A DNA stretch of 43,393 nucleotides, taken from Actinomycetota bacterium (GTDB taxonomy: Bacteria; Actinomycetota; Thermoleophilia; Gaiellales; F1-60-MAGs149). Under the pieces are notes generated by a model. It was not told where the DNA came from. It did no database searches and saw nothing but the letters and a program-made list of their open reading frames with translations. Shown piece after piece: positions 1-43,393 of this stretch. Location: positions 1 through 43,393 of the forward strand of contig SYIF01000073.1 in assembly GCA_005798855.1 (NCBI GenBank), read 5' to 3'. Numbering within the stretch: the stretch's first letter is position 1; the number at the start of each line of letters is the position of its first letter. Both the position numbers and the translations under genes were made by a program.

Positions 1-1
1 A

Positions 2-787
2 AATACCGAGAACATGGGACAGTTCGAACGTACCTTAATCATCGCTGATGAAGATTCATATGTACATTATGTCGAAGGGTGTACAGCACCTATCTATTCA
101 TCTGACTCACTTCACTCTGCAGTGGTAGAAATCATTGTGAAGAAGAACGCTCGTGTGCGTTATACGACCATTCAAAATTGGTCGAACAACGTCTACAACC
201 TCGTCACCAAGCGCGCCGTGGCCGAGGAAGACGCGACGATGGAATGGGTCGACGGCAACCTCGGCTCGAAGGTGACGATGAAGTATCCCGCCGTAGTCCT
301 CAAGGGCGAGCGTGCCCACGGCGAGATCCTCTCGATCGCTTTCGCGGGCGAAGGCCAGCACCAAGACGCCGGTGGCAAGGTCACCCACGTCGCCCCGAAT
401 ACGACCAGCGTGATCACGTCGAAGTCGATCTCGAAGGACGGCGGCCGCTCCTCGTACCGCGGTCTCTTGCGGGTCAACAAGGACGCCGAGGGTTCGAAGT
501 CGAAGGTTGTCTGCGACGCGTTGATCATCGATCCCGAGTCGCGCACCGACACCTACCCGTACATCAACATCATGGCCGATCAGGTCGACATTGGGCACGA
601 GGCTACCGTCTCGAAGCTCGGTGAAGAGCAGATCTACTACCTGATGAGCCGTGGCCTGTCCGAGGCCGAAGCGTCGGCGCTGATTGTGGCGGGCTTCGTC
701 GAGCCGATCACGAAGGAGTTGCCGCTCGAGTACGCCGTCGAGCTGAATCGCCTGATTCAGCTGCAGATGGAAGGCTCGGTCGGATGA
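2..787 (+). CDS. sufB: Fe-S cluster assembly protein SufB (5' end outside window)
   Basis: C-terminal part of the SufB scaffold subunit, which with SufC and SufD forms the SufBC2D complex that builds Fe-S clusters in the cytoplasm. The reading frame is open from base 2, and the first codons read N-T-E-N before the Met at base 14, so that Met is internal and the gene begins upstream. Conserved SufB stretches are visible: VEGCTAP, the TIQNWS block, and [12 protein letters not shown] near the C-terminus. The stop overlaps the sufD start by 4 nt (ATGA), so the two are translationally coupled. Oddity: the first 180 bases are about 41% GC by my count (74/180), whereas the next 120 are about 61% (73/120), although the protein reads through without a break. 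sufC is not in the window and is probably upstream. Confidence 0.95.
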
Positions 788-2007
788 CCGCATGGCTCGA
801 GGAGCGTCGCCAGCAGGCGGCCGCGAGCAATGAGGTGTTGTCGGTGCCGTCCTCGTCGGACGAGCACTGGCGCTTCACGTCGCTTCGCGGCATCGACTTC
901 GCGACGTATGCCGCGACGGTCGAGGCTGTGCCGGGCGAGCCGCAGGGTGCGATCTTGGCAGAGGGCGAGCATGCCGGCCGGATCGTGATGCGCGATGGTG
1001 GCGTCGTGCTCGACGAGTTCAGCCCCGAAGTCGTGGCGCAGGGTGTCGTGTTTGGCAGCCTCAAGCGACTGGCCGAGGAGCACAGCAACCTTGTGGAGCC
1101 CGTGTTGGGCACGATTGTTGGCTACGACGAGAAGTTTGCAGCCGAGAATGGTGCGCTCTGGACCGACGGTCTGCTGTTGCACGTGCCGGCTGGAGTCAAG
1201 GTTGCCCTGCCCTTCCACGCGGCCTACGAGATTGCCACGAAGGGCGCTGCTCAGCAGTGGCGCGTCATCATCTCGCTCGGCGAGGGAGCCGAAGCAACGC
1301 TGGTCGAGGAGCATCTCAAGGGCGAGCCCGGCTATGCCAATGGCGTCGCCGAGCTCGTGGTTGCGGAGTCTGCGCACCTCACGTACGTCGTGGTGCAAGA
1401 TCGCAACAATGCCTCGCTGCACTTTGCGGCCCATCGTGCCGAGGTTGCCAAGGACGCCACGCTCGAGTGGGCGGCCTGTTCGACAGGCTCGAAGACGGGC
1501 AAGACGCGCATGGAGACGCGCCTGACGGGCGAAGGTTCGACGGGTCGCTTGAGTGCGGTCTACGTCGTCGACGGCAAGCGCCACCTCGATCTCGACACGA
1601 CGCAAGAGCACGATGCGCCGAACGCAGTCTCCGATCTGGCCTTTAAGGGCGTGTTGCTCGACAGCGCGCGGTCGGTTTGGCGCGGTGTGATTCGCGTGGC
1701 TGAGGGTGCTCACGGTACCGACGCCTACCAAGAGAACCGAAATCTGCTGCTTTCGCCGAAGGCGCGCGCCGACAGCATTCCTGGACTCGAGATCGACACG
1801 AACGATGTCCGCTGCACCCACGGTGCGACGGCTGGGCCCGTCGATCCGATGCTCAAGTTCTATCTGATGAGCCGCGGCATCCCCGCGGTCGAGGCCGAGC
1901 GCATGATCGTCGAGGGTTTCCTCGAGGACGCCCTCGAGCGCATCCCGGACGAGCGCATCCGCACCGCCTTGACCACTGCGGTCATGCGGCGCATCCCGAT
2001 CTTCTAG
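784..2007 (+). CDS. sufD: Fe-S cluster assembly protein SufD
   Basis: SufD, the paralogous partner of SufB in the SufBC2D scaffold complex. The 407-residue protein has the expected length and the right-handed beta-helix SufBD core. The C-terminal signature ([20 protein letters not shown], then [20 protein letters not shown]) is canonical and contains the conserved Cys-Thr-His-Gly element. The ATG overlaps the sufB stop by 4 nt, which fixes the start. Eight bases after the stop lies a 35-bp repeat with complementary 10-bp ends (2016-2050) that could form a terminator-like hairpin. The cysteine desulfurase and SufU genes, normally adjacent, resume only at 10037 on the same strand. Confidence 0.95.
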
Positions 2008-2015
2008 CTCTCACC

Positions 2016-2050
2016 AATGTCCAGAAGGGGTCAGGCACCATCTGGACATT
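2016..2050. repeat. 35-bp repeat, left copy of an inverted pair
   Basis: Its ends AATGTCCAGA and TCTGGACATT are perfect 10-bp inverses around a 15-nt loop containing GGGGTCAGGCACC. The whole element is repeated in inverted orientation at 2432-2466 with a single mismatch in 35. It lies 8 bp after the sufD stop, so it may also serve as the sufD terminator. The GGGGTC core is shared with the palindrome at 16451-16479. The arrangement resembles a REP-type extragenic element, but no REP-associated transposase is present here. Confidence 0.75.
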
Positions 2051-2067
2051 CGGACGTGCAGTCGTCA

Positions 2068-2382
2068 TCAGCGGTCGTCGAGCACCAGCAGTTGGTGCCA
2101 GACGCCGAGGTAGGCGTCGTGATGATCACCGTCGAGGATTGCGTTCTTGAAGTTCGGGTACGTGACCTCGGCGAGCAGCGCCACGAGCGCCTCGGCCCAC
2201 TGGGCACGTGTTGCCTCGATCCGCCAAGCGTAATCGGCGTCAAGGATGCTGGTCGGGGTGGCTGGGACCAGGTCGGCCAGCGCCTCGATGTCCTGCTTGC
2301 AGCGCGCACGGATCAGCAGGATGTTGTCGTCTTCGCGGTGTTCGACGACGGAGTAAAAACCGCGTGTAGTCATCAGCCACAT
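2068..2382 (-). CDS. small conserved hypothetical protein (MWLMTTRGFYS family)
   Basis: Predicted cytoplasmic protein of 104 residues. The opening MWLMTTRGFYSVVEH, a central LIRARCKQDIEAL stretch, ITS-like ILDADYAWRI and a YPNFKNAI motif before the C-terminus resemble a family of uncharacterised actinobacterial proteins that I recognise from memory; its function is unknown to me. I start it at the first Met of MWLMTT; a Met three codons later and a GTG at 2406 are alternatives. The gene is the only content between two 35-bp inverted repeats, and it points away from sufD. It is alone, with no partner gene to suggest a role. Confidence 0.7.
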   Translation of the reverse strand: MWLMTTRGFYSVVEHREDDNILLIRARCKQDIEALADLVPATPTSILDADYAWRIEATRAQWAEALVALLAEVTYPNFKNAILDGDHHDAYLGVWHQLLVLDDR

Positions 2383-2431
2383 GCACGAGAGTCGGCTGTG
2401 CGGCACCGTGGCTTACGAGCAGTTGACGATC

Positions 2432-2466
2432 AATGTCCAGATCGTGCCTGACCCCTTCTGGACATT
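2432..2466. repeat. 35-bp repeat, right copy of an inverted pair
   Basis: Inverted copy of 2016-2050 with 34 of 35 positions identical. It is also bounded by AATGTCCAGA and TCTGGACATT, so each copy can fold on itself as well as pair with the other. It sits between the start of the small gene 2068-2382 and the stop of the beta-propeller gene at 2478. Confidence 0.75.
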
Positions 2467-2477
2467 CGGCGCCGCGA

Positions 2478-4049
2478 CTAGCGGCGACGGGGGACGCGTA
2501 CGGTCTGTGAGTTGGAGGCCACCAGACCATTCGTCGGCGAGAACGTCGAGCGAAGCGTGTAGGACACGGCACGTTTCTTGGCAAGGAGGCGTCCTGCGGT
2601 CTTGATCACGCAGCGCACGCGGTAGGTGCCTGCTGCGGCGACGCGGCGACTGAGATTGCAATAGCGGTCACCCTTGAAGGTCGCGACTTGGGCGATTGTG
2701 CCCGCACCAGTGACGGTGATGCTGGTGGCAATCCCGATGCCTTTCTTCGTAAAGGTGATCGTTGGCAACCCGACGGCCAGTACGCGGGCGCTGTTGTCTC
2801 GGCGCGGCGTCACCTTGGTCGAGGCTGCGCTCGCAGCACTGGTGCCCGCGATGTTTGTGGCTGTGACCGTGAAGGTGTAGCCGGTGCCGTTTTTGAGACC
2901 CGTGACGAGGCAGGTTGTGGCGCCCGTGGTGCTGCAGGTCGCACCGTCCGGAGCAGCCGTGGCGGTGTAGAGGGTGATTGGCGCGCCGCCCGTGTTAACG
3001 GGTGCGGTCCAGCTGAGCGAAACGGTCGCGTCGCCAGGAACAGCGGTCACGGCAGTTGGGGCACCGGGGTCGGTCACGGCAGGGCAGACCGCGACTGCAG
3101 TGATGTTTCTCGACACAGCGCCGATGAGTGTCGTGGGAGTCGAGGTGCCGCGTGGGAGCACCGCTACCTCGTTTGCAGATGCGGCGTAAACCGTGACGCT
3201 ATCGGGTGTCACAGCAATCGACGTCACGCCAAAGGATGTCGTGGTGCCGACTTGTGTCAGGGTGTTGCTGCCGATCGTCGCCGACAGCAGTGAACCGACG
3301 TCCATCGCCCCCGTGCCGACATAGAGCGTCGCACCGTCGGGCGAGATGGCAATCTTTCTCGGCTGTCCCGCCATGCCGTCGAAGAGCATCTCGCTGGTCG
3401 AACCGGACAGCAATGCAGATTCGACCTGAAAGGGCGTATCGATTGCGGTATAGGCCTTCGTCGCCGACAGCGCGACGGCCCGGGCGTTACCGGCAAGGGT
3501 GTAGGTCTTTTGGAGCGTGCCGTCTGAAGTTGAGCGCACCTGCAGAGCGTCTCCAACCGTGATGTAGACCAGCGAGCCGTCGGGACTCACCACGAGGTCG
3601 GTGGGCGCACTGGTCGAGGACAGGCTGAACGACCTGGCGATGGTGTCCGTTGTCGTGTCAACCACCGTCACCGTGCGTGCCGTCTCGTTGGCCACGTAGG
3701 CCCGCTTGGCATCGGGTGACAGTGCGATCGCGATTGGTGCGGAGAAGCCGCTGATCGTCACGGTTGCGAGGCCGGTCGTGGCATCGAAGACACGAATCGC
3801 GTCGCCATTGCTGTCGACGGCATAGAGCGTGCGCCCCGTGGGAGACACTGCCACGTCAACGAAGTTCGCTCCAGGGATCTCCACGGTCGTGGTCACGGTA
3901 TTCGTAGAGATCGAGAAGCGTTGGATCGTGCCGTCGGACGTTACGAGGTACCCGGAACCCAGACAGGTGGCGGCAGAAGCGGTGGTGGTGCCTGCGAGCG
4001 TTGCCGCCATGGCGACGGCGAGCATCGCCAGGATCCGAACAAGACGCAT
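2478..4049 (-). CDS. secreted YVTN-type beta-propeller protein with one FN3 domain
   Basis: Exported protein of 523 residues. Residues 1 to about 27 form a Sec signal peptide ending in A-S-A. Residues ~28-330 are a run of YVTN/SMP-30-like propeller blades, recognisable from repeated phrases such as VAVSPTGRTLYAVDS, ALSPDAKRAYVANE and AISPDGATLYVGTG. A fibronectin type III domain follows (~330-420) with a Cys pair (CSTTGATTC), then ~100 residues of basic C-terminal domain with two Cys. The FN3 domain closely resembles the second FN3 of the giant protease at 6247-9834. Such propellers usually mediate binding at the cell surface; no catalytic motif is evident. The start is supported by a TAGAGT element 6 nt upstream of the ATG. 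Confidence 0.85.
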   Translation of the reverse strand: MRLVRILAMLAVAMAATLAGTTTASAATCLGSGYLVTSDGTIQRFSISTNTVTTTVEIPGANFVDVAVSPTGRTLYAVDSNGDAIRVFDATTGLATVTISGFSAPIAIALSPDAKRAYVANETARTVTVVDTTTDTIARSFSLSSTSAPTDLVVSPDGSLVYITVGDALQVRSTSDGTLQKTYTLAGNARAVALSATKAYTAIDTPFQVESALLSGSTSEMLFDGMAGQPRKIAISPDGATLYVGTGAMDVGSLLSATIGSNTLTQVGTTTSFGVTSIAVTPDSVTVYAASANEVAVLPRGTSTPTTLIGAVSRNITAVAVCPAVTDPGAPTAVTAVPGDATVSLSWTAPVNTGGAPITLYTATAAPDGATCSTTGATTCLVTGLKNGTGYTFTVTATNIAGTSAASAASTKVTPRRDNSARVLAVGLPTITFTKKGIGIATSITVTGAGTIAQVATFKGDRYCNLSRRVAAAGTYRVRCVIKTAGRLLAKKRAVSYTLRSTFSPTNGLVASNSQTVRVPRRR

Positions 4050-4061
4050 GTGCTCACTCTA
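4050..4061 (-). promoter_or_regulatory. predicted leaderless promoter -10 for the beta-propeller gene
   Basis: On the minus strand, TAGAGT (4061-4056) lies exactly 6 nt before the ATG at 4049. This places the transcription start at or next to the initiation codon. No ribosome binding site is present and no clear -35 is seen. Confidence 0.5.
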
Positions 4062-4232
4062 CGCACGATTTCGCTCGAATCCTGCCTTGCCTGGCGCTGC
4101 TCTGGCGAGGACTGGCTGCATGGGTACGCGCCTCGGTGCCGTTTGTGGTCTCGTCTGCGCGCGGATCGTGGCGCGAGGCTTGGCACTGTTGGGACATGGC
4201 CCGTGAAATCCTCAACTAACCTCGAGCAGCAG

Positions 4233-4253
4233 TATATGGCACGATATATGGCA
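4233..4253 (+). promoter_or_regulatory. direct-repeat operator/promoter of vapBC
   Basis: TATATGGCA occurs at 4233-4241 and again at 4245-4253, a 12-bp period; the second copy ends on the A of the vapB start codon. Ribbon-helix-helix antitoxins typically bind such short tandem sites. The first TATATG could also be the -10, giving a leader of only a few nucleotides. No Shine-Dalgarno sequence is visible. Autorepression by VapB/VapBC is inferred. Confidence 0.55.
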
Positions 4254-4477
4254 TGCATCGTACGACGATTTATCTGCCGGAGGCGATGAAGGCGCGCGTT
4301 GCCGAAGCAGCGCGGCTTCAGGGAGTGACCGAGGCGGAGATAATCCGCGGCGCGATCGAGCAGCTGCTTGAGCGCCCGCGCCCGCGCGGAGCGCTGTTTG
4401 CCTCGGGGCACCCGGTGGATGCTGAACGGGTCGACGAACTGCTGGCCGAGACGGGCTTTGGCGAATGGCAGTCGTAG
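4253..4477 (+). CDS. vapB: VapB-like ribbon-helix-helix antitoxin
   Basis: Antitoxin of 74 residues. The N-terminal HRTTIYLPEAMKARVAEAA segment is a ribbon-helix-helix (CopG/Arc-type) strand and first helix, followed by VTEAEIIRGAIEQLLE as the second helix. The acidic tail (ERVDELLAETGFGEW) is the usual toxin-wrapping part. It overlaps the downstream toxin gene by 13 nt, the normal antitoxin-first order. The upstream TATATGGCA direct repeat is the likely binding site. The exact start rests on the RHH strand beginning immediately after the Met. Confidence 0.9.
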   Translation: MHRTTIYLPEAMKARVAEAARLQGVTEAEIIRGAIEQLLERPRPRGALFASGHPVDAERVDELLAETGFGEWQS

Positions 4478-4878
4478 TCGACACCAGCGCGTTGTATGCG
4501 TACTTCGATTCGAGCGCGCGTGCTCATCTCGAGGTGCAAGCCCTGATTGAGGCGGAGCGCTCGTCGCTGATGGTCACGATGGGCGTGCTGATCGAACTCG
4601 ATCATCTGCTGCGGCGTCGTGTCAACGCACATACGGCGCGGCGCGTGATGGACGAGTTGACCAACGGAGCCTACGAACTGATCGAGTGCTCCCGCGAGGA
4701 TCTCCGCCGCGCGCTCACCATCATCGATCGGTTCTCCGATCGGGGGTTGAGCCTGACCGACGCTTCGTTGCTCGAGATTGCCGACCGCAAGCGGGCGTCG
4801 ACAATCTTTACGCTCGACCGTCGAGATTTCGCAGGACTTGTTCGCTCTGACGGAACGCCGCTCACGATCTTGCCGTAG
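4465..4878 (+). CDS. vapC: VapC-like PIN-domain ribonuclease toxin
   Basis: PIN-domain toxin of 137 residues, expected to cleave RNA with a metal-dependent acidic site. The acidic positions are present: D6 in VVDTSALYAYFD, E44 in VLIELDHLL, D99 in LTDASLLEIA and D118 in FTLDRRDF. All four support an intact active site. It starts inside vapB, so expression is coupled to the antitoxin. It ends 4 bp from the stop of the convergent HisD-like gene. The target RNA cannot be read from the sequence. Confidence 0.93.
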   Translation: MAVVVDTSALYAYFDSSARAHLEVQALIEAERSSLMVTMGVLIELDHLLRRRVNAHTARRVMDELTNGAYELIECSREDLRRALTIIDRFSDRGLSLTDASLLEIADRKRASTIFTLDRRDFAGLVRSDGTPLTILP

Positions 4879-4882
4879 AGGT

Positions 4883-6208
4883 CTACGTCCCGAACCGCTC
4901 GCGGATGACATTGCCGTGAGCCGGAAAATCCTCATGATCCGCCAGCGCGAGGATGTCGGGCGCCATCACAGCCAAGGCCTGCTCCGACGCACACGCAATC
5001 GAAATCGTCTTCGTAAAGGCGGCTGCGGTGACCCCGCTCGTCACGCGTGCATAGCCACTCGTCGGCAGGGTCGCCGGAATACCAATCAGATAGTTGCCGG
5101 CACTAAACGGCGTGTGCTGGCCGAGTAGCACCTCGCCGGCATGCTCGATCTCGGCCAGGATGGCCTCGTCGTCGGCCGTCGCAAGCTGCATGTGCTCGGG
5201 GGCGTAGAGGTTGGCAACCTCAATCGCCTCGGCTTGGTCGCGCACGAGAATCGCGCCACCCACCACACCAATCGCGCTGGCTGCATAGCTTCGACGGGGC
5301 TCGGGGAGCAGCGCGAGGCGTTGAGCGAGCTCTGGCTGGACGCGCTCGATCAGTTGCTCGCTCCACGTCACGAGCACGCTCGCAGAGTCGGCACCATGCT
5401 CGGCCTCATTGAGCAGATCGGCTGCGAGCAGGCCAACGTTGCACGAGTCGTCGGCAATGATCAGGCTCTCAGAGGCCGCCAAGATCTGCATGCCCACCAC
5501 GCCGTGGCGCTGAATTTCGAGCTGCGCACTGGCGACGGGTGGGCTGCCGGGCCCGAGCACCTTGCGGCAGGCGGGGATCGATTCGGTCCCAAACGCCAAG
5601 GCCGCGACACCCGCGGGTCCGTTGGCACGAAAGACATTCTCGAGACCAAGCTGCTCGGCCACAACCAGCACCGCAGGGTCGACCTTGCCGTCTGACCCTG
5701 GGGTCGGTGGCACGACAACGGCGATCTCGGGTACGCCCGCCACGACGGCGGGCGTGCCAATCTGGACCAGCACGCTGGGGAAGGAACCCTTGCCACTCGG
5801 CACGAACAAACCCGCGCTGGCAATCGCCGTGCGCTTCTCGCCGACCATGAGACCTGGCTCGAGCTCCAGCCGCCAATCGCCGTGCTGCAGCACCTGCTCG
5901 TTGAAGCGGCGGGAATGGTCGATCGCGTGGCGAATCGCCGTCTGGACTGCCTCGGGCGTCTCGCTTTTGGCCGCAGCAAACTCTGCCTCGGTCACCCGCA
6001 AGCCGGCCGGCTCCACGTGGCAGCCGTCGAACGTGGCGAGGGCACGACAGACAGCCGCGTCGCCGTCGCGGCGCACCTCGGCGACCAACTCGACAATCGA
6101 AGCCTGTAGCCCAGGCTCGAAGACGTCGCCCAGGCCACGTTCGAGCAGGGCGGCACGTTCCGCGGCCGTAGCTTCGGACCAACGGTGGACGCTGAGTGGT
6201 GCGGTCAT
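4883..6208 (-). CDS. histidinol dehydrogenase-like protein, atypical paralog
   Basis: COG0141 (HisD) family protein of 441 residues, the usual length. The fold is clear (VPSGKGSFPSVLVQIGTPAV; YAPEHMQL with E338 and H339 matching the catalytic Glu-His; AEHG with H271; and H431 near the C-terminus). However, the zinc ligands equivalent to E. coli Gln259 and Asp360 are Glu268 and Asn372, the substrate-binding NHVLPT motif is replaced by ATLPT, and the AGPSE motif is AASES. There is no his gene nearby. I therefore infer a related alcohol/aldehyde dehydrogenase rather than the histidine enzyme. TAGGCT 7 nt before the ATG supports the start, 38 bp after the protease stop. Confidence 0.8.
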   Translation of the reverse strand: MTAPLSVHRWSEATAAERAALLERGLGDVFEPGLQASIVELVAEVRRDGDAAVCRALATFDGCHVEPAGLRVTEAEFAAAKSETPEAVQTAIRHAIDHSRRFNEQVLQHGDWRLELEPGLMVGEKRTAIASAGLFVPSGKGSFPSVLVQIGTPAVVAGVPEIAVVVPPTPGSDGKVDPAVLVVAEQLGLENVFRANGPAGVAALAFGTESIPACRKVLGPGSPPVASAQLEIQRHGVVGMQILAASESLIIADDSCNVGLLAADLLNEAEHGADSASVLVTWSEQLIERVQPELAQRLALLPEPRRSYAASAIGVVGGAILVRDQAEAIEVANLYAPEHMQLATADDEAILAEIEHAGEVLLGQHTPFSAGNYLIGIPATLPTSGYARVTSGVTAAAFTKTISIACASEQALAVMAPDILALADHEDFPAHGNVIRERFGT

Positions 6209-6221
6209 GGCCGGAAGCCTA
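6209..6221 (-). promoter_or_regulatory. predicted leaderless promoter -10 for the HisD-like gene
   Basis: On the minus strand, TAGGCT (6221-6216) is followed by 7 nt and then the ATG at 6208. It implies that the HisD-like gene has its own start in the short gap after the protease gene. No Shine-Dalgarno sequence is seen. Confidence 0.45.
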
Positions 6222-6246
6222 CCCGGAGCCCGATCGGGGAGAGCCC

Positions 6247-9200
6247 TTAGCGGGCTTTGACGATGATGCGGGAGCCGATCACGATCACCTTGTTCGAGAG
6301 CGGCGACAGCCCAGTTGGCATCACCTTTCGAACTTGGAAGACGATGCGCTTGCCCTTGCCAACCAGCACGCGGGGGCTCGAGGAACGGGTCGTGAGCACC
6401 AGCTTGCCGTCGCGGTAGATCTTGTAGACAGCGCCCTTGGCGGTTGGCAGCGTCAGCACCAGCTTCTTCCCGACCCGCGTGGCTGTGGTAACACGGGGGG
6501 TGATGGCGAGCTTGGCGGCGAGTGCGCTTGGGGTAGTTGCTGTGCGACCTGGGGTCGGAGTTTCGACTGGTTGCGGAGTAGCGGGCACGACGGGTGTGCC
6601 GCCGCTCAGCGTGCCACCGATGTAGAGCAGCCGATTGGGCGAGCCCGCACCGGCATCGCCGACGTGATCACGCGAGGCGTTGCCGAGGACGCTCGTGGAG
6701 ATCTCGCCCGTGGACGTGCTGCGGGTGCTCGCGAGCGTTAAGGCAACTCCACCGGCGACATGAGGCGATGCCATCGACGTGCCGGACAGCGTCTCGGTGG
6801 CCGTCGACGAGTCGAGCCAAGACGACAAGATGTCGACGCCGGGAGCGAACAGATCGACGCAGGGGCCGTAGTCAGAGAAGTAGGCACGCTGGTCGTTGGA
6901 GTCGGTCGCGCCGACCGTGATTGCTGCCGGTACGGACGCCGGCGAATTGGCACAGGCATCCCCGCCGTTGTTGCCAGCGGCGACAACCATGGTCACGCCG
7001 TCGTCGATGACGGACTGGACGGCGGTGTTAAGTGCCTCGGAGTAGCCGCCACCGAGGCTCATGTTGGCGACTGCGAGCTGGCCGGGTGCGTGGTTCGCGG
7101 CGACCCAGTTGAGGCCTGCGATCACATCGGAGAGGTTGCCCGAGCCGTAACAGTCGAGCACGCGGACAGGGACGATGCTGACAGACGGTGCGACGCCATA
7201 ATCTGCGCCACCGACTGTGCCCGCGACGTGGGTGCCGTGGCCATTGCAGTCCTCGGTACCGTTGCCGTCACTGACAGCCGTGTAGCCACTCTCGACGCGT
7301 CCACCAAACTGGGCATGGTCGGAACGAATGCCGGTGTCAATCACGTAGGCGATCACGCCCGAGCCGCCACCAGCCGAGGCATTGGCGGCCTGCAGGTCCA
7401 TGGTGCCGTCGAGCGGGAGGTCGCGCTGGTCGAGGCGGTCAAGGCCCCACGAGGCGGCGCGAGGCGAGCGCGTTGGTGCGCCGGGGGTGACGGCTGCGGA
7501 GGCTGCCGATGCAGGGCTCGTGCCGATCGCATTGGTGGCAGTGACGGTAAAGGTGTACGCGGTGCCGTTATGCAGGGAGCCAATCGTGCAGGCACGCGCG
7601 CCTGTCGTCGAACACTTGGCGCCACCTGGAGTGGCCGTTGCCGTGTAACCCGTGATTGCGCGGCGCCCGTTCGAGGCGGGTGCGAGCCAACCGACGCTGA
7701 CCTTGCCGTTGCCGGCAGAGGCTGTCACTCCTGTTGGGGCGTCGGGCGCGGTCGGTGCCGCTACCTGGGTAAAGGTCCAGCCCAAGACGGTGCTGCCGCG
7801 AAGGCCCCCGTAGCCATCGATCGCGATCTTGATTGTCGTGCCGGCGGTGACATTGACCGTCACCGCGCTCCAGAGGCCACCGCCAGAATCGTCGTTTGCC
7901 GCGAGCGTCGAAAGTGCTCCAACGTTCGTGCCGGTGTAGGCACCGAGCAGCGTGTCGTATGAGCTGCCTTGCGTACTGAGGGCAAACGTGCCGTCGGAAG
8001 GAGCCGTCCAGAGGTACCAGATCGACGACGAGCCGCCGTAGCCGCCGTGGGTCGGCTCGTTGGTCTCGCGGGTGGCGTTGACCGTTGAGCCGGAGAGCGA
8101 ACCCGTCGAACCGGTGATGAGGGCCGCGTCGGCGAAGGCATCGTTGGTCGCAGCAGGAGCCAGTGTGGCCGTGATAGCCCCCGAATATGCGCCAGTGCTC
8201 GCACTGTTGACTGCCGCCACGCGGAACGAGTACGTGGTGCCGTTCGTCAGGCCGGTGATCGTCGCTGTGGCGGCATTCGAGACGCCATCGGCAACGGTCG
8301 TCCAGGCGCCGCCGCCGGAGGCCCGCTGGATCACGTAGTCGGTGATTGCAGCGCCGCCGGTGTCGGCGGGCACGTCGAAGGTCAATGTGATGCGCTCACT
8401 GCCGACAGTCGCGACGAGGTTGCGCGGTGCGCTGGGGGCGGTCACGGGTCCGGGTGTGAAGGTGCCAGATGCCAACAGCAGGTTGGGGGATCCGGCCCCT
8501 GTCCCGGTGACAACCGACGGCGTGGCGGTGGCGAGCAGGCGCGAGGCGATCGTGGCGGGGGAGGCGGTCGCATCGGCGCTGAGCAGCAGGGCGGCAACGC
8601 CAGCCACGTGCGGTGTGGCCATCGAGGTGCCGGAGATCGTGTTGGTGGCCGTCGTCGAGGTGTACCAGTCCGACGTGATGCCCGAGCCCGGGGCAAAGAC
8701 ATCCAGGCAGGTGCCAAAGTTGGAGTAGGAGGCGCGGGCATCGTTGCTTCCCGTCGCGCCAACGGTAATTGCAGTGCGCTCGCTGGCGGGCGACGCTGAG
8801 CAGGCATCCGTATTGGAGTTGCCCGCCGCGACGGCATACGTCACACCATCGGTGATGCTGCGCGCCACCGCAGCGTTGAGGGAAACTGAATACGAGCCGC
8901 CGAGACTCATGTTGGCGACCGCCGGGGTGCTAGCAGCGTGGTCGGCCGTCACCCAGTCGACTCCGGCGATGACACCGGTGGTCGAGCCGGAGCCTCCACA
9001 CGACAGCACGCGTACCGGCACGAGACTGACATTCTTGGCGACACCGTATGTGGCACCACCAACGGTGCCAGCAACGTGGGTGCCGTGGCCATTGCAGTCT
9101 GTGGTGCCGTTTCCATCGCTGATCGCCGTGTAGCCACTCAGCACACGCCCCCCAAAGTCGCTGTGCGTGCCCAGAATGCCGGTGTCAATGATGTAGGCCT

Positions 9201-9834
9201 TCACGCCAGTACCCGTGGCGGTGTAGGTGTAACTGGAGTTGAGTGGCAGGTTGCGCTGGTCGATGCGGTCGAGGCCCCACGTGGCGGGGCTCTGCGTGGC
9301 GTCGATACCCACCACGCGATCGGGCTCGATGCGCGTCACCGAGGGGTCCTGCGCGAGCGCTGCGACCTGGCTTGGCGTGAGGTCGGCGGTAAAGCCGTTG
9401 AGGGCGTGCGTGAAGACGGCGAGTGGTGTAGCCCCGGCGCTGCGGGCAAACACTGCAGGCTGCTTGCTCGCCACGACCGTGACGATGTAGCGGTTCGGAA
9501 TCACCGAACCAATCTTGGCTCCGGCAGGTACCTCAGCAGCGCTGGTTGTGTCCAACGCATACAGCTGACGATCGCGCTCGACGACCAAGACCTGAGGGTC
9601 GTTGCGCAGCCGACTCACGTCGGTCGAGTCGAGGCTGGCGACAAACCCGTCGATGCCGTGGCGGAAGACCTGGCTGACGTCGTTCTGGCGAGCCTCCTCC
9701 GAGTTGACCTTGCTGGTCAGGTTGGCGCTGTCGTCGAGGATCACGACGTAGTCCTGCGATGGCGCAGCATGCGCGAGCGCAGGTGTGATCGCGAAAGCGG
9801 AGAGGGCGATCAGGAGAGTGGCAAAGCGACGCAT
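6247..9834 (-). CDS. giant secreted serine protease with two complete subtilisin (S8) domains
   Basis: Exported protein of 1195 residues. Order: signal peptide (1-24); two I9-like propeptide segments (~28-95 and ~115-179); subtilase domain 1 (~185-455) with D217 (IIDTGI), H250 (GHGTHVAG), N339 and S404 (GTSMATPHVAG); FN3 (~465-560); a PPC-like beta domain (~565-690); a second FN3 (~693-785) with a Cys pair; subtilase domain 2 (~795-1065) with D833, H866, N955 and S1020 (GTSMASPHVAG); and a Pro/Thr linker and basic beta-rich tail. Both catalytic sets are intact. The two S8 domains share phrases such as SDGNGTEDCNGHGTHVAG, so they probably arose by duplication. I chose the Met before the signal peptide; an upstream ATG at 9882 falls in a probable -10. 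Confidence 0.9.
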   Translation of the reverse strand: MRRFATLLIALSAFAITPALAHAAPSQDYVVILDDSANLTSKVNSEEARQNDVSQVFRHGIDGFVASLDSTDVSRLRNDPQVLVVERDRQLYALDTTSAAEVPAGAKIGSVIPNRYIVTVVASKQPAVFARSAGATPLAVFTHALNGFTADLTPSQVAALAQDPSVTRIEPDRVVGIDATQSPATWGLDRIDQRNLPLNSSYTYTATGTGVKAYIIDTGILGTHSDFGGRVLSGYTAISDGNGTTDCNGHGTHVAGTVGGATYGVAKNVSLVPVRVLSCGGSGSTTGVIAGVDWVTADHAASTPAVANMSLGGSYSVSLNAAVARSITDGVTYAVAAGNSNTDACSASPASERTAITVGATGSNDARASYSNFGTCLDVFAPGSGITSDWYTSTTATNTISGTSMATPHVAGVAALLLSADATASPATIASRLLATATPSVVTGTGAGSPNLLLASGTFTPGPVTAPSAPRNLVATVGSERITLTFDVPADTGGAAITDYVIQRASGGGAWTTVADGVSNAATATITGLTNGTTYSFRVAAVNSASTGAYSGAITATLAPAATNDAFADAALITGSTGSLSGSTVNATRETNEPTHGGYGGSSSIWYLWTAPSDGTFALSTQGSSYDTLLGAYTGTNVGALSTLAANDDSGGGLWSAVTVNVTAGTTIKIAIDGYGGLRGSTVLGWTFTQVAAPTAPDAPTGVTASAGNGKVSVGWLAPASNGRRAITGYTATATPGGAKCSTTGARACTIGSLHNGTAYTFTVTATNAIGTSPASAASAAVTPGAPTRSPRAASWGLDRLDQRDLPLDGTMDLQAANASAGGGSGVIAYVIDTGIRSDHAQFGGRVESGYTAVSDGNGTEDCNGHGTHVAGTVGGADYGVAPSVSIVPVRVLDCYGSGNLSDVIAGLNWVAANHAPGQLAVANMSLGGGYSEALNTAVQSVIDDGVTMVVAAGNNGGDACANSPASVPAAITVGATDSNDQRAYFSDYGPCVDLFAPGVDILSSWLDSSTATETLSGTSMASPHVAGGVALTLASTRSTSTGEISTSVLGNASRDHVGDAGAGSPNRLLYIGGTLSGGTPVVPATPQPVETPTPGRTATTPSALAAKLAITPRVTTATRVGKKLVLTLPTAKGAVYKIYRDGKLVLTTRSSSPRVLVGKGKRIVFQVRKVMPTGLSPLSNKVIVIGSRIIVKAR

Positions 9835-9880
9835 TAAATGGTCTCGATCCGGGCGTGGAAGGCACCGAAATACCGTGCCC

Positions 9881-9886
9881 ATTGTA
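9881..9886 (-). promoter_or_regulatory. possible -10 element for the protease gene
   Basis: The minus strand carries TACAAT here, about 46 nt before the chosen ATG at 9834. If used, it gives a leader of about 40 nt and excludes the ATG at 9882, which overlaps the element. No convincing -35 or Shine-Dalgarno was found. The rest of 9887-10020 holds no gene I can support. Confidence 0.35.
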
Positions 9887-10020
9887 GACGACGATCGAGC
9901 AACCGAAATCTGACGGTCTGTTCAGGCGTGGCGTGCATTGAGGGAACGATCGCAGATCACTATTAAGAATCTGTTGCGCCCGCATTGTGATCGGGAGCAC
10001 AGGAACTAAAGCCCCTGCGT

Positions 10021-10026
10021 TAGACT
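10021..10026 (+). promoter_or_regulatory. possible -10 element for sufSU
   Basis: TAGACT lies 10 nt before the sufS GTG. The spacing predicts a start of transcription within a few bases of the initiation codon. No -35 match is evident. Confidence 0.4.
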
Positions 10027-10036
10027 GCCCTAACTC

Positions 10037-11287
10037 GTGACGGTCTCGCCCCTTACTCCGACCGATCTAACCCGCATCCGCGCCGATTTTCCGATTCTCG
10101 CGCGGGAACTGCACGGACAGCCACTGGCCTATCTCGACTCGGCCTCGACGTCGCAAAAGCCGCAGCAGATGCTCGACGCCATGACGAGCTTCTACTCGAC
10201 CTCGAATGCCAATGTGCATCGCGGCGTCTACACGCTCGGCGTGGAGAGCACGGATGCCTTCGAAGCCGCACGCGATGCCGTTGCCGCGCTGCTGAACGCA
10301 CCGTCTCGCCGCGAAGTGATCTTTACGCGCAATACGACCGAGGCGCTCAACCTTGTCGCCAAGACGTATGGCGCGCAGAACTGTGGTCCCGGGGACGTGA
10401 TCGTCTTGACGGTGCTTGAGCACCACGCCAACCTCGTGCCGTGGCAGGTGCTGGCCGAGCAGACCGGGGCCACGTTGCGGTTTCTCGACATCGATGACGA
10501 AGGCAACCTCCAGCTCGACGCGCTCGATGCGATTGCGCGTGAGGCCAATGTCAAGCTCGTCGCGGTGACCCACCAGTCGAACACGCTCGGGGTGCGCCCG
10601 CCCGTGGCCGAACTCGTCGCCTGGGCGCATGCGCAAGGCGCCGTGGTCGTGCTCGATGCGGCGCAGACGGTGCCGAACCGGCCCGTTGATGTGCAGGCGC
10701 TCGATGTGGACTTCCTCGCCTTCTCGGGGCACAAGACGCTTGGGCCAACCGGCATCGGTGCACTCTGGGGTCGCGAGTCGCTACTCGCCGAGCTGCAGCC
10801 GTTCCTGACCGGTGGGGAGATGATCCGCTCGGTCAAGCTCGAGCGCACGTCGTGGAATAGCCTGCCCTGGAAGTTCGAGGCCGGCACCCCCGCCTACGCC
10901 GAGGCCGTCGGACTCCACGCTGCAATCGACTACCTGCACGCTGTCGGTCTCGAGGCGATTGACGCCCACGAGCACGCGATCACGGACTACGCGCTTGGAC
11001 GTCTCGCCGAGGTGCCGGGCCTCCAGATCGTTGGGCCGCTGACGGCGGCTGCACGAGGCGGCGTCGTCTCCTTCGTGCTCGAAGACGTGCACCCGCACGA
11101 CATTGCCGAGATCCTCGATCGGCATGCTGTCTGCGTGCGCGCCGGCCACCACTGCACGCAACCGCTGATCGAACGCCTCGGACTCGCTGCCACCGTGCGT
11201 GCCTCGTTCTACCTCACCACCACCGAAACTGAGATCGATCGGCTCGTCGATGGTCTGCTCGACGTACGTCGAGTGATGGGAGTCTGA
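10037..11287 (+). CDS. sufS: SufS-type cysteine desulfurase
   Basis: PLP-dependent class II cysteine desulfurase of 416 residues that takes sulfur from L-cysteine and hands it as persulfide to a carrier, here most likely the adjacent SufU. Visible landmarks: NANVHRGVYTLG near residue 60, H130 in LEHHANLVPW (stacks on PLP), D207 in VVLDAAQ, K233 in SGHKTLGPTG (Schiff-base lysine), and C373 in RAGHHCTQP on the short active-site loop. It starts with GTG. The sufU ATG follows after 2 nt, so the two form an operon. sufB and sufD lie 8 kb upstream on the same strand with unrelated genes between. Confidence 0.96.
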   Translation: MTVSPLTPTDLTRIRADFPILARELHGQPLAYLDSASTSQKPQQMLDAMTSFYSTSNANVHRGVYTLGVESTDAFEAARDAVAALLNAPSRREVIFTRNTTEALNLVAKTYGAQNCGPGDVIVLTVLEHHANLVPWQVLAEQTGATLRFLDIDDEGNLQLDALDAIAREANVKLVAVTHQSNTLGVRPPVAELVAWAHAQGAVVVLDAAQTVPNRPVDVQALDVDFLAFSGHKTLGPTGIGALWGRESLLAELQPFLTGGEMIRSVKLERTSWNSLPWKFEAGTPAYAEAVGLHAAIDYLHAVGLEAIDAHEHAITDYALGRLAEVPGLQIVGPLTAAARGGVVSFVLEDVHPHDIAEILDRHAVCVRAGHHCTQPLIERLGLAATVRASFYLTTTETEIDRLVDGLLDVRRVMGV

Positions 11288-11289
11288 CA

Positions 11290-11709
11290 ATGGACGATCT
11301 CTATCGCGAGAATCTGATGGATCACTACCAGCATCCACGTCACCACGGCCCGATGGCCGAGTGCGATGCTGAGGCCGAGGGACAAAACCCGCTCTGCGGA
11401 GATCAGGTCGTTGTGCAGGTCAAGCTGGCCAACGGGACGATTGAAGAAATGCGCTTTACGGGCCATGGCTGTGCCGTCTCGCAGGCGGCGACGTCGATGC
11501 TGACCGAGCTCGTGCAGGGACTGACCGTCGACGAGGCGGCTGCTCTGCCCTCGCAGGCAATCCTCGACGAACTGGCGATCCCGCTCTCCGCGATGCGCGT
11601 CAAGTGCGCCGTGTTAGGGCTCGGCACGCTGAAGCTCGCGCTCCATCGCGCGGCTGGTACACCGCTGCCTGCCGAGTGGGGCGACACGGACGAGATGGTC
11701 TGGTCCTAG
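11290..11709 (+). CDS. sufU: SufU-like sulfur acceptor/scaffold protein
   Basis: IscU/SufU-fold protein of 139 residues, expected to receive sulfur from SufS with the help of a bound zinc. C36 and D38 (NPLCGD), C61 (GHGCAVSQA) and C106 (MRVKCAVLG) supply the metal ligands. Lys precedes the third Cys, as in SufU, not the His-Cys of IscU, and no LPPVK chaperone motif is present. C61 to C106 is only 45 residues; B. subtilis SufU (C66-C128) has 62 because of a characteristic insertion, so this is a short SufU or an intermediate form. The stop codon region overlaps the end of the convergent PucR-type gene by 4 bp. Confidence 0.92.
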   Translation: MDDLYRENLMDHYQHPRHHGPMAECDAEAEGQNPLCGDQVVVQVKLANGTIEEMRFTGHGCAVSQAATSMLTELVQGLTVDEAAALPSQAILDELAIPLSAMRVKCAVLGLGTLKLALHRAAGTPLPAEWGDTDEMVWS

Positions 11710-12419
11710 TCGGAAGCGGTGTCGAGCAGGCGCGCGCCGCGCAGTGCGAGCTCGAGGCGAAAGCGATCGTCGGCGTGCTGGAGATCCAGTGATGTCAGCT
11801 TCGCAATCCGAGCGAGCCGGTAGCGCACTGTGCGCTCGTGGACGTCAAGCGCGCGGGCGGTAGCCGCCACGCTGAGGCCCTCTTGGAGCCACGTGGTAGC
11901 GGTTTCGATGTAGTGCGGCCCACCCTGGCGATTGCTCTGCAGCGGCTCGAGCGTCAGCTCAACCAACTCGCGGAGCGTCTCGCGGTCCTGCCCGATCAGC
12001 GCCTCGGGAAGCACGTCGGCGAACGGCACGACGCCGCGCAGGCTAAGCCGGTTGGCGACCTCGAGTGCACGCTCGGCCTCGCCATACGATGTTCGGATAC
12101 CACTCACGCCAAGTCCGGGGCGGCCTAGACCCGCCGTCTCTGCGCCTCGAGGGACGCGGCCACTGACAATCGCGACAATCGTTCCGCTACGGACACCAAC
12201 GAGCAAGGTCGCACCGCGTAGGCGGTCCAACACCGTGGTTGAGACCGTGCCAACGACCAGCACGCTGCGACGCCCACCGAGATCGATGCCGAGCTCTGTG
12301 GCGTGCTCCATCACCTGCTCGGGCGGCGCCTGCGAAAGCACGTGGTCAAGCAAGACAACGCGCGCTTGCTCTGCACGGAGGGCGGTCAGCACAACCTCTG
12401 GGGACTCATTCTCGGGCAC
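11706..12419 (-). CDS. PucR/CdaR-family transcriptional regulator
   Basis: Predicted DNA-binding regulator of 237 residues. The C-terminal ~60 residues (WLQEGLSVAATARALDVHERTVRYRLARI) are the PucR C-terminal helix-turn-helix (HTH_30). The N-terminal part resembles the GGDEF-like middle domain of CdaR proteins (YGEAERALEVANRL, then VVPFADVLPEALI). The usual longer N-terminal sensor domain is missing, so the protein is short for the family. It starts with GTG, 6 nt after a TAACGT element, and a perfect palindrome overlaps that promoter, suggesting autoregulation. It is convergent with sufSU; a role in regulating that locus is possible but unsupported. Confidence 0.85.
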   Translation of the reverse strand: MPENESPEVVLTALRAEQARVVLLDHVLSQAPPEQVMEHATELGIDLGGRRSVLVVGTVSTTVLDRLRGATLLVGVRSGTIVAIVSGRVPRGAETAGLGRPGLGVSGIRTSYGEAERALEVANRLSLRGVVPFADVLPEALIGQDRETLRELVELTLEPLQSNRQGGPHYIETATTWLQEGLSVAATARALDVHERTVRYRLARIAKLTSLDLQHADDRFRLELALRGARLLDTASD

Positions 12420-12445
12420 GGCGGAACGTTACCGGTTTCCGGTAA
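12420..12445 (-). promoter_or_regulatory. leaderless promoter and palindromic operator of the PucR-type gene
   Basis: TAACGT (12431-12426, minus strand) precedes the GTG at 12419 by 6 nt. A perfect inverted repeat TTACCGG-TTT-CCGGTAA occupies 12429-12445 and overlaps the upstream edge of the -10. It could be an operator bound by the regulator itself, or a hairpin terminator of the membrane-protein gene that ends at 12452. Confidence 0.5.
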
Positions 12446-12451
12446 GTCGTG

Positions 12452-14143
12452 TCAGGCGCCGTCTACCTGAGCCCGCACGAGCGCCGGGTCGAAGCGATAG
12501 CGCACGACGCCACCAACCTCAGAGCGAACGCCACCGGCCTCGCGCAAGAACGGGGCCCACGGGCCCGGATGCTTGGCGTCGACCAAGACCCACGAGGTCC
12601 CAGTAAACGCGAGGTAGCGCAGCAGTTCTTGGCGTGGGTTCGCGGGCAGTTGCTCGTTGTAGAACCCAGTAACTGCCGGGAACTGCGTGTAGGTCAGCGG
12701 GACTGCCGCAGCGCTATAGCCACCCGCCATGCGGTAACGCATCTTGGCGAGCGCCTGCCAGTACATGCCGTTGCCACGGAACGAGTAGGGCAGGATCAGT
12801 ACGACCGCGTCGTCGGGAATCGCAGCGGTCGCTCTGGCATCCTGTATACCCGGAGGCGTCTGTAAATCCGTCCGCCAAAGGTCAGCACGCGGCGTCGGCA
12901 ACAGGCAGATCAGCGCCAGCACGAGCAGACCCAGACGGACTGCAAACCACGGCAGTCGATCGCCTCGGCGGCGAGTCACAAAGAGCGCGCCGAGCAGGGC
13001 AAGCCCAAGCCACGCATAGACCACGAGGCGCGTCGGCAAAGCGAGTTGGATCAGAGGCAGGTGGGTAAAGATCTGCCACGGCATGCTCCAGTACGTGTCG
13101 CCGCTGATTGTCAGGTGCGCACCAAACGACAGCACGATCGCGGCGACGGTCGTGACGACAATCACCCAGACGAACCGCACGTGACGCCAGCGCCAGATGC
13201 CGCCTAGCGCAGCGAGGACGAGCAGTGGACCGAGGTACGCTAACTGTTCTGTGAGGTTGCCAGCAAACTGCAACGATTCGGCCTGGAAGCGCGCACCTCC
13301 CACCCACGTGATCACCGTCGGCACGACGAGGTTCTTGAGATCGAGCGGATAGAGATCGGGTCGGATCCGGTCGTTGATTGGGTTCGGGTGAAGCAGTGCT
13401 GCCAGCAGCAGCGGTGAGATGATCGCAATCGCAAGGGCATACCCCGCTGCGATCAGTGGCAGCGTCCGCAGGAGCCGACCACGGAGTTCACTCGGGCCAA
13501 TCGCGATGGCAGCGAGAACCGCGAGGCTTCCGACTACCGTCGCCGTTGCACCGACCTCGGTAAAGATCAGAAACTGCATCGCGATCAGCCCAGCCAGAGC
13601 CAAGACTCCGCGGCCTGGACGAATCGACTGCTCGACGAGGCGAATGACGACCAGCACGATCAGCGGCAGTGCGGCGACCAGCGCGAGGTTGAGGTGGTTG
13701 AGGGTTTGGCCGAGCAGATACGAGGAGAACCCGAAGATCCAGCCACCCAAGATCGCGGCTAACGAGTCCTGCGTGATATGACGGCAGAGGAGATAGGCCG
13801 TCCACGCAGCCAAGGCAGGGGCCGCAATTGCGAGCGTGTTATACGTGACGAGCGGACCGGCAAGCGCGGTCAGCGGGGCAAAGAGCAACGCGGGCCCTGG
13901 GATCGTGGTCGCCCAGGCGAGGTTAAAGCCCATTGGCGCGTCGATGCGGTCGGTCAGGAAGGACGACTGGTTACCCGCCAAGACTTCGAACCAATGCACG
14001 AGGGACCAGGCGAAGAAGCCCTGGTCGCCCCCGAAGCTGCCGACGACAGAGTCGCGGGGCGCTTGGAGGAAGAAGCGACCGATCAGAACGACGGACCCGA
14101 GCAGGTACCCGAGCAGCACGAGGAGCGGCTCGAGACGTCGCAT
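12452..14143 (-). CDS. polytopic membrane protein, GT-C glycosyltransferase-like
   Basis: Integral membrane protein of 563 residues with about 11-12 hydrophobic segments in the first ~430 residues and a soluble C-terminal domain. After the first helix, the loop contains GSFGGDQGFFAWSLVHW, and a second loop reads DAPMGFNLAWATT. An acidic residue in the first extracytoplasmic loop and this topology resemble GT-C enzymes that use polyprenyl-linked sugars. The C-terminal part (ILPYSFRGNGMYWQAL; YLAFTGTSWVLVD) resembles domains of YfhO/DUF6311-like proteins. I cannot name a substrate. I chose the Met of MRRLEPLLVLLGYL because TACACT lies 7 nt upstream; longer frames would run through the terminator hairpin. 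Confidence 0.8.
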   Translation of the reverse strand: MRRLEPLLVLLGYLLGSVVLIGRFFLQAPRDSVVGSFGGDQGFFAWSLVHWFEVLAGNQSSFLTDRIDAPMGFNLAWATTIPGPALLFAPLTALAGPLVTYNTLAIAAPALAAWTAYLLCRHITQDSLAAILGGWIFGFSSYLLGQTLNHLNLALVAALPLIVLVVIRLVEQSIRPGRGVLALAGLIAMQFLIFTEVGATATVVGSLAVLAAIAIGPSELRGRLLRTLPLIAAGYALAIAIISPLLLAALLHPNPINDRIRPDLYPLDLKNLVVPTVITWVGGARFQAESLQFAGNLTEQLAYLGPLLVLAALGGIWRWRHVRFVWVIVVTTVAAIVLSFGAHLTISGDTYWSMPWQIFTHLPLIQLALPTRLVVYAWLGLALLGALFVTRRRGDRLPWFAVRLGLLVLALICLLPTPRADLWRTDLQTPPGIQDARATAAIPDDAVVLILPYSFRGNGMYWQALAKMRYRMAGGYSAAAVPLTYTQFPAVTGFYNEQLPANPRQELLRYLAFTGTSWVLVDAKHPGPWAPFLREAGGVRSEVGGVVRYRFDPALVRAQVDGA

Positions 14144-14156
14144 ACCGCGGAGTGTA
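14144..14156 (-). promoter_or_regulatory. predicted leaderless promoter -10 for the GT-C-like gene
   Basis: Minus-strand TACACT (14156-14151) stands 7 nt before the ATG at 14143, with no Shine-Dalgarno sequence between. Confidence 0.5.
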
Positions 14157-14164
14157 CGCGGCAA

Positions 14165-14362
14165 CGAAGAAGGGCCGGGTGGCTGCCCACCCGGCCCTCC
14201 GGCCGAACGCTGGTCATACGTAAGGTGCGCCGCGGCGGTGAGCCGCTGCCCCAACGCTGGCTAGACGATTCCCTGTCGGTCCAGGGACACGCCCTTACGT
14301 GCGCCGACCTCCACTTGCCGTACAGTTGCTACTCAAGAACGGACCACCCCCTTTCCGCGGTA
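14165..14362 (-). ncRNA. candidate structured RNA between dcd and the GT-C-like gene
   Basis: A 249-bp gap holds no gene but much pairing potential. ACGTAAGG at 14218-14225 and CCTTACGT at 14293-14300 form a perfect 8-bp closing stem. Inside are two hairpins: GCGGC/GCCGC (14232-14246) and TCCCTG/CAGGGA (14270-14287), making a three-way junction. Outside it, GGTC/GACC and CGGC/GCCG can extend the helix with internal loops. On the minus strand this is followed by the 12-bp hairpin 14171-14198, and TATCGT (14373-14368) could be a -10 giving a transcript of about 200 nt. The rod-like layout recalls 6S RNA, but I recognise no signature of any named family. It could equally be the dcd 3' region. 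Confidence 0.35.
14171..14198 (-). terminator. strong GC-rich hairpin, probable terminator
   Basis: A perfect 12-bp stem (AGGGCCGGGTGG with CCACCCGGCCCT) and a 4-nt loop. Read on the minus strand it is followed by TCTTCGTT, a weak T-rich tail. It would end transcripts coming from dcd or from the candidate RNA just before the GT-C-like gene starts. Confidence 0.65.
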
Positions 14363-14392
14363 GCGGCACGATATCAGCGGGGGCGGACGTGA

Positions 14393-14956
14393 TTATCGGA
14401 AGTTTTTCCAGTAACCACTCGGCGTTGGCCCAACCTGGCCCTGGTACTTCGAGCCGAGTGATCCCGAGCCGTACGGGTGCTCTGCGGGACCATCAAGATT
14501 GAGGAACGACAGCTGCCCGATCTTCATCTCGGGATAGAGCGTGATCGGCAGGTTGGCGACGTTTGCGAGCTCGAGCGTGACGTGCCCATCGAAGCCAGGA
14601 TCGATAAAGCCCGCCGTCGAATGGACCTGCAGGCCGAGGCGTCCAAGTGAACTCTTACCCTCGAGGCGCGAGACGATGTCGTCACCCAGGGTGACGCGCT
14701 CGAGCGTGGCGCCGAGCACGAACTCGCCCGGATGCAGAATAAACGGCCCGCCGTCGGTGATCTCGATCAGCTCGGTTAGCTCGGCTTGCTCTTGCTTAAC
14801 GTCGATGTGGCCGTAGCGACTGTTGCGGAAGACGCGGAAGCGACGATCGCAACGTACGTCGACGCTGGCAGGCTGGATCAACGTCTCGTCGAACGGATCG
14901 AGCGCAATGCGCCCTGCCGCAATCGCGGCGCGGATTCCACGGTCAGAGAGAACCAT
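14393..14956 (-). CDS. dcd: dCTP deaminase, probably dUMP-forming (bifunctional DCD-DUT)
   Basis: Trimeric nucleotide hydrolase of 187 residues that supplies dUMP for thymidylate synthesis. The active-site block [13 protein letters not shown] (~98-109) and [19 protein letters not shown] (~112-130, catalytic Glu129) are intact. The [11 protein letters not shown] form and the C-terminal [12 protein letters not shown] match the mycobacterial and archaeal type that deaminates dCTP and also releases pyrophosphate, rather than the E. coli type that stops at dUTP; this assignment is by motif. I start at MVLSDRGI, the usual N-terminus, although the frame extends upstream. It is divergent from the pseudokinase gene with 64 bp between. 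Confidence 0.95.
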
Positions 14957-15007
14957 CTGGCGGCAGTTTGGCAGGCGAGGGGGACGGCCGGTGCCAGCGC
15001 GGTGCAG

Positions 15008-15020
15008 TACGCTGCGGCGT
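15008..15020 (+). promoter_or_regulatory. predicted leaderless promoter -10 for the pseudokinase gene
   Basis: TACGCT at 15008-15013 is followed by 7 nt and then the GTG at 15021. This lies in the short divergent gap with dcd. No Shine-Dalgarno sequence is present. Confidence 0.45.
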
Positions 15021-16448
15021 GTGAGCAGTCGGGTCATCGCACGCCGCTACACGCTGGAGGTTCCAGAGGCATCGATGCCCGGACGCGATGTCTGGCGCGG
15101 ACGCGATGCAGTCAGCGGTGGCGCGGTCGTCATAACGCTGCTTGAGGACCACCCGCAGGCCGATGCGACGCTGGCCGCGCTCGTTGCTGTGCGACACCCG
15201 TCGCTCCCGGTGATTCTCGATCATGGCGTTGAGGGGGAGACGCGGTACCTCGTGACGCCGGCCCGCGCGGGGCAGACGGCGCGCCTACGACTTTCGGCTC
15301 GAGGCCAGCTGACCGGGGCCGACGCGGCTGTGCTTGTTGTTGCAGTTGCCGACGCGTTGGCGACGTTGCACGAGCGCGGCTTGGTGCAGGGTTCTGTGAG
15401 TCTCGATGCGCTGATTCTCGACGAGACGGGCCCGCCGCGCCTCGAAGATTTGGCGACGGCAGGACTCGCTCGGCCGGCAGACCAACCAGACGACGACGTG
15501 CGTGCGCTCGCCGCGATCCTGCGCGAGCTGCTGGTGATCTCGGACGACGCGAATCTGCTCGAAGTGCCGGGTCTGTCTCCGCGCTTCGCAGGCTTGCTGC
15601 AAAGCATGGCTTCGATCAACCCACCGTCTGCGGTGAGTGCGCGCGACGCTCTACAGCGGATCGACGATGGGCTCCAGCCGCTCGCGAGCTCTGTCGATTG
15701 GGAGCCGTTCGCACCGATCGAGGCACCGCAGCGGGAACCGGGTGAGCGCCGTAATCGCGGACTCAAGCTGCTCGTTGGGGCGCTCGCAGTGGCCGTGGCG
15801 GCGCTGGCTGTGGTGGCGGTGATTACAGCAGTCGACCGACGCGACGCCGAGCAGCGCGCTGCTACGACCGGCCTGCCAGGCCCGGTCACTACCGTCGAGA
15901 ACACCGCGACAGTTGAGGGCTGGGCGACGACTGAGGAGTCGGTGATCACGACGGTCGCAACGGCGCCGACCGGAGCTAATCGCACGCCAAGGCGAATCCG
16001 AGTCGTCGGTATCATGCCGATCGATCCAGCGGGCGATCGCCAAGAGAACAATGCGGATGTGCGCTTTGTGATTGACCGCTCGCGGAAGACGGGCTGGTCG
16101 ACTGAGGTCTATAAAAACAGCACGCTTGGCAATAAGGGTGGTGTCGGTCTTGTCCTCCGCCTTGTGCAGCCAAGTCGAGTTACACGGCTCGTGCTGCGGA
16201 CCGCACCGGTCGGCGCCACGATTGCTCTCTACGCGGTGCGTAGGAGTGAGCCCGCGACAGCGCCGCGCGGGTGGACCACCCTGAGCGAGCCCATCACGCT
16301 GAAGCGCGACCGAGCGGTAGTGCCCGTTCGCCATCGAGCCCCGGTCGCGACGGTGCTGGTCTGGTTGAGTGGACTGCCAGCGGAGCGTGGAGCCTACGTG
16401 CTGCGCATCAACGACATTCGTGTCGTCGGCGTGCCGATTGGTGCGTAA
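15021..16448 (+). CDS. membrane pseudokinase with MviN-type extracellular domain
   Basis: Protein of 475 residues. Residues ~8-215 have a Ser/Thr-kinase layout ([30 protein letters not shown]), but the catalytic motifs are lost: the VAIK lysine is absent, HRDLKPEN reads VQGSVSLDA (~122-130) and DFG reads EDL (~142-144). A single membrane helix spans ~248-271. Beyond a Thr-rich linker, residues ~325-475 form a beta-rich, discoidin-like domain ([36 protein letters not shown]). I recognise this domain from the extracellular end of the mycobacterial MviN/MurJ protein (Rv3910), where it also follows a pseudokinase and a helix. Here no MurJ flippase part is attached. By family knowledge, such a pseudokinase can be phosphorylated by PknB and bound by FhaA, both encoded nearby. 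Confidence 0.85.
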
Positions 16449-16450
16449 GT

Positions 16451-16479
16451 GCGACGAAGGGGTCTGACCCCTTCGTCGC
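16451..16479. terminator. perfect palindrome, probable bidirectional terminator
   Basis: GCGACGAAGGGGTC and its exact complement meet around a single T, giving a stem of at least 12 bp with a 5-nt loop. It fills the 33-bp gap between the convergent pseudokinase and ddl genes, the usual place for a shared terminator. The core AAGGGGTC is the same as in the 35-bp repeats at 2016 and 2432, so it may belong to a dispersed repeat family. Confidence 0.7.
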
Positions 16480-16481
16480 GT

Positions 16482-17480
16482 CTAGCGCAGCAGCGAGGAC
16501 TCGGCAGCGAAGCGTTCGAGCGCGAGTTCGATTAGGCGCGTCAGTAGGTCGCCGTAGGCGACACCGCTGGCCTCGAACATGCGGGCGTAGTAACTCGTCG
16601 CCGTAAAACCAGGGATCGTATTGATCTCGTTCAGCACGAGCCGTCCCTCGGGCGTAAGGAAGAAGTCGACGCGCGCCATGCCGTGGCAGTCGCAGAGGGT
16701 GAAGGCGCTGGCTGCTGTCGCGCGCAGACGCTCGCTGGTCTCGGCTGGCAGGTCTGCCGGCACCTCCAGCCACGAGCCGCCCTCCGAGTACTTCGCGTCG
16801 TAGTCGTACCACTCGTTGCGAAAGCCGAGCCGCCCGACCTCCGAGATGGTCAGCTTCGGTGGCAGGCCGAGCACGCTGCACTCCAGCTCGTCGCCAACGA
16901 GCAATTCTTCGACCAGGACCTTCTCGTCGTGGGAGAGCGCAAGGTCAAGGGCGATATCGATCTCGGCAGCGGTTTCGACCCGCGAGATGCCGACGCTCGA
17001 GCCCAAGCGCGCAGGCTTGACGAAGACGGGGTAGCCCAGCGCGGCAATCTGCTCGTGCATCTCTGCTCGTGCCTGGTGCTGGTGCACGACAACCTCACGC
17101 GCCACGTCGATCCCGGCGTCGCGCAAGACCGACTTGCAGAGCTCCTTGTCCATCGTTAAGGCCGAACCAAGCACGCCCGAGCCGACGTAGGGGACGCCGA
17201 GCATCTCCAAAAGACCCTGGACCGTGCCGTCCTCGCCGAAGGGACCGTGCAGGGCAGGGAAGACCACATCGCAGCCCAGCGGGCCACCAGCACCGGGCGT
17301 CACGGCGACGGGCTCGCCAACGGCGTCGAGCCAGAGCCCTGCGCGGCTGATCGTGATCGAGATAACATCGAAGCGGTCTGGATCTAGCCCAGCGGCGACG
17401 CTCGCAGCCGAGCGCAGCGAGACGTCGTGCTCTGACGAGCGGCCGCCACCAAGGACGGCAACCCGCAACCGCTGGGCCAC
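16482..17480 (-). CDS. ddl: D-alanine--D-alanine ligase
   Basis: ATP-grasp ligase of 332 residues that makes the D-Ala-D-Ala dipeptide used in peptidoglycan stem peptides. Landmarks: VLGGGRSSEHDVSLRSA at the N-terminus, HGPFGEDGTVQGLLE, KPARLGSSVGIS (ATP-binding loop), GMARVDFFLTPEGRLVLNEI and NTIPGFTATS with the metal-binding Glu and Asn. Length is normal. It starts with GTG and shares one base with the pknB stop (TAGTG), so it is the last, translationally coupled gene of the envelope operon. Placing Ddl in the same transcript as PASTA kinase and PBP is functionally coherent. Confidence 0.96.
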   Translation of the reverse strand: MAQRLRVAVLGGGRSSEHDVSLRSAASVAAGLDPDRFDVISITISRAGLWLDAVGEPVAVTPGAGGPLGCDVVFPALHGPFGEDGTVQGLLEMLGVPYVGSGVLGSALTMDKELCKSVLRDAGIDVAREVVVHQHQARAEMHEQIAALGYPVFVKPARLGSSVGISRVETAAEIDIALDLALSHDEKVLVEELLVGDELECSVLGLPPKLTISEVGRLGFRNEWYDYDAKYSEGGSWLEVPADLPAETSERLRATAASAFTLCDCHGMARVDFFLTPEGRLVLNEINTIPGFTATSYYARMFEASGVAYGDLLTRLIELALERFAAESSLLR

Positions 17481-19390
17481 TACGCCGTCGTCCCCGTATA
17501 GCGTCCAACGACGATCGTGACGGTCGAGCCCTGTGGCCTCGACGAGCCACTCGCCGGGTCTTGCGAAACGACCATGCCATCTTGGGCAGGATCGGTCACG
17601 GCGCTCTCCTGCGTGTTGGCGACGAGTCCAGCATTGGTGATCTGCGCCTCAGCATTGCTGCGCGTCATGTTGACGACGGACGGCACCGAGACGCTGACAG
17701 GACCCTTGGAGACGACGACGTTGACGAAGCCACCTTGGGGGAGACTGGTGCCGGCGGCCGGGTCTTGGCTGATCACCTGACCGACAGGCGCCGCGTCGTT
17801 CGCTTGCGTCTCTGAGCCGAGCACGAGCCCAGCCGCGATCAGGGTGTTTTGGGCGTTCGTGATGTCCATCTTCGTGATGTTCGGCACGGTGCCCGTCTGC
17901 TCGCCCTTGGAGATGGTCAACGTGACGGTCGAGCCTGTCTTGACACCAACGCCACCCGAGGGGGCCTGCGAAATAACATTGCCGACGGCGACGCTGTCGG
18001 ACGAATCCTCGACCACGGTGACGAGGAGGCCGAGCACCTCGATCTGTGCCGTTGCATCGCCCACGGCAGCGCCCTGCACGTTTGGCACGGTCACGAGGTT
18101 CGGGCCAGAGGAAACTTGGAGTTCGATGGTGGTGCCTGTGGGTACCTTTCCGCCCGGGTTTGGACGCATCGCAATGACCTCATCAACAGGCGCATCGGCC
18201 GAGGTCTGCTTGGTAACGAGGACCGCCAGCCCGAGCTGCTCAAGGGTCGCGGTTGCGTCGGCCTGCGACTGTCCGACGAGGTCGGGGATCTCGACGAGCG
18301 CACTGGTCGTCGCAGTCGACGCCGTGTTCGGTCCGCCTCCGTCAGACCCGCCACGGCTAAAGGCGTAGACACCGGCAACGCCCGCGAGCAGGACGACGCC
18401 GATCACGAGCAAGAGGATCCACAGTCGCTTGCGATTGGGATTACCTCCGCGCGTTGGTGGCGGCTCGCGTGGTGGCAGAGGGGGAGCAACGAGCGTCTCG
18501 CTGGCCAGTTGGGTCATCGCGATCGTGGCCGCACCGATCACGGAGGTCTCGTCGCTGATGGGTAGGCCCTGACGCACGCGATCGAGCTCGATGCCCATCT
18601 GGTCGGCACTCTGGTAGCGCTGCGTCGGATCTTTTGCCAGTGTGCGCATGACGACGGACTCCAACGCGACGGGTACGAGCGGATTGCGATCCGTCAGCGC
18701 CTCGGGAGCCTCCTGTACGTGGCGCATGGCAACCGTGACGGCGGCCTCGCCTTCGAACGGCACGCGACCCGAGAGCATTTCGTAGAGGACGATGCCGACG
18801 GCGTAGAGGTCGGCTGGTGGCCCGACCGGCAAGCCGCGGGCCTGCTCGGGCGCGAGGTACTGGGCCGTACCGACAATCGAGCCGGCCTCCGTCATCTCGG
18901 TATCGCCGGCACTAGCAATACCAAAATCGGCGACCTTGATCTTGCCGTCGGGCTGGACGAGGATGTTCTGAGGCTTGACGTCGCGGTGGATCACGCCTTG
19001 CTGATGCGCGATGCGGAGGGCAGCCAAAATCTGCAGCGCAATGGTGATCGCTCGCCGCGGCTCGATCGGCGACGCGCGTCGAATCAGGTCCTTTAGCGTC
19101 TCGCCTTCGACGTACTCCTGGACGATGTATGACATGCCTGCGGTCTGCGACTGGTCGTAGACCTGCACGATGCTCGGGTGGTTGAGGCGCGCGGCAGCAC
19201 GCGCTTCACGCTGGAAGCGCTCGATGAAGTGCGGATCGTCGCTGTGCCGATCAGCCAGCACCTTGATGGCGACTTGGCGATGCAGCGATTCGTCTTGCGC
19301 AAGAAAAACGCGCGCCATGCCACCCTGACCAAGGCGGCTAATGATGCGGTAGCGCCCGTCAAAGAGGGCGCCGGGAGAGGTGTCGTCCAT
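17480..19390 (-). CDS. pknB: PknB-type Ser/Thr kinase with four PASTA domains
   Basis: Transmembrane kinase of 636 residues. The catalytic domain (~12-270) has LGQGGMARV, the VAIKVL lysine (~43), HRDVKPQN with Asp ~137, DFG with Asp ~155 and GTAQYLAPEQ. A Pro-rich juxtamembrane segment precedes one helix (~322-344). Outside the cell are four PASTA repeats of about 65 residues (~365-430, 432-496, 499-563, 566-630). By family, PASTA domains sense muropeptides or lipid II and the kinase controls cell-wall synthesis and division through FHA partners. I take the ATG of MDDTSPG; a TTG three codons upstream is possible. It lies 31 bp after pbpA and is coupled to ddl. Confidence 0.96.
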   Translation of the reverse strand: MDDTSPGALFDGRYRIISRLGQGGMARVFLAQDESLHRQVAIKVLADRHSDDPHFIERFQREARAAARLNHPSIVQVYDQSQTAGMSYIVQEYVEGETLKDLIRRASPIEPRRAITIALQILAALRIAHQQGVIHRDVKPQNILVQPDGKIKVADFGIASAGDTEMTEAGSIVGTAQYLAPEQARGLPVGPPADLYAVGIVLYEMLSGRVPFEGEAAVTVAMRHVQEAPEALTDRNPLVPVALESVVMRTLAKDPTQRYQSADQMGIELDRVRQGLPISDETSVIGAATIAMTQLASETLVAPPLPPREPPPTRGGNPNRKRLWILLLVIGVVLLAGVAGVYAFSRGGSDGGGPNTASTATTSALVEIPDLVGQSQADATATLEQLGLAVLVTKQTSADAPVDEVIAMRPNPGGKVPTGTTIELQVSSGPNLVTVPNVQGAAVGDATAQIEVLGLLVTVVEDSSDSVAVGNVISQAPSGGVGVKTGSTVTLTISKGEQTGTVPNITKMDITNAQNTLIAAGLVLGSETQANDAAPVGQVISQDPAAGTSLPQGGFVNVVVSKGPVSVSVPSVVNMTRSNAEAQITNAGLVANTQESAVTDPAQDGMVVSQDPASGSSRPQGSTVTIVVGRYTGTTA

Positions 19391-19421
19391 GAGGCTCAAT
19401 GTTGTTCCAGTTGGGATTGTC

Positions 19422-20864
19422 TCACGTTGTCTGCGCAGTCAGCGCCCGTAGCACGGCAGCAGCGATCGGGGCAGCCACGTCGCCGCCGGTTCCGTCGACG
19501 TCTTCGACCAGTACGGCGAAGGCAAAACGGGAGGCCTCAGCCGGTGCAAAACCGATAAACCAGGCGTCGTTCTTGCCGGCGGTGCCGGTCTCTGCCGTGC
19601 CCGTTTTGCCCGCCACGTCGAGTCCCGCGACGGCTGCCGCGCCACCTGTTCCCTCGTCAACAACCTGCTTCATCAACTCGCGGAGCGTGGTCGCGGTCTC
19701 GGTGGTCATTGCCCGACCGAGGTAGACCGGGGAGGGGCGTCGCACCACCGAACCATCCGGCGCACGCACCTCCTGCACGGGCTCGGGTTGCACGATCTGA
19801 CCACCATTGGCGACGGCGGTGGCGACCTCAGCCATCTGCAGTGGTGTTGCAAGTAGTCGCTCCTGACCGATCGCAATCCGGGGCACGTCGATCGGCGCAC
19901 TCGGATCGATCAGGTTGCCACGACGATTAAAGATGCCGGACGGCAACGACTGCTCCGGTGGGTAGTCCCAAGGAAAGCGCGAGAAGAAGCCGAAGCCACG
20001 CATCGTTGCCTCGAGCTGATCTTTGCCAAGGTCGGCACCAACCTCGGCGAACGTGGTGTTGATCGAATGGATCAGCGCATAGCCAAAGCTGTGTGGCCCG
20101 TAGGCCCGGTCGCGAAAGTTACAGAGCTTCTGCCCGCCCGAGTCGATACAGGAAGGGCCAGGAAATTTCGTCTCGGGCGTCACGACATCCGCATCAAGCG
20201 CGCTGGCAGCAGTCACGACCTTAAAGATGGAGCCAGGTGGATAGAGACCCTGGGTGGCACGATTGAGGAGCGGCGAGCCCGGGTCGCTGAGGGCCTGCTC
20301 GAGGCCCGTGTTTGGATCGAAGGTTGGCGTCGACGCCATCACGAGAATGCCACCGTTGCTTGGATCGAGCACGACGACGCTGCCACGAGCCCCAAGCTTG
20401 GTCAGCTCGTCCATGGCAACCTTTTGCGCTGCTGCGTTGAGGCGCAAAATGACCTCGTCACCGCGGACGGTGTCGCCCTTCAGGCGATCGAACGAGTTGA
20501 TGACTCCAGTCAAGTCGCCCGTGCTACCCGTCAGCTCTGGATCGAGCGAGCGTTCGAGACCCGCGCGGCCCGCGAGCAGCGACGAGTAGCCCACCAGCTG
20601 TGCAGCCAGCCCGCCCGTCGGATAGTGGCGGAAGTAGACGGTGCGACCGTCGAGCGTGCCGGGCTTGGACTCGGCGAGAGTGACACCATCGGACGAGACG
20701 ATCGAGCCACGGTCGATTGCGAGGTCGCGGTAGACAAGTCGCACGTTTGCCTGCCGCGCCTCGAGCGAGGAGCGAGCGACGACCTGCCAGTACGTCGTCA
20801 TCGCGATCAGACCGAGCAAGCCAACGGCGAGCACGATGAAGAGGTTGCCGATGCGTCGGTTCAT
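19422..20864 (-). CDS. pbpA: class B penicillin-binding protein (PbpA-like transpeptidase)
   Basis: Peptidoglycan transpeptidase of 480 residues, anchored by an N-terminal helix (~8-26). The catalytic triad motifs are complete: S212-I-F-K215 (PPGSIFKVV), S267-I-N269 (HSINTTF) and K420-T-G-T (GKTGTAET). The short N-terminal pedestal domain (~35-140) and overall length fit mycobacterial PbpA. Its ATG overlaps the rodA stop (ATGA), the common pairing of a SEDS glycosyltransferase with its cognate class B PBP. Confidence 0.95.
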   Translation of the reverse strand: MNRRIGNLFIVLAVGLLGLIAMTTYWQVVARSSLEARQANVRLVYRDLAIDRGSIVSSDGVTLAESKPGTLDGRTVYFRHYPTGGLAAQLVGYSSLLAGRAGLERSLDPELTGSTGDLTGVINSFDRLKGDTVRGDEVILRLNAAAQKVAMDELTKLGARGSVVVLDPSNGGILVMASTPTFDPNTGLEQALSDPGSPLLNRATQGLYPPGSIFKVVTAASALDADVVTPETKFPGPSCIDSGGQKLCNFRDRAYGPHSFGYALIHSINTTFAEVGADLGKDQLEATMRGFGFFSRFPWDYPPEQSLPSGIFNRRGNLIDPSAPIDVPRIAIGQERLLATPLQMAEVATAVANGGQIVQPEPVQEVRAPDGSVVRRPSPVYLGRAMTTETATTLRELMKQVVDEGTGGAAAVAGLDVAGKTGTAETGTAGKNDAWFIGFAPAEASRFAFAVLVEDVDGTGGDVAAPIAAAVLRALTAQTT

Positions 20865-22174
20865 ACGCGCTCTCGGTTCGCGCGCTGCGAGATACAGAGC
20901 AGGAGCCCAGCGATCGCGAAGTTAGCCGTCACGCTCGACCCGCCATACGACACGAACGGCAGCGTCAGGCCCGTTAGGGGGAGCAGGCGAATCACGCCGC
21001 CCACGATCACGAAGACCTGGAAGGCGACGGCCGTCGCGAGGCCCGCTGCCAGCAGTTTCGAAAAGCCATCATCCGCGGTAGTGGCAATGCGGAAGCCGCG
21101 CCACGCAAGCAGCAGGTAGAGCAGGATCACCGCGGTGGCACCGACGAGTCCCATCTCATTCGCAATCACGGAGTAGATGAAGTCGGTCTGGGCATACGGG
21201 ATGATCGTGCCGCCGCCGCTATTCAGAATTACGCCGCGACCAAAGCCCGCACCGAGCACACCACCATCCGCAATCGTGTAGATCGACTGCGTGATCTGGT
21301 AGCAGCATTGCGCCTGCTCATCGGCCCACGGATGCAGCCAGCCGTCGATGCGGGTCTGCACCCGCGGTGTGATCTGAAGAGCGGCGGTGGCACCGAGCGC
21401 AAAGAGACCTGCACCAAGACCAACGAAGAGCAGGCGGCCCGTCGCGATGTAGAGCATTGCCAACGCGATCACGTAGAACAGCAAGGACGAGCCAAGGTCA
21501 TTCATGGCGACCAGCAGCACAAGTGATGCGCCGGCGATGATCAGCAGCGGCAGCGAATGGCGCAGTGCCGGCACACCGATGCCGAGCACCTTGCGGGCCG
21601 GTGCGGCTAGTACCTCACGACGCTCGCGAAGATAGCCCGCAAGGAAGATCACGAGCAGGATCTTGGCGAACTCACCCGGCTGGATCTGCAGTCCTGCGAC
21701 CCGAATCCAGAGGCGCGCACCATTGACCTCCGAACCCAGCACAATCGTCGCCAGCAAGAGCACGACGGCGACGGCACCACACGTATAGCGCAGCGTTTCG
21801 AGTCGGCGAATATCGCGGAAGGCAACAATCACACCGACGAAGAGCACCAGGCCAAGCACGATCCAGAGGCCTTGGTCACGCGCAAGCTTGGCATCGATGC
21901 GGTAGATCTCGATCAGCCCGAGGGCCGTCAGGACAGCAGTGATTGGCAGGAGGTAGGGATCGGCGTCTGGCAGCGTGATACGAACGACGAGGTGTGCGAT
22001 CAGATAGGCGCCGGCAAAGAAGGCGGCGGCGATCAACGGTGAGGACGCAAACTCTTGGGCGCGTGCGAGCTGGACTGCCGCAAAGCCGGCAGTGGCAATC
22101 AGCAAGGCGAGGGCAATCAGCGCCAACTCACGGTTGCGGGTCGGTAGGCGGAGAAATCCGCGGTCGGGCATCAC
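20861..22174 (-). CDS. rodA: SEDS-family peptidoglycan glycosyltransferase (RodA/FtsW)
   Basis: Polytopic protein of 437 residues with about 12 membrane helices. SEDS landmarks include VNGARLWIRVAGLQIQPGEFAKI, AMNDLGSSLLFYVIALAMLYIATG, and the C-terminal QTDFIYSVIANEMG and LPLTGLTLPFVSYGGSS. By family these polymerise lipid II, with the neighbouring PBP cross-linking the product. It begins GTG-ATG, so either codon may be used; GTG overlaps the pstP stop. RodA versus FtsW cannot be settled from sequence, but the gene order matches the rodA position in actinobacterial pstP-rodA-pbpA-pknB clusters. Confidence 0.94.
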   Translation of the reverse strand: MMPDRGFLRLPTRNRELALIALALLIATAGFAAVQLARAQEFASSPLIAAAFFAGAYLIAHLVVRITLPDADPYLLPITAVLTALGLIEIYRIDAKLARDQGLWIVLGLVLFVGVIVAFRDIRRLETLRYTCGAVAVVLLLATIVLGSEVNGARLWIRVAGLQIQPGEFAKILLVIFLAGYLRERREVLAAPARKVLGIGVPALRHSLPLLIIAGASLVLLVAMNDLGSSLLFYVIALAMLYIATGRLLFVGLGAGLFALGATAALQITPRVQTRIDGWLHPWADEQAQCCYQITQSIYTIADGGVLGAGFGRGVILNSGGGTIIPYAQTDFIYSVIANEMGLVGATAVILLYLLLAWRGFRIATTADDGFSKLLAAGLATAVAFQVFVIVGGVIRLLPLTGLTLPFVSYGGSSVTANFAIAGLLLCISQRANRERV

Positions 22175-23316
22175 GGTGTGCTCGGCGGCAGCCGGAGCCA
22201 GGGCGAGGCAGAGGTCAGCGTCGCAACGCGGTCCTCAGCGCTGCCGAGCGAACCGATGCGCTGGTCGAGCAAGGTGGCACGTTGGTCCTCAGACAGCACG
22301 GCTGTCGGGACGTCGGTAATCGTGATTGCGCGGTAGAGGGTGACGTTGCTCGTCACCTCGAACGGCAGTCCCTGGTAAATCGCGACGCGTCCCGTCGGGG
22401 TGGCACCCACAAAGTGGGCCCACTGCAGCCCGAGCGCAATGGCTACGGCGAGCACAACGCCAACGGCCGCCACGATCCCAACTGTCAGGAGGTTCAACCC
22501 GCCGCGGCGGATGGGCTCCGGTGTGGTGGGCAATGGGAGGGCACCACTCACGAGTGCAGTCGGGGGCAGAATCACAATCGGTGGACGCTCGGGTTCGGTG
22601 TCTTCTACGCCGCGGGAGCCCATGCGTAAGAGCACGGTCGTGACGTTGTCCTCGCCGCCCGCATCGTTGGCGGCGGTGACGAGGTGTTGAGCGAGGTGCT
22701 CAAGCGAGCCGCCGCCACGCAAGATGCGGGTGATCTCGGAGTCGGAGACCATCCCCGTCAAGCCGTCGCTACAGAGCAAGATCAGATCGTCGGCCTCAAT
22801 GGCAATGCGCAATACGTCGATATCGACGCGAGGCTCGGCCCCCAAGGCACGGGTAATCACCGAGCGCTGCGGGTGCCGCTCGGCCTCGGCCGGCGTCAAC
22901 GTGCCGCGGCGCACGAGCTCGCCCACGAGCGAATGGTCGTCGGTCAGCTGCTGCAGACGTCCGGACCGAAACAGGTACGCCCGCGAGTCACCGACGTGCC
23001 CAAGCACCAAGGCATCGCCATCGAGCATGGCCGCGGTGATCGTGGTGCCCATGCCGAGCAGCGAGGGGTCGTTCGTGGCTGCGGTGTGAATCCGCACGTT
23101 GACGTCCTCAATCGCCTGGGCCAGAGGCTGTTCGCCGCCTTGCAGTCCATGGAGGGCGGCGACGGCCATGGCGCTGGCGACCTCGCCCGCGCGTGCACCA
23201 CCCATCCCGTCGGCGACAGCAAAGACCGGGTCCGAGAGTACGAGCGCATCCTCGTTCGACTGGCGAACCTGCCCAACGTCGCTGCAGGCTCCCGTCTCGC
23301 GGACGACGAGCATCAT
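22171..23316 (-). CDS. pstP: PP2C-family Ser/Thr phosphatase (PstP-like)
   Basis: Metal-dependent phosphatase of 381 residues, expected to dephosphorylate the kinases and their FHA targets. PP2C motifs appear in order: GQVRQSNEDALVL, VADGMGGARAGEVAS, GTTITAAML, GHVGDSRAYL, LLCSDGLTGMVSD and GGEDNVTTVLLR, with the metal-binding Asp and Gly residues present. A membrane helix at ~285-305 separates it from a ~70-residue extracytoplasmic tail. Two adjacent ATGs open the gene; the first overlaps the fhaB stop. Confidence 0.95.
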   Translation of the reverse strand: MMLVVRETGACSDVGQVRQSNEDALVLSDPVFAVADGMGGARAGEVASAMAVAALHGLQGGEQPLAQAIEDVNVRIHTAATNDPSLLGMGTTITAAMLDGDALVLGHVGDSRAYLFRSGRLQQLTDDHSLVGELVRRGTLTPAEAERHPQRSVITRALGAEPRVDIDVLRIAIEADDLILLCSDGLTGMVSDSEITRILRGGGSLEHLAQHLVTAANDAGGEDNVTTVLLRMGSRGVEDTEPERPPIVILPPTALVSGALPLPTTPEPIRRGGLNLLTVGIVAAVGVVLAVAIALGLQWAHFVGATPTGRVAIYQGLPFEVTSNVTLYRAITITDVPTAVLSEDQRATLLDQRIGSLGSAEDRVATLTSASPWLRLPPSTP

Positions 23317-23804
23317 TGCGTCGTTCCCGGCTCGTAGATCATCCGCGTCGAGCCGACGGCGACCTCATCGCCCTCGAAGAGCGGGGTTTCTGCGGCAATC
23401 CGGCCGCCGTTGACGTAGGTCCCATTCGTCGAGCCGAGGTCGCTGACCGTCGGGGAGCCGCCGCGAAGGCGCACCATCGCGTGGCGGCCGGAGACGAAGC
23501 CATCGCCATCGAGTACGGCAGCCGCATGGGGGTCGCGGCCGAGCAGCACCTCGGGCTGGTCCAGCACGACGGCAGCACCAATCGGCAGAATGTCGCTCTC
23601 AACCACGACGAGGCGACCAGGCGTTGCCGGCTTGGAGGGCGCGATGGAGGCTGGCTGCGGGTCAAAGCCGTGGCCCGGGCTCAGGATCATGCTCTCAGAC
23701 GAGCCGCGGACATCGCGAATTGCCGTCCGCGCGATCCGCCAGACGAACAGATAGAGCAAGACCAGCACTCCAATACGGAGCAAGAGGAGTGCCTGATCAA
23801 CCAT
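23313..23804 (-). CDS. fhaB: membrane-anchored FHA-domain protein (FhaB/FipA-like)
   Basis: Protein of 163 residues with an N-terminal helix (~7-25) followed by a short linker and one FHA domain (~75-155). The phosphothreonine-binding core is intact: LGRDPHAAAVLDGDGFVSGRHA, then DLGSTNGTYVNG. By position and architecture it matches FhaB/FipA, which connects phosphorylated partners to division and cell-wall enzymes. The gene starts 3 bp after the fhaA stop and overlaps pstP by 4 nt. Confidence 0.92.
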   Translation of the reverse strand: MVDQALLLLRIGVLVLLYLFVWRIARTAIRDVRGSSESMILSPGHGFDPQPASIAPSKPATPGRLVVVESDILPIGAAVVLDQPEVLLGRDPHAAAVLDGDGFVSGRHAMVRLRGGSPTVSDLGSTNGTYVNGGRIAAETPLFEGDEVAVGSTRMIYEPGTTQ

Positions 23805-23807
23805 CGC

Positions 23808-24785
23808 TCAGCCGTGCCGCTGCTCGATTCGCAGCGTGCTCATCCCAATCGTGATCTCGTCTCCAGCACCAATCGTGGCACTGCGAATGCGGCGCCCATT
23901 GACCATCGTGCCGTTGGTCGAATCGAGATCACGCAGGACGAAGCCTTCCTCGCTGCGGCCGAGCTCGGCGTGGCGTCGTGACACATTGCCATCGGCTAGG
24001 GGGACATCACAGTCCTTGCTACGGCCGATCACGATCGCATTGCCACCGATCGCCACCTCGCCACCCGGCCAGATCAACGTCCAGTTGGCGCCGGCCGCAG
24101 GCGGCGCGACGGGTGGCGCGACGGGGGCAACAGGCACCGGGTCAGGCGCAGGTGTCGTGGCGGCCACCGCAGCAGCCGCAATCACGGGCGCTGCTGGCAC
24201 AACCGGTGGAGCCGGCGTGGCTGGTGGAGTCGGTGCGGCGGGAGCAAACTCATCCACGGCATCAACAGCAAACGGGTCGATGATTGGAGCCACGGGCGGG
24301 ATCGGCACCACGGGTGCGGCCGGCGGCGCAGTCTCGGCGGGCGGAGTGGCGCCCCCACCAAACTCGGCAGGCAGGGCGTCGGCGGCTGGCGGACTGTCCA
24401 TCGCCACGGGTGGTGGCGTCTCCTCCATCTCGGCTGCGATTCCGAACGTACCGACCTCCAACTCGTCGGCAGTCTCGATCATCACACGGGCACGGCCGGG
24501 GAGGGAGTAACCCTCGCGCCGCGCATGCTCAGTCAAATAGCCAGCCAATTCGGTGCGCAGCCGTGCCTCATAGGCGAGGAACTGCTCGCGATCATCAGGC
24601 GCTAAGAAGACGGTGTACGCATTCGGAACGTAGACCTGCTGGACCGAGATGACCTTGTTGTCATCCATCTCCTTCGTCAGCTTGCGAGCCAACTCGACGG
24701 GCTGGACGTGGGAGCGGAACGTACGGCCAATGCCGCCTTCAAAGACCTCCTCCAGTCGACTCTCGATGCGTCGCAGAAAACCCAT
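23808..24785 (-). CDS. fhaA: FhaA-like protein: DUF3662 domain plus FHA domain
   Basis: Cytoplasmic protein of 325 residues. Residues 1 to ~125 are the FhaA N-terminal domain (DUF3662), starting MGFLRRIESRLEEVFEGG and containing VPNAYTVFLAPDDREQF. Residues ~130-235 are a Pro/Ala-rich low-complexity linker. Residues ~240-325 are an FHA domain with VIGRSKDCDVPLADGNVSRRHA and DLDSTNGTMVNG. In mycobacteria the FHA domain of FhaA binds the phosphorylated pseudokinase of MviN, and a matching pseudokinase is encoded at 15021. The ATG shares one base with the upstream kinase stop (TAATG), which settles the start. Confidence 0.94.
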   Translation of the reverse strand: MGFLRRIESRLEEVFEGGIGRTFRSHVQPVELARKLTKEMDDNKVISVQQVYVPNAYTVFLAPDDREQFLAYEARLRTELAGYLTEHARREGYSLPGRARVMIETADELEVGTFGIAAEMEETPPPVAMDSPPAADALPAEFGGGATPPAETAPPAAPVVPIPPVAPIIDPFAVDAVDEFAPAAPTPPATPAPPVVPAAPVIAAAAVAATTPAPDPVPVAPVAPPVAPPAAGANWTLIWPGGEVAIGGNAIVIGRSKDCDVPLADGNVSRRHAELGRSEEGFVLRDLDSTNGTMVNGRRIRSATIGAGDEITIGMSTLRIEQRHG

Positions 24786-26629
24786 TAGAACATCCTCTGA
24801 TTGCCAGTTGACTTGCTGTCCGCGGCCACCACGGTGGCGGTGCCAAGGCTGCGAGAGCGGACAAAAATCACTATACCCGCCGCCCCAGCGCCCATCACGA
24901 TCGGAATTGGCGCAAACAGCGCACCCGTGATCACCACAGGGATCGCCAGCGTGGCCAACATGCCGAGGCTGAGCCATAAACCAGCAGCAATCACCAGCGA
25001 CCGCCCACGTGCTGCCAGCACGAGGGGAGCCGTTACGGCGAGCGCAGCCCAGACGACTGCCAGCAGCAAGGGGCCGAAGCCAATCGTCGCCGCGACGGCA
25101 CCCGCAGTGGCGATCGCATCATCCGCGCCGGCCAGTTCGGTGCCAAGCGTCGTCAGCTGCGGTGTGGGGCTAAACGGCGAGCCGTAGCCGGCCAAACCAA
25201 GCGTGAGGGTCATCGCCAAGGCGCCCGCGGCGCCGAGGGCTCCACGAATGTAGGCGCGTGGCGACGAGCCGGCAAGCAGTGGATAGAGCGACCACGCAAA
25301 GCAGAGGGCGCAGAGCGGTGCCAGCGCAGGGAGCAAGACACGGCGGCCATCACGCGCCATCAACAGCACCCAGGCGAGGGCAAGCAGCGCACCTCCCGGA
25401 ACCAGACCGAAGGCAAGGTTGCCAAGCAATGGCAGGGCCGCTGCCAAGACGAGCCCACCCGCAAGCAGCGGCAGCCGCAGCGAGACGATGGTTGCCAGTA
25501 GTGCGATCGCAAAGGGCCAGCCCGTTGGATAGAACGGCAGGGAACCAAGCAATGCGATGCTGGCGCAACCAGTCAGGGCAACGGGCCAGTGCGGTTGCAA
25601 TCGGGTCAGCGCTGCCGCGAAGCGCACCTCCACGTGAGACTGGCCGCTCGGCTGATCGTGCTCGCGGCGCTCGTGGTGCACGTCAATCAAATCTGGCACG
25701 GCACGCAACCACCGCTTGCGGAGCCGCACGCGGGGTTCCATTGGCGGCACCTCAATCGACGGGTTAAGCTCGGCGCCACCACGTTCCATCGCGACTGCAC
25801 CACGCAGCAGTGCATCGCGTAGCTGGCTCGGCAACGGACGACGCTGGTTGTCGAGGTCGAGGGCGCGGTCGATCATCTTGGTCGCGGCCTCTGGCAGATC
25901 TGGCCGCTCTGCACGCAGCGAAAGCTGCAGCTTGCGGTGCTTCTCCGCCAACTCGACGGGGTTCTTGGAGCGATACGGGTTCTTGCGCGTCAACGCCTCG
26001 TAGGCAACGAGTGCGGCTGCCCAAACGTCAACGGAGCCTGTCAGCATCTCCCCACGAACCTGCTCGGGAGCCATATACGAGAGCGTGCCGAGGAGGCTCT
26101 CATCGACCGTCGCATCGGGATGGTCCATCTGGGCAATCCCGAAGTCGGTCAGCTTGAGAATGCCGTCCTCGCGCAGCAGGATGTTGCCTGGCTTGACGTC
26201 ACGATGAATAACGCCACGGGCATGCGCGTGTTCGAGAGCATCACAGACCGCTGCGACCGCGCGCAGAATCTCTGACTCCTCGAGGCGTCGCTCGCGCAGC
26301 ACGACTGAGAGGTCATTACCCCGGACGAGTTCAAACGACACGAAGATGTAGTTCTCATCTTCAGCATTGCTGAGCATGCGCACGATCGCGCCATGGTCGA
26401 GCGAACTGACCGCTCGCATCTCGCGCCGCGCGCGGCGGCGGAGCTTCTCCTCGGCCGGGATTGCCTTGAGGGCAACCAGTTCGCCGGTCAGAAGATCCTC
26501 GGCCTCGAAGACGGTGGCACTCCCACCAACCCCGATTGTTTCGATGATTCGATAACGATCAGCGACGATTCCCTCAGGAAAAAGCGGCGGCACACCATGA
26601 GGTGCACTGCGGAGGGGACGGACGGTCAT
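24785..26629 (-). CDS. Ser/Thr protein kinase with polytopic C-terminal membrane domain
   Basis: Protein of 614 residues heading the envelope operon. The kinase domain (~24-285) is complete: IGVGGSATVFEAED, ALKAIP lysine 55, HRDVKPGN with D144 and N149, DFG D162 and GTLSYMAPEQ. After a charged linker (~285-345), residues ~348-605 contain about eight to ten hydrophobic segments with very short loops (VALTGCASIALLGSLPF onward). This position is normally held by PknA, which has a single helix; a kinase fused to a multi-pass bundle is unusual. No sensor domain is visible, so the bundle itself may sense or scaffold. The ATG at 26629 directly precedes MTVRPLRSAP; the frame extends upstream but across a divergent gene. 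Confidence 0.88.
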   Translation of the reverse strand: MTVRPLRSAPHGVPPLFPEGIVADRYRIIETIGVGGSATVFEAEDLLTGELVALKAIPAEEKLRRRARREMRAVSSLDHGAIVRMLSNAEDENYIFVSFELVRGNDLSVVLRERRLEESEILRAVAAVCDALEHAHARGVIHRDVKPGNILLREDGILKLTDFGIAQMDHPDATVDESLLGTLSYMAPEQVRGEMLTGSVDVWAAALVAYEALTRKNPYRSKNPVELAEKHRKLQLSLRAERPDLPEAATKMIDRALDLDNQRRPLPSQLRDALLRGAVAMERGGAELNPSIEVPPMEPRVRLRKRWLRAVPDLIDVHHERREHDQPSGQSHVEVRFAAALTRLQPHWPVALTGCASIALLGSLPFYPTGWPFAIALLATIVSLRLPLLAGGLVLAAALPLLGNLAFGLVPGGALLALAWVLLMARDGRRVLLPALAPLCALCFAWSLYPLLAGSSPRAYIRGALGAAGALAMTLTLGLAGYGSPFSPTPQLTTLGTELAGADDAIATAGAVAATIGFGPLLLAVVWAALAVTAPLVLAARGRSLVIAAGLWLSLGMLATLAIPVVITGALFAPIPIVMGAGAAGIVIFVRSRSLGTATVVAADSKSTGNQRMF

Positions 26630-26668
26630 GGCGCTTGCCGCAGGTAATTGGGAGGAGCGGGTGGTAAA

Positions 26669-27916
26669 GTGGCGAAAGACCGGGACAACACTGCTCCCGT
26701 TTCGCCATTTATGTCTGCGTTCCTTTCCTTTTTTGACGACGAGTACGACGAGGCCCCGCCCGAGCGATCTGGGCGCAAGCGGCCTTCCTTGCCGGGGGCC
26801 TCCCGTGGCAAGGGTCCTCAGCGCCTGCTCGTCCTCGCGATTGGCGTCCTGATTGTTGTCGTTGCGGGGTACTTCCTCGTGCAGCGCTGTCAGCGCGACC
26901 GTGAGGTGTCCGCATATCAGGGTTTTGTCGCGCAGTCGAACGAGGTCGCGAAGGCGTCGGGTACGGTCGGCTCGGAGTTCTCGGCCGCCATCTTGACTGC
27001 GGGGCAGACGCCCGACGGTCTCAACAAGTCGCTTAATCGCGAGATCCAGGCGCAGCAGCAGATCGCAACCAACGCAGCAGCGCTCAGCGCACCCGACGGG
27101 CTCTCGCCGTACACGCCGTTTCTTGTGCAGACGATGCAGTACCGCGTCAGTGGCCTGCAAGGTCTCCAGCGCGCATTGGCCGAAGCCTTTAAGGCCGCAG
27201 GTACAACCGGGCAGGTTCCCCTCGAGCAATCTGCCGCTGTCGCCGCGACGTTCCAGCGCCTAATCGCGTCTGACGTGGTCTACACCGACTCGTATCAAGA
27301 GCCGAGCAAGCAAGTGCTCGCGCAGAAGTCGATCAATGCGACGGTCGACGATTCGCAGTTCGTTGATCCGAAACTCATCGAGTTTGCAGCGCCGCAGCGC
27401 ATGCAGTCAATTCTCAACGCGCTGCTTGGCGGCACCCCCATCGGTGGTGGAGGCACGGTCGTGACGAGCACGGCGGACGACGGTTCGGTTGTCACGTCGA
27501 CGGAGGCTTCGGCCGTGACGACCGCTGGCGCACTGCACGGGACGACGTTGATCAGCTCCTCCTTCAATCCAGGCACCGTGCAGCTCGACCCCGCCTCGGT
27601 CAACGAGGTCGACAGTGCCAACAACATGTCGCTGGCGATCACGGTGCAGAATTCGGGCGATGCGACTGAGGTCTCCATCAAGATCAACATCGTGCTGCGC
27701 GCCAAGGGCATGGACGACCGCGCGTTGCCGACCGGCGAGATCACCACGCTCGACCCAGGCGCGCAAGGCACGGTCGAGATTCCGTTTGGTCTCTCCGACA
27801 TCGTCTTCGACAGCGTCGTCACCGCCAAGGTGACGGTCGAGAAGGTACCGGGCGAGCAGAACATCGATAACAACATCGGCGTCTACGAGATCCAGTTCCG
27901 CCTCAAGCCCGCCTGA
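26669..27916 (+). CDS. membrane-anchored protein with extracytoplasmic CARDB-like domain
   Basis: Predicted type II membrane protein of about 415 residues. A basic, Pro-rich cytoplasmic N-terminus (~1-55) precedes one helix (LLVLAIGVLIVVVAGYFLV, ~58-77). A helical region (~80-230) follows with EVAKASGTVGSEFSAAIL and YQEPSKQVLAQ. Residues ~290-415 look like a CARDB/Ig-like beta domain (NMSLAITVQNSGDATEVSIK, then TLDPGAQGTVEIPF). I do not recognise a named family. It is divergent from the kinase-led FHA operon, so it may share its regulation. The start is uncertain: GTG 26669 has GGGAGGAG 11 nt upstream, whereas ATG 26711 would fit a TAAAGT -10 at 26665. Confidence 0.75.
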   Translation: MAKDRDNTAPVSPFMSAFLSFFDDEYDEAPPERSGRKRPSLPGASRGKGPQRLLVLAIGVLIVVVAGYFLVQRCQRDREVSAYQGFVAQSNEVAKASGTVGSEFSAAILTAGQTPDGLNKSLNREIQAQQQIATNAAALSAPDGLSPYTPFLVQTMQYRVSGLQGLQRALAEAFKAAGTTGQVPLEQSAAVAATFQRLIASDVVYTDSYQEPSKQVLAQKSINATVDDSQFVDPKLIEFAAPQRMQSILNALLGGTPIGGGGTVVTSTADDGSVVTSTEASAVTTAGALHGTTLISSSFNPGTVQLDPASVNEVDSANNMSLAITVQNSGDATEVSIKINIVLRAKGMDDRALPTGEITTLDPGAQGTVEIPFGLSDIVFDSVVTAKVTVEKVPGEQNIDNNIGVYEIQFRLKPA

Positions 27917-27930
27917 GTGCAGGGATTGCG

Positions 27931-28428
27931 GTGACCGCCGAACTGCAGGGCACGTTGGCGTTGATTATTGGGATTGTTGGGATTGTTGGTGTCGTGCTCG
28001 CGATCGTGGCGCTGGTGATTGCGGCGCGAACGGCGCGCTGGGCTGGGCGGTTGCGTCGCGCCGAGCAGGCCCTCTTGGACGGAGAGCCGGTCGATCTGGT
28101 CGAGTTTGCAGTTGGCATGCAGGCGCGGATGGAGCGCCTCGAAATCGACGGTCTACATCTGCGGGACGAGGTGGTCTCGGCGCTCGGTACGCTCGACGTC
28201 TTGCTGCGACGGCGGTCGATCGTACGCTTCGACGCTAACGATGATGAAGAGGGACGCCGTTCGGCGTCGCTGGCATTGCTGGATCGCAACGGTTCGGGCA
28301 TCGTGATCAGCGCGGTGCACGCCGGCTCGGTCACCAGCGTGTTCGTCAAGGACGTCCTGCGTGGCGGTGCTGGCTCGTTGGCGCTGACACACGAGGAGCA
28401 GCAGGCGATCACCCACGCGTTGCGGTAA
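27931..28428 (+). CDS. DUF4446 family membrane protein
   Basis: Protein of 165 residues with one N-terminal helix (~8-32, rich in Ile, Val and Gly) and a coiled-coil-like stretch (~35-85). The C-terminal domain (IVRFDANDDEEGRRSASLALLDRNGSGIVIS, read in pieces) has the Phe/Tyr-Asp-Ala then S-L-A-L-L-D pattern of DUF4446. Function unknown; relatives occur in Gram-positive bacteria near chromosome-partitioning and envelope genes. It starts with GTG 14 nt after the CARDB-like gene, so the two probably form an operon. Confidence 0.85.
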   Translation: MTAELQGTLALIIGIVGIVGVVLAIVALVIAARTARWAGRLRRAEQALLDGEPVDLVEFAVGMQARMERLEIDGLHLRDEVVSALGTLDVLLRRRSIVRFDANDDEEGRRSASLALLDRNGSGIVISAVHAGSVTSVFVKDVLRGGAGSLALTHEEQQAITHALR

Positions 28429-28433
28429 CGGTC

Positions 28434-28475
28434 GCGTTCCGGTGAACGCTGGGAGGCCGATGCTACTCTCGTGGT
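28434..28475 (+). promoter_or_regulatory. palindrome and leaderless promoter of the HNH gene
   Basis: GCGTTC-CGGT-GAACGC (28434-28449) is a perfect 6-bp inverted repeat just after the DUF4446 stop; it may be a terminator stem or an operator. TACTCT at 28464-28469 is followed by 6 nt and the GTG at 28476, which predicts a leaderless transcript. Confidence 0.45.
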
Positions 28476-29027
28476 GTGATTACTGGCAGTGTGCTCGTCT
28501 TGAACGCGACGTACGAACCGCTCAACGTGACCAGCGTGTGGCGGGCGTGTAGCCTCATCCTGTCTCAAAAAGCCGTCGTGCTCGAGGCCCATCCGGAGCG
28601 CATGATCCGCTCGCCGTCCACCACGCTGCCGCACCCTGTCGTGATCCGGCTGGTCTCCTACGTCAAGGTGCCGCGCTTTACGTCTCGGCGCATCACACGG
28701 CGTGCGTTGTTCGCCCGTGATGGCAATGCCTGCCAATACTGCGGCAGCGGTGCACGACTGACGCTTGATCATGTCAATCCGCGCTCGCGGGGCGGCGAGT
28801 CGACCTGGGAAAACGTGGTCACGGCCTGCTCGCCGTGCAACCTCCGTAAACGCGACCGTTTACCGCAGGAAGCGGGGATGCCTCTGCAGAAAGCGCCGCG
28901 CGCACCGCATCCAGATGTCTATCTCACGCTCGGCACGCGGGCGATTCCACATTCTTGGCATCCGTATCTGCCGGCTCGTGCACGTCAGGCAACAGAGCAC
29001 GACGCGCGACTGTCGCTCGCGTCCTGA
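28476..29027 (+). CDS. HNH endonuclease family protein
   Basis: Protein of 183 residues. The N-terminus (VLVLNATYEPLNVTSVWRA) and the Cys-coordinated HNH module are typical of a small HNH family common in actinobacteria and cyanobacteria. C86 and C89 (CQYCG) with C118 and C121 (CSPCN) bind a structural zinc, and D98-H99 (LDHVNPRSRGG) with the following Asn supply the catalytic metal site. It is not adjacent to a methyltransferase, so restriction activity is not indicated; the biological role is unknown. It begins with GTG. Confidence 0.93.
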   Translation: MITGSVLVLNATYEPLNVTSVWRACSLILSQKAVVLEAHPERMIRSPSTTLPHPVVIRLVSYVKVPRFTSRRITRRALFARDGNACQYCGSGARLTLDHVNPRSRGGESTWENVVTACSPCNLRKRDRLPQEAGMPLQKAPRAPHPDVYLTLGTRAIPHSWHPYLPARARQATEHDARLSLAS

Positions 29028-29055
29028 GGCGGAGAGCCCGCTAGGAGTGCCGTGC

Positions 29056-29061
29056 TACCGT
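29056..29061 (+). promoter_or_regulatory. possible -10 for the pdtaS-pdtaR-clpS operon
   Basis: TACCGT lies 14 nt before the ATG at 29076, predicting a leader of only about 7 nt. No Shine-Dalgarno sequence is visible, and no in-frame start sits at the predicted transcript end. Confidence 0.35.
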
Positions 29062-29075
29062 CGGCATGAGACGGC

Positions 29076-30578
29076 ATGACAGACCCGACGAATGCAACGA
29101 CAGCGCGCGCGGTACGGCACCTTAGCCTGCTCTCGGAGACGGTCGCTGCCGTCACCAGCTCGCTGGATCTCGCAGAGGTCACCGACGCCGTTGCGATCGC
29201 AGTCGCCCGCGCCTTTGAAACCGATGCGTGCTTCGTCTATGCGTACGATGACGCGACGAACGACCTCGTCCTGCAGGCGCTGCACGGCACGCATGTAGAG
29301 GCCACGGCAGGGCCACCACGGATGCGGGTCGGTGAGGGTCTGACGGGCTGGGCTGCAGAGACACGCGAGGCCGTCGCGATTGCGGCTGATGCGCACCTCG
29401 ATCCCCGCTTCAAGGAGTTTCCGAACCTGCCCGAACGCCGCTTTCAGAGTCTCCTAGCCGTGCCGATCTTGGATCGCCGCGAGCGCCTGGCGGGGGCCAT
29501 GAATGTACGCACGGTCGAGCCCCGCGAGTATCACGACGATGAGATCGAGCTCCTGCAGACAATCGCCAGCCAGGTTGCCCAGGCGATTGAGAATGCGCGC
29601 CTATACGAGCGTTCGCAGCGCCGTGTCGCCGAACTGGAGGCGCTTGGCAGCATCTCGCAGGCGATGACAGAGTCGCTCTACCTCGAGGAGGCGCTGGCCC
29701 ACATTGCGGAGACGGCTGCGAGGGCGGCACACGCTGAGGTCTGTGCGCTCGTGCTCGACGGCCCTGAGGGGACGAGGGTGGCGCGCCGTTCCGCGTCCGC
29801 TGGGCCTGACGATGACGAACTTTCGGCCTTCGGTCTGCGCGCCCCTGTCGATCAGCCGGGCGTGTTTGCTGTGCCACTCGTCTGGAAGTCGCGGCGGCTC
29901 GGAGCGCTCGTCACGACGACGCCGGAGGGACGGCCGTTTACGCCTGAGGAGCAGATGCTGCTGCGCTCCGTTGCCAATCAGGCGGCTGCTGCGGTGGAGT
30001 CGAGCCGTGGCGTGATGCGTGGCATCGTGGCGCAGGAGATTCATCATCGCGTCAAGAACAATCTGCAGACCGTTGCGTCGCTGCTTCGGTTGCGCGCCGG
30101 CAGCGCCGATCCTGAGCGTGCGTTGACGGACAGCGTCGACCGGATCCTCTCGATTGCGGAGGTCCATGACTTGTTGACGGCGAGCCGCGAAGGAGATGTC
30201 GACCTTGCGGATCTGCTGCGGCGCGTCTCGGCGATGCTCGGACACGGGCTTGGGGCGCCGGCGGCTGCCGAAGAGCTCGCGCACGTCGAAGTGCCTGGCG
30301 ATACGGCGACGGCGGTCGCCCTGATCTTCTCCGAGCTGTATGCGAATGCGCACGAGCATGGTGGAGGCGATGTCCGCGTGGCACTGCGTCAGGAGCAGAC
30401 ACGGATCGAGCTGACGGTCGCCGATTGCGGACCGGGCCTACCGGATGGATTTGACCCCGACCGTTCACTGGGTCTCAAGATCGCGCGGGCATTAACGGCC
30501 GATCAGTTGCGCGGCGAATTGGTGCTCGAGGATGCGAGTCCGGGTGTCCGCGCACGTCTTACGTGGAGCATCACATGA
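29076..30578 (+). CDS. pdtaS: cytosolic sensor histidine kinase, PdtaS-like (two GAF, HisKA_2, HATPase)
   Basis: Soluble sensor kinase of 500 residues with no membrane helix. Two GAF-like domains occupy ~25-175 and ~190-310; mycobacterial PdtaS has GAF plus PAS. The dimerisation domain is HisKA_2 type, EIHHRVKNNLQTVASLLRLR, with the phospho-acceptor His at 323 or 324. The ATPase domain follows, with N-box SELYANAHEHGGG and DCGPGLPDGF. Its stop overlaps the ANTAR response regulator start (ATGA). By family the pair controls gene expression after transcription initiation; the ligand of the GAF domains is unknown. Confidence 0.9.
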   Translation: MTDPTNATTARAVRHLSLLSETVAAVTSSLDLAEVTDAVAIAVARAFETDACFVYAYDDATNDLVLQALHGTHVEATAGPPRMRVGEGLTGWAAETREAVAIAADAHLDPRFKEFPNLPERRFQSLLAVPILDRRERLAGAMNVRTVEPREYHDDEIELLQTIASQVAQAIENARLYERSQRRVAELEALGSISQAMTESLYLEEALAHIAETAARAAHAEVCALVLDGPEGTRVARRSASAGPDDDELSAFGLRAPVDQPGVFAVPLVWKSRRLGALVTTTPEGRPFTPEEQMLLRSVANQAAAAVESSRGVMRGIVAQEIHHRVKNNLQTVASLLRLRAGSADPERALTDSVDRILSIAEVHDLLTASREGDVDLADLLRRVSAMLGHGLGAPAAAEELAHVEVPGDTATAVALIFSELYANAHEHGGGDVRVALRQEQTRIELTVADCGPGLPDGFDPDRSLGLKIARALTADQLRGELVLEDASPGVRARLTWSIT

Positions 30579-31153
30579 GGATTCTGATTGCCGAGGACGA
30601 GACGATCATTCGGCTCGACGTCCGCACGTTGCTGGAGAAGGCCGGACACGAGGTGGTTGCGGAGGCTCGTGACGGCGAGGAGGCGGTCGCGCTGGCAGCC
30701 GAGTACGTCCCCGATCTGATCGTGATGGACGTGCGGATGCCACACCTAGATGGTATCGAGGCGGCGCGGCAGATTTCTGACCGGAAGCCCGTACCGATCG
30801 TGATGCTGACGGCCTATGCGGAGGAGGACCTCGTCACGCGTGCCTCCGAGGCTGGTGCGTTCGCCTATTTGGTCAAGCCGTTCCGCGAGGTCGATCTCCT
30901 GCCAGCGCTCAATACAGCCCGGGCGCGCTTCGAGGAACTTGCGGCGCTCCGCGAGGAGGCGGCCGATCTGACCGAGGCCTTGGCGTCGCGCAAGGCCGTC
31001 GAGCGGGCGAAGGGAATCTTGATGCGCAAGGACGGCATCGATGAGGCGGAGGCGTTCCGACGTATTCGTGCTGCCAGCCAGAAGACGGGCCGCACGATGC
31101 GGGTCGTCGCGGACGCGTTGATCGCTACCTTCGAGACGGAGGCTGCCGAGTGA
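30575..31153 (+). CDS. pdtaR: ANTAR-domain response regulator, PdtaR-like
   Basis: Response regulator of 192 residues. The receiver domain (1-118) has the acidic pocket (AEDET), phospho-acceptor D52 (VMDVRMP) and K101 (LVKPF). After a short coiled coil comes an ANTAR domain (~135-190: SRKAVERAKGILMRKDGIDEAEAF, in part). ANTAR proteins bind twin-hairpin RNA and prevent transcription termination. I did not find a convincing two-hexaloop target in this window. I start at MRILIAEDE, which overlaps the kinase stop, rather than four codons upstream. Confidence 0.94.
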   Translation: MRILIAEDETIIRLDVRTLLEKAGHEVVAEARDGEEAVALAAEYVPDLIVMDVRMPHLDGIEAARQISDRKPVPIVMLTAYAEEDLVTRASEAGAFAYLVKPFREVDLLPALNTARARFEELAALREEAADLTEALASRKAVERAKGILMRKDGIDEAEAFRRIRAASQKTGRTMRVVADALIATFETEAAE

Positions 31154-31443
31154 GCACGACGTCGGATGTGCTCGAGCGTCGCAAGGCAGGTGAGGGCACG
31201 AGCCTCGGTCCTCCGTGGCGCGTAATCGTCCTCAACGACGATCACAACACGTTCGAGGGCGTCGCACGCTCGTTGGCGGCAGTCCTACCCGGTGTCGACT
31301 ATCGCCAGGGCCTGGGCCTCGCCAATCGCATCCACAAGTCGGGTCAGGCGATCGTTTGGACGGGTCACGAGGAACTCGCCGAGCTCTACCACGAACAGCT
31401 CGCCGCGCAGGGCCTGACGATGGCCCCGCTCGAACAGGCCTGA
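31150..31443 (+). CDS. clpS: ClpS, adaptor for the ClpAP/ClpCP protease
   Basis: Small adaptor of 97 residues that delivers N-degron substrates to the Clp unfoldase. The ClpS core is recognisable: VIVLNDDHNTFEGVARSL (the NDD substrate-recognition loop), then RIHKSGQAIVWTGHEELAELYHEQL. It begins with GTG overlapping the pdtaR stop (GTGA), so it is the third gene of that operon. No clpA or clpC gene is in the window. The link between a PdtaS/R-like system and ClpS is by operon position only. Confidence 0.9.
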   Translation: MSTTSDVLERRKAGEGTSLGPPWRVIVLNDDHNTFEGVARSLAAVLPGVDYRQGLGLANRIHKSGQAIVWTGHEELAELYHEQLAAQGLTMAPLEQA

Positions 31444-31463
31444 CGCTAAAACGGCGTTCCCAC

Positions 31464-31532
31464 CAGCGTGATCCAGGTCCACTCGCGACGCACTCCCTCA
31501 TGTCCAACAGCGTGATCCTGGTCCATTCGCGA
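31464..31532. repeat. imperfect 25-bp direct repeats
   Basis: CAGCGTGATCCAGGTCCACT plus CGCGA (31464-31488) recurs at 31508-31532 with two mismatches, a 44-bp period. Each unit contains the near-palindrome GATCC-A/T-GGTC. They lie after clpS and immediately before the 41-bp inverted repeat. Confidence 0.6.
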
Positions 31533-31535
31533 TCC

Positions 31536-31654
31536 TAGGAGGACATGACAACCGCGCGGATGTGGTGTCCTCCCCCTGGTGGGAAGACAAATCAAGTCAG
31601 CGCTCGCGATCGGGGGGGAGGACACCACATCCGCGCGGTTGTCATGTCCTCCTA
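31536..31654. repeat. perfect 41-bp inverted repeat with 37-nt spacer
   Basis: The arm at 31536-31576 (starting TAGGAGGACATGACAACCGC) is repeated without mismatch as its reverse complement at 31614-31654. The 37-nt spacer has no reading frame. The right arm includes the stop codon of the leftward gene at 31652, and clpS ends 92 bp to the left. It could be an unusually long bidirectional terminator, a non-autonomous miniature element, or an inversion site. Confidence 0.9.
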
Positions 31655-32530
31655 AGGGTAGAGACGTTCGACGATCGCTTCTGGTGTGGTCAGCCAGGCG
31701 CCGGCCGCCTCGAGCCGACCGAGCAGCTCGTCGAAGAGCACGAGTTCGGCGGGGCCGTGCTCGCCACTAAAGTGCTCGATGGGCACGCTCAGAGCAGCGG
31801 CGCCACCGACGGCAAGCAGGGCTGCCAAACCATCAGAGACCGCATCGTCAAGCAACGGAAACTCGATCGTGTCCGTGGGTCGATCGGTGGCTGGGTCGTA
31901 GCCACGGCTGGGGAACGCGGTGCCTCGGCGAAACCCCGGCCGCCCGGCGATCTGGATGCCGACGCCGGCACCAAGCGAGAAGCCAAGCATGCGCACGCGC
32001 GCCTGCTGCTCTAGCTCGAGCTGGTCGATGGAACGCAATGCAGCGGTGGCGCGATAGCGCTTCTCGACCGTTGCGAGCTCGCTGTAGACAGCGATTGGGT
32101 TGGCAGGCGCAGAGCGGCGCAGCCGGCCCAGTACACCGCGGCGAGGGGGTGTGATTGCACAGGCCTCGTGGACCAAGGCGATCGCACAGGTTGCCCCGGC
32201 CGGCCAGGGGTGGGTGACGCGCAGGCGCTCCGCAGCCACCCAGTCACCGACGCGAGTCCGAATTGCATCGACCGGGTTTGCCCAGACACCCGTCGTACTC
32301 CGCGCCGTCAAGTGGTGATACGCGAAGGCAATCGGATCGACCTCAGCCGAGGTGCGAGCGTCCCACGCCGTCGCCTCAAAGGGAAGTGTCTGCGACGGCC
32401 AGTCGAGCACGACGCTCCCCGTGTGGGCGACGCTGATCCCACTGGAGGCGAGCAGGTCGGTCAGCGTGGCGGAGGCGCGGGCGCCGATTGCGGCCGGGCC
32501 ACCAATCGCGAGGCGCACGACCTCGTTCAT
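31652..32530 (-). CDS. hypothetical protein, degenerate polysaccharide-deacetylase-like
   Basis: Protein of 292 residues with no signal peptide or helix. The C-terminal half (GFRRGTAFPSRGYDP, TIEFPLLDDAV, then VPIEHFSGEHG and AAGAWLTTPEAIV) resembles the later strands of NodB/DUF7033-type polysaccharide deacetylases. The catalytic metal-binding Asp-Asp and HxxxH motifs are not evident, so I infer a degenerate or divergent member. It overlaps the GT2 stop (ATGA) and ends within a 41-bp inverted repeat. A role in surface-glycan assembly follows only from its neighbours. Confidence 0.6.
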   Translation of the reverse strand: MNEVVRLAIGGPAAIGARASATLTDLLASSGISVAHTGSVVLDWPSQTLPFEATAWDARTSAEVDPIAFAYHHLTARSTTGVWANPVDAIRTRVGDWVAAERLRVTHPWPAGATCAIALVHEACAITPPRRGVLGRLRRSAPANPIAVYSELATVEKRYRATAALRSIDQLELEQQARVRMLGFSLGAGVGIQIAGRPGFRRGTAFPSRGYDPATDRPTDTIEFPLLDDAVSDGLAALLAVGGAAALSVPIEHFSGEHGPAELVLFDELLGRLEAAGAWLTTPEAIVERLYP

Positions 32531-33495
32531 GGTGCGGCTCCGTGCGCAGCATTCCACGCGGCAGCGCTCTCGCGCAGCCCTGGCCCGGTTGCTCCCTCAC
32601 GGGCATTACGCACGTGGAGGTCGAGTTCGGTGCGGGGCAGCGTTGGATTGAGGCGACGGAGCGGCCCCGGCAGGGTGGGCAGACGAGCGAGCCCACTGAG
32701 GGCGGCGTACTGCCCGGTCAGGGCGACGCGTGCAGTGGTGCCAGAGAAGCCAGGGTGGTGCTTCGCCCAGTAGCGCCGTCGGCTGCGCCAGAATTCGACG
32801 ATTCGGCGCGACGGGTCGGCGCTGGTCGAGGCGCGCACGTGGTGATGAACGACTGCCTGCGGAACAACGTGCGTCGCAAATCCACGCTGGTGCAGCCGTT
32901 GTTGGAGATCGGTCTCCTCCGAAAACATGTAGAAGCCCTCGTCGAATGGGCCCGTGACCTCGACCGCGGAGCGGCGCAGCAGAAGGGCGCAACCACTCGC
33001 CCAGTCGACCGCCGCCGGAGCGCCCGTGATGCGCTGCTCGACACCAGCCTGACCAAGCGTGAGCAGGCTTTTCAGGCACGTCGTTGGGTCGGGAAAGCGA
33101 AACGACGTTGCCTGATGGCGACCGTCTGGGTAGACGACGGCCGGAGCCGCGACCGCCACCTCGGGGTGGGCGTCGAGGTAGGCGACGAGGGTATCGATGG
33201 CGCCGGGCTCGACCGTCGCGTCGTCGTTGAGGACGAGGTGATACTCGGCTGTACTCTGCTCGAGCAGCCGATTGTGGTTGGCACCAAAGCCGGCGCGGTA
33301 GGGCTGCTCGATGAGCTTGACGTCAGGGAACGCCTCGCGCACTGCTGCGCAGGAGCCGTCCTCTGAGGCGTTATCGAGCACCAGAAGCTCGCAGGGCTCG
33401 CTGGAACTGCCAGGACCTGTCAGGGCAGCCAGCGCCTCGAGCAGGAGGGCGCGATTGCTGTGCGCGACGATGGCGACGGCGAGCCTTGCGCTCAC
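32527..33495 (-). CDS. family 2 glycosyltransferase, rhamnosyltransferase-like
   Basis: GT-A glycosyltransferase of 322 residues. The N-terminal VAIVAHSNRALLLEALAAL and VLDNASEDGS bind the nucleotide sugar; LNDDATVEPGA at ~90 holds the metal-binding Asp pair; and FDEGFYMFSEETDLQQRL is the acceptor-side signature seen in WbbL-like enzymes. Expected cytoplasmic at the membrane face. It starts with GTG, overlapping the epimerase stop (GTGA), so sugar-nucleotide modification and transfer are co-expressed. The transferred sugar is inferred, not seen. Confidence 0.88.
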   Translation of the reverse strand: MSARLAVAIVAHSNRALLLEALAALTGPGSSSEPCELLVLDNASEDGSCAAVREAFPDVKLIEQPYRAGFGANHNRLLEQSTAEYHLVLNDDATVEPGAIDTLVAYLDAHPEVAVAAPAVVYPDGRHQATSFRFPDPTTCLKSLLTLGQAGVEQRITGAPAAVDWASGCALLLRRSAVEVTGPFDEGFYMFSEETDLQQRLHQRGFATHVVPQAVVHHHVRASTSADPSRRIVEFWRSRRRYWAKHHPGFSGTTARVALTGQYAALSGLARLPTLPGPLRRLNPTLPRTELDLHVRNAREGATGPGLRESAAAWNAAHGAAP

Positions 33496-34604
33496 CGCTC
33501 GAGACCCCGCTGACGCAACTCGTCCATCGCCTCGTCGACACGATCGTCGGCCTCTTGGTCGGCGAGCCAGGTGGCGAGCTCGCCGAGGCCAGCCTTGACA
33601 TTTACCTCGGCACGGAAGTCGAGCAGCTGGGCCGCTCGAGTGGGATCCCCGATGCAGTGGCGGATGTCGCCAGCGCGATAGCGGCCGACCAGCTCGGGCT
33701 CGATCGCGAGGTTGAGGCCCTGCGCGAGCCCCTGGGCGACATCGAAGATGCTCGAGGCCTCACCGGTGCAGACGTTGAGCGCCGCGCCGGTGGCCGTCGA
33801 CTCTGTTGCGAGGTGAAATGCGCGCGCCACGTCGGTGACGTGCACGAAATCGCGGGTCTGGAGGCCGTCTTCAAAGGCCACCGGTGCATGGCCGTTGAGC
33901 AGGCGGCTGGCGAAGATCGCGGCCACGCCCGTGTACGGATTGCTGAGCGCCTGGCGTGGTCCGTAGACGTTGAAGAGACGCAGGGCCAAGGTCGACACGT
34001 TGTAGGCAGCGCCGATCGAGAGGCACAGCTCCTCATGGTCGCGCTTGGAGACGGCATAGACGCTGGTCGGCAGCAGTGGCTTCGACTCTGCTGTCCGCTC
34101 TGGCTCGAGCGCATCGCCAGCAGCGGTCTCGAGCTCCCACCGACGTTCGGCTAGTTGGGCCTCTGGACGCAGGCTCGGCGCAAGGCCACCCTCGCCCGTG
34201 CGCGAATTTCGATACTGCCCCTCACCATAGATCGACATCGAGGAGGCAACGACGAGGCGTTGGATCCGTTCGCGTCGGGCCACCAACTGTTCGAGCATGA
34301 CCGCGCAACCGACTGTGTTGACGTCCATGTAGCGGCGAATCTCGTACATCGACTGACCGACTCCGACGACGGCTGCGAGGTGTACAACGGCATCGATGTC
34401 GTCCATCGACTTGCCGAGTGCGGCTTCGTCACGGACATCGCCCACCACGAGCTCGACGTTCGCATCGAGATAGTCGGGAGGACCGTTGGGGTGAACCTGT
34501 GGGTCGAGGGAATCAAACGCGCGCACGTGGTGGCCTGCTGCGAGCAGGCGGTCGGCGAGGTGCGAACCGATAAAGCCGGCACCGCCTGTGACCAAAACGC
34601 GCAT
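33492..34604 (-). CDS. NAD-dependent epimerase/dehydratase (extended SDR)
   Basis: Sugar-nucleotide epimerase of 370 residues. VTGGAGFIGSHL is the Rossmann dinucleotide motif, and the S-Y-K catalytic set appears as SSMSIYG (~121-127) and Y183-x-x-x-K187 (SVYAVSK). The DSLDPQVHPNGPPDYL segment resembles dTDP-L-rhamnose 4-epimerases, which would suit the rhamnosyltransferase-like partner; UDP-glucose 4-epimerase activity is the alternative. A ~45-residue insert at 130-175 is longer than usual. TACCAT 6 nt before the ATG supports the start. Confidence 0.88.
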   Translation of the reverse strand: MRVLVTGGAGFIGSHLADRLLAAGHHVRAFDSLDPQVHPNGPPDYLDANVELVVGDVRDEAALGKSMDDIDAVVHLAAVVGVGQSMYEIRRYMDVNTVGCAVMLEQLVARRERIQRLVVASSMSIYGEGQYRNSRTGEGGLAPSLRPEAQLAERRWELETAAGDALEPERTAESKPLLPTSVYAVSKRDHEELCLSIGAAYNVSTLALRLFNVYGPRQALSNPYTGVAAIFASRLLNGHAPVAFEDGLQTRDFVHVTDVARAFHLATESTATGAALNVCTGEASSIFDVAQGLAQGLNLAIEPELVGRYRAGDIRHCIGDPTRAAQLLDFRAEVNVKAGLGELATWLADQEADDRVDEAMDELRQRGLER

Positions 34605-34616
34605 AAACGAATGGTA
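34605..34616 (-). promoter_or_regulatory. predicted leaderless promoter -10 for the epimerase operon
   Basis: Minus-strand TACCAT (34616-34611) is followed by 6 nt and the ATG at 34604. It gives the epimerase-GT2-deacetylase-like operon its own start in the 45-bp gap. Confidence 0.5.
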
Positions 34617-34649
34617 CGGGGCAGGGCGCGTAGCGTGCGTCCGTCGTGG

Positions 34650-36164
34650 CTAGTTGAGTGGGTTTGTGCGGCTGCTCTGGAGCCCACTCAGCGAGGACGA
34701 CGGGTCGAGGGCAGAGGTGTTAGCTGCCTCGGGGCCGACGATCGTGAGTGCGTTACCCGACAGGGTGGCCTTGCGGGTCAGGCTGACGCTGTCGAGGATG
34801 ACGACGCGACCACCCCGCGCGGCAAAGGCGCGTAGGCGCGCGAGCAGGCCTGCGGTCCAGACGGGAGCATCCGCAATGATCAGGGCGCGGGCGCTACGGG
34901 GCAGGCCACGGGCTTCGATCGACTGGTCTGTGATGGCCCCCACCGTCTGTACGCCGCTGCGCCTGGTTGCTGCAACCGTGCGGCCGAGCGTGGCGAGCGC
35001 GGTCTCGATTCCGGGGGCAAATGGTCGGTCGAGGGCGAGTGGTGCAGGCGGTACATCGGGGAATCCGGAGCGGTCGGCATCGGTTGGGTTGGCTGCTTGC
35101 CACGAGTACAACGGCTCCATCACCAGCACGCGGGCTTGTCCGGCCCGCGCCTCGGGGGCCCACGCCTCCCAGCCACCACCGGTGATCTGAATGGCGTAGA
35201 AGCCGGGTGTTGCCGGCGGCAAGGTGGCTGTCCCGGGCGCGCCGCTGGCGCGTGCCACGATGTCGCCGGGAAAGCGTGTGCGGGGCCGATGTCGCACGAG
35301 GGTGACGTCGGCCAACAGCGTGACGGGTTCCAGGGTTGGGGTGAGTGCGACGGTTTCGACGCCGACAACCTGGGCGGGTGCGAGTTCGTTGGGTTTGACT
35401 ACCTCTGGTGCGTTGACGAGGTTGCCGCCACGGTCTTCGGCATGCCAGCCAACGATGTACGAGCCAGGTCCGACAAACTCACCGAGCGTGTCGAGCGGCA
35501 AGTTGCCGATGTCGGCCGACCAGTGCAGCTCTTTGCGTTGAGCCCACTTGAGGTCGGTCTCGCGGCGCAGCAAGCGGGCAGCGCCGCTCGGCTCGATCTG
35601 GCGCACATCGAGCCGGAAGCGGACGGGTTCGTCTGCGCTGAGCGTGAAGGCATAGGTACCTGCAGCACCATCGAGCCCAGGCGAAATGCGTTGGCCCGGC
35701 TTGGCCGTTGACTTGACGGTGGGTGGCGTCGCATCGAGGATGATTGGATCCGGGATGCGAATAACGCGTTCTTGCTGCTTGAGCGAGATCGCAAAGCGAT
35801 ACGGGCCATCGGGGGCGAGCGTCCCGTTGGCGAGCTTGCCGCCCCAGGCGGCTCGCAACTTCTTGCCTTTGCGCGTGACAGGCACGGTCGCAATTGCGCG
35901 ATCGTTGGCATCGAAAATCAGCACGGTTGCGGTGTCGGGCTTGCGCAATCCGACTGTCAGCGTGGCGTGGCGACGGCGCGGTTTGTATGCATTGGGCGAG
36001 AAGGTGGCGCTGGTAATGGTCGGCGCGATGATCGGGGAGGGCGCGCTCTTGAGGATCTGGGCACGGACGAAAAAGGCCGCTGCGCCCGCGATGAGTGCGA
36101 GCATCAGCAGAGCAGCCAAGATCCGAACGAGTCGCTCCACAGTCCCAATGCTAGAGGGGATCAT
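34650..36164 (-). CDS. membrane-anchored protein with FlgD-Ig-like domains
   Basis: Exported protein of 504 residues held by an N-terminal helix (~12-33) that may act as an uncleaved signal anchor. Residues ~45-140 form a FlgD-type Ig domain (FSPNAYKPRRRHATLTVGL; NGTLAPDGPYRFAI). A second similar domain runs ~150-260 (YIVGWHAEDRGGNLV). The C-terminal half (~300-470) resembles the glutamine-amidotransferase-like end of N,N-dimethylformamidase-type proteins (FYAIQITGGGWEAWAP; MEPLYSWQAANP; RAFAARGGRVVILDS). No catalytic triad is obvious. It overlaps the preceding gene by 14 nt; an internal GTG at 36140 is an alternative start. Confidence 0.72.
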   Translation of the reverse strand: MIPSSIGTVERLVRILAALLMLALIAGAAAFFVRAQILKSAPSPIIAPTITSATFSPNAYKPRRRHATLTVGLRKPDTATVLIFDANDRAIATVPVTRKGKKLRAAWGGKLANGTLAPDGPYRFAISLKQQERVIRIPDPIILDATPPTVKSTAKPGQRISPGLDGAAGTYAFTLSADEPVRFRLDVRQIEPSGAARLLRRETDLKWAQRKELHWSADIGNLPLDTLGEFVGPGSYIVGWHAEDRGGNLVNAPEVVKPNELAPAQVVGVETVALTPTLEPVTLLADVTLVRHRPRTRFPGDIVARASGAPGTATLPPATPGFYAIQITGGGWEAWAPEARAGQARVLVMEPLYSWQAANPTDADRSGFPDVPPAPLALDRPFAPGIETALATLGRTVAATRRSGVQTVGAITDQSIEARGLPRSARALIIADAPVWTAGLLARLRAFAARGGRVVILDSVSLTRKATLSGNALTIVGPEAANTSALDPSSSLSGLQSSRTNPLN

Positions 36165-36630
36165 CGCCGGGCGGCTGATCCTCGACCGTTACCTCGAGAA
36201 TTCGGCGGGAGGCATCGCGCAATCCGCGCAGCACAGCGAGCGCTTCGGGCCAGGCGCTGTCGGGCACGATCAGGTGGTCGCGTGAGGCGGTGCCGACCAG
36301 CACGATCGGCACGCCGCGCTCGGCGAGGGCTCCGCTGATGGTCGACGCGAAGCCTGTCAGTTCGGGTGGAAGTGGTGCCACCAGCAGAATCACGCGGAGC
36401 CGATCCTGTCGGGTATCCGCGGCCGGCAGCGTCTCGGCAAGCGTGGTGCGTAGGAAAAAGGTCGTCTCGAGTGGATCGTCGATGCGGGCACTAAAGCCCT
36501 CAGCGAGGAGGGCCTCAGGCGAGGGCGGCGCCGAGCCGCGCCCGTAGCCGAGCAGGCTAAATTCGTGCTCGAGCAGCATCGGGTCGAGGGCAGCGAGCGC
36601 CGCGATCAGGAGCGGGGAATCGGCAGACAC
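36151..36630 (-). CDS. ACT-domain-like protein
   Basis: Protein of 159 residues. The C-terminal half (LTGFASTISGALAERGVPIVLVGTASRDHLIVP, read in two parts, then WPEALAVLRGL) fits the ACT_7 pattern: a helix, then a strand, then D-x-L-x-V-P. Such domains usually bind amino acids or other small ligands and regulate a partner. The N-terminal half (LLEHEFSLLGYG) may be a second, divergent ACT unit. It starts with GTG 7 nt after TACCCT and is co-transcribed with the FlgD-Ig protein. The partner is not identified. Confidence 0.65.
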   Translation of the reverse strand: MSADSPLLIAALAALDPMLLEHEFSLLGYGRGSAPPSPEALLAEGFSARIDDPLETTFFLRTTLAETLPAADTRQDRLRVILLVAPLPPELTGFASTISGALAERGVPIVLVGTASRDHLIVPDSAWPEALAVLRGLRDASRRILEVTVEDQPPGDDPL

Positions 36631-36643
36631 GGAGCAGAGGGTA
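36631..36643 (-). promoter_or_regulatory. predicted leaderless promoter -10 for the ACT-like gene
   Basis: Minus-strand TACCCT (36643-36638) stands 7 nt before the GTG at 36630, in the 35-bp gap after the flavoprotein gene. Confidence 0.5.
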
Positions 36644-36665
36644 CGCGACCGCGTCAGACCAGTGC

Positions 36666-37736
36666 CTACGGCAACGCGGGCAGGTGCTCGGCGCGCAGCA
36701 CGTCGAGGTAGCGCGTGCTACGAAAGCCGATCTCGTGCCCATCAGCGTGTGGTCGCCCAAGGGCCTTCGTGGCGAGTCGCTTGAGCGCAAACTCGGGCAG
36801 CCAGCGATACCAGCGTTGGATCCGATTAAGACGTGCGTAGCCACTGAGGTGTTGCTGATGCAGTGCGGCGTAGCGTGCTTGGGCTTGGGCGGGAGTGAGG
36901 TCGTCCGCGAGGGTGCGCATCACAAGCCGGCCGGCACCGGCTCCAAAGTAGACGGCAGGGCGAATGCCTTCGAGCGTGACAGGCAGGGCCTGGCCAGCGG
37001 CATCGCCGATAAAGAGCACGCCGCCAGCGACGGGATCGCGTGGATTGCAGGCAATTGCGCCGCCATGGTGCTCGCGGCCCGCCCCGAGCGTGTCGCGCTG
37101 ACGGAGCCGTTTCATCGGCGGCTGCAGCGGCTCCTTGATAAACGAGCCAACACCGGCACGGACGTGATCGCCCGCAGGAAACGACCAACCATAGCCCGAT
37201 TTGAGCAGCTGTTTTTCGAGATAGAAGGCGAAGCCGTCGGCGTGGGGCGCAGCGGCCGTGGGTACGTGGTCTTCCGTACCGATCACGAGGCTCGGCTGGC
37301 TGCCACGCGTTGGGCCGGCGGGATCGAGCACGCGGCGCCAGCCCGAGGCGTCGATCAGCCAATCGGCTTCGAGGCGCTCGCCAGCGGATCCGAGCACGAA
37401 GACGCCATCCCGCCCGACGACGCGGATCTGCTCGAACCGCGCATCGGTCTGGCGGGCGATTGCAAGACAGCAGGCCTCGTAGTCGATGACGGCGAATTCC
37501 TCAGGCAGCCGAACATTCCAGTGAGCATCACCAATCTCGACACGCATGCGCGATTCGGCATTGAGGACCGACTCCTCCGCTCCGAGCCACTGCACCAGTC
37601 GAAGTGGCAGTGCGCACGCGGATGTTTGGTGGGCGCCGATCGGCGAGCGGTCGACGATCAGGACATCGCGCCCTCGCAACTCGCGAGCAGCAGTGAGCCC
37701 GGCGAAGGAGGCACCGACGATCAAGACTTCGGTCAT
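36666..37736 (-). CDS. FAD-dependent oxidoreductase, geranylgeranyl-reductase-like
   Basis: Flavoprotein of 356 residues. The N-terminus VLIVGASFAGLTAAREL is the FAD dinucleotide motif. WLIDASGWRRVLDP and FIGDAAGQALPVTLEGIRPAVYFG (in parts) are the later FAD-binding elements of the geranylgeranyl reductase/halogenase group; GWSFPAGDHVRAGVG is also typical of GGR proteins. Members saturate isoprenoid chains of lipids or quinones. The start shares one base with the upstream flavoprotein stop (TGATG), so it belongs to the ComA operon as the third gene. Confidence 0.83.
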   Translation of the reverse strand: MTEVLIVGASFAGLTAARELRGRDVLIVDRSPIGAHQTSACALPLRLVQWLGAEESVLNAESRMRVEIGDAHWNVRLPEEFAVIDYEACCLAIARQTDARFEQIRVVGRDGVFVLGSAGERLEADWLIDASGWRRVLDPAGPTRGSQPSLVIGTEDHVPTAAAPHADGFAFYLEKQLLKSGYGWSFPAGDHVRAGVGSFIKEPLQPPMKRLRQRDTLGAGREHHGGAIACNPRDPVAGGVLFIGDAAGQALPVTLEGIRPAVYFGAGAGRLVMRTLADDLTPAQAQARYAALHQQHLSGYARLNRIQRWYRWLPEFALKRLATKALGRPHADGHEIGFRSTRYLDVLRAEHLPALP

Positions 37737-38920
37737 CAGCGCACCGCGGCGGCGGCGGCCGCACCCGCGCGGCGACCGAAGACGCAGATCTCGAGCAGCG
37801 AGTTGCCCATCATGCGATTACGGCCATGGACGCCGCCGGTAATCTCGCCTGCGGCCCAGATGCCGGGCACCGTGGTGGCGCCATCTTCGTCGATCACGAG
37901 TCCGCCATTTTGGTAGTGCAAAACCGGATAGACCGGGATCAGTTCGGTCAAGGGGTCGAGGCCGGCCTTGCGGTAGCGACGCAGCATGTAGGGAAACGAG
38001 ATTTCGGCGTCGGTAGGATCGACGGGGCGACAGTCGAGGTACACCGCGGGGCGGCCTGTGGGAGTCGTGACCCCGCGACCCTCGGCACACTCGCGGATGA
38101 TCGCCTCGGCCACCACGTCGCGTGGTGCGAGTTCGTCGACGAACTGCGCGCCGGCGGCGTTGCGCAGCAGCGCACCGTAGGCACGCGTCGTCTCGGGCAC
38201 GGCGTAGCCCGCCAGTGATTCGGGCCAAGCGGCCCCCGTCGGGTGTCGTTGCAGAGAGTCGTGGTCGCGCTCGACGCAGCCGATCGCGACCGCAAGCGCC
38301 GCTACCTCACCCGTCGCACCGTCGCCATTGGTCGAGAGTTCGCCTGTCTCCTGGGCCTCCCGCTTGCAGCGCCCGCCAGCAGCTAGGATCAGGGCGCCTG
38401 GCCGGATCTCGAGCTGTTCGCCGCCGCGCTCGAGCAGTGCTGTCCCGTCTGTCGTAAGGGCGATCAAGGGCGCATGATCGAGCAGAGTGATTCCCTCACG
38501 CGCGGTCACGGCATCGCGGAGTGCGCCCGCGATTGCCAGTCCTGTTCGATCGCCGACCTGCAGTAAGCGTTTGCGCGTCGCTCCGCCACAACGGGCGATC
38601 CGTAACGAACCATCGCCTTCACGCGTAAACGCCACGCCCAATTCCTCGAGCCAACGAACAGTCGTGGGACCCTCTTCAACGAGGCGCTGGGCGAGCGTCG
38701 GGTCAGCCGTGTTATGCGAGGATCGCATTACATCGGCAAAGTGGGTTTCGATCGAGTCGTCATCACCGACGGCAGCCTGAATACCACCCTGTGCCTTCGC
38801 CGTGTTGCACGAGGCCACGCCGAGCTTGGTGGCAAGCATCACCGTGGCGCCAGCGTCGTTCGCTGCCAGCGCAGCGGCGAGCCCCGCACCGCCCGAGCCG
38901 ATCACGAGCACGTCAGGCAT
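37736..38920 (-). CDS. NadB/FrdA-like flavoprotein
   Basis: Flavoprotein of 394 residues of the fumarate reductase/L-aspartate oxidase family. VLVIGSGGAGLAAALAA binds FAD. CNTAKAQGGIQAA has Asn where SdhA/FrdA carry the His that bonds FAD covalently, so FAD is probably non-covalent as in NadB. Catalytic-region signatures are present: DELAPRDVVAEAI, LHYQNGGLVIDEDG and GRNRMMGNSLLEICVFG. It lacks the long C-terminal helical domain of SdhA/FrdA, and no iron-sulfur or nadA/nadC partner is nearby. I start at MPDVLVIGSG, 2 bp after the comA stop. The substrate is unknown. Confidence 0.82.
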   Translation of the reverse strand: MPDVLVIGSGGAGLAAALAANDAGATVMLATKLGVASCNTAKAQGGIQAAVGDDDSIETHFADVMRSSHNTADPTLAQRLVEEGPTTVRWLEELGVAFTREGDGSLRIARCGGATRKRLLQVGDRTGLAIAGALRDAVTAREGITLLDHAPLIALTTDGTALLERGGEQLEIRPGALILAAGGRCKREAQETGELSTNGDGATGEVAALAVAIGCVERDHDSLQRHPTGAAWPESLAGYAVPETTRAYGALLRNAAGAQFVDELAPRDVVAEAIIRECAEGRGVTTPTGRPAVYLDCRPVDPTDAEISFPYMLRRYRKAGLDPLTELIPVYPVLHYQNGGLVIDEDGATTVPGIWAAGEITGGVHGRNRMMGNSLLEICVFGRRAGAAAAAAVR

Positions 38921-38922
38921 GG

Positions 38923-39690
38923 TCAGTTTTCGAGACCGAGGATCAGCGACAGCGTGTCGCTCCTCAGGCCCCGGCGTAGCGTTTCGAGCGGGATTGCCTC
39001 GTCCGGGGGGATGTTGCCGAGGTTGACGTCGGGGCCAAAGTGCTTGATGAACCACGCCTGCTGGGCTTTCTGTGGCGCCTCAAACAGCACAGTCGTGACA
39101 TCGATCTCGTGCGCGATCTCGTCGATCAGGCCGCTGCGAACTTCGCCGGTGTTGCGAAAGATGCCGGCAGTGCCCGACTCACGCGCCTCGGTGATGACCT
39201 TCCACGAGCCAGCGGCCAGCTCTTCCTTGATCCATTCGACCCACTGGTAGGGGGCGTAGATTTCTTCGTCGTCTTTCGAGCCGACCTCGCTGAGGACTTC
39301 GAAGTCCTGGGCAAACATGCTGATCAGTTCGAGTTTACGTTCGCGCGACATGTCGATGGTGCCGTCGGAGACTTCGACGTGGGTGAAGCCTTGGGCAGTC
39401 AGCCACGTGCGGTAGTCATCGATGCGACCACGCGCCTCGGCGACCTCGAGCAGCGTGCCACCACAGACGACGGGAATGCCGAGCGACTTGTAGAGGTCGA
39501 GCTTCTTCCCGAGAATCGGCGTCACGTACGAGGTGCCCCAGCCGAGCTTGACGATGTCGATGTAGTCGCCGCTCATCTCGATCATCGACTGGATGTCGGC
39601 GAGACCGAGACCCTTGTCCATGACGTGCGTGATGCCTACATTGCGCGGCTTGGCCACGCGGGCCGGCAGTCCAAGGAAGTCGAGGTTCAT
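38923..39690 (-). CDS. comA: phosphosulfolactate synthase (ComA) homolog
   Basis: TIM-barrel protein of 255 residues. In archaea ComA adds sulfite to phosphoenolpyruvate to make (R)-phosphosulfolactate, the first step of coenzyme M synthesis; plant HSA32 is a relative without that assigned role. Family blocks are clear: GITHVMDKGLG, SGDYIDIVKLGWGTS, GIPVVCGGTLLEVA, EVSDGTIDMSRERKLEL and KVITEARESGTAGIF. Length is normal. No ComB phosphatase or ComC dehydrogenase is in the window. It is the first gene of a tight operon with two flavoproteins. I start at MNLDFLGLP because TATCCT lies 6 nt upstream. Confidence 0.88.
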   Translation of the reverse strand: MNLDFLGLPARVAKPRNVGITHVMDKGLGLADIQSMIEMSGDYIDIVKLGWGTSYVTPILGKKLDLYKSLGIPVVCGGTLLEVAEARGRIDDYRTWLTAQGFTHVEVSDGTIDMSRERKLELISMFAQDFEVLSEVGSKDDEEIYAPYQWVEWIKEELAAGSWKVITEARESGTAGIFRNTGEVRSGLIDEIAHEIDVTTVLFEAPQKAQQAWFIKHFGPDVNLGNIPPDEAIPLETLRRGLRSDTLSLILGLEN

Positions 39691-39742
39691 GCGCGTAGGA
39701 TACCAACTTTTACTGTTTGCGCGCTTATATGTTGTATAACAA
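39691..39742 (-). promoter_or_regulatory. AT-rich promoter region of the ComA operon
   Basis: The whole 52-bp gap is markedly AT-rich for this genome. TATCCT (39702-39697, minus strand) is 6 nt before the comA ATG. Further upstream lies GTTGTATAAC, a near-palindrome, flanked by CATAT/ATATG; it could be an operator. The region also follows the sensor kinase stop, and I see no terminator hairpin. Confidence 0.5.
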
Positions 39743-41077
39743 TCACATATGAAACAAGTGGATCGTGATGCGGCAGCCGCCGGCTGGTGCATCGCCAATC
39801 TCCACAGTGCCACCGTGTGCCGCGATGTCTTGGCGCACAATCGCCAGGCCAAGACCGGAGCCTGGACGATCTTGCACGCCGACGCCGCGGCGGAATCGTT
39901 CGAACATCGCCTCACGATCGGCGATCGGGATACCACTCCCCGCGTCGTCGACGGTGATAAGTTCGGGGCGCACCGTCACCGTCACAGGGGAGGATCCGTG
40001 CAGGAGCGCATTCTCCACAAGGTTGCCAAGCGCACGCTCTAGGCGGACAGGGTCGCCAACGAAGGGCGAGGCCTCAGTGTCGAGTTCGATGACGGCTTCG
40101 GGCCGCCGTGCGCGCGCTCGCGCCACAACATCGGCGGCCAGATCGTCTAGCCGAAGCGGCTCGGATTGCTCAACGGGGCGTGCGCCCCGCGCAAGGTCGA
40201 CGATGCTCGTGATCAGCTGCGAGATCTCATCAATCTCGCGGTCAATCGCGATGGCGAGCTGCTGGCGATCCTCCACCGAGAGGGCGCTCTGTGGATTGCC
40301 GAGCGTCTCCACGTCAGTCCGCAGCGCGGTCAGGGGCGTCCGTAACTCGTGGGCCGCATCGGCCACCAGTTGGTCTTGGGCGAGGCGCGCCTCCTCGAGA
40401 CCTGCCAGCAAGGCATTGACGGCAAGAGCGAGGCGGACCGACTCGGCGCCACCCTGCTCGGGCACGCGATGTGAGAGGTCACGATCACGCGCCGCCCCTT
40501 CAACATTCGTGGCGAGGCGGCGTAGCGGGACCAGGCCACGTTCCGCGACGAGCGCGCCGAGGATGATCGCGAAGATGACCCCACCAATGCCAGCAATCAA
40601 AAGCAGGCTGCGCAAGCGGTCAAGCGACGACTGGATCTCGTCAACGGAGCGGGCAACCTGCAACGCCAGATTCGGCTCGATATTGACGGTCAGCGCCCGA
40701 ATGGTCGAGCCATCGACGGTAAACGTCTGGTACTCCGAACCTCCCGCTTTGGCAATCTCCGCGGCGTTCTGCGTCGTGGGCAGGGGCGTCTCGTTCCGTG
40801 GCAGGCGAACGATCTCACCCTTCTCATTGATGAGCTCGGCGAAGATGCCAGGGGCGCCGAAGCGACCATTGGCATTGCCACCAAAGCCCCGATTGGGGTT
40901 GGCCCGATCGGGTCTAAGGGCGGCGTCACCCTCGCGCAGGGCGGCGGCACGAAGGGACGCGTCGACCTCGCTGTAGAGCGAACTCTGTGCCGCTTGGTAG
41001 GTGACAAAGCCACCAACACCAAACGCAACGATCACGGCGATTGCCGCGGCCAAGGCAATGCGGGTACGGAGACTCAC
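39743..41077 (-). CDS. membrane sensor histidine kinase (HAMP, HisKA, HATPase)
   Basis: Two-helix sensor kinase of 444 residues. Helices at ~7-28 and ~157-178 bracket an extracytoplasmic domain of ~128 residues with no named fold. HAMP (~179-232) leads to the HisKA dimer with phospho-acceptor H243 (DAAHELRTPLTAL). The ATPase domain has the N-box LGNLVENALLHG, DDAGSGIP and GSGLGLAIV. It starts with GTG overlapping the regulator stop (GTGA). MprB-like kinases are the nearest type I recognise; the signal may involve the secreted protein encoded first in this operon. Confidence 0.93.
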   Translation of the reverse strand: MSLRTRIALAAAIAVIVAFGVGGFVTYQAAQSSLYSEVDASLRAAALREGDAALRPDRANPNRGFGGNANGRFGAPGIFAELINEKGEIVRLPRNETPLPTTQNAAEIAKAGGSEYQTFTVDGSTIRALTVNIEPNLALQVARSVDEIQSSLDRLRSLLLIAGIGGVIFAIILGALVAERGLVPLRRLATNVEGAARDRDLSHRVPEQGGAESVRLALAVNALLAGLEEARLAQDQLVADAAHELRTPLTALRTDVETLGNPQSALSVEDRQQLAIAIDREIDEISQLITSIVDLARGARPVEQSEPLRLDDLAADVVARARARRPEAVIELDTEASPFVGDPVRLERALGNLVENALLHGSSPVTVTVRPELITVDDAGSGIPIADREAMFERFRRGVGVQDRPGSGLGLAIVRQDIAAHGGTVEIGDAPAGGCRITIHLFHM

Positions 41078-41754
41078 GCTGTGGTCCGCAGCACGTAGCC
41101 GACGCCGCGTACGGTGTCGATCAGTCGCGCCGAGCCTGTGTCACCGAGCTTGCGACGAAGATAGCCAACGTAGACCTCCACGCCGTTCGATGACGTGCGA
41201 GCGTCCATTCCCCAGACGCGATCGAGGATCACGTCGCGGGTCAGCACGTTGTCGGGATTACGCAAGAACAATTCGAGCAGCAGCCGCTCGGTGCGGGTCA
41301 GGTCGACGAGCTTGCCGTCGCGGGTCACGCTGTGGGAGCGGAGGTCGAGCCGCACGCCCGCCACCTCCAAGACGTCGTCGGGCTGGCCGGGATCGGCGAG
41401 CGAGCGTCGGCAGATCGCTCGTAGCCGTGCATCGAGTTCGACGGTCGCGAACGGCTTGACCAGATAGTCGTCGGCGCCGGCATCGAGGCCCTCAACGCGG
41501 TCGGTGACCGCATCGCGTGCAGTCAACATTAGGATTGGCGTCTGCACGCCCGTCTCGCGAAGCGTCCGACAGACATCGAAGCCCGAGCCATCGGGCAAGT
41601 TGACGTCCAAGACGATCGCCTCAATATCGTCGGTTACCGCCATCCGTCCCTCGGCGGCTGTGCCCGCCTCAACGATCTGATGGCCGCGCGCAGTCAGCGC
41701 CCGGCGGATGGCCGAGCGAACGGCCTCGTTGTCTTCGACGATGAGAATGCGCAT
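41074..41754 (-). CDS. OmpR/PhoB-family response regulator
   Basis: Regulator of 226 residues. The receiver domain (1-120) has VEDNE, phospho-acceptor D50 (IVLDVNLPDG), the T at MLTARDA and K in YLVKPF. The C-terminal winged helix (~130-222) is OmpR type: LTRTERLLLELFLRNP, VWGMDARTSSNGVEVYVGYLRRKL (in parts) and VRGVGYVL. It is translationally coupled to the sensor kinase and lies 60 bp after the secreted-protein gene. I start at MRILIVEDNE rather than ten codons upstream. Confidence 0.94.
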   Translation of the reverse strand: MRILIVEDNEAVRSAIRRALTARGHQIVEAGTAAEGRMAVTDDIEAIVLDVNLPDGSGFDVCRTLRETGVQTPILMLTARDAVTDRVEGLDAGADDYLVKPFATVELDARLRAICRRSLADPGQPDDVLEVAGVRLDLRSHSVTRDGKLVDLTRTERLLLELFLRNPDNVLTRDVILDRVWGMDARTSSNGVEVYVGYLRRKLGDTGSARLIDTVRGVGYVLRTTA

Positions 41755-41814
41755 GGTGTTCGAATCAGTGGAACGGCTTCGCACGAGTATGCCGTGCGGA
41801 GCCGCCGGCCGAGG

Positions 41815-42600
41815 CTAGGCAGGGGCGTTGCCCACTGCCGATCCGTCGAAGCTCTGCTGCTGATTGCCGTCATCGTTACCGGGTGGCGGGCCGCCGAAAT
41901 CGCCGGCGCCATCTGGGTTGCGGTCGTGGTGACCCTTGCCAGGACCGTCACCGCCGTGGCGACTCGGGCCGCCGATGCCAATGGGCGCGCCGGCCTCGAC
42001 GAGCGCAGTCACCTGATCGGCCTGCTGCTGCGTGATCCGCTTGTCCGTGACGAGCGCTGCGAGCTCCTCTGCCGTACGGTCGGCATGGCGCGCAGAGTCG
42101 GGCCGATGCTGCCCCTCGGGTGGGGTGTCACCCTGCGGTGCCCCGGGTCGGGGGCCAGCAATGCCAAGCGGCACGCCGGCCTCGATCAGCGACGCAATCT
42201 CCGTGGACTGGTCGGGCGTGATCGTCTTTGCCGCGACGAGGGCATCGAGCCGCTTGGCCGTCATCGCCGTCAGCAACGCGTTCATCGCGTCAGGCAGCTT
42301 GCCGTCGGCGATCTGGGCTTTGATCGACGTGGCCTGGGTGGCCGTCAGTGCGCCGGCCTTCTGCAACTCGTCGGTGCGCTTGCCGAGGCGATCGCCTTGG
42401 ATCTCTTTGAGTGCCTTATCGACATCCGCCTGAGGGACACCGAGCTTCTCGGCCAGGCTCTTCTCGAAGGCCTCCTGCTGCTGCTCTCGCTGATCGTCGT
42501 GCGTGACGATGTTGGCGGCGAGCACGGGGCCGGCGATGGCGGCGAGCCCGACGGTGGCGGCAACCGTGCCGATGATCATGGTCTTCTTGCTGCAACGCAT
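41815..42600 (-). CDS. secreted helical-repeat protein preceding a two-component system
   Basis: Exported protein of 261 residues. A signal peptide (MIIGTVAATVGLAAIAGPVLAA, in part) is followed by a helical domain (QQQEAFEKSLAEKLGVPQADVDKAL). Two copies of a ~24-residue unit stand out: ITPDQSTEIASLIEAGVPLG and ITQQQADQVTALVEAGAPIG, with a weaker one before. The C-terminus is rich in Gly, Pro, Asp, His and Asn and looks disordered and possibly metal-binding. No named family recognised. It has the clearest Shine-Dalgarno in the window (AAAGGAG, 8 nt before the ATG). It is probably co-transcribed with the regulator and kinase, so it may be their target or sensory partner. Confidence 0.78.
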   Translation of the reverse strand: MRCSKKTMIIGTVAATVGLAAIAGPVLAANIVTHDDQREQQQEAFEKSLAEKLGVPQADVDKALKEIQGDRLGKRTDELQKAGALTATQATSIKAQIADGKLPDAMNALLTAMTAKRLDALVAAKTITPDQSTEIASLIEAGVPLGIAGPRPGAPQGDTPPEGQHRPDSARHADRTAEELAALVTDKRITQQQADQVTALVEAGAPIGIGGPSRHGGDGPGKGHHDRNPDGAGDFGGPPPGNDDGNQQQSFDGSAVGNAPA

Positions 42601-42608
42601 CGATAGGG

Positions 42609-42615
42609 CTCCTTT
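42609..42615 (-). promoter_or_regulatory. strong ribosome binding site of the secreted-protein gene
   Basis: AAAGGAG on the minus strand, 8 nt before the ATG at 42600. It selects this Met over one seven codons upstream. It contrasts with the many genes here that have no Shine-Dalgarno sequence at all. Confidence 0.75.
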
Positions 42616-42705
42616 GTGCAATCACAGCCTTGCGTGCAGAGATGAGAAAAGGCTGAGAACCACCCCTCATGCTGGTCGGTTGATGGCGTCCGGCACACTG
42701 CCTCT

Positions 42706-43393
42706 ATGCAACTACGCGTCGCAATCACCGGTTTGGGCATCGTCTCCACGTTCGGTAACGATGTTGGCCGATTTTGGGATGCGGTCTTGGCGGGCCAGAC
42801 GGGCGGTTCGGACATTGCCCTCGACGGGCTGCCGACCCTGCCTGGGGTGCGTGTGTTGGAGTTCGATGCAGACGAGGTGATTGGCAAGCGTGAGGCGCGC
42901 CGCATGGATCGGGTTGGCATCTTTGCTGCCGTGGCTGCGGCGCAGGCACTGGCCGATGCCGGGCAGCATGGCATCGCGCCAGAGCGGATTGGGACTGCGA
43001 TTGGTTGCGCTCACGGCGGTGCCGGGACCGTCGAAGCGACCCAGCGCACGCTGCTCGAACGCGGGCTCGATCGTGTCAGCCCCTTTGCGATTCCGCTCGG
43101 CCTCGTCAATTCGCCGGTCGCTGGGACAGCGCGGCTGAACAACCTCAAAGGTCCATCCGCAGCGCCGGCCACTGCTTGCGCGGCTGGCTCGGACGCGATC
43201 GGCTGGGCCTACGAACGAGTGCGCGATGGCCGTGCCGACGCGATGGTGGCGGGTGGCGCCGAAGCCGCGCTGGTGCCGTCGGTGCTGGCGGGCTACATTC
43301 GCTTGGGCGCGATCGCCTCGCTTGGGCACGGTGCAGCGGCGGCCTCGCGGCCCTTCGATACCGCCCGCGACGGTTTTGTGATGGCCGAGGGCG
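42706..43393 (+). CDS. 3-oxoacyl-ACP synthase, FabF-like (3' end outside window)
   Basis: First 229 codons of a ketosynthase of the KAS I/II thiolase fold, which condenses malonyl-ACP with acyl chains in fatty-acid or polyketide synthesis. It opens RVAITGLGIVSTFGNDVGRFW as in FabF. The nucleophile is C158 in PATACAAGSDAIGWAYE, with the oxyanion and helix context intact, and ASRPFDTARDGFVMAEG follows at the window edge. The two catalytic His residues and the stop lie beyond. Upstream, CACACT 6 nt before the ATG is a one-mismatch version of the local leaderless -10 pattern. A FabF paralog of a polyketide-type cluster cannot be excluded. Confidence 0.92.
   Translation, partial: MQLRVAITGLGIVSTFGNDVGRFWDAVLAGQTGGSDIALDGLPTLPGVRVLEFDADEVIGKREARRMDRVGIFAAVAAAQALADAGQHGIAPERIGTAIGCAHGGAGTVEATQRTLLERGLDRVSPFAIPLGLVNSPVAGTARLNNLKGPSAAPATACAAGSDAIGWAYERVRDGRADAMVAGGAEAALVPSVLAGYIRLGAIASLGHGAAAASRPFDTARDGFVMAEG

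Follow-up and report, generated by a model that had tools for sequence, protein, structure and literature searches.

A conserved pairing of ComA with a fumarate-reductase-like flavoprotein in Thermoleophilia, and its proposed role in the synthesis of an organic sulfonate

Organosulfonates make up a large and poorly sourced share of the sulfur cycle, and we know of only a few routes by which they are made. Some of them are built around phosphosulfolactate synthase, ComA. In bacterial CoM biosynthesis (xcbB1-E1, in Xanthobacter and mycobacteria), ComA joins sulfite to PEP and a lyase then eliminates phosphate from the product to yield sulfoacrylate (PMC8727900). In the sulfolactate synthesis of archaea and Bacillus, ComA is accompanied by ComB and, in archaea, by ComC. 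A catabolic chain linking 3-sulfopropionate, sulfoacrylate and sulfolactate is given for Roseovarius nubinhibens in PMC11489063, which cites a thesis; TauE is named in the same paper as the probable exporter of 3-sulfopropionate. Proteins of the present locus and its relatives also resemble the fumarate reductase/L-aspartate oxidase flavoproteins and the class I (two-subunit) fumarases and tartrate dehydratases.

The locus considered here pairs a ComA homologue with a soluble flavoprotein, which we call FlavA. From its gene content, the conserved Thermoleophilia set most likely converts sulfate, via sulfite and PEP, into a small organic sulfonate, which is probably 3-sulfopropionate.

The operon and its conservation

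The window, by which is meant the whole stretch of 43,393 nucleotides that was analysed, comes from a genome (G000) estimated to be 72% complete; the features of interest are collected in Table 1. ComA, FlavA and a geranylgeranyl-reductase-like gene follow one another with a gap of 2 bp between the first two and an overlap between the stop codon of FlavA and the ATG of the third (TGATG), such that the tight three-gene operon of the original prediction is confirmed by gene spacing and domain searches alike. The ACT-domain gene that comes after the operon keeps its place within the window's genus and is possibly a member of the same transcript.

Table 1. Features of the locus in the window, and two related loci on other contigs of the same genome
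Feature	Position	Strand	Length	Remarks
ACT-domain protein	36151..36630	minus	159 aa	PF13840; downstream of operon
Geranylgeranyl-reductase-like FAD flavoprotein	36666..37736	minus	356 aa	distant TIGR02032 match
FlavA, FrdA/NadB-fold soluble flavoprotein	37736..38920	minus	394 aa	PF00890; ATG at 38920; proposed sulfoacrylate reductase
ComA (phosphosulfolactate synthase family)	38923..39690	minus	255 aa	PF02679; ATG at 39690, TGA end at 38923
Two-component pair	39743-41754			upstream of ComA
ComB-family gene	G000:C69:3345-3980			PF04029
CysH-TauE-CysD-CysN	G000:C119:936-4667			single operon

The assignment of ComA to its family is clear, with 298.3 bits against PF02679 (E=5.3e-89, cut-off 25.2) and strong sequence matches to the solved ComA structures 1u83 (E=2e-59) and 1qwg, from M. 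jannaschii (E=5e-50). Against NCBIfam TIGR03849, an equivalog model built for archaeal ComA, the score of 262.4 bits is below the cut-off of 280. A comparison of active-site residues had also been suggested for this protein, and here Lys139 aligns with Lys137 of M. jannaschii ComA, which we take to be an active-site lysine; it is kept in the window and nearly invariant across the alignments.

In a set of 61 genomes, comprising that of the window and 60 relatives, 44 have both ComA and a FlavA orthologue, three have ComA alone (genus g20), one has FlavA alone, at a contig end, and 13 have neither (Fisher p=1e-9, n=61, with phylogeny not corrected for). Of 80 named loci, most of them in MAGs titled Thermoleophilia, Gaiellaceae or Actinobacteria/Actinomycetota, 68 have ComA and FlavA side by side on one strand; the remaining 12 are cut short by a contig end on ComA's side. 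In family f5 of the same class, the order LysR-FlavA-ComA recurs in all eight of the FlavA genomes fetched, with Sat next in two. The pairing of ComA with FlavA is beyond chance. Within the window's genus the ComA proteins that adjoin FlavA are 82-97% identical to that of the window; two of the relatives (G019 and G022) contain a separate ComA of roughly 30% identity, close to a ComB-family gene.

Other parts of the original prediction are best judged against these relatives. A conserved neighbourhood was central to it, and the adjacency of ComA and FlavA is indeed common to families of the class; moreover, the neighbours are not unrelated ones, since a sulfate-to-sulfite module stands beside this ComA in relatives (see below). 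The proposed conservation of the three-gene order holds only in part, in that the ComA–FlavA pair is kept across families whereas the geranylgeranyl-reductase-like gene has no counterpart outside the window's genus and the three genes are not supported as a unit. This genus-restricted gene is rejected as a core member. Its product is only distantly like a geranylgeranyl reductase (82.5 bits against TIGR02032, below the cut-off of 158.8), and the nearest folds to its model (mean pLDDT 81) are the geranylgeranyl reductases 4opt, 3atq and 3oz2 at TM 0.68-0.74 and 17-18% identity, with halogenases and hydroxylases close behind. Likewise, the reported lack of ComB is true of the ComA neighbourhood but not of the genome, which contains a PF04029 gene on another contig (E=3.3e-58; 4e-58 in a second search). 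ComB-family genes are present in ComA-less genomes too, which leaves ComB unsupported as a specific partner of ComA.

FlavA, a flavoprotein of the fumarate reductase fold

FlavA matches PF00890 (FAD_binding_2) with E=8.5e-66, and its best sequence relatives are FrdA, SdhA and NadB. Its AlphaFold model (mean pLDDT 96) is nearest, among solved folds, to E. coli FrdA (1kf6, TM 0.91) and NadB (1knp, TM 0.90), the C-terminal helical domain being absent. Four residues, H226, R267, H335 and R369, are invariant in FlavA and correspond to H232, R287, H355 and R390 of FrdA; in other words, FlavA keeps the residues with which FrdA binds dicarboxylates and moves protons. Arg107 is also invariant. At the position of the FAD-binding histidine of FrdA, FlavA has an invariant Asn39, and the prediction of a flavoprotein without covalent FAD is therefore correct for FlavA. 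In complex II enzymes without covalent FAD, fumarate reduction is retained while succinate oxidation is lost (PMC5773532; PMC2680327), and this precedent, together with the missing histidine, favours the reducing direction for FlavA. No gene for an Fe-S subunit was seen beside FlavA in the conserved neighbourhoods, and FlavA has neither an Fe-S nor a cytochrome partner.

Given this fold and these catalytic residues, FlavA could in principle be the L-aspartate oxidase or a soluble fumarate reductase of its genome, its position beside ComA being incidental; many genomes indeed lack a separate NadB. Most of these genomes are also without NadA, however, and in the window's genus NadA was found in none of 13 genomes (incomplete MAGs, two of them 93%), which argues against an L-aspartate oxidase role. 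The pocket points the same way. Where the five NadB controls all have Glu (Glu121, which presumably contacts the amino group of the substrate) and SdhA and FrdA have Phe, 35 of 36 FlavA sequences have Cys111, with Ala in the other one. Similarly, FlavA has an invariant Pro242 where the NadB controls have Ser and FrdA has Thr244, described as an important transition-state residue (PMC5773532). The scores of FlavA are far below the cut-offs for NadB (255.9 bits against 452.75 for TIGR00551) and FrdA, with none of the curated equivalogs tested being reached. In the tree all FlavA sequences form one clade (support 97/96) apart from the NadB and SdhA controls, and FlavA is paired with ComA in more than one family of the class. 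Taken together, these features make an L-aspartate oxidase or soluble fumarate reductase highly improbable. The nearest protein to the FlavA clade is a long-branched, FrdA-like one from an Hdr-type operon (G332), in a placement flagged as unsure by the tree program.

NadB is thus rejected for want of NadA in the genus, of the Glu residue and of adequate scores, and succinate dehydrogenase because the covalent-FAD histidine is missing and a separate SdhA-type paralogue is present. Judged by its sequence, FlavA is neither an L-aspartate oxidase nor a succinate dehydrogenase, and it has retained the residues of a fumarate-reducing enzyme.

Fumarase-like pair, sulfite module and a proposed route

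In relatives from beyond the window's family, the genes usually run FlavA, class I fumarase-like alpha, beta, ComA, CysH, CysC, Sat (or CysD-CysN) and TauE, the genes added to the operon in these relatives all lying outside the window. The fumarase-like subunits belong to PF05681 and PF05683; the alpha subunit passes the cut-off of NF004885, and the beta subunit carries TTTSARM(S/V) where archaeal fumarase beta chains have PTTSARMN. The alpha subunit is found in 33 of the 61 relatives, every one of them with ComA. Because a FumC-type fumarase is present in 52 of the 61 genomes and the co-occurrence with ComA is strict, the class I pair is disfavoured as a housekeeping fumarase. Nor is it an obligatory partner: the alpha subunit was found neither in the window's whole family (0 of 13 genomes for the genus) nor in eight f5 genomes, and in locus L177 there is no fumarase-like pair beside FlavA. 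In one genome (G036) the alpha subunit is missing, the beta subunit has lost its TTSARM motif (TTSAPT) and FlavA has Cys111 changed, the only such instance among the FlavA sequences; this hints at linked decay of the fumarase-like pair and the FlavA pocket, although a single case proves nothing.

The second addition is a sulfate-to-sulfite module. Thirty-three FlavA>ComA loci extend for 6 kb or more downstream; of these, 29 contain CysH, 29 Sat or CysD, 28 TauE and 26 CysC. In the window's genome CysH, TauE, CysD and CysN form a single operon on another contig, an arrangement shared by the genus members examined. Sulfite reductase (PF01077), on the other hand, is found in only 15 of the 61 genomes and was not detected in most carriers of the operon. 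Of the 28 ComA+FlavA genomes at least 90% complete, 17 are without it, and 16 of these 17 have CysH; on these counts, CysH without sulfite reductase is mostly found with ComA in this order. Gene content alone, in MAGs that miss genes, leads us to infer that the sulfite made by CysH is destined for ComA. Where members of family f3 do have sulfite reductase (for example G017, G020, G041, G042, G048, G050 and G055), CysH adjoins it, in most of them as a second copy in addition to that at another locus.

Since relatives carry this module around ComA, and the window's genome carries CysH-TauE-CysD-CysN elsewhere, ComA very probably uses sulfite, and the genomic context favours the joining of sulfite to PEP as its reaction. 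The score below the archaeal equivalog cut-off might instead speak for a ComA with another substrate and no sulfonate as product, as may hold for plant HSA32. As the operon of most relatives is linked to a sulfite-producing module, sulfite reductase is usually not found, the lysine is kept and the match to 1u83 and 1qwg is clear, such a substrate would be very improbable.

The route that we propose would begin with sulfate activation by CysDN or Sat and reduction to sulfite by CysH, after which ComA would convert sulfite and PEP into 2-phospho-3-sulfolactate. Elimination of phosphate or water would then give 3-sulfoacrylate, a fumarate look-alike, which FlavA, with its non-covalent FAD, would reduce to the succinate look-alike 3-sulfopropionate, for probable export by TauE. 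Sulfoacrylate and 3-sulfopropionate are suggested because fumarase-like and fumarate-reductase-like enzymes adjoin ComA. Indeed, phosphosulfolactate, sulfolactate, sulfoacrylate and 3-sulfopropionate would mirror phosphomalate, malate, fumarate and succinate, one carboxylate in each being replaced by a sulfonate. In most relatives the elimination would fall to the neighbouring class I fumarase-like alpha and beta subunits, perhaps after dephosphorylation by the ComB-family phosphatase; in the window's genus and f5, which are without the pair, it could be the work of FumC or of an unclustered lyase, or FlavA may act there on another ComA-derived compound.

Our main reading, then, is that the operon supplies the carbon side of a pathway that makes a sulfonate and ends in exported 3-sulfopropionate, and we put its probability at roughly 45%. 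Substrates, products, direction and export are here deduced from what the sequences themselves contain: a set of genes conserved among relatives, a module for making sulfite, no detected sulfite reductase in most members, and a FlavA with retained catalytic and altered pocket residues. Our confidence is limited because no elimination enzyme was found for the window's family and f5. Other points count against the scheme: it has no role for the geranylgeranyl-reductase-like gene, FlavA has no Fe-S or cytochrome partner, ComA is under the archaeal equivalog cut-off, and ComB-family genes also occur without ComA. The original suggestion that both flavoproteins might carry out redox chemistry on ComA products, or on related carbon-sulfur compounds, accordingly finds support in genomic context for FlavA, but not for the geranylgeranyl-reductase-like gene as a member of the set.

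ComA and FlavA always go together whereas the fumarase-like pair can be missing, which would also suit a different chemistry. Here FlavA would act on sulfolactate as a flavin-dependent dehydrogenase or oxidase, replacing ComC and forming (enol-)sulfopyruvate, with cysteate, sulfoacetaldehyde or a derivative as product. Complex II flavoproteins can slowly oxidise malate, of which sulfolactate is a look-alike. This chemistry would, however, leave the fumarase-like pair of most members without a role; the conserved neighbours include no recognised ComDE-like or aminotransferase gene, and non-covalent FAD disfavours difficult oxidations (PMC5773532; PMC2680327). We regard it as unlikely.

Genes for FlgD-Ig, O-antigen-ligase-like, LmbE, SDR and glycosyltransferase proteins are near the cluster in several families, in varying order and on varying strands. 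They raise the possibility that the sulfonate is made as proposed but kept as a building block of the cell envelope, in a sulfonated glycan or lipid. The variable placing of these genes, the lack of an acyl- or glycosyl-transferase in the core operon and the position of TauE within or adjoining the sulfite module make retention in the envelope quite unlikely.

Finally, the route could be run backwards: sulfoacrylate would arise by oxidation of 3-sulfopropionate, take up water and be split by a reversed ComA into PEP and sulfite, in keeping with the catabolic 3-sulfopropionate–sulfoacrylate–sulfolactate route reported in PMC11489063. In that case CysC, CysH and Sat/CysDN, which are of assimilatory, sulfite-making type, would be redundant, and ComA could run in reverse only on a phosphorylated substrate. 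FlavA, moreover, lacks the covalent-FAD histidine, and the conserved neighbours include no recognised sulfonate importer. Catabolism is very unlikely as the role of the operon.

Significance and comparison with described systems

Were the proposed synthesis of 3-sulfopropionate to hold, the operon would add a sulfonate route and an enzyme class, and would provide enzymes to assay. A reason would also be suggested for the keeping of APS/PAPS reductase in many carriers without detectable sulfite reductase. Somewhat more tentative is the wider claim, under which soil and lake bacteria would be an unrecognised source of C3-sulfonates, that Thermoleophilia have a dedicated route from sulfate to 3-sulfopropionate that mirrors the reductive branch of the citric acid cycle, uses a new class of soluble sulfoacrylate reductase and releases its product.

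The open-licence literature searched gave no published link between Gaiellales and phosphosulfolactate or this gene set, which does not prove it undescribed. ComA is a known family, and the FlavA-ComA set appears to be a variant of ComA-based sulfonate biosynthesis for which no published description was found. FlavA has the fold and the four catalytic residues of fumarate reductase and L-aspartate oxidase, but differs from both in lacking the covalent-FAD histidine, an Fe-S subunit gene and the C-terminal domain, and in its pocket residues Cys111 and Pro242. The fumarase-like subunits are those of class I fumarase and tartrate dehydratase (PF05681 and PF05683), but they occur here only alongside ComA, usually with FumC also present, and with an altered beta motif. 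With the archaeal and Bacillus synthesis of sulfolactate the locus shares the ComA family and a ComB-family gene elsewhere in the genome, but neither ComB nor ComC adjoins ComA here. The bacterial CoM pathway is alike in that its ComA joins sulfite to PEP and its next product, by phosphate elimination, is sulfoacrylate (PMC8727900). Neither lyase-superfamily nor other xcb genes stand beside ComA in the neighbourhoods examined. In contrast to the Xcb system, with its argininosuccinate-lyase-type pair and desulfhydrase-type enzyme, the present cluster has FlavA, a sulfate-to-sulfite module and, in relatives, class I Fe-S fumarase-like subunits.

Surroundings of the ComA operon

Upstream of ComA in the window's genus are genes for a histidine kinase and a response regulator (see the Table), which occupy the position held in other families by a LysR regulator beside FlavA, the flavoprotein encoded next to ComA. 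After the operon in the window come genes for an FlgD-Ig membrane protein, an SDR and a glycosyltransferase 2; since in family f2 (L081) relatives of all three are likewise located close to the ComA cluster, there is a hint of a link between this cluster and the cell envelope.

The operon of the window's genus also occurs in a MAG titled 'Bifidobacterium breve' (L114), with ComA, FlavA and the GG-reductase-like gene 69-85% identical; this title is very likely wrong.

Positions of genes discussed in this section
Feature	Source	Coordinates
Histidine kinase, response regulator	window	39743-41754
FlgD-Ig protein, SDR, glycosyltransferase 2	window	32527-36140
CysH without Fe-S cysteines		L177:6216-6881
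CysH with Fe-S cysteines	window genome	L207:3978-4667
Operon of FlavA relative	G332	L241:9-5539
Second ComA and ComB-family gene	G019, G022	L110:9397-10987; L219:9876-12626

Sulfur activation

The Fe-S cysteines present in CysH of the window's genome (L207) are missing from CysH of L177, so the cluster may draw on reductases of both the PAPS and the APS type. A putative sulfotransferase gene (cluster c20), near the ComA cluster in several f3 genomes (L084, L093, L106), could encode a consumer of CysC-made PAPS.

FlavA, ComA and their relatives

In the genomes of the window's genus (G000-G012), neither NadA nor a NadB-like gene other than FlavA was found, and the de novo aspartate route to NAD therefore seems to be missing there. 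All three genomes of genus g20 (G045-G047; L102, L103, L095) have ComA and lack FlavA, and in two of them CysH accompanies ComA; in G047 the fumarase-alpha gene is broken into fragments, which suggests recent loss. Outside the class, the nearest relative of FlavA to be found is encoded in genome G332: a fumarate-reductase-like protein of 540 aa, in whose operon are further genes that look like HdrA, MvhD and FrdB. Lastly, two relatives (G019 and G022) contain a second ComA, ~30% identical, with a ComB-family gene nearby; this appears to be a sulfolactate locus of its own within the same genomes.
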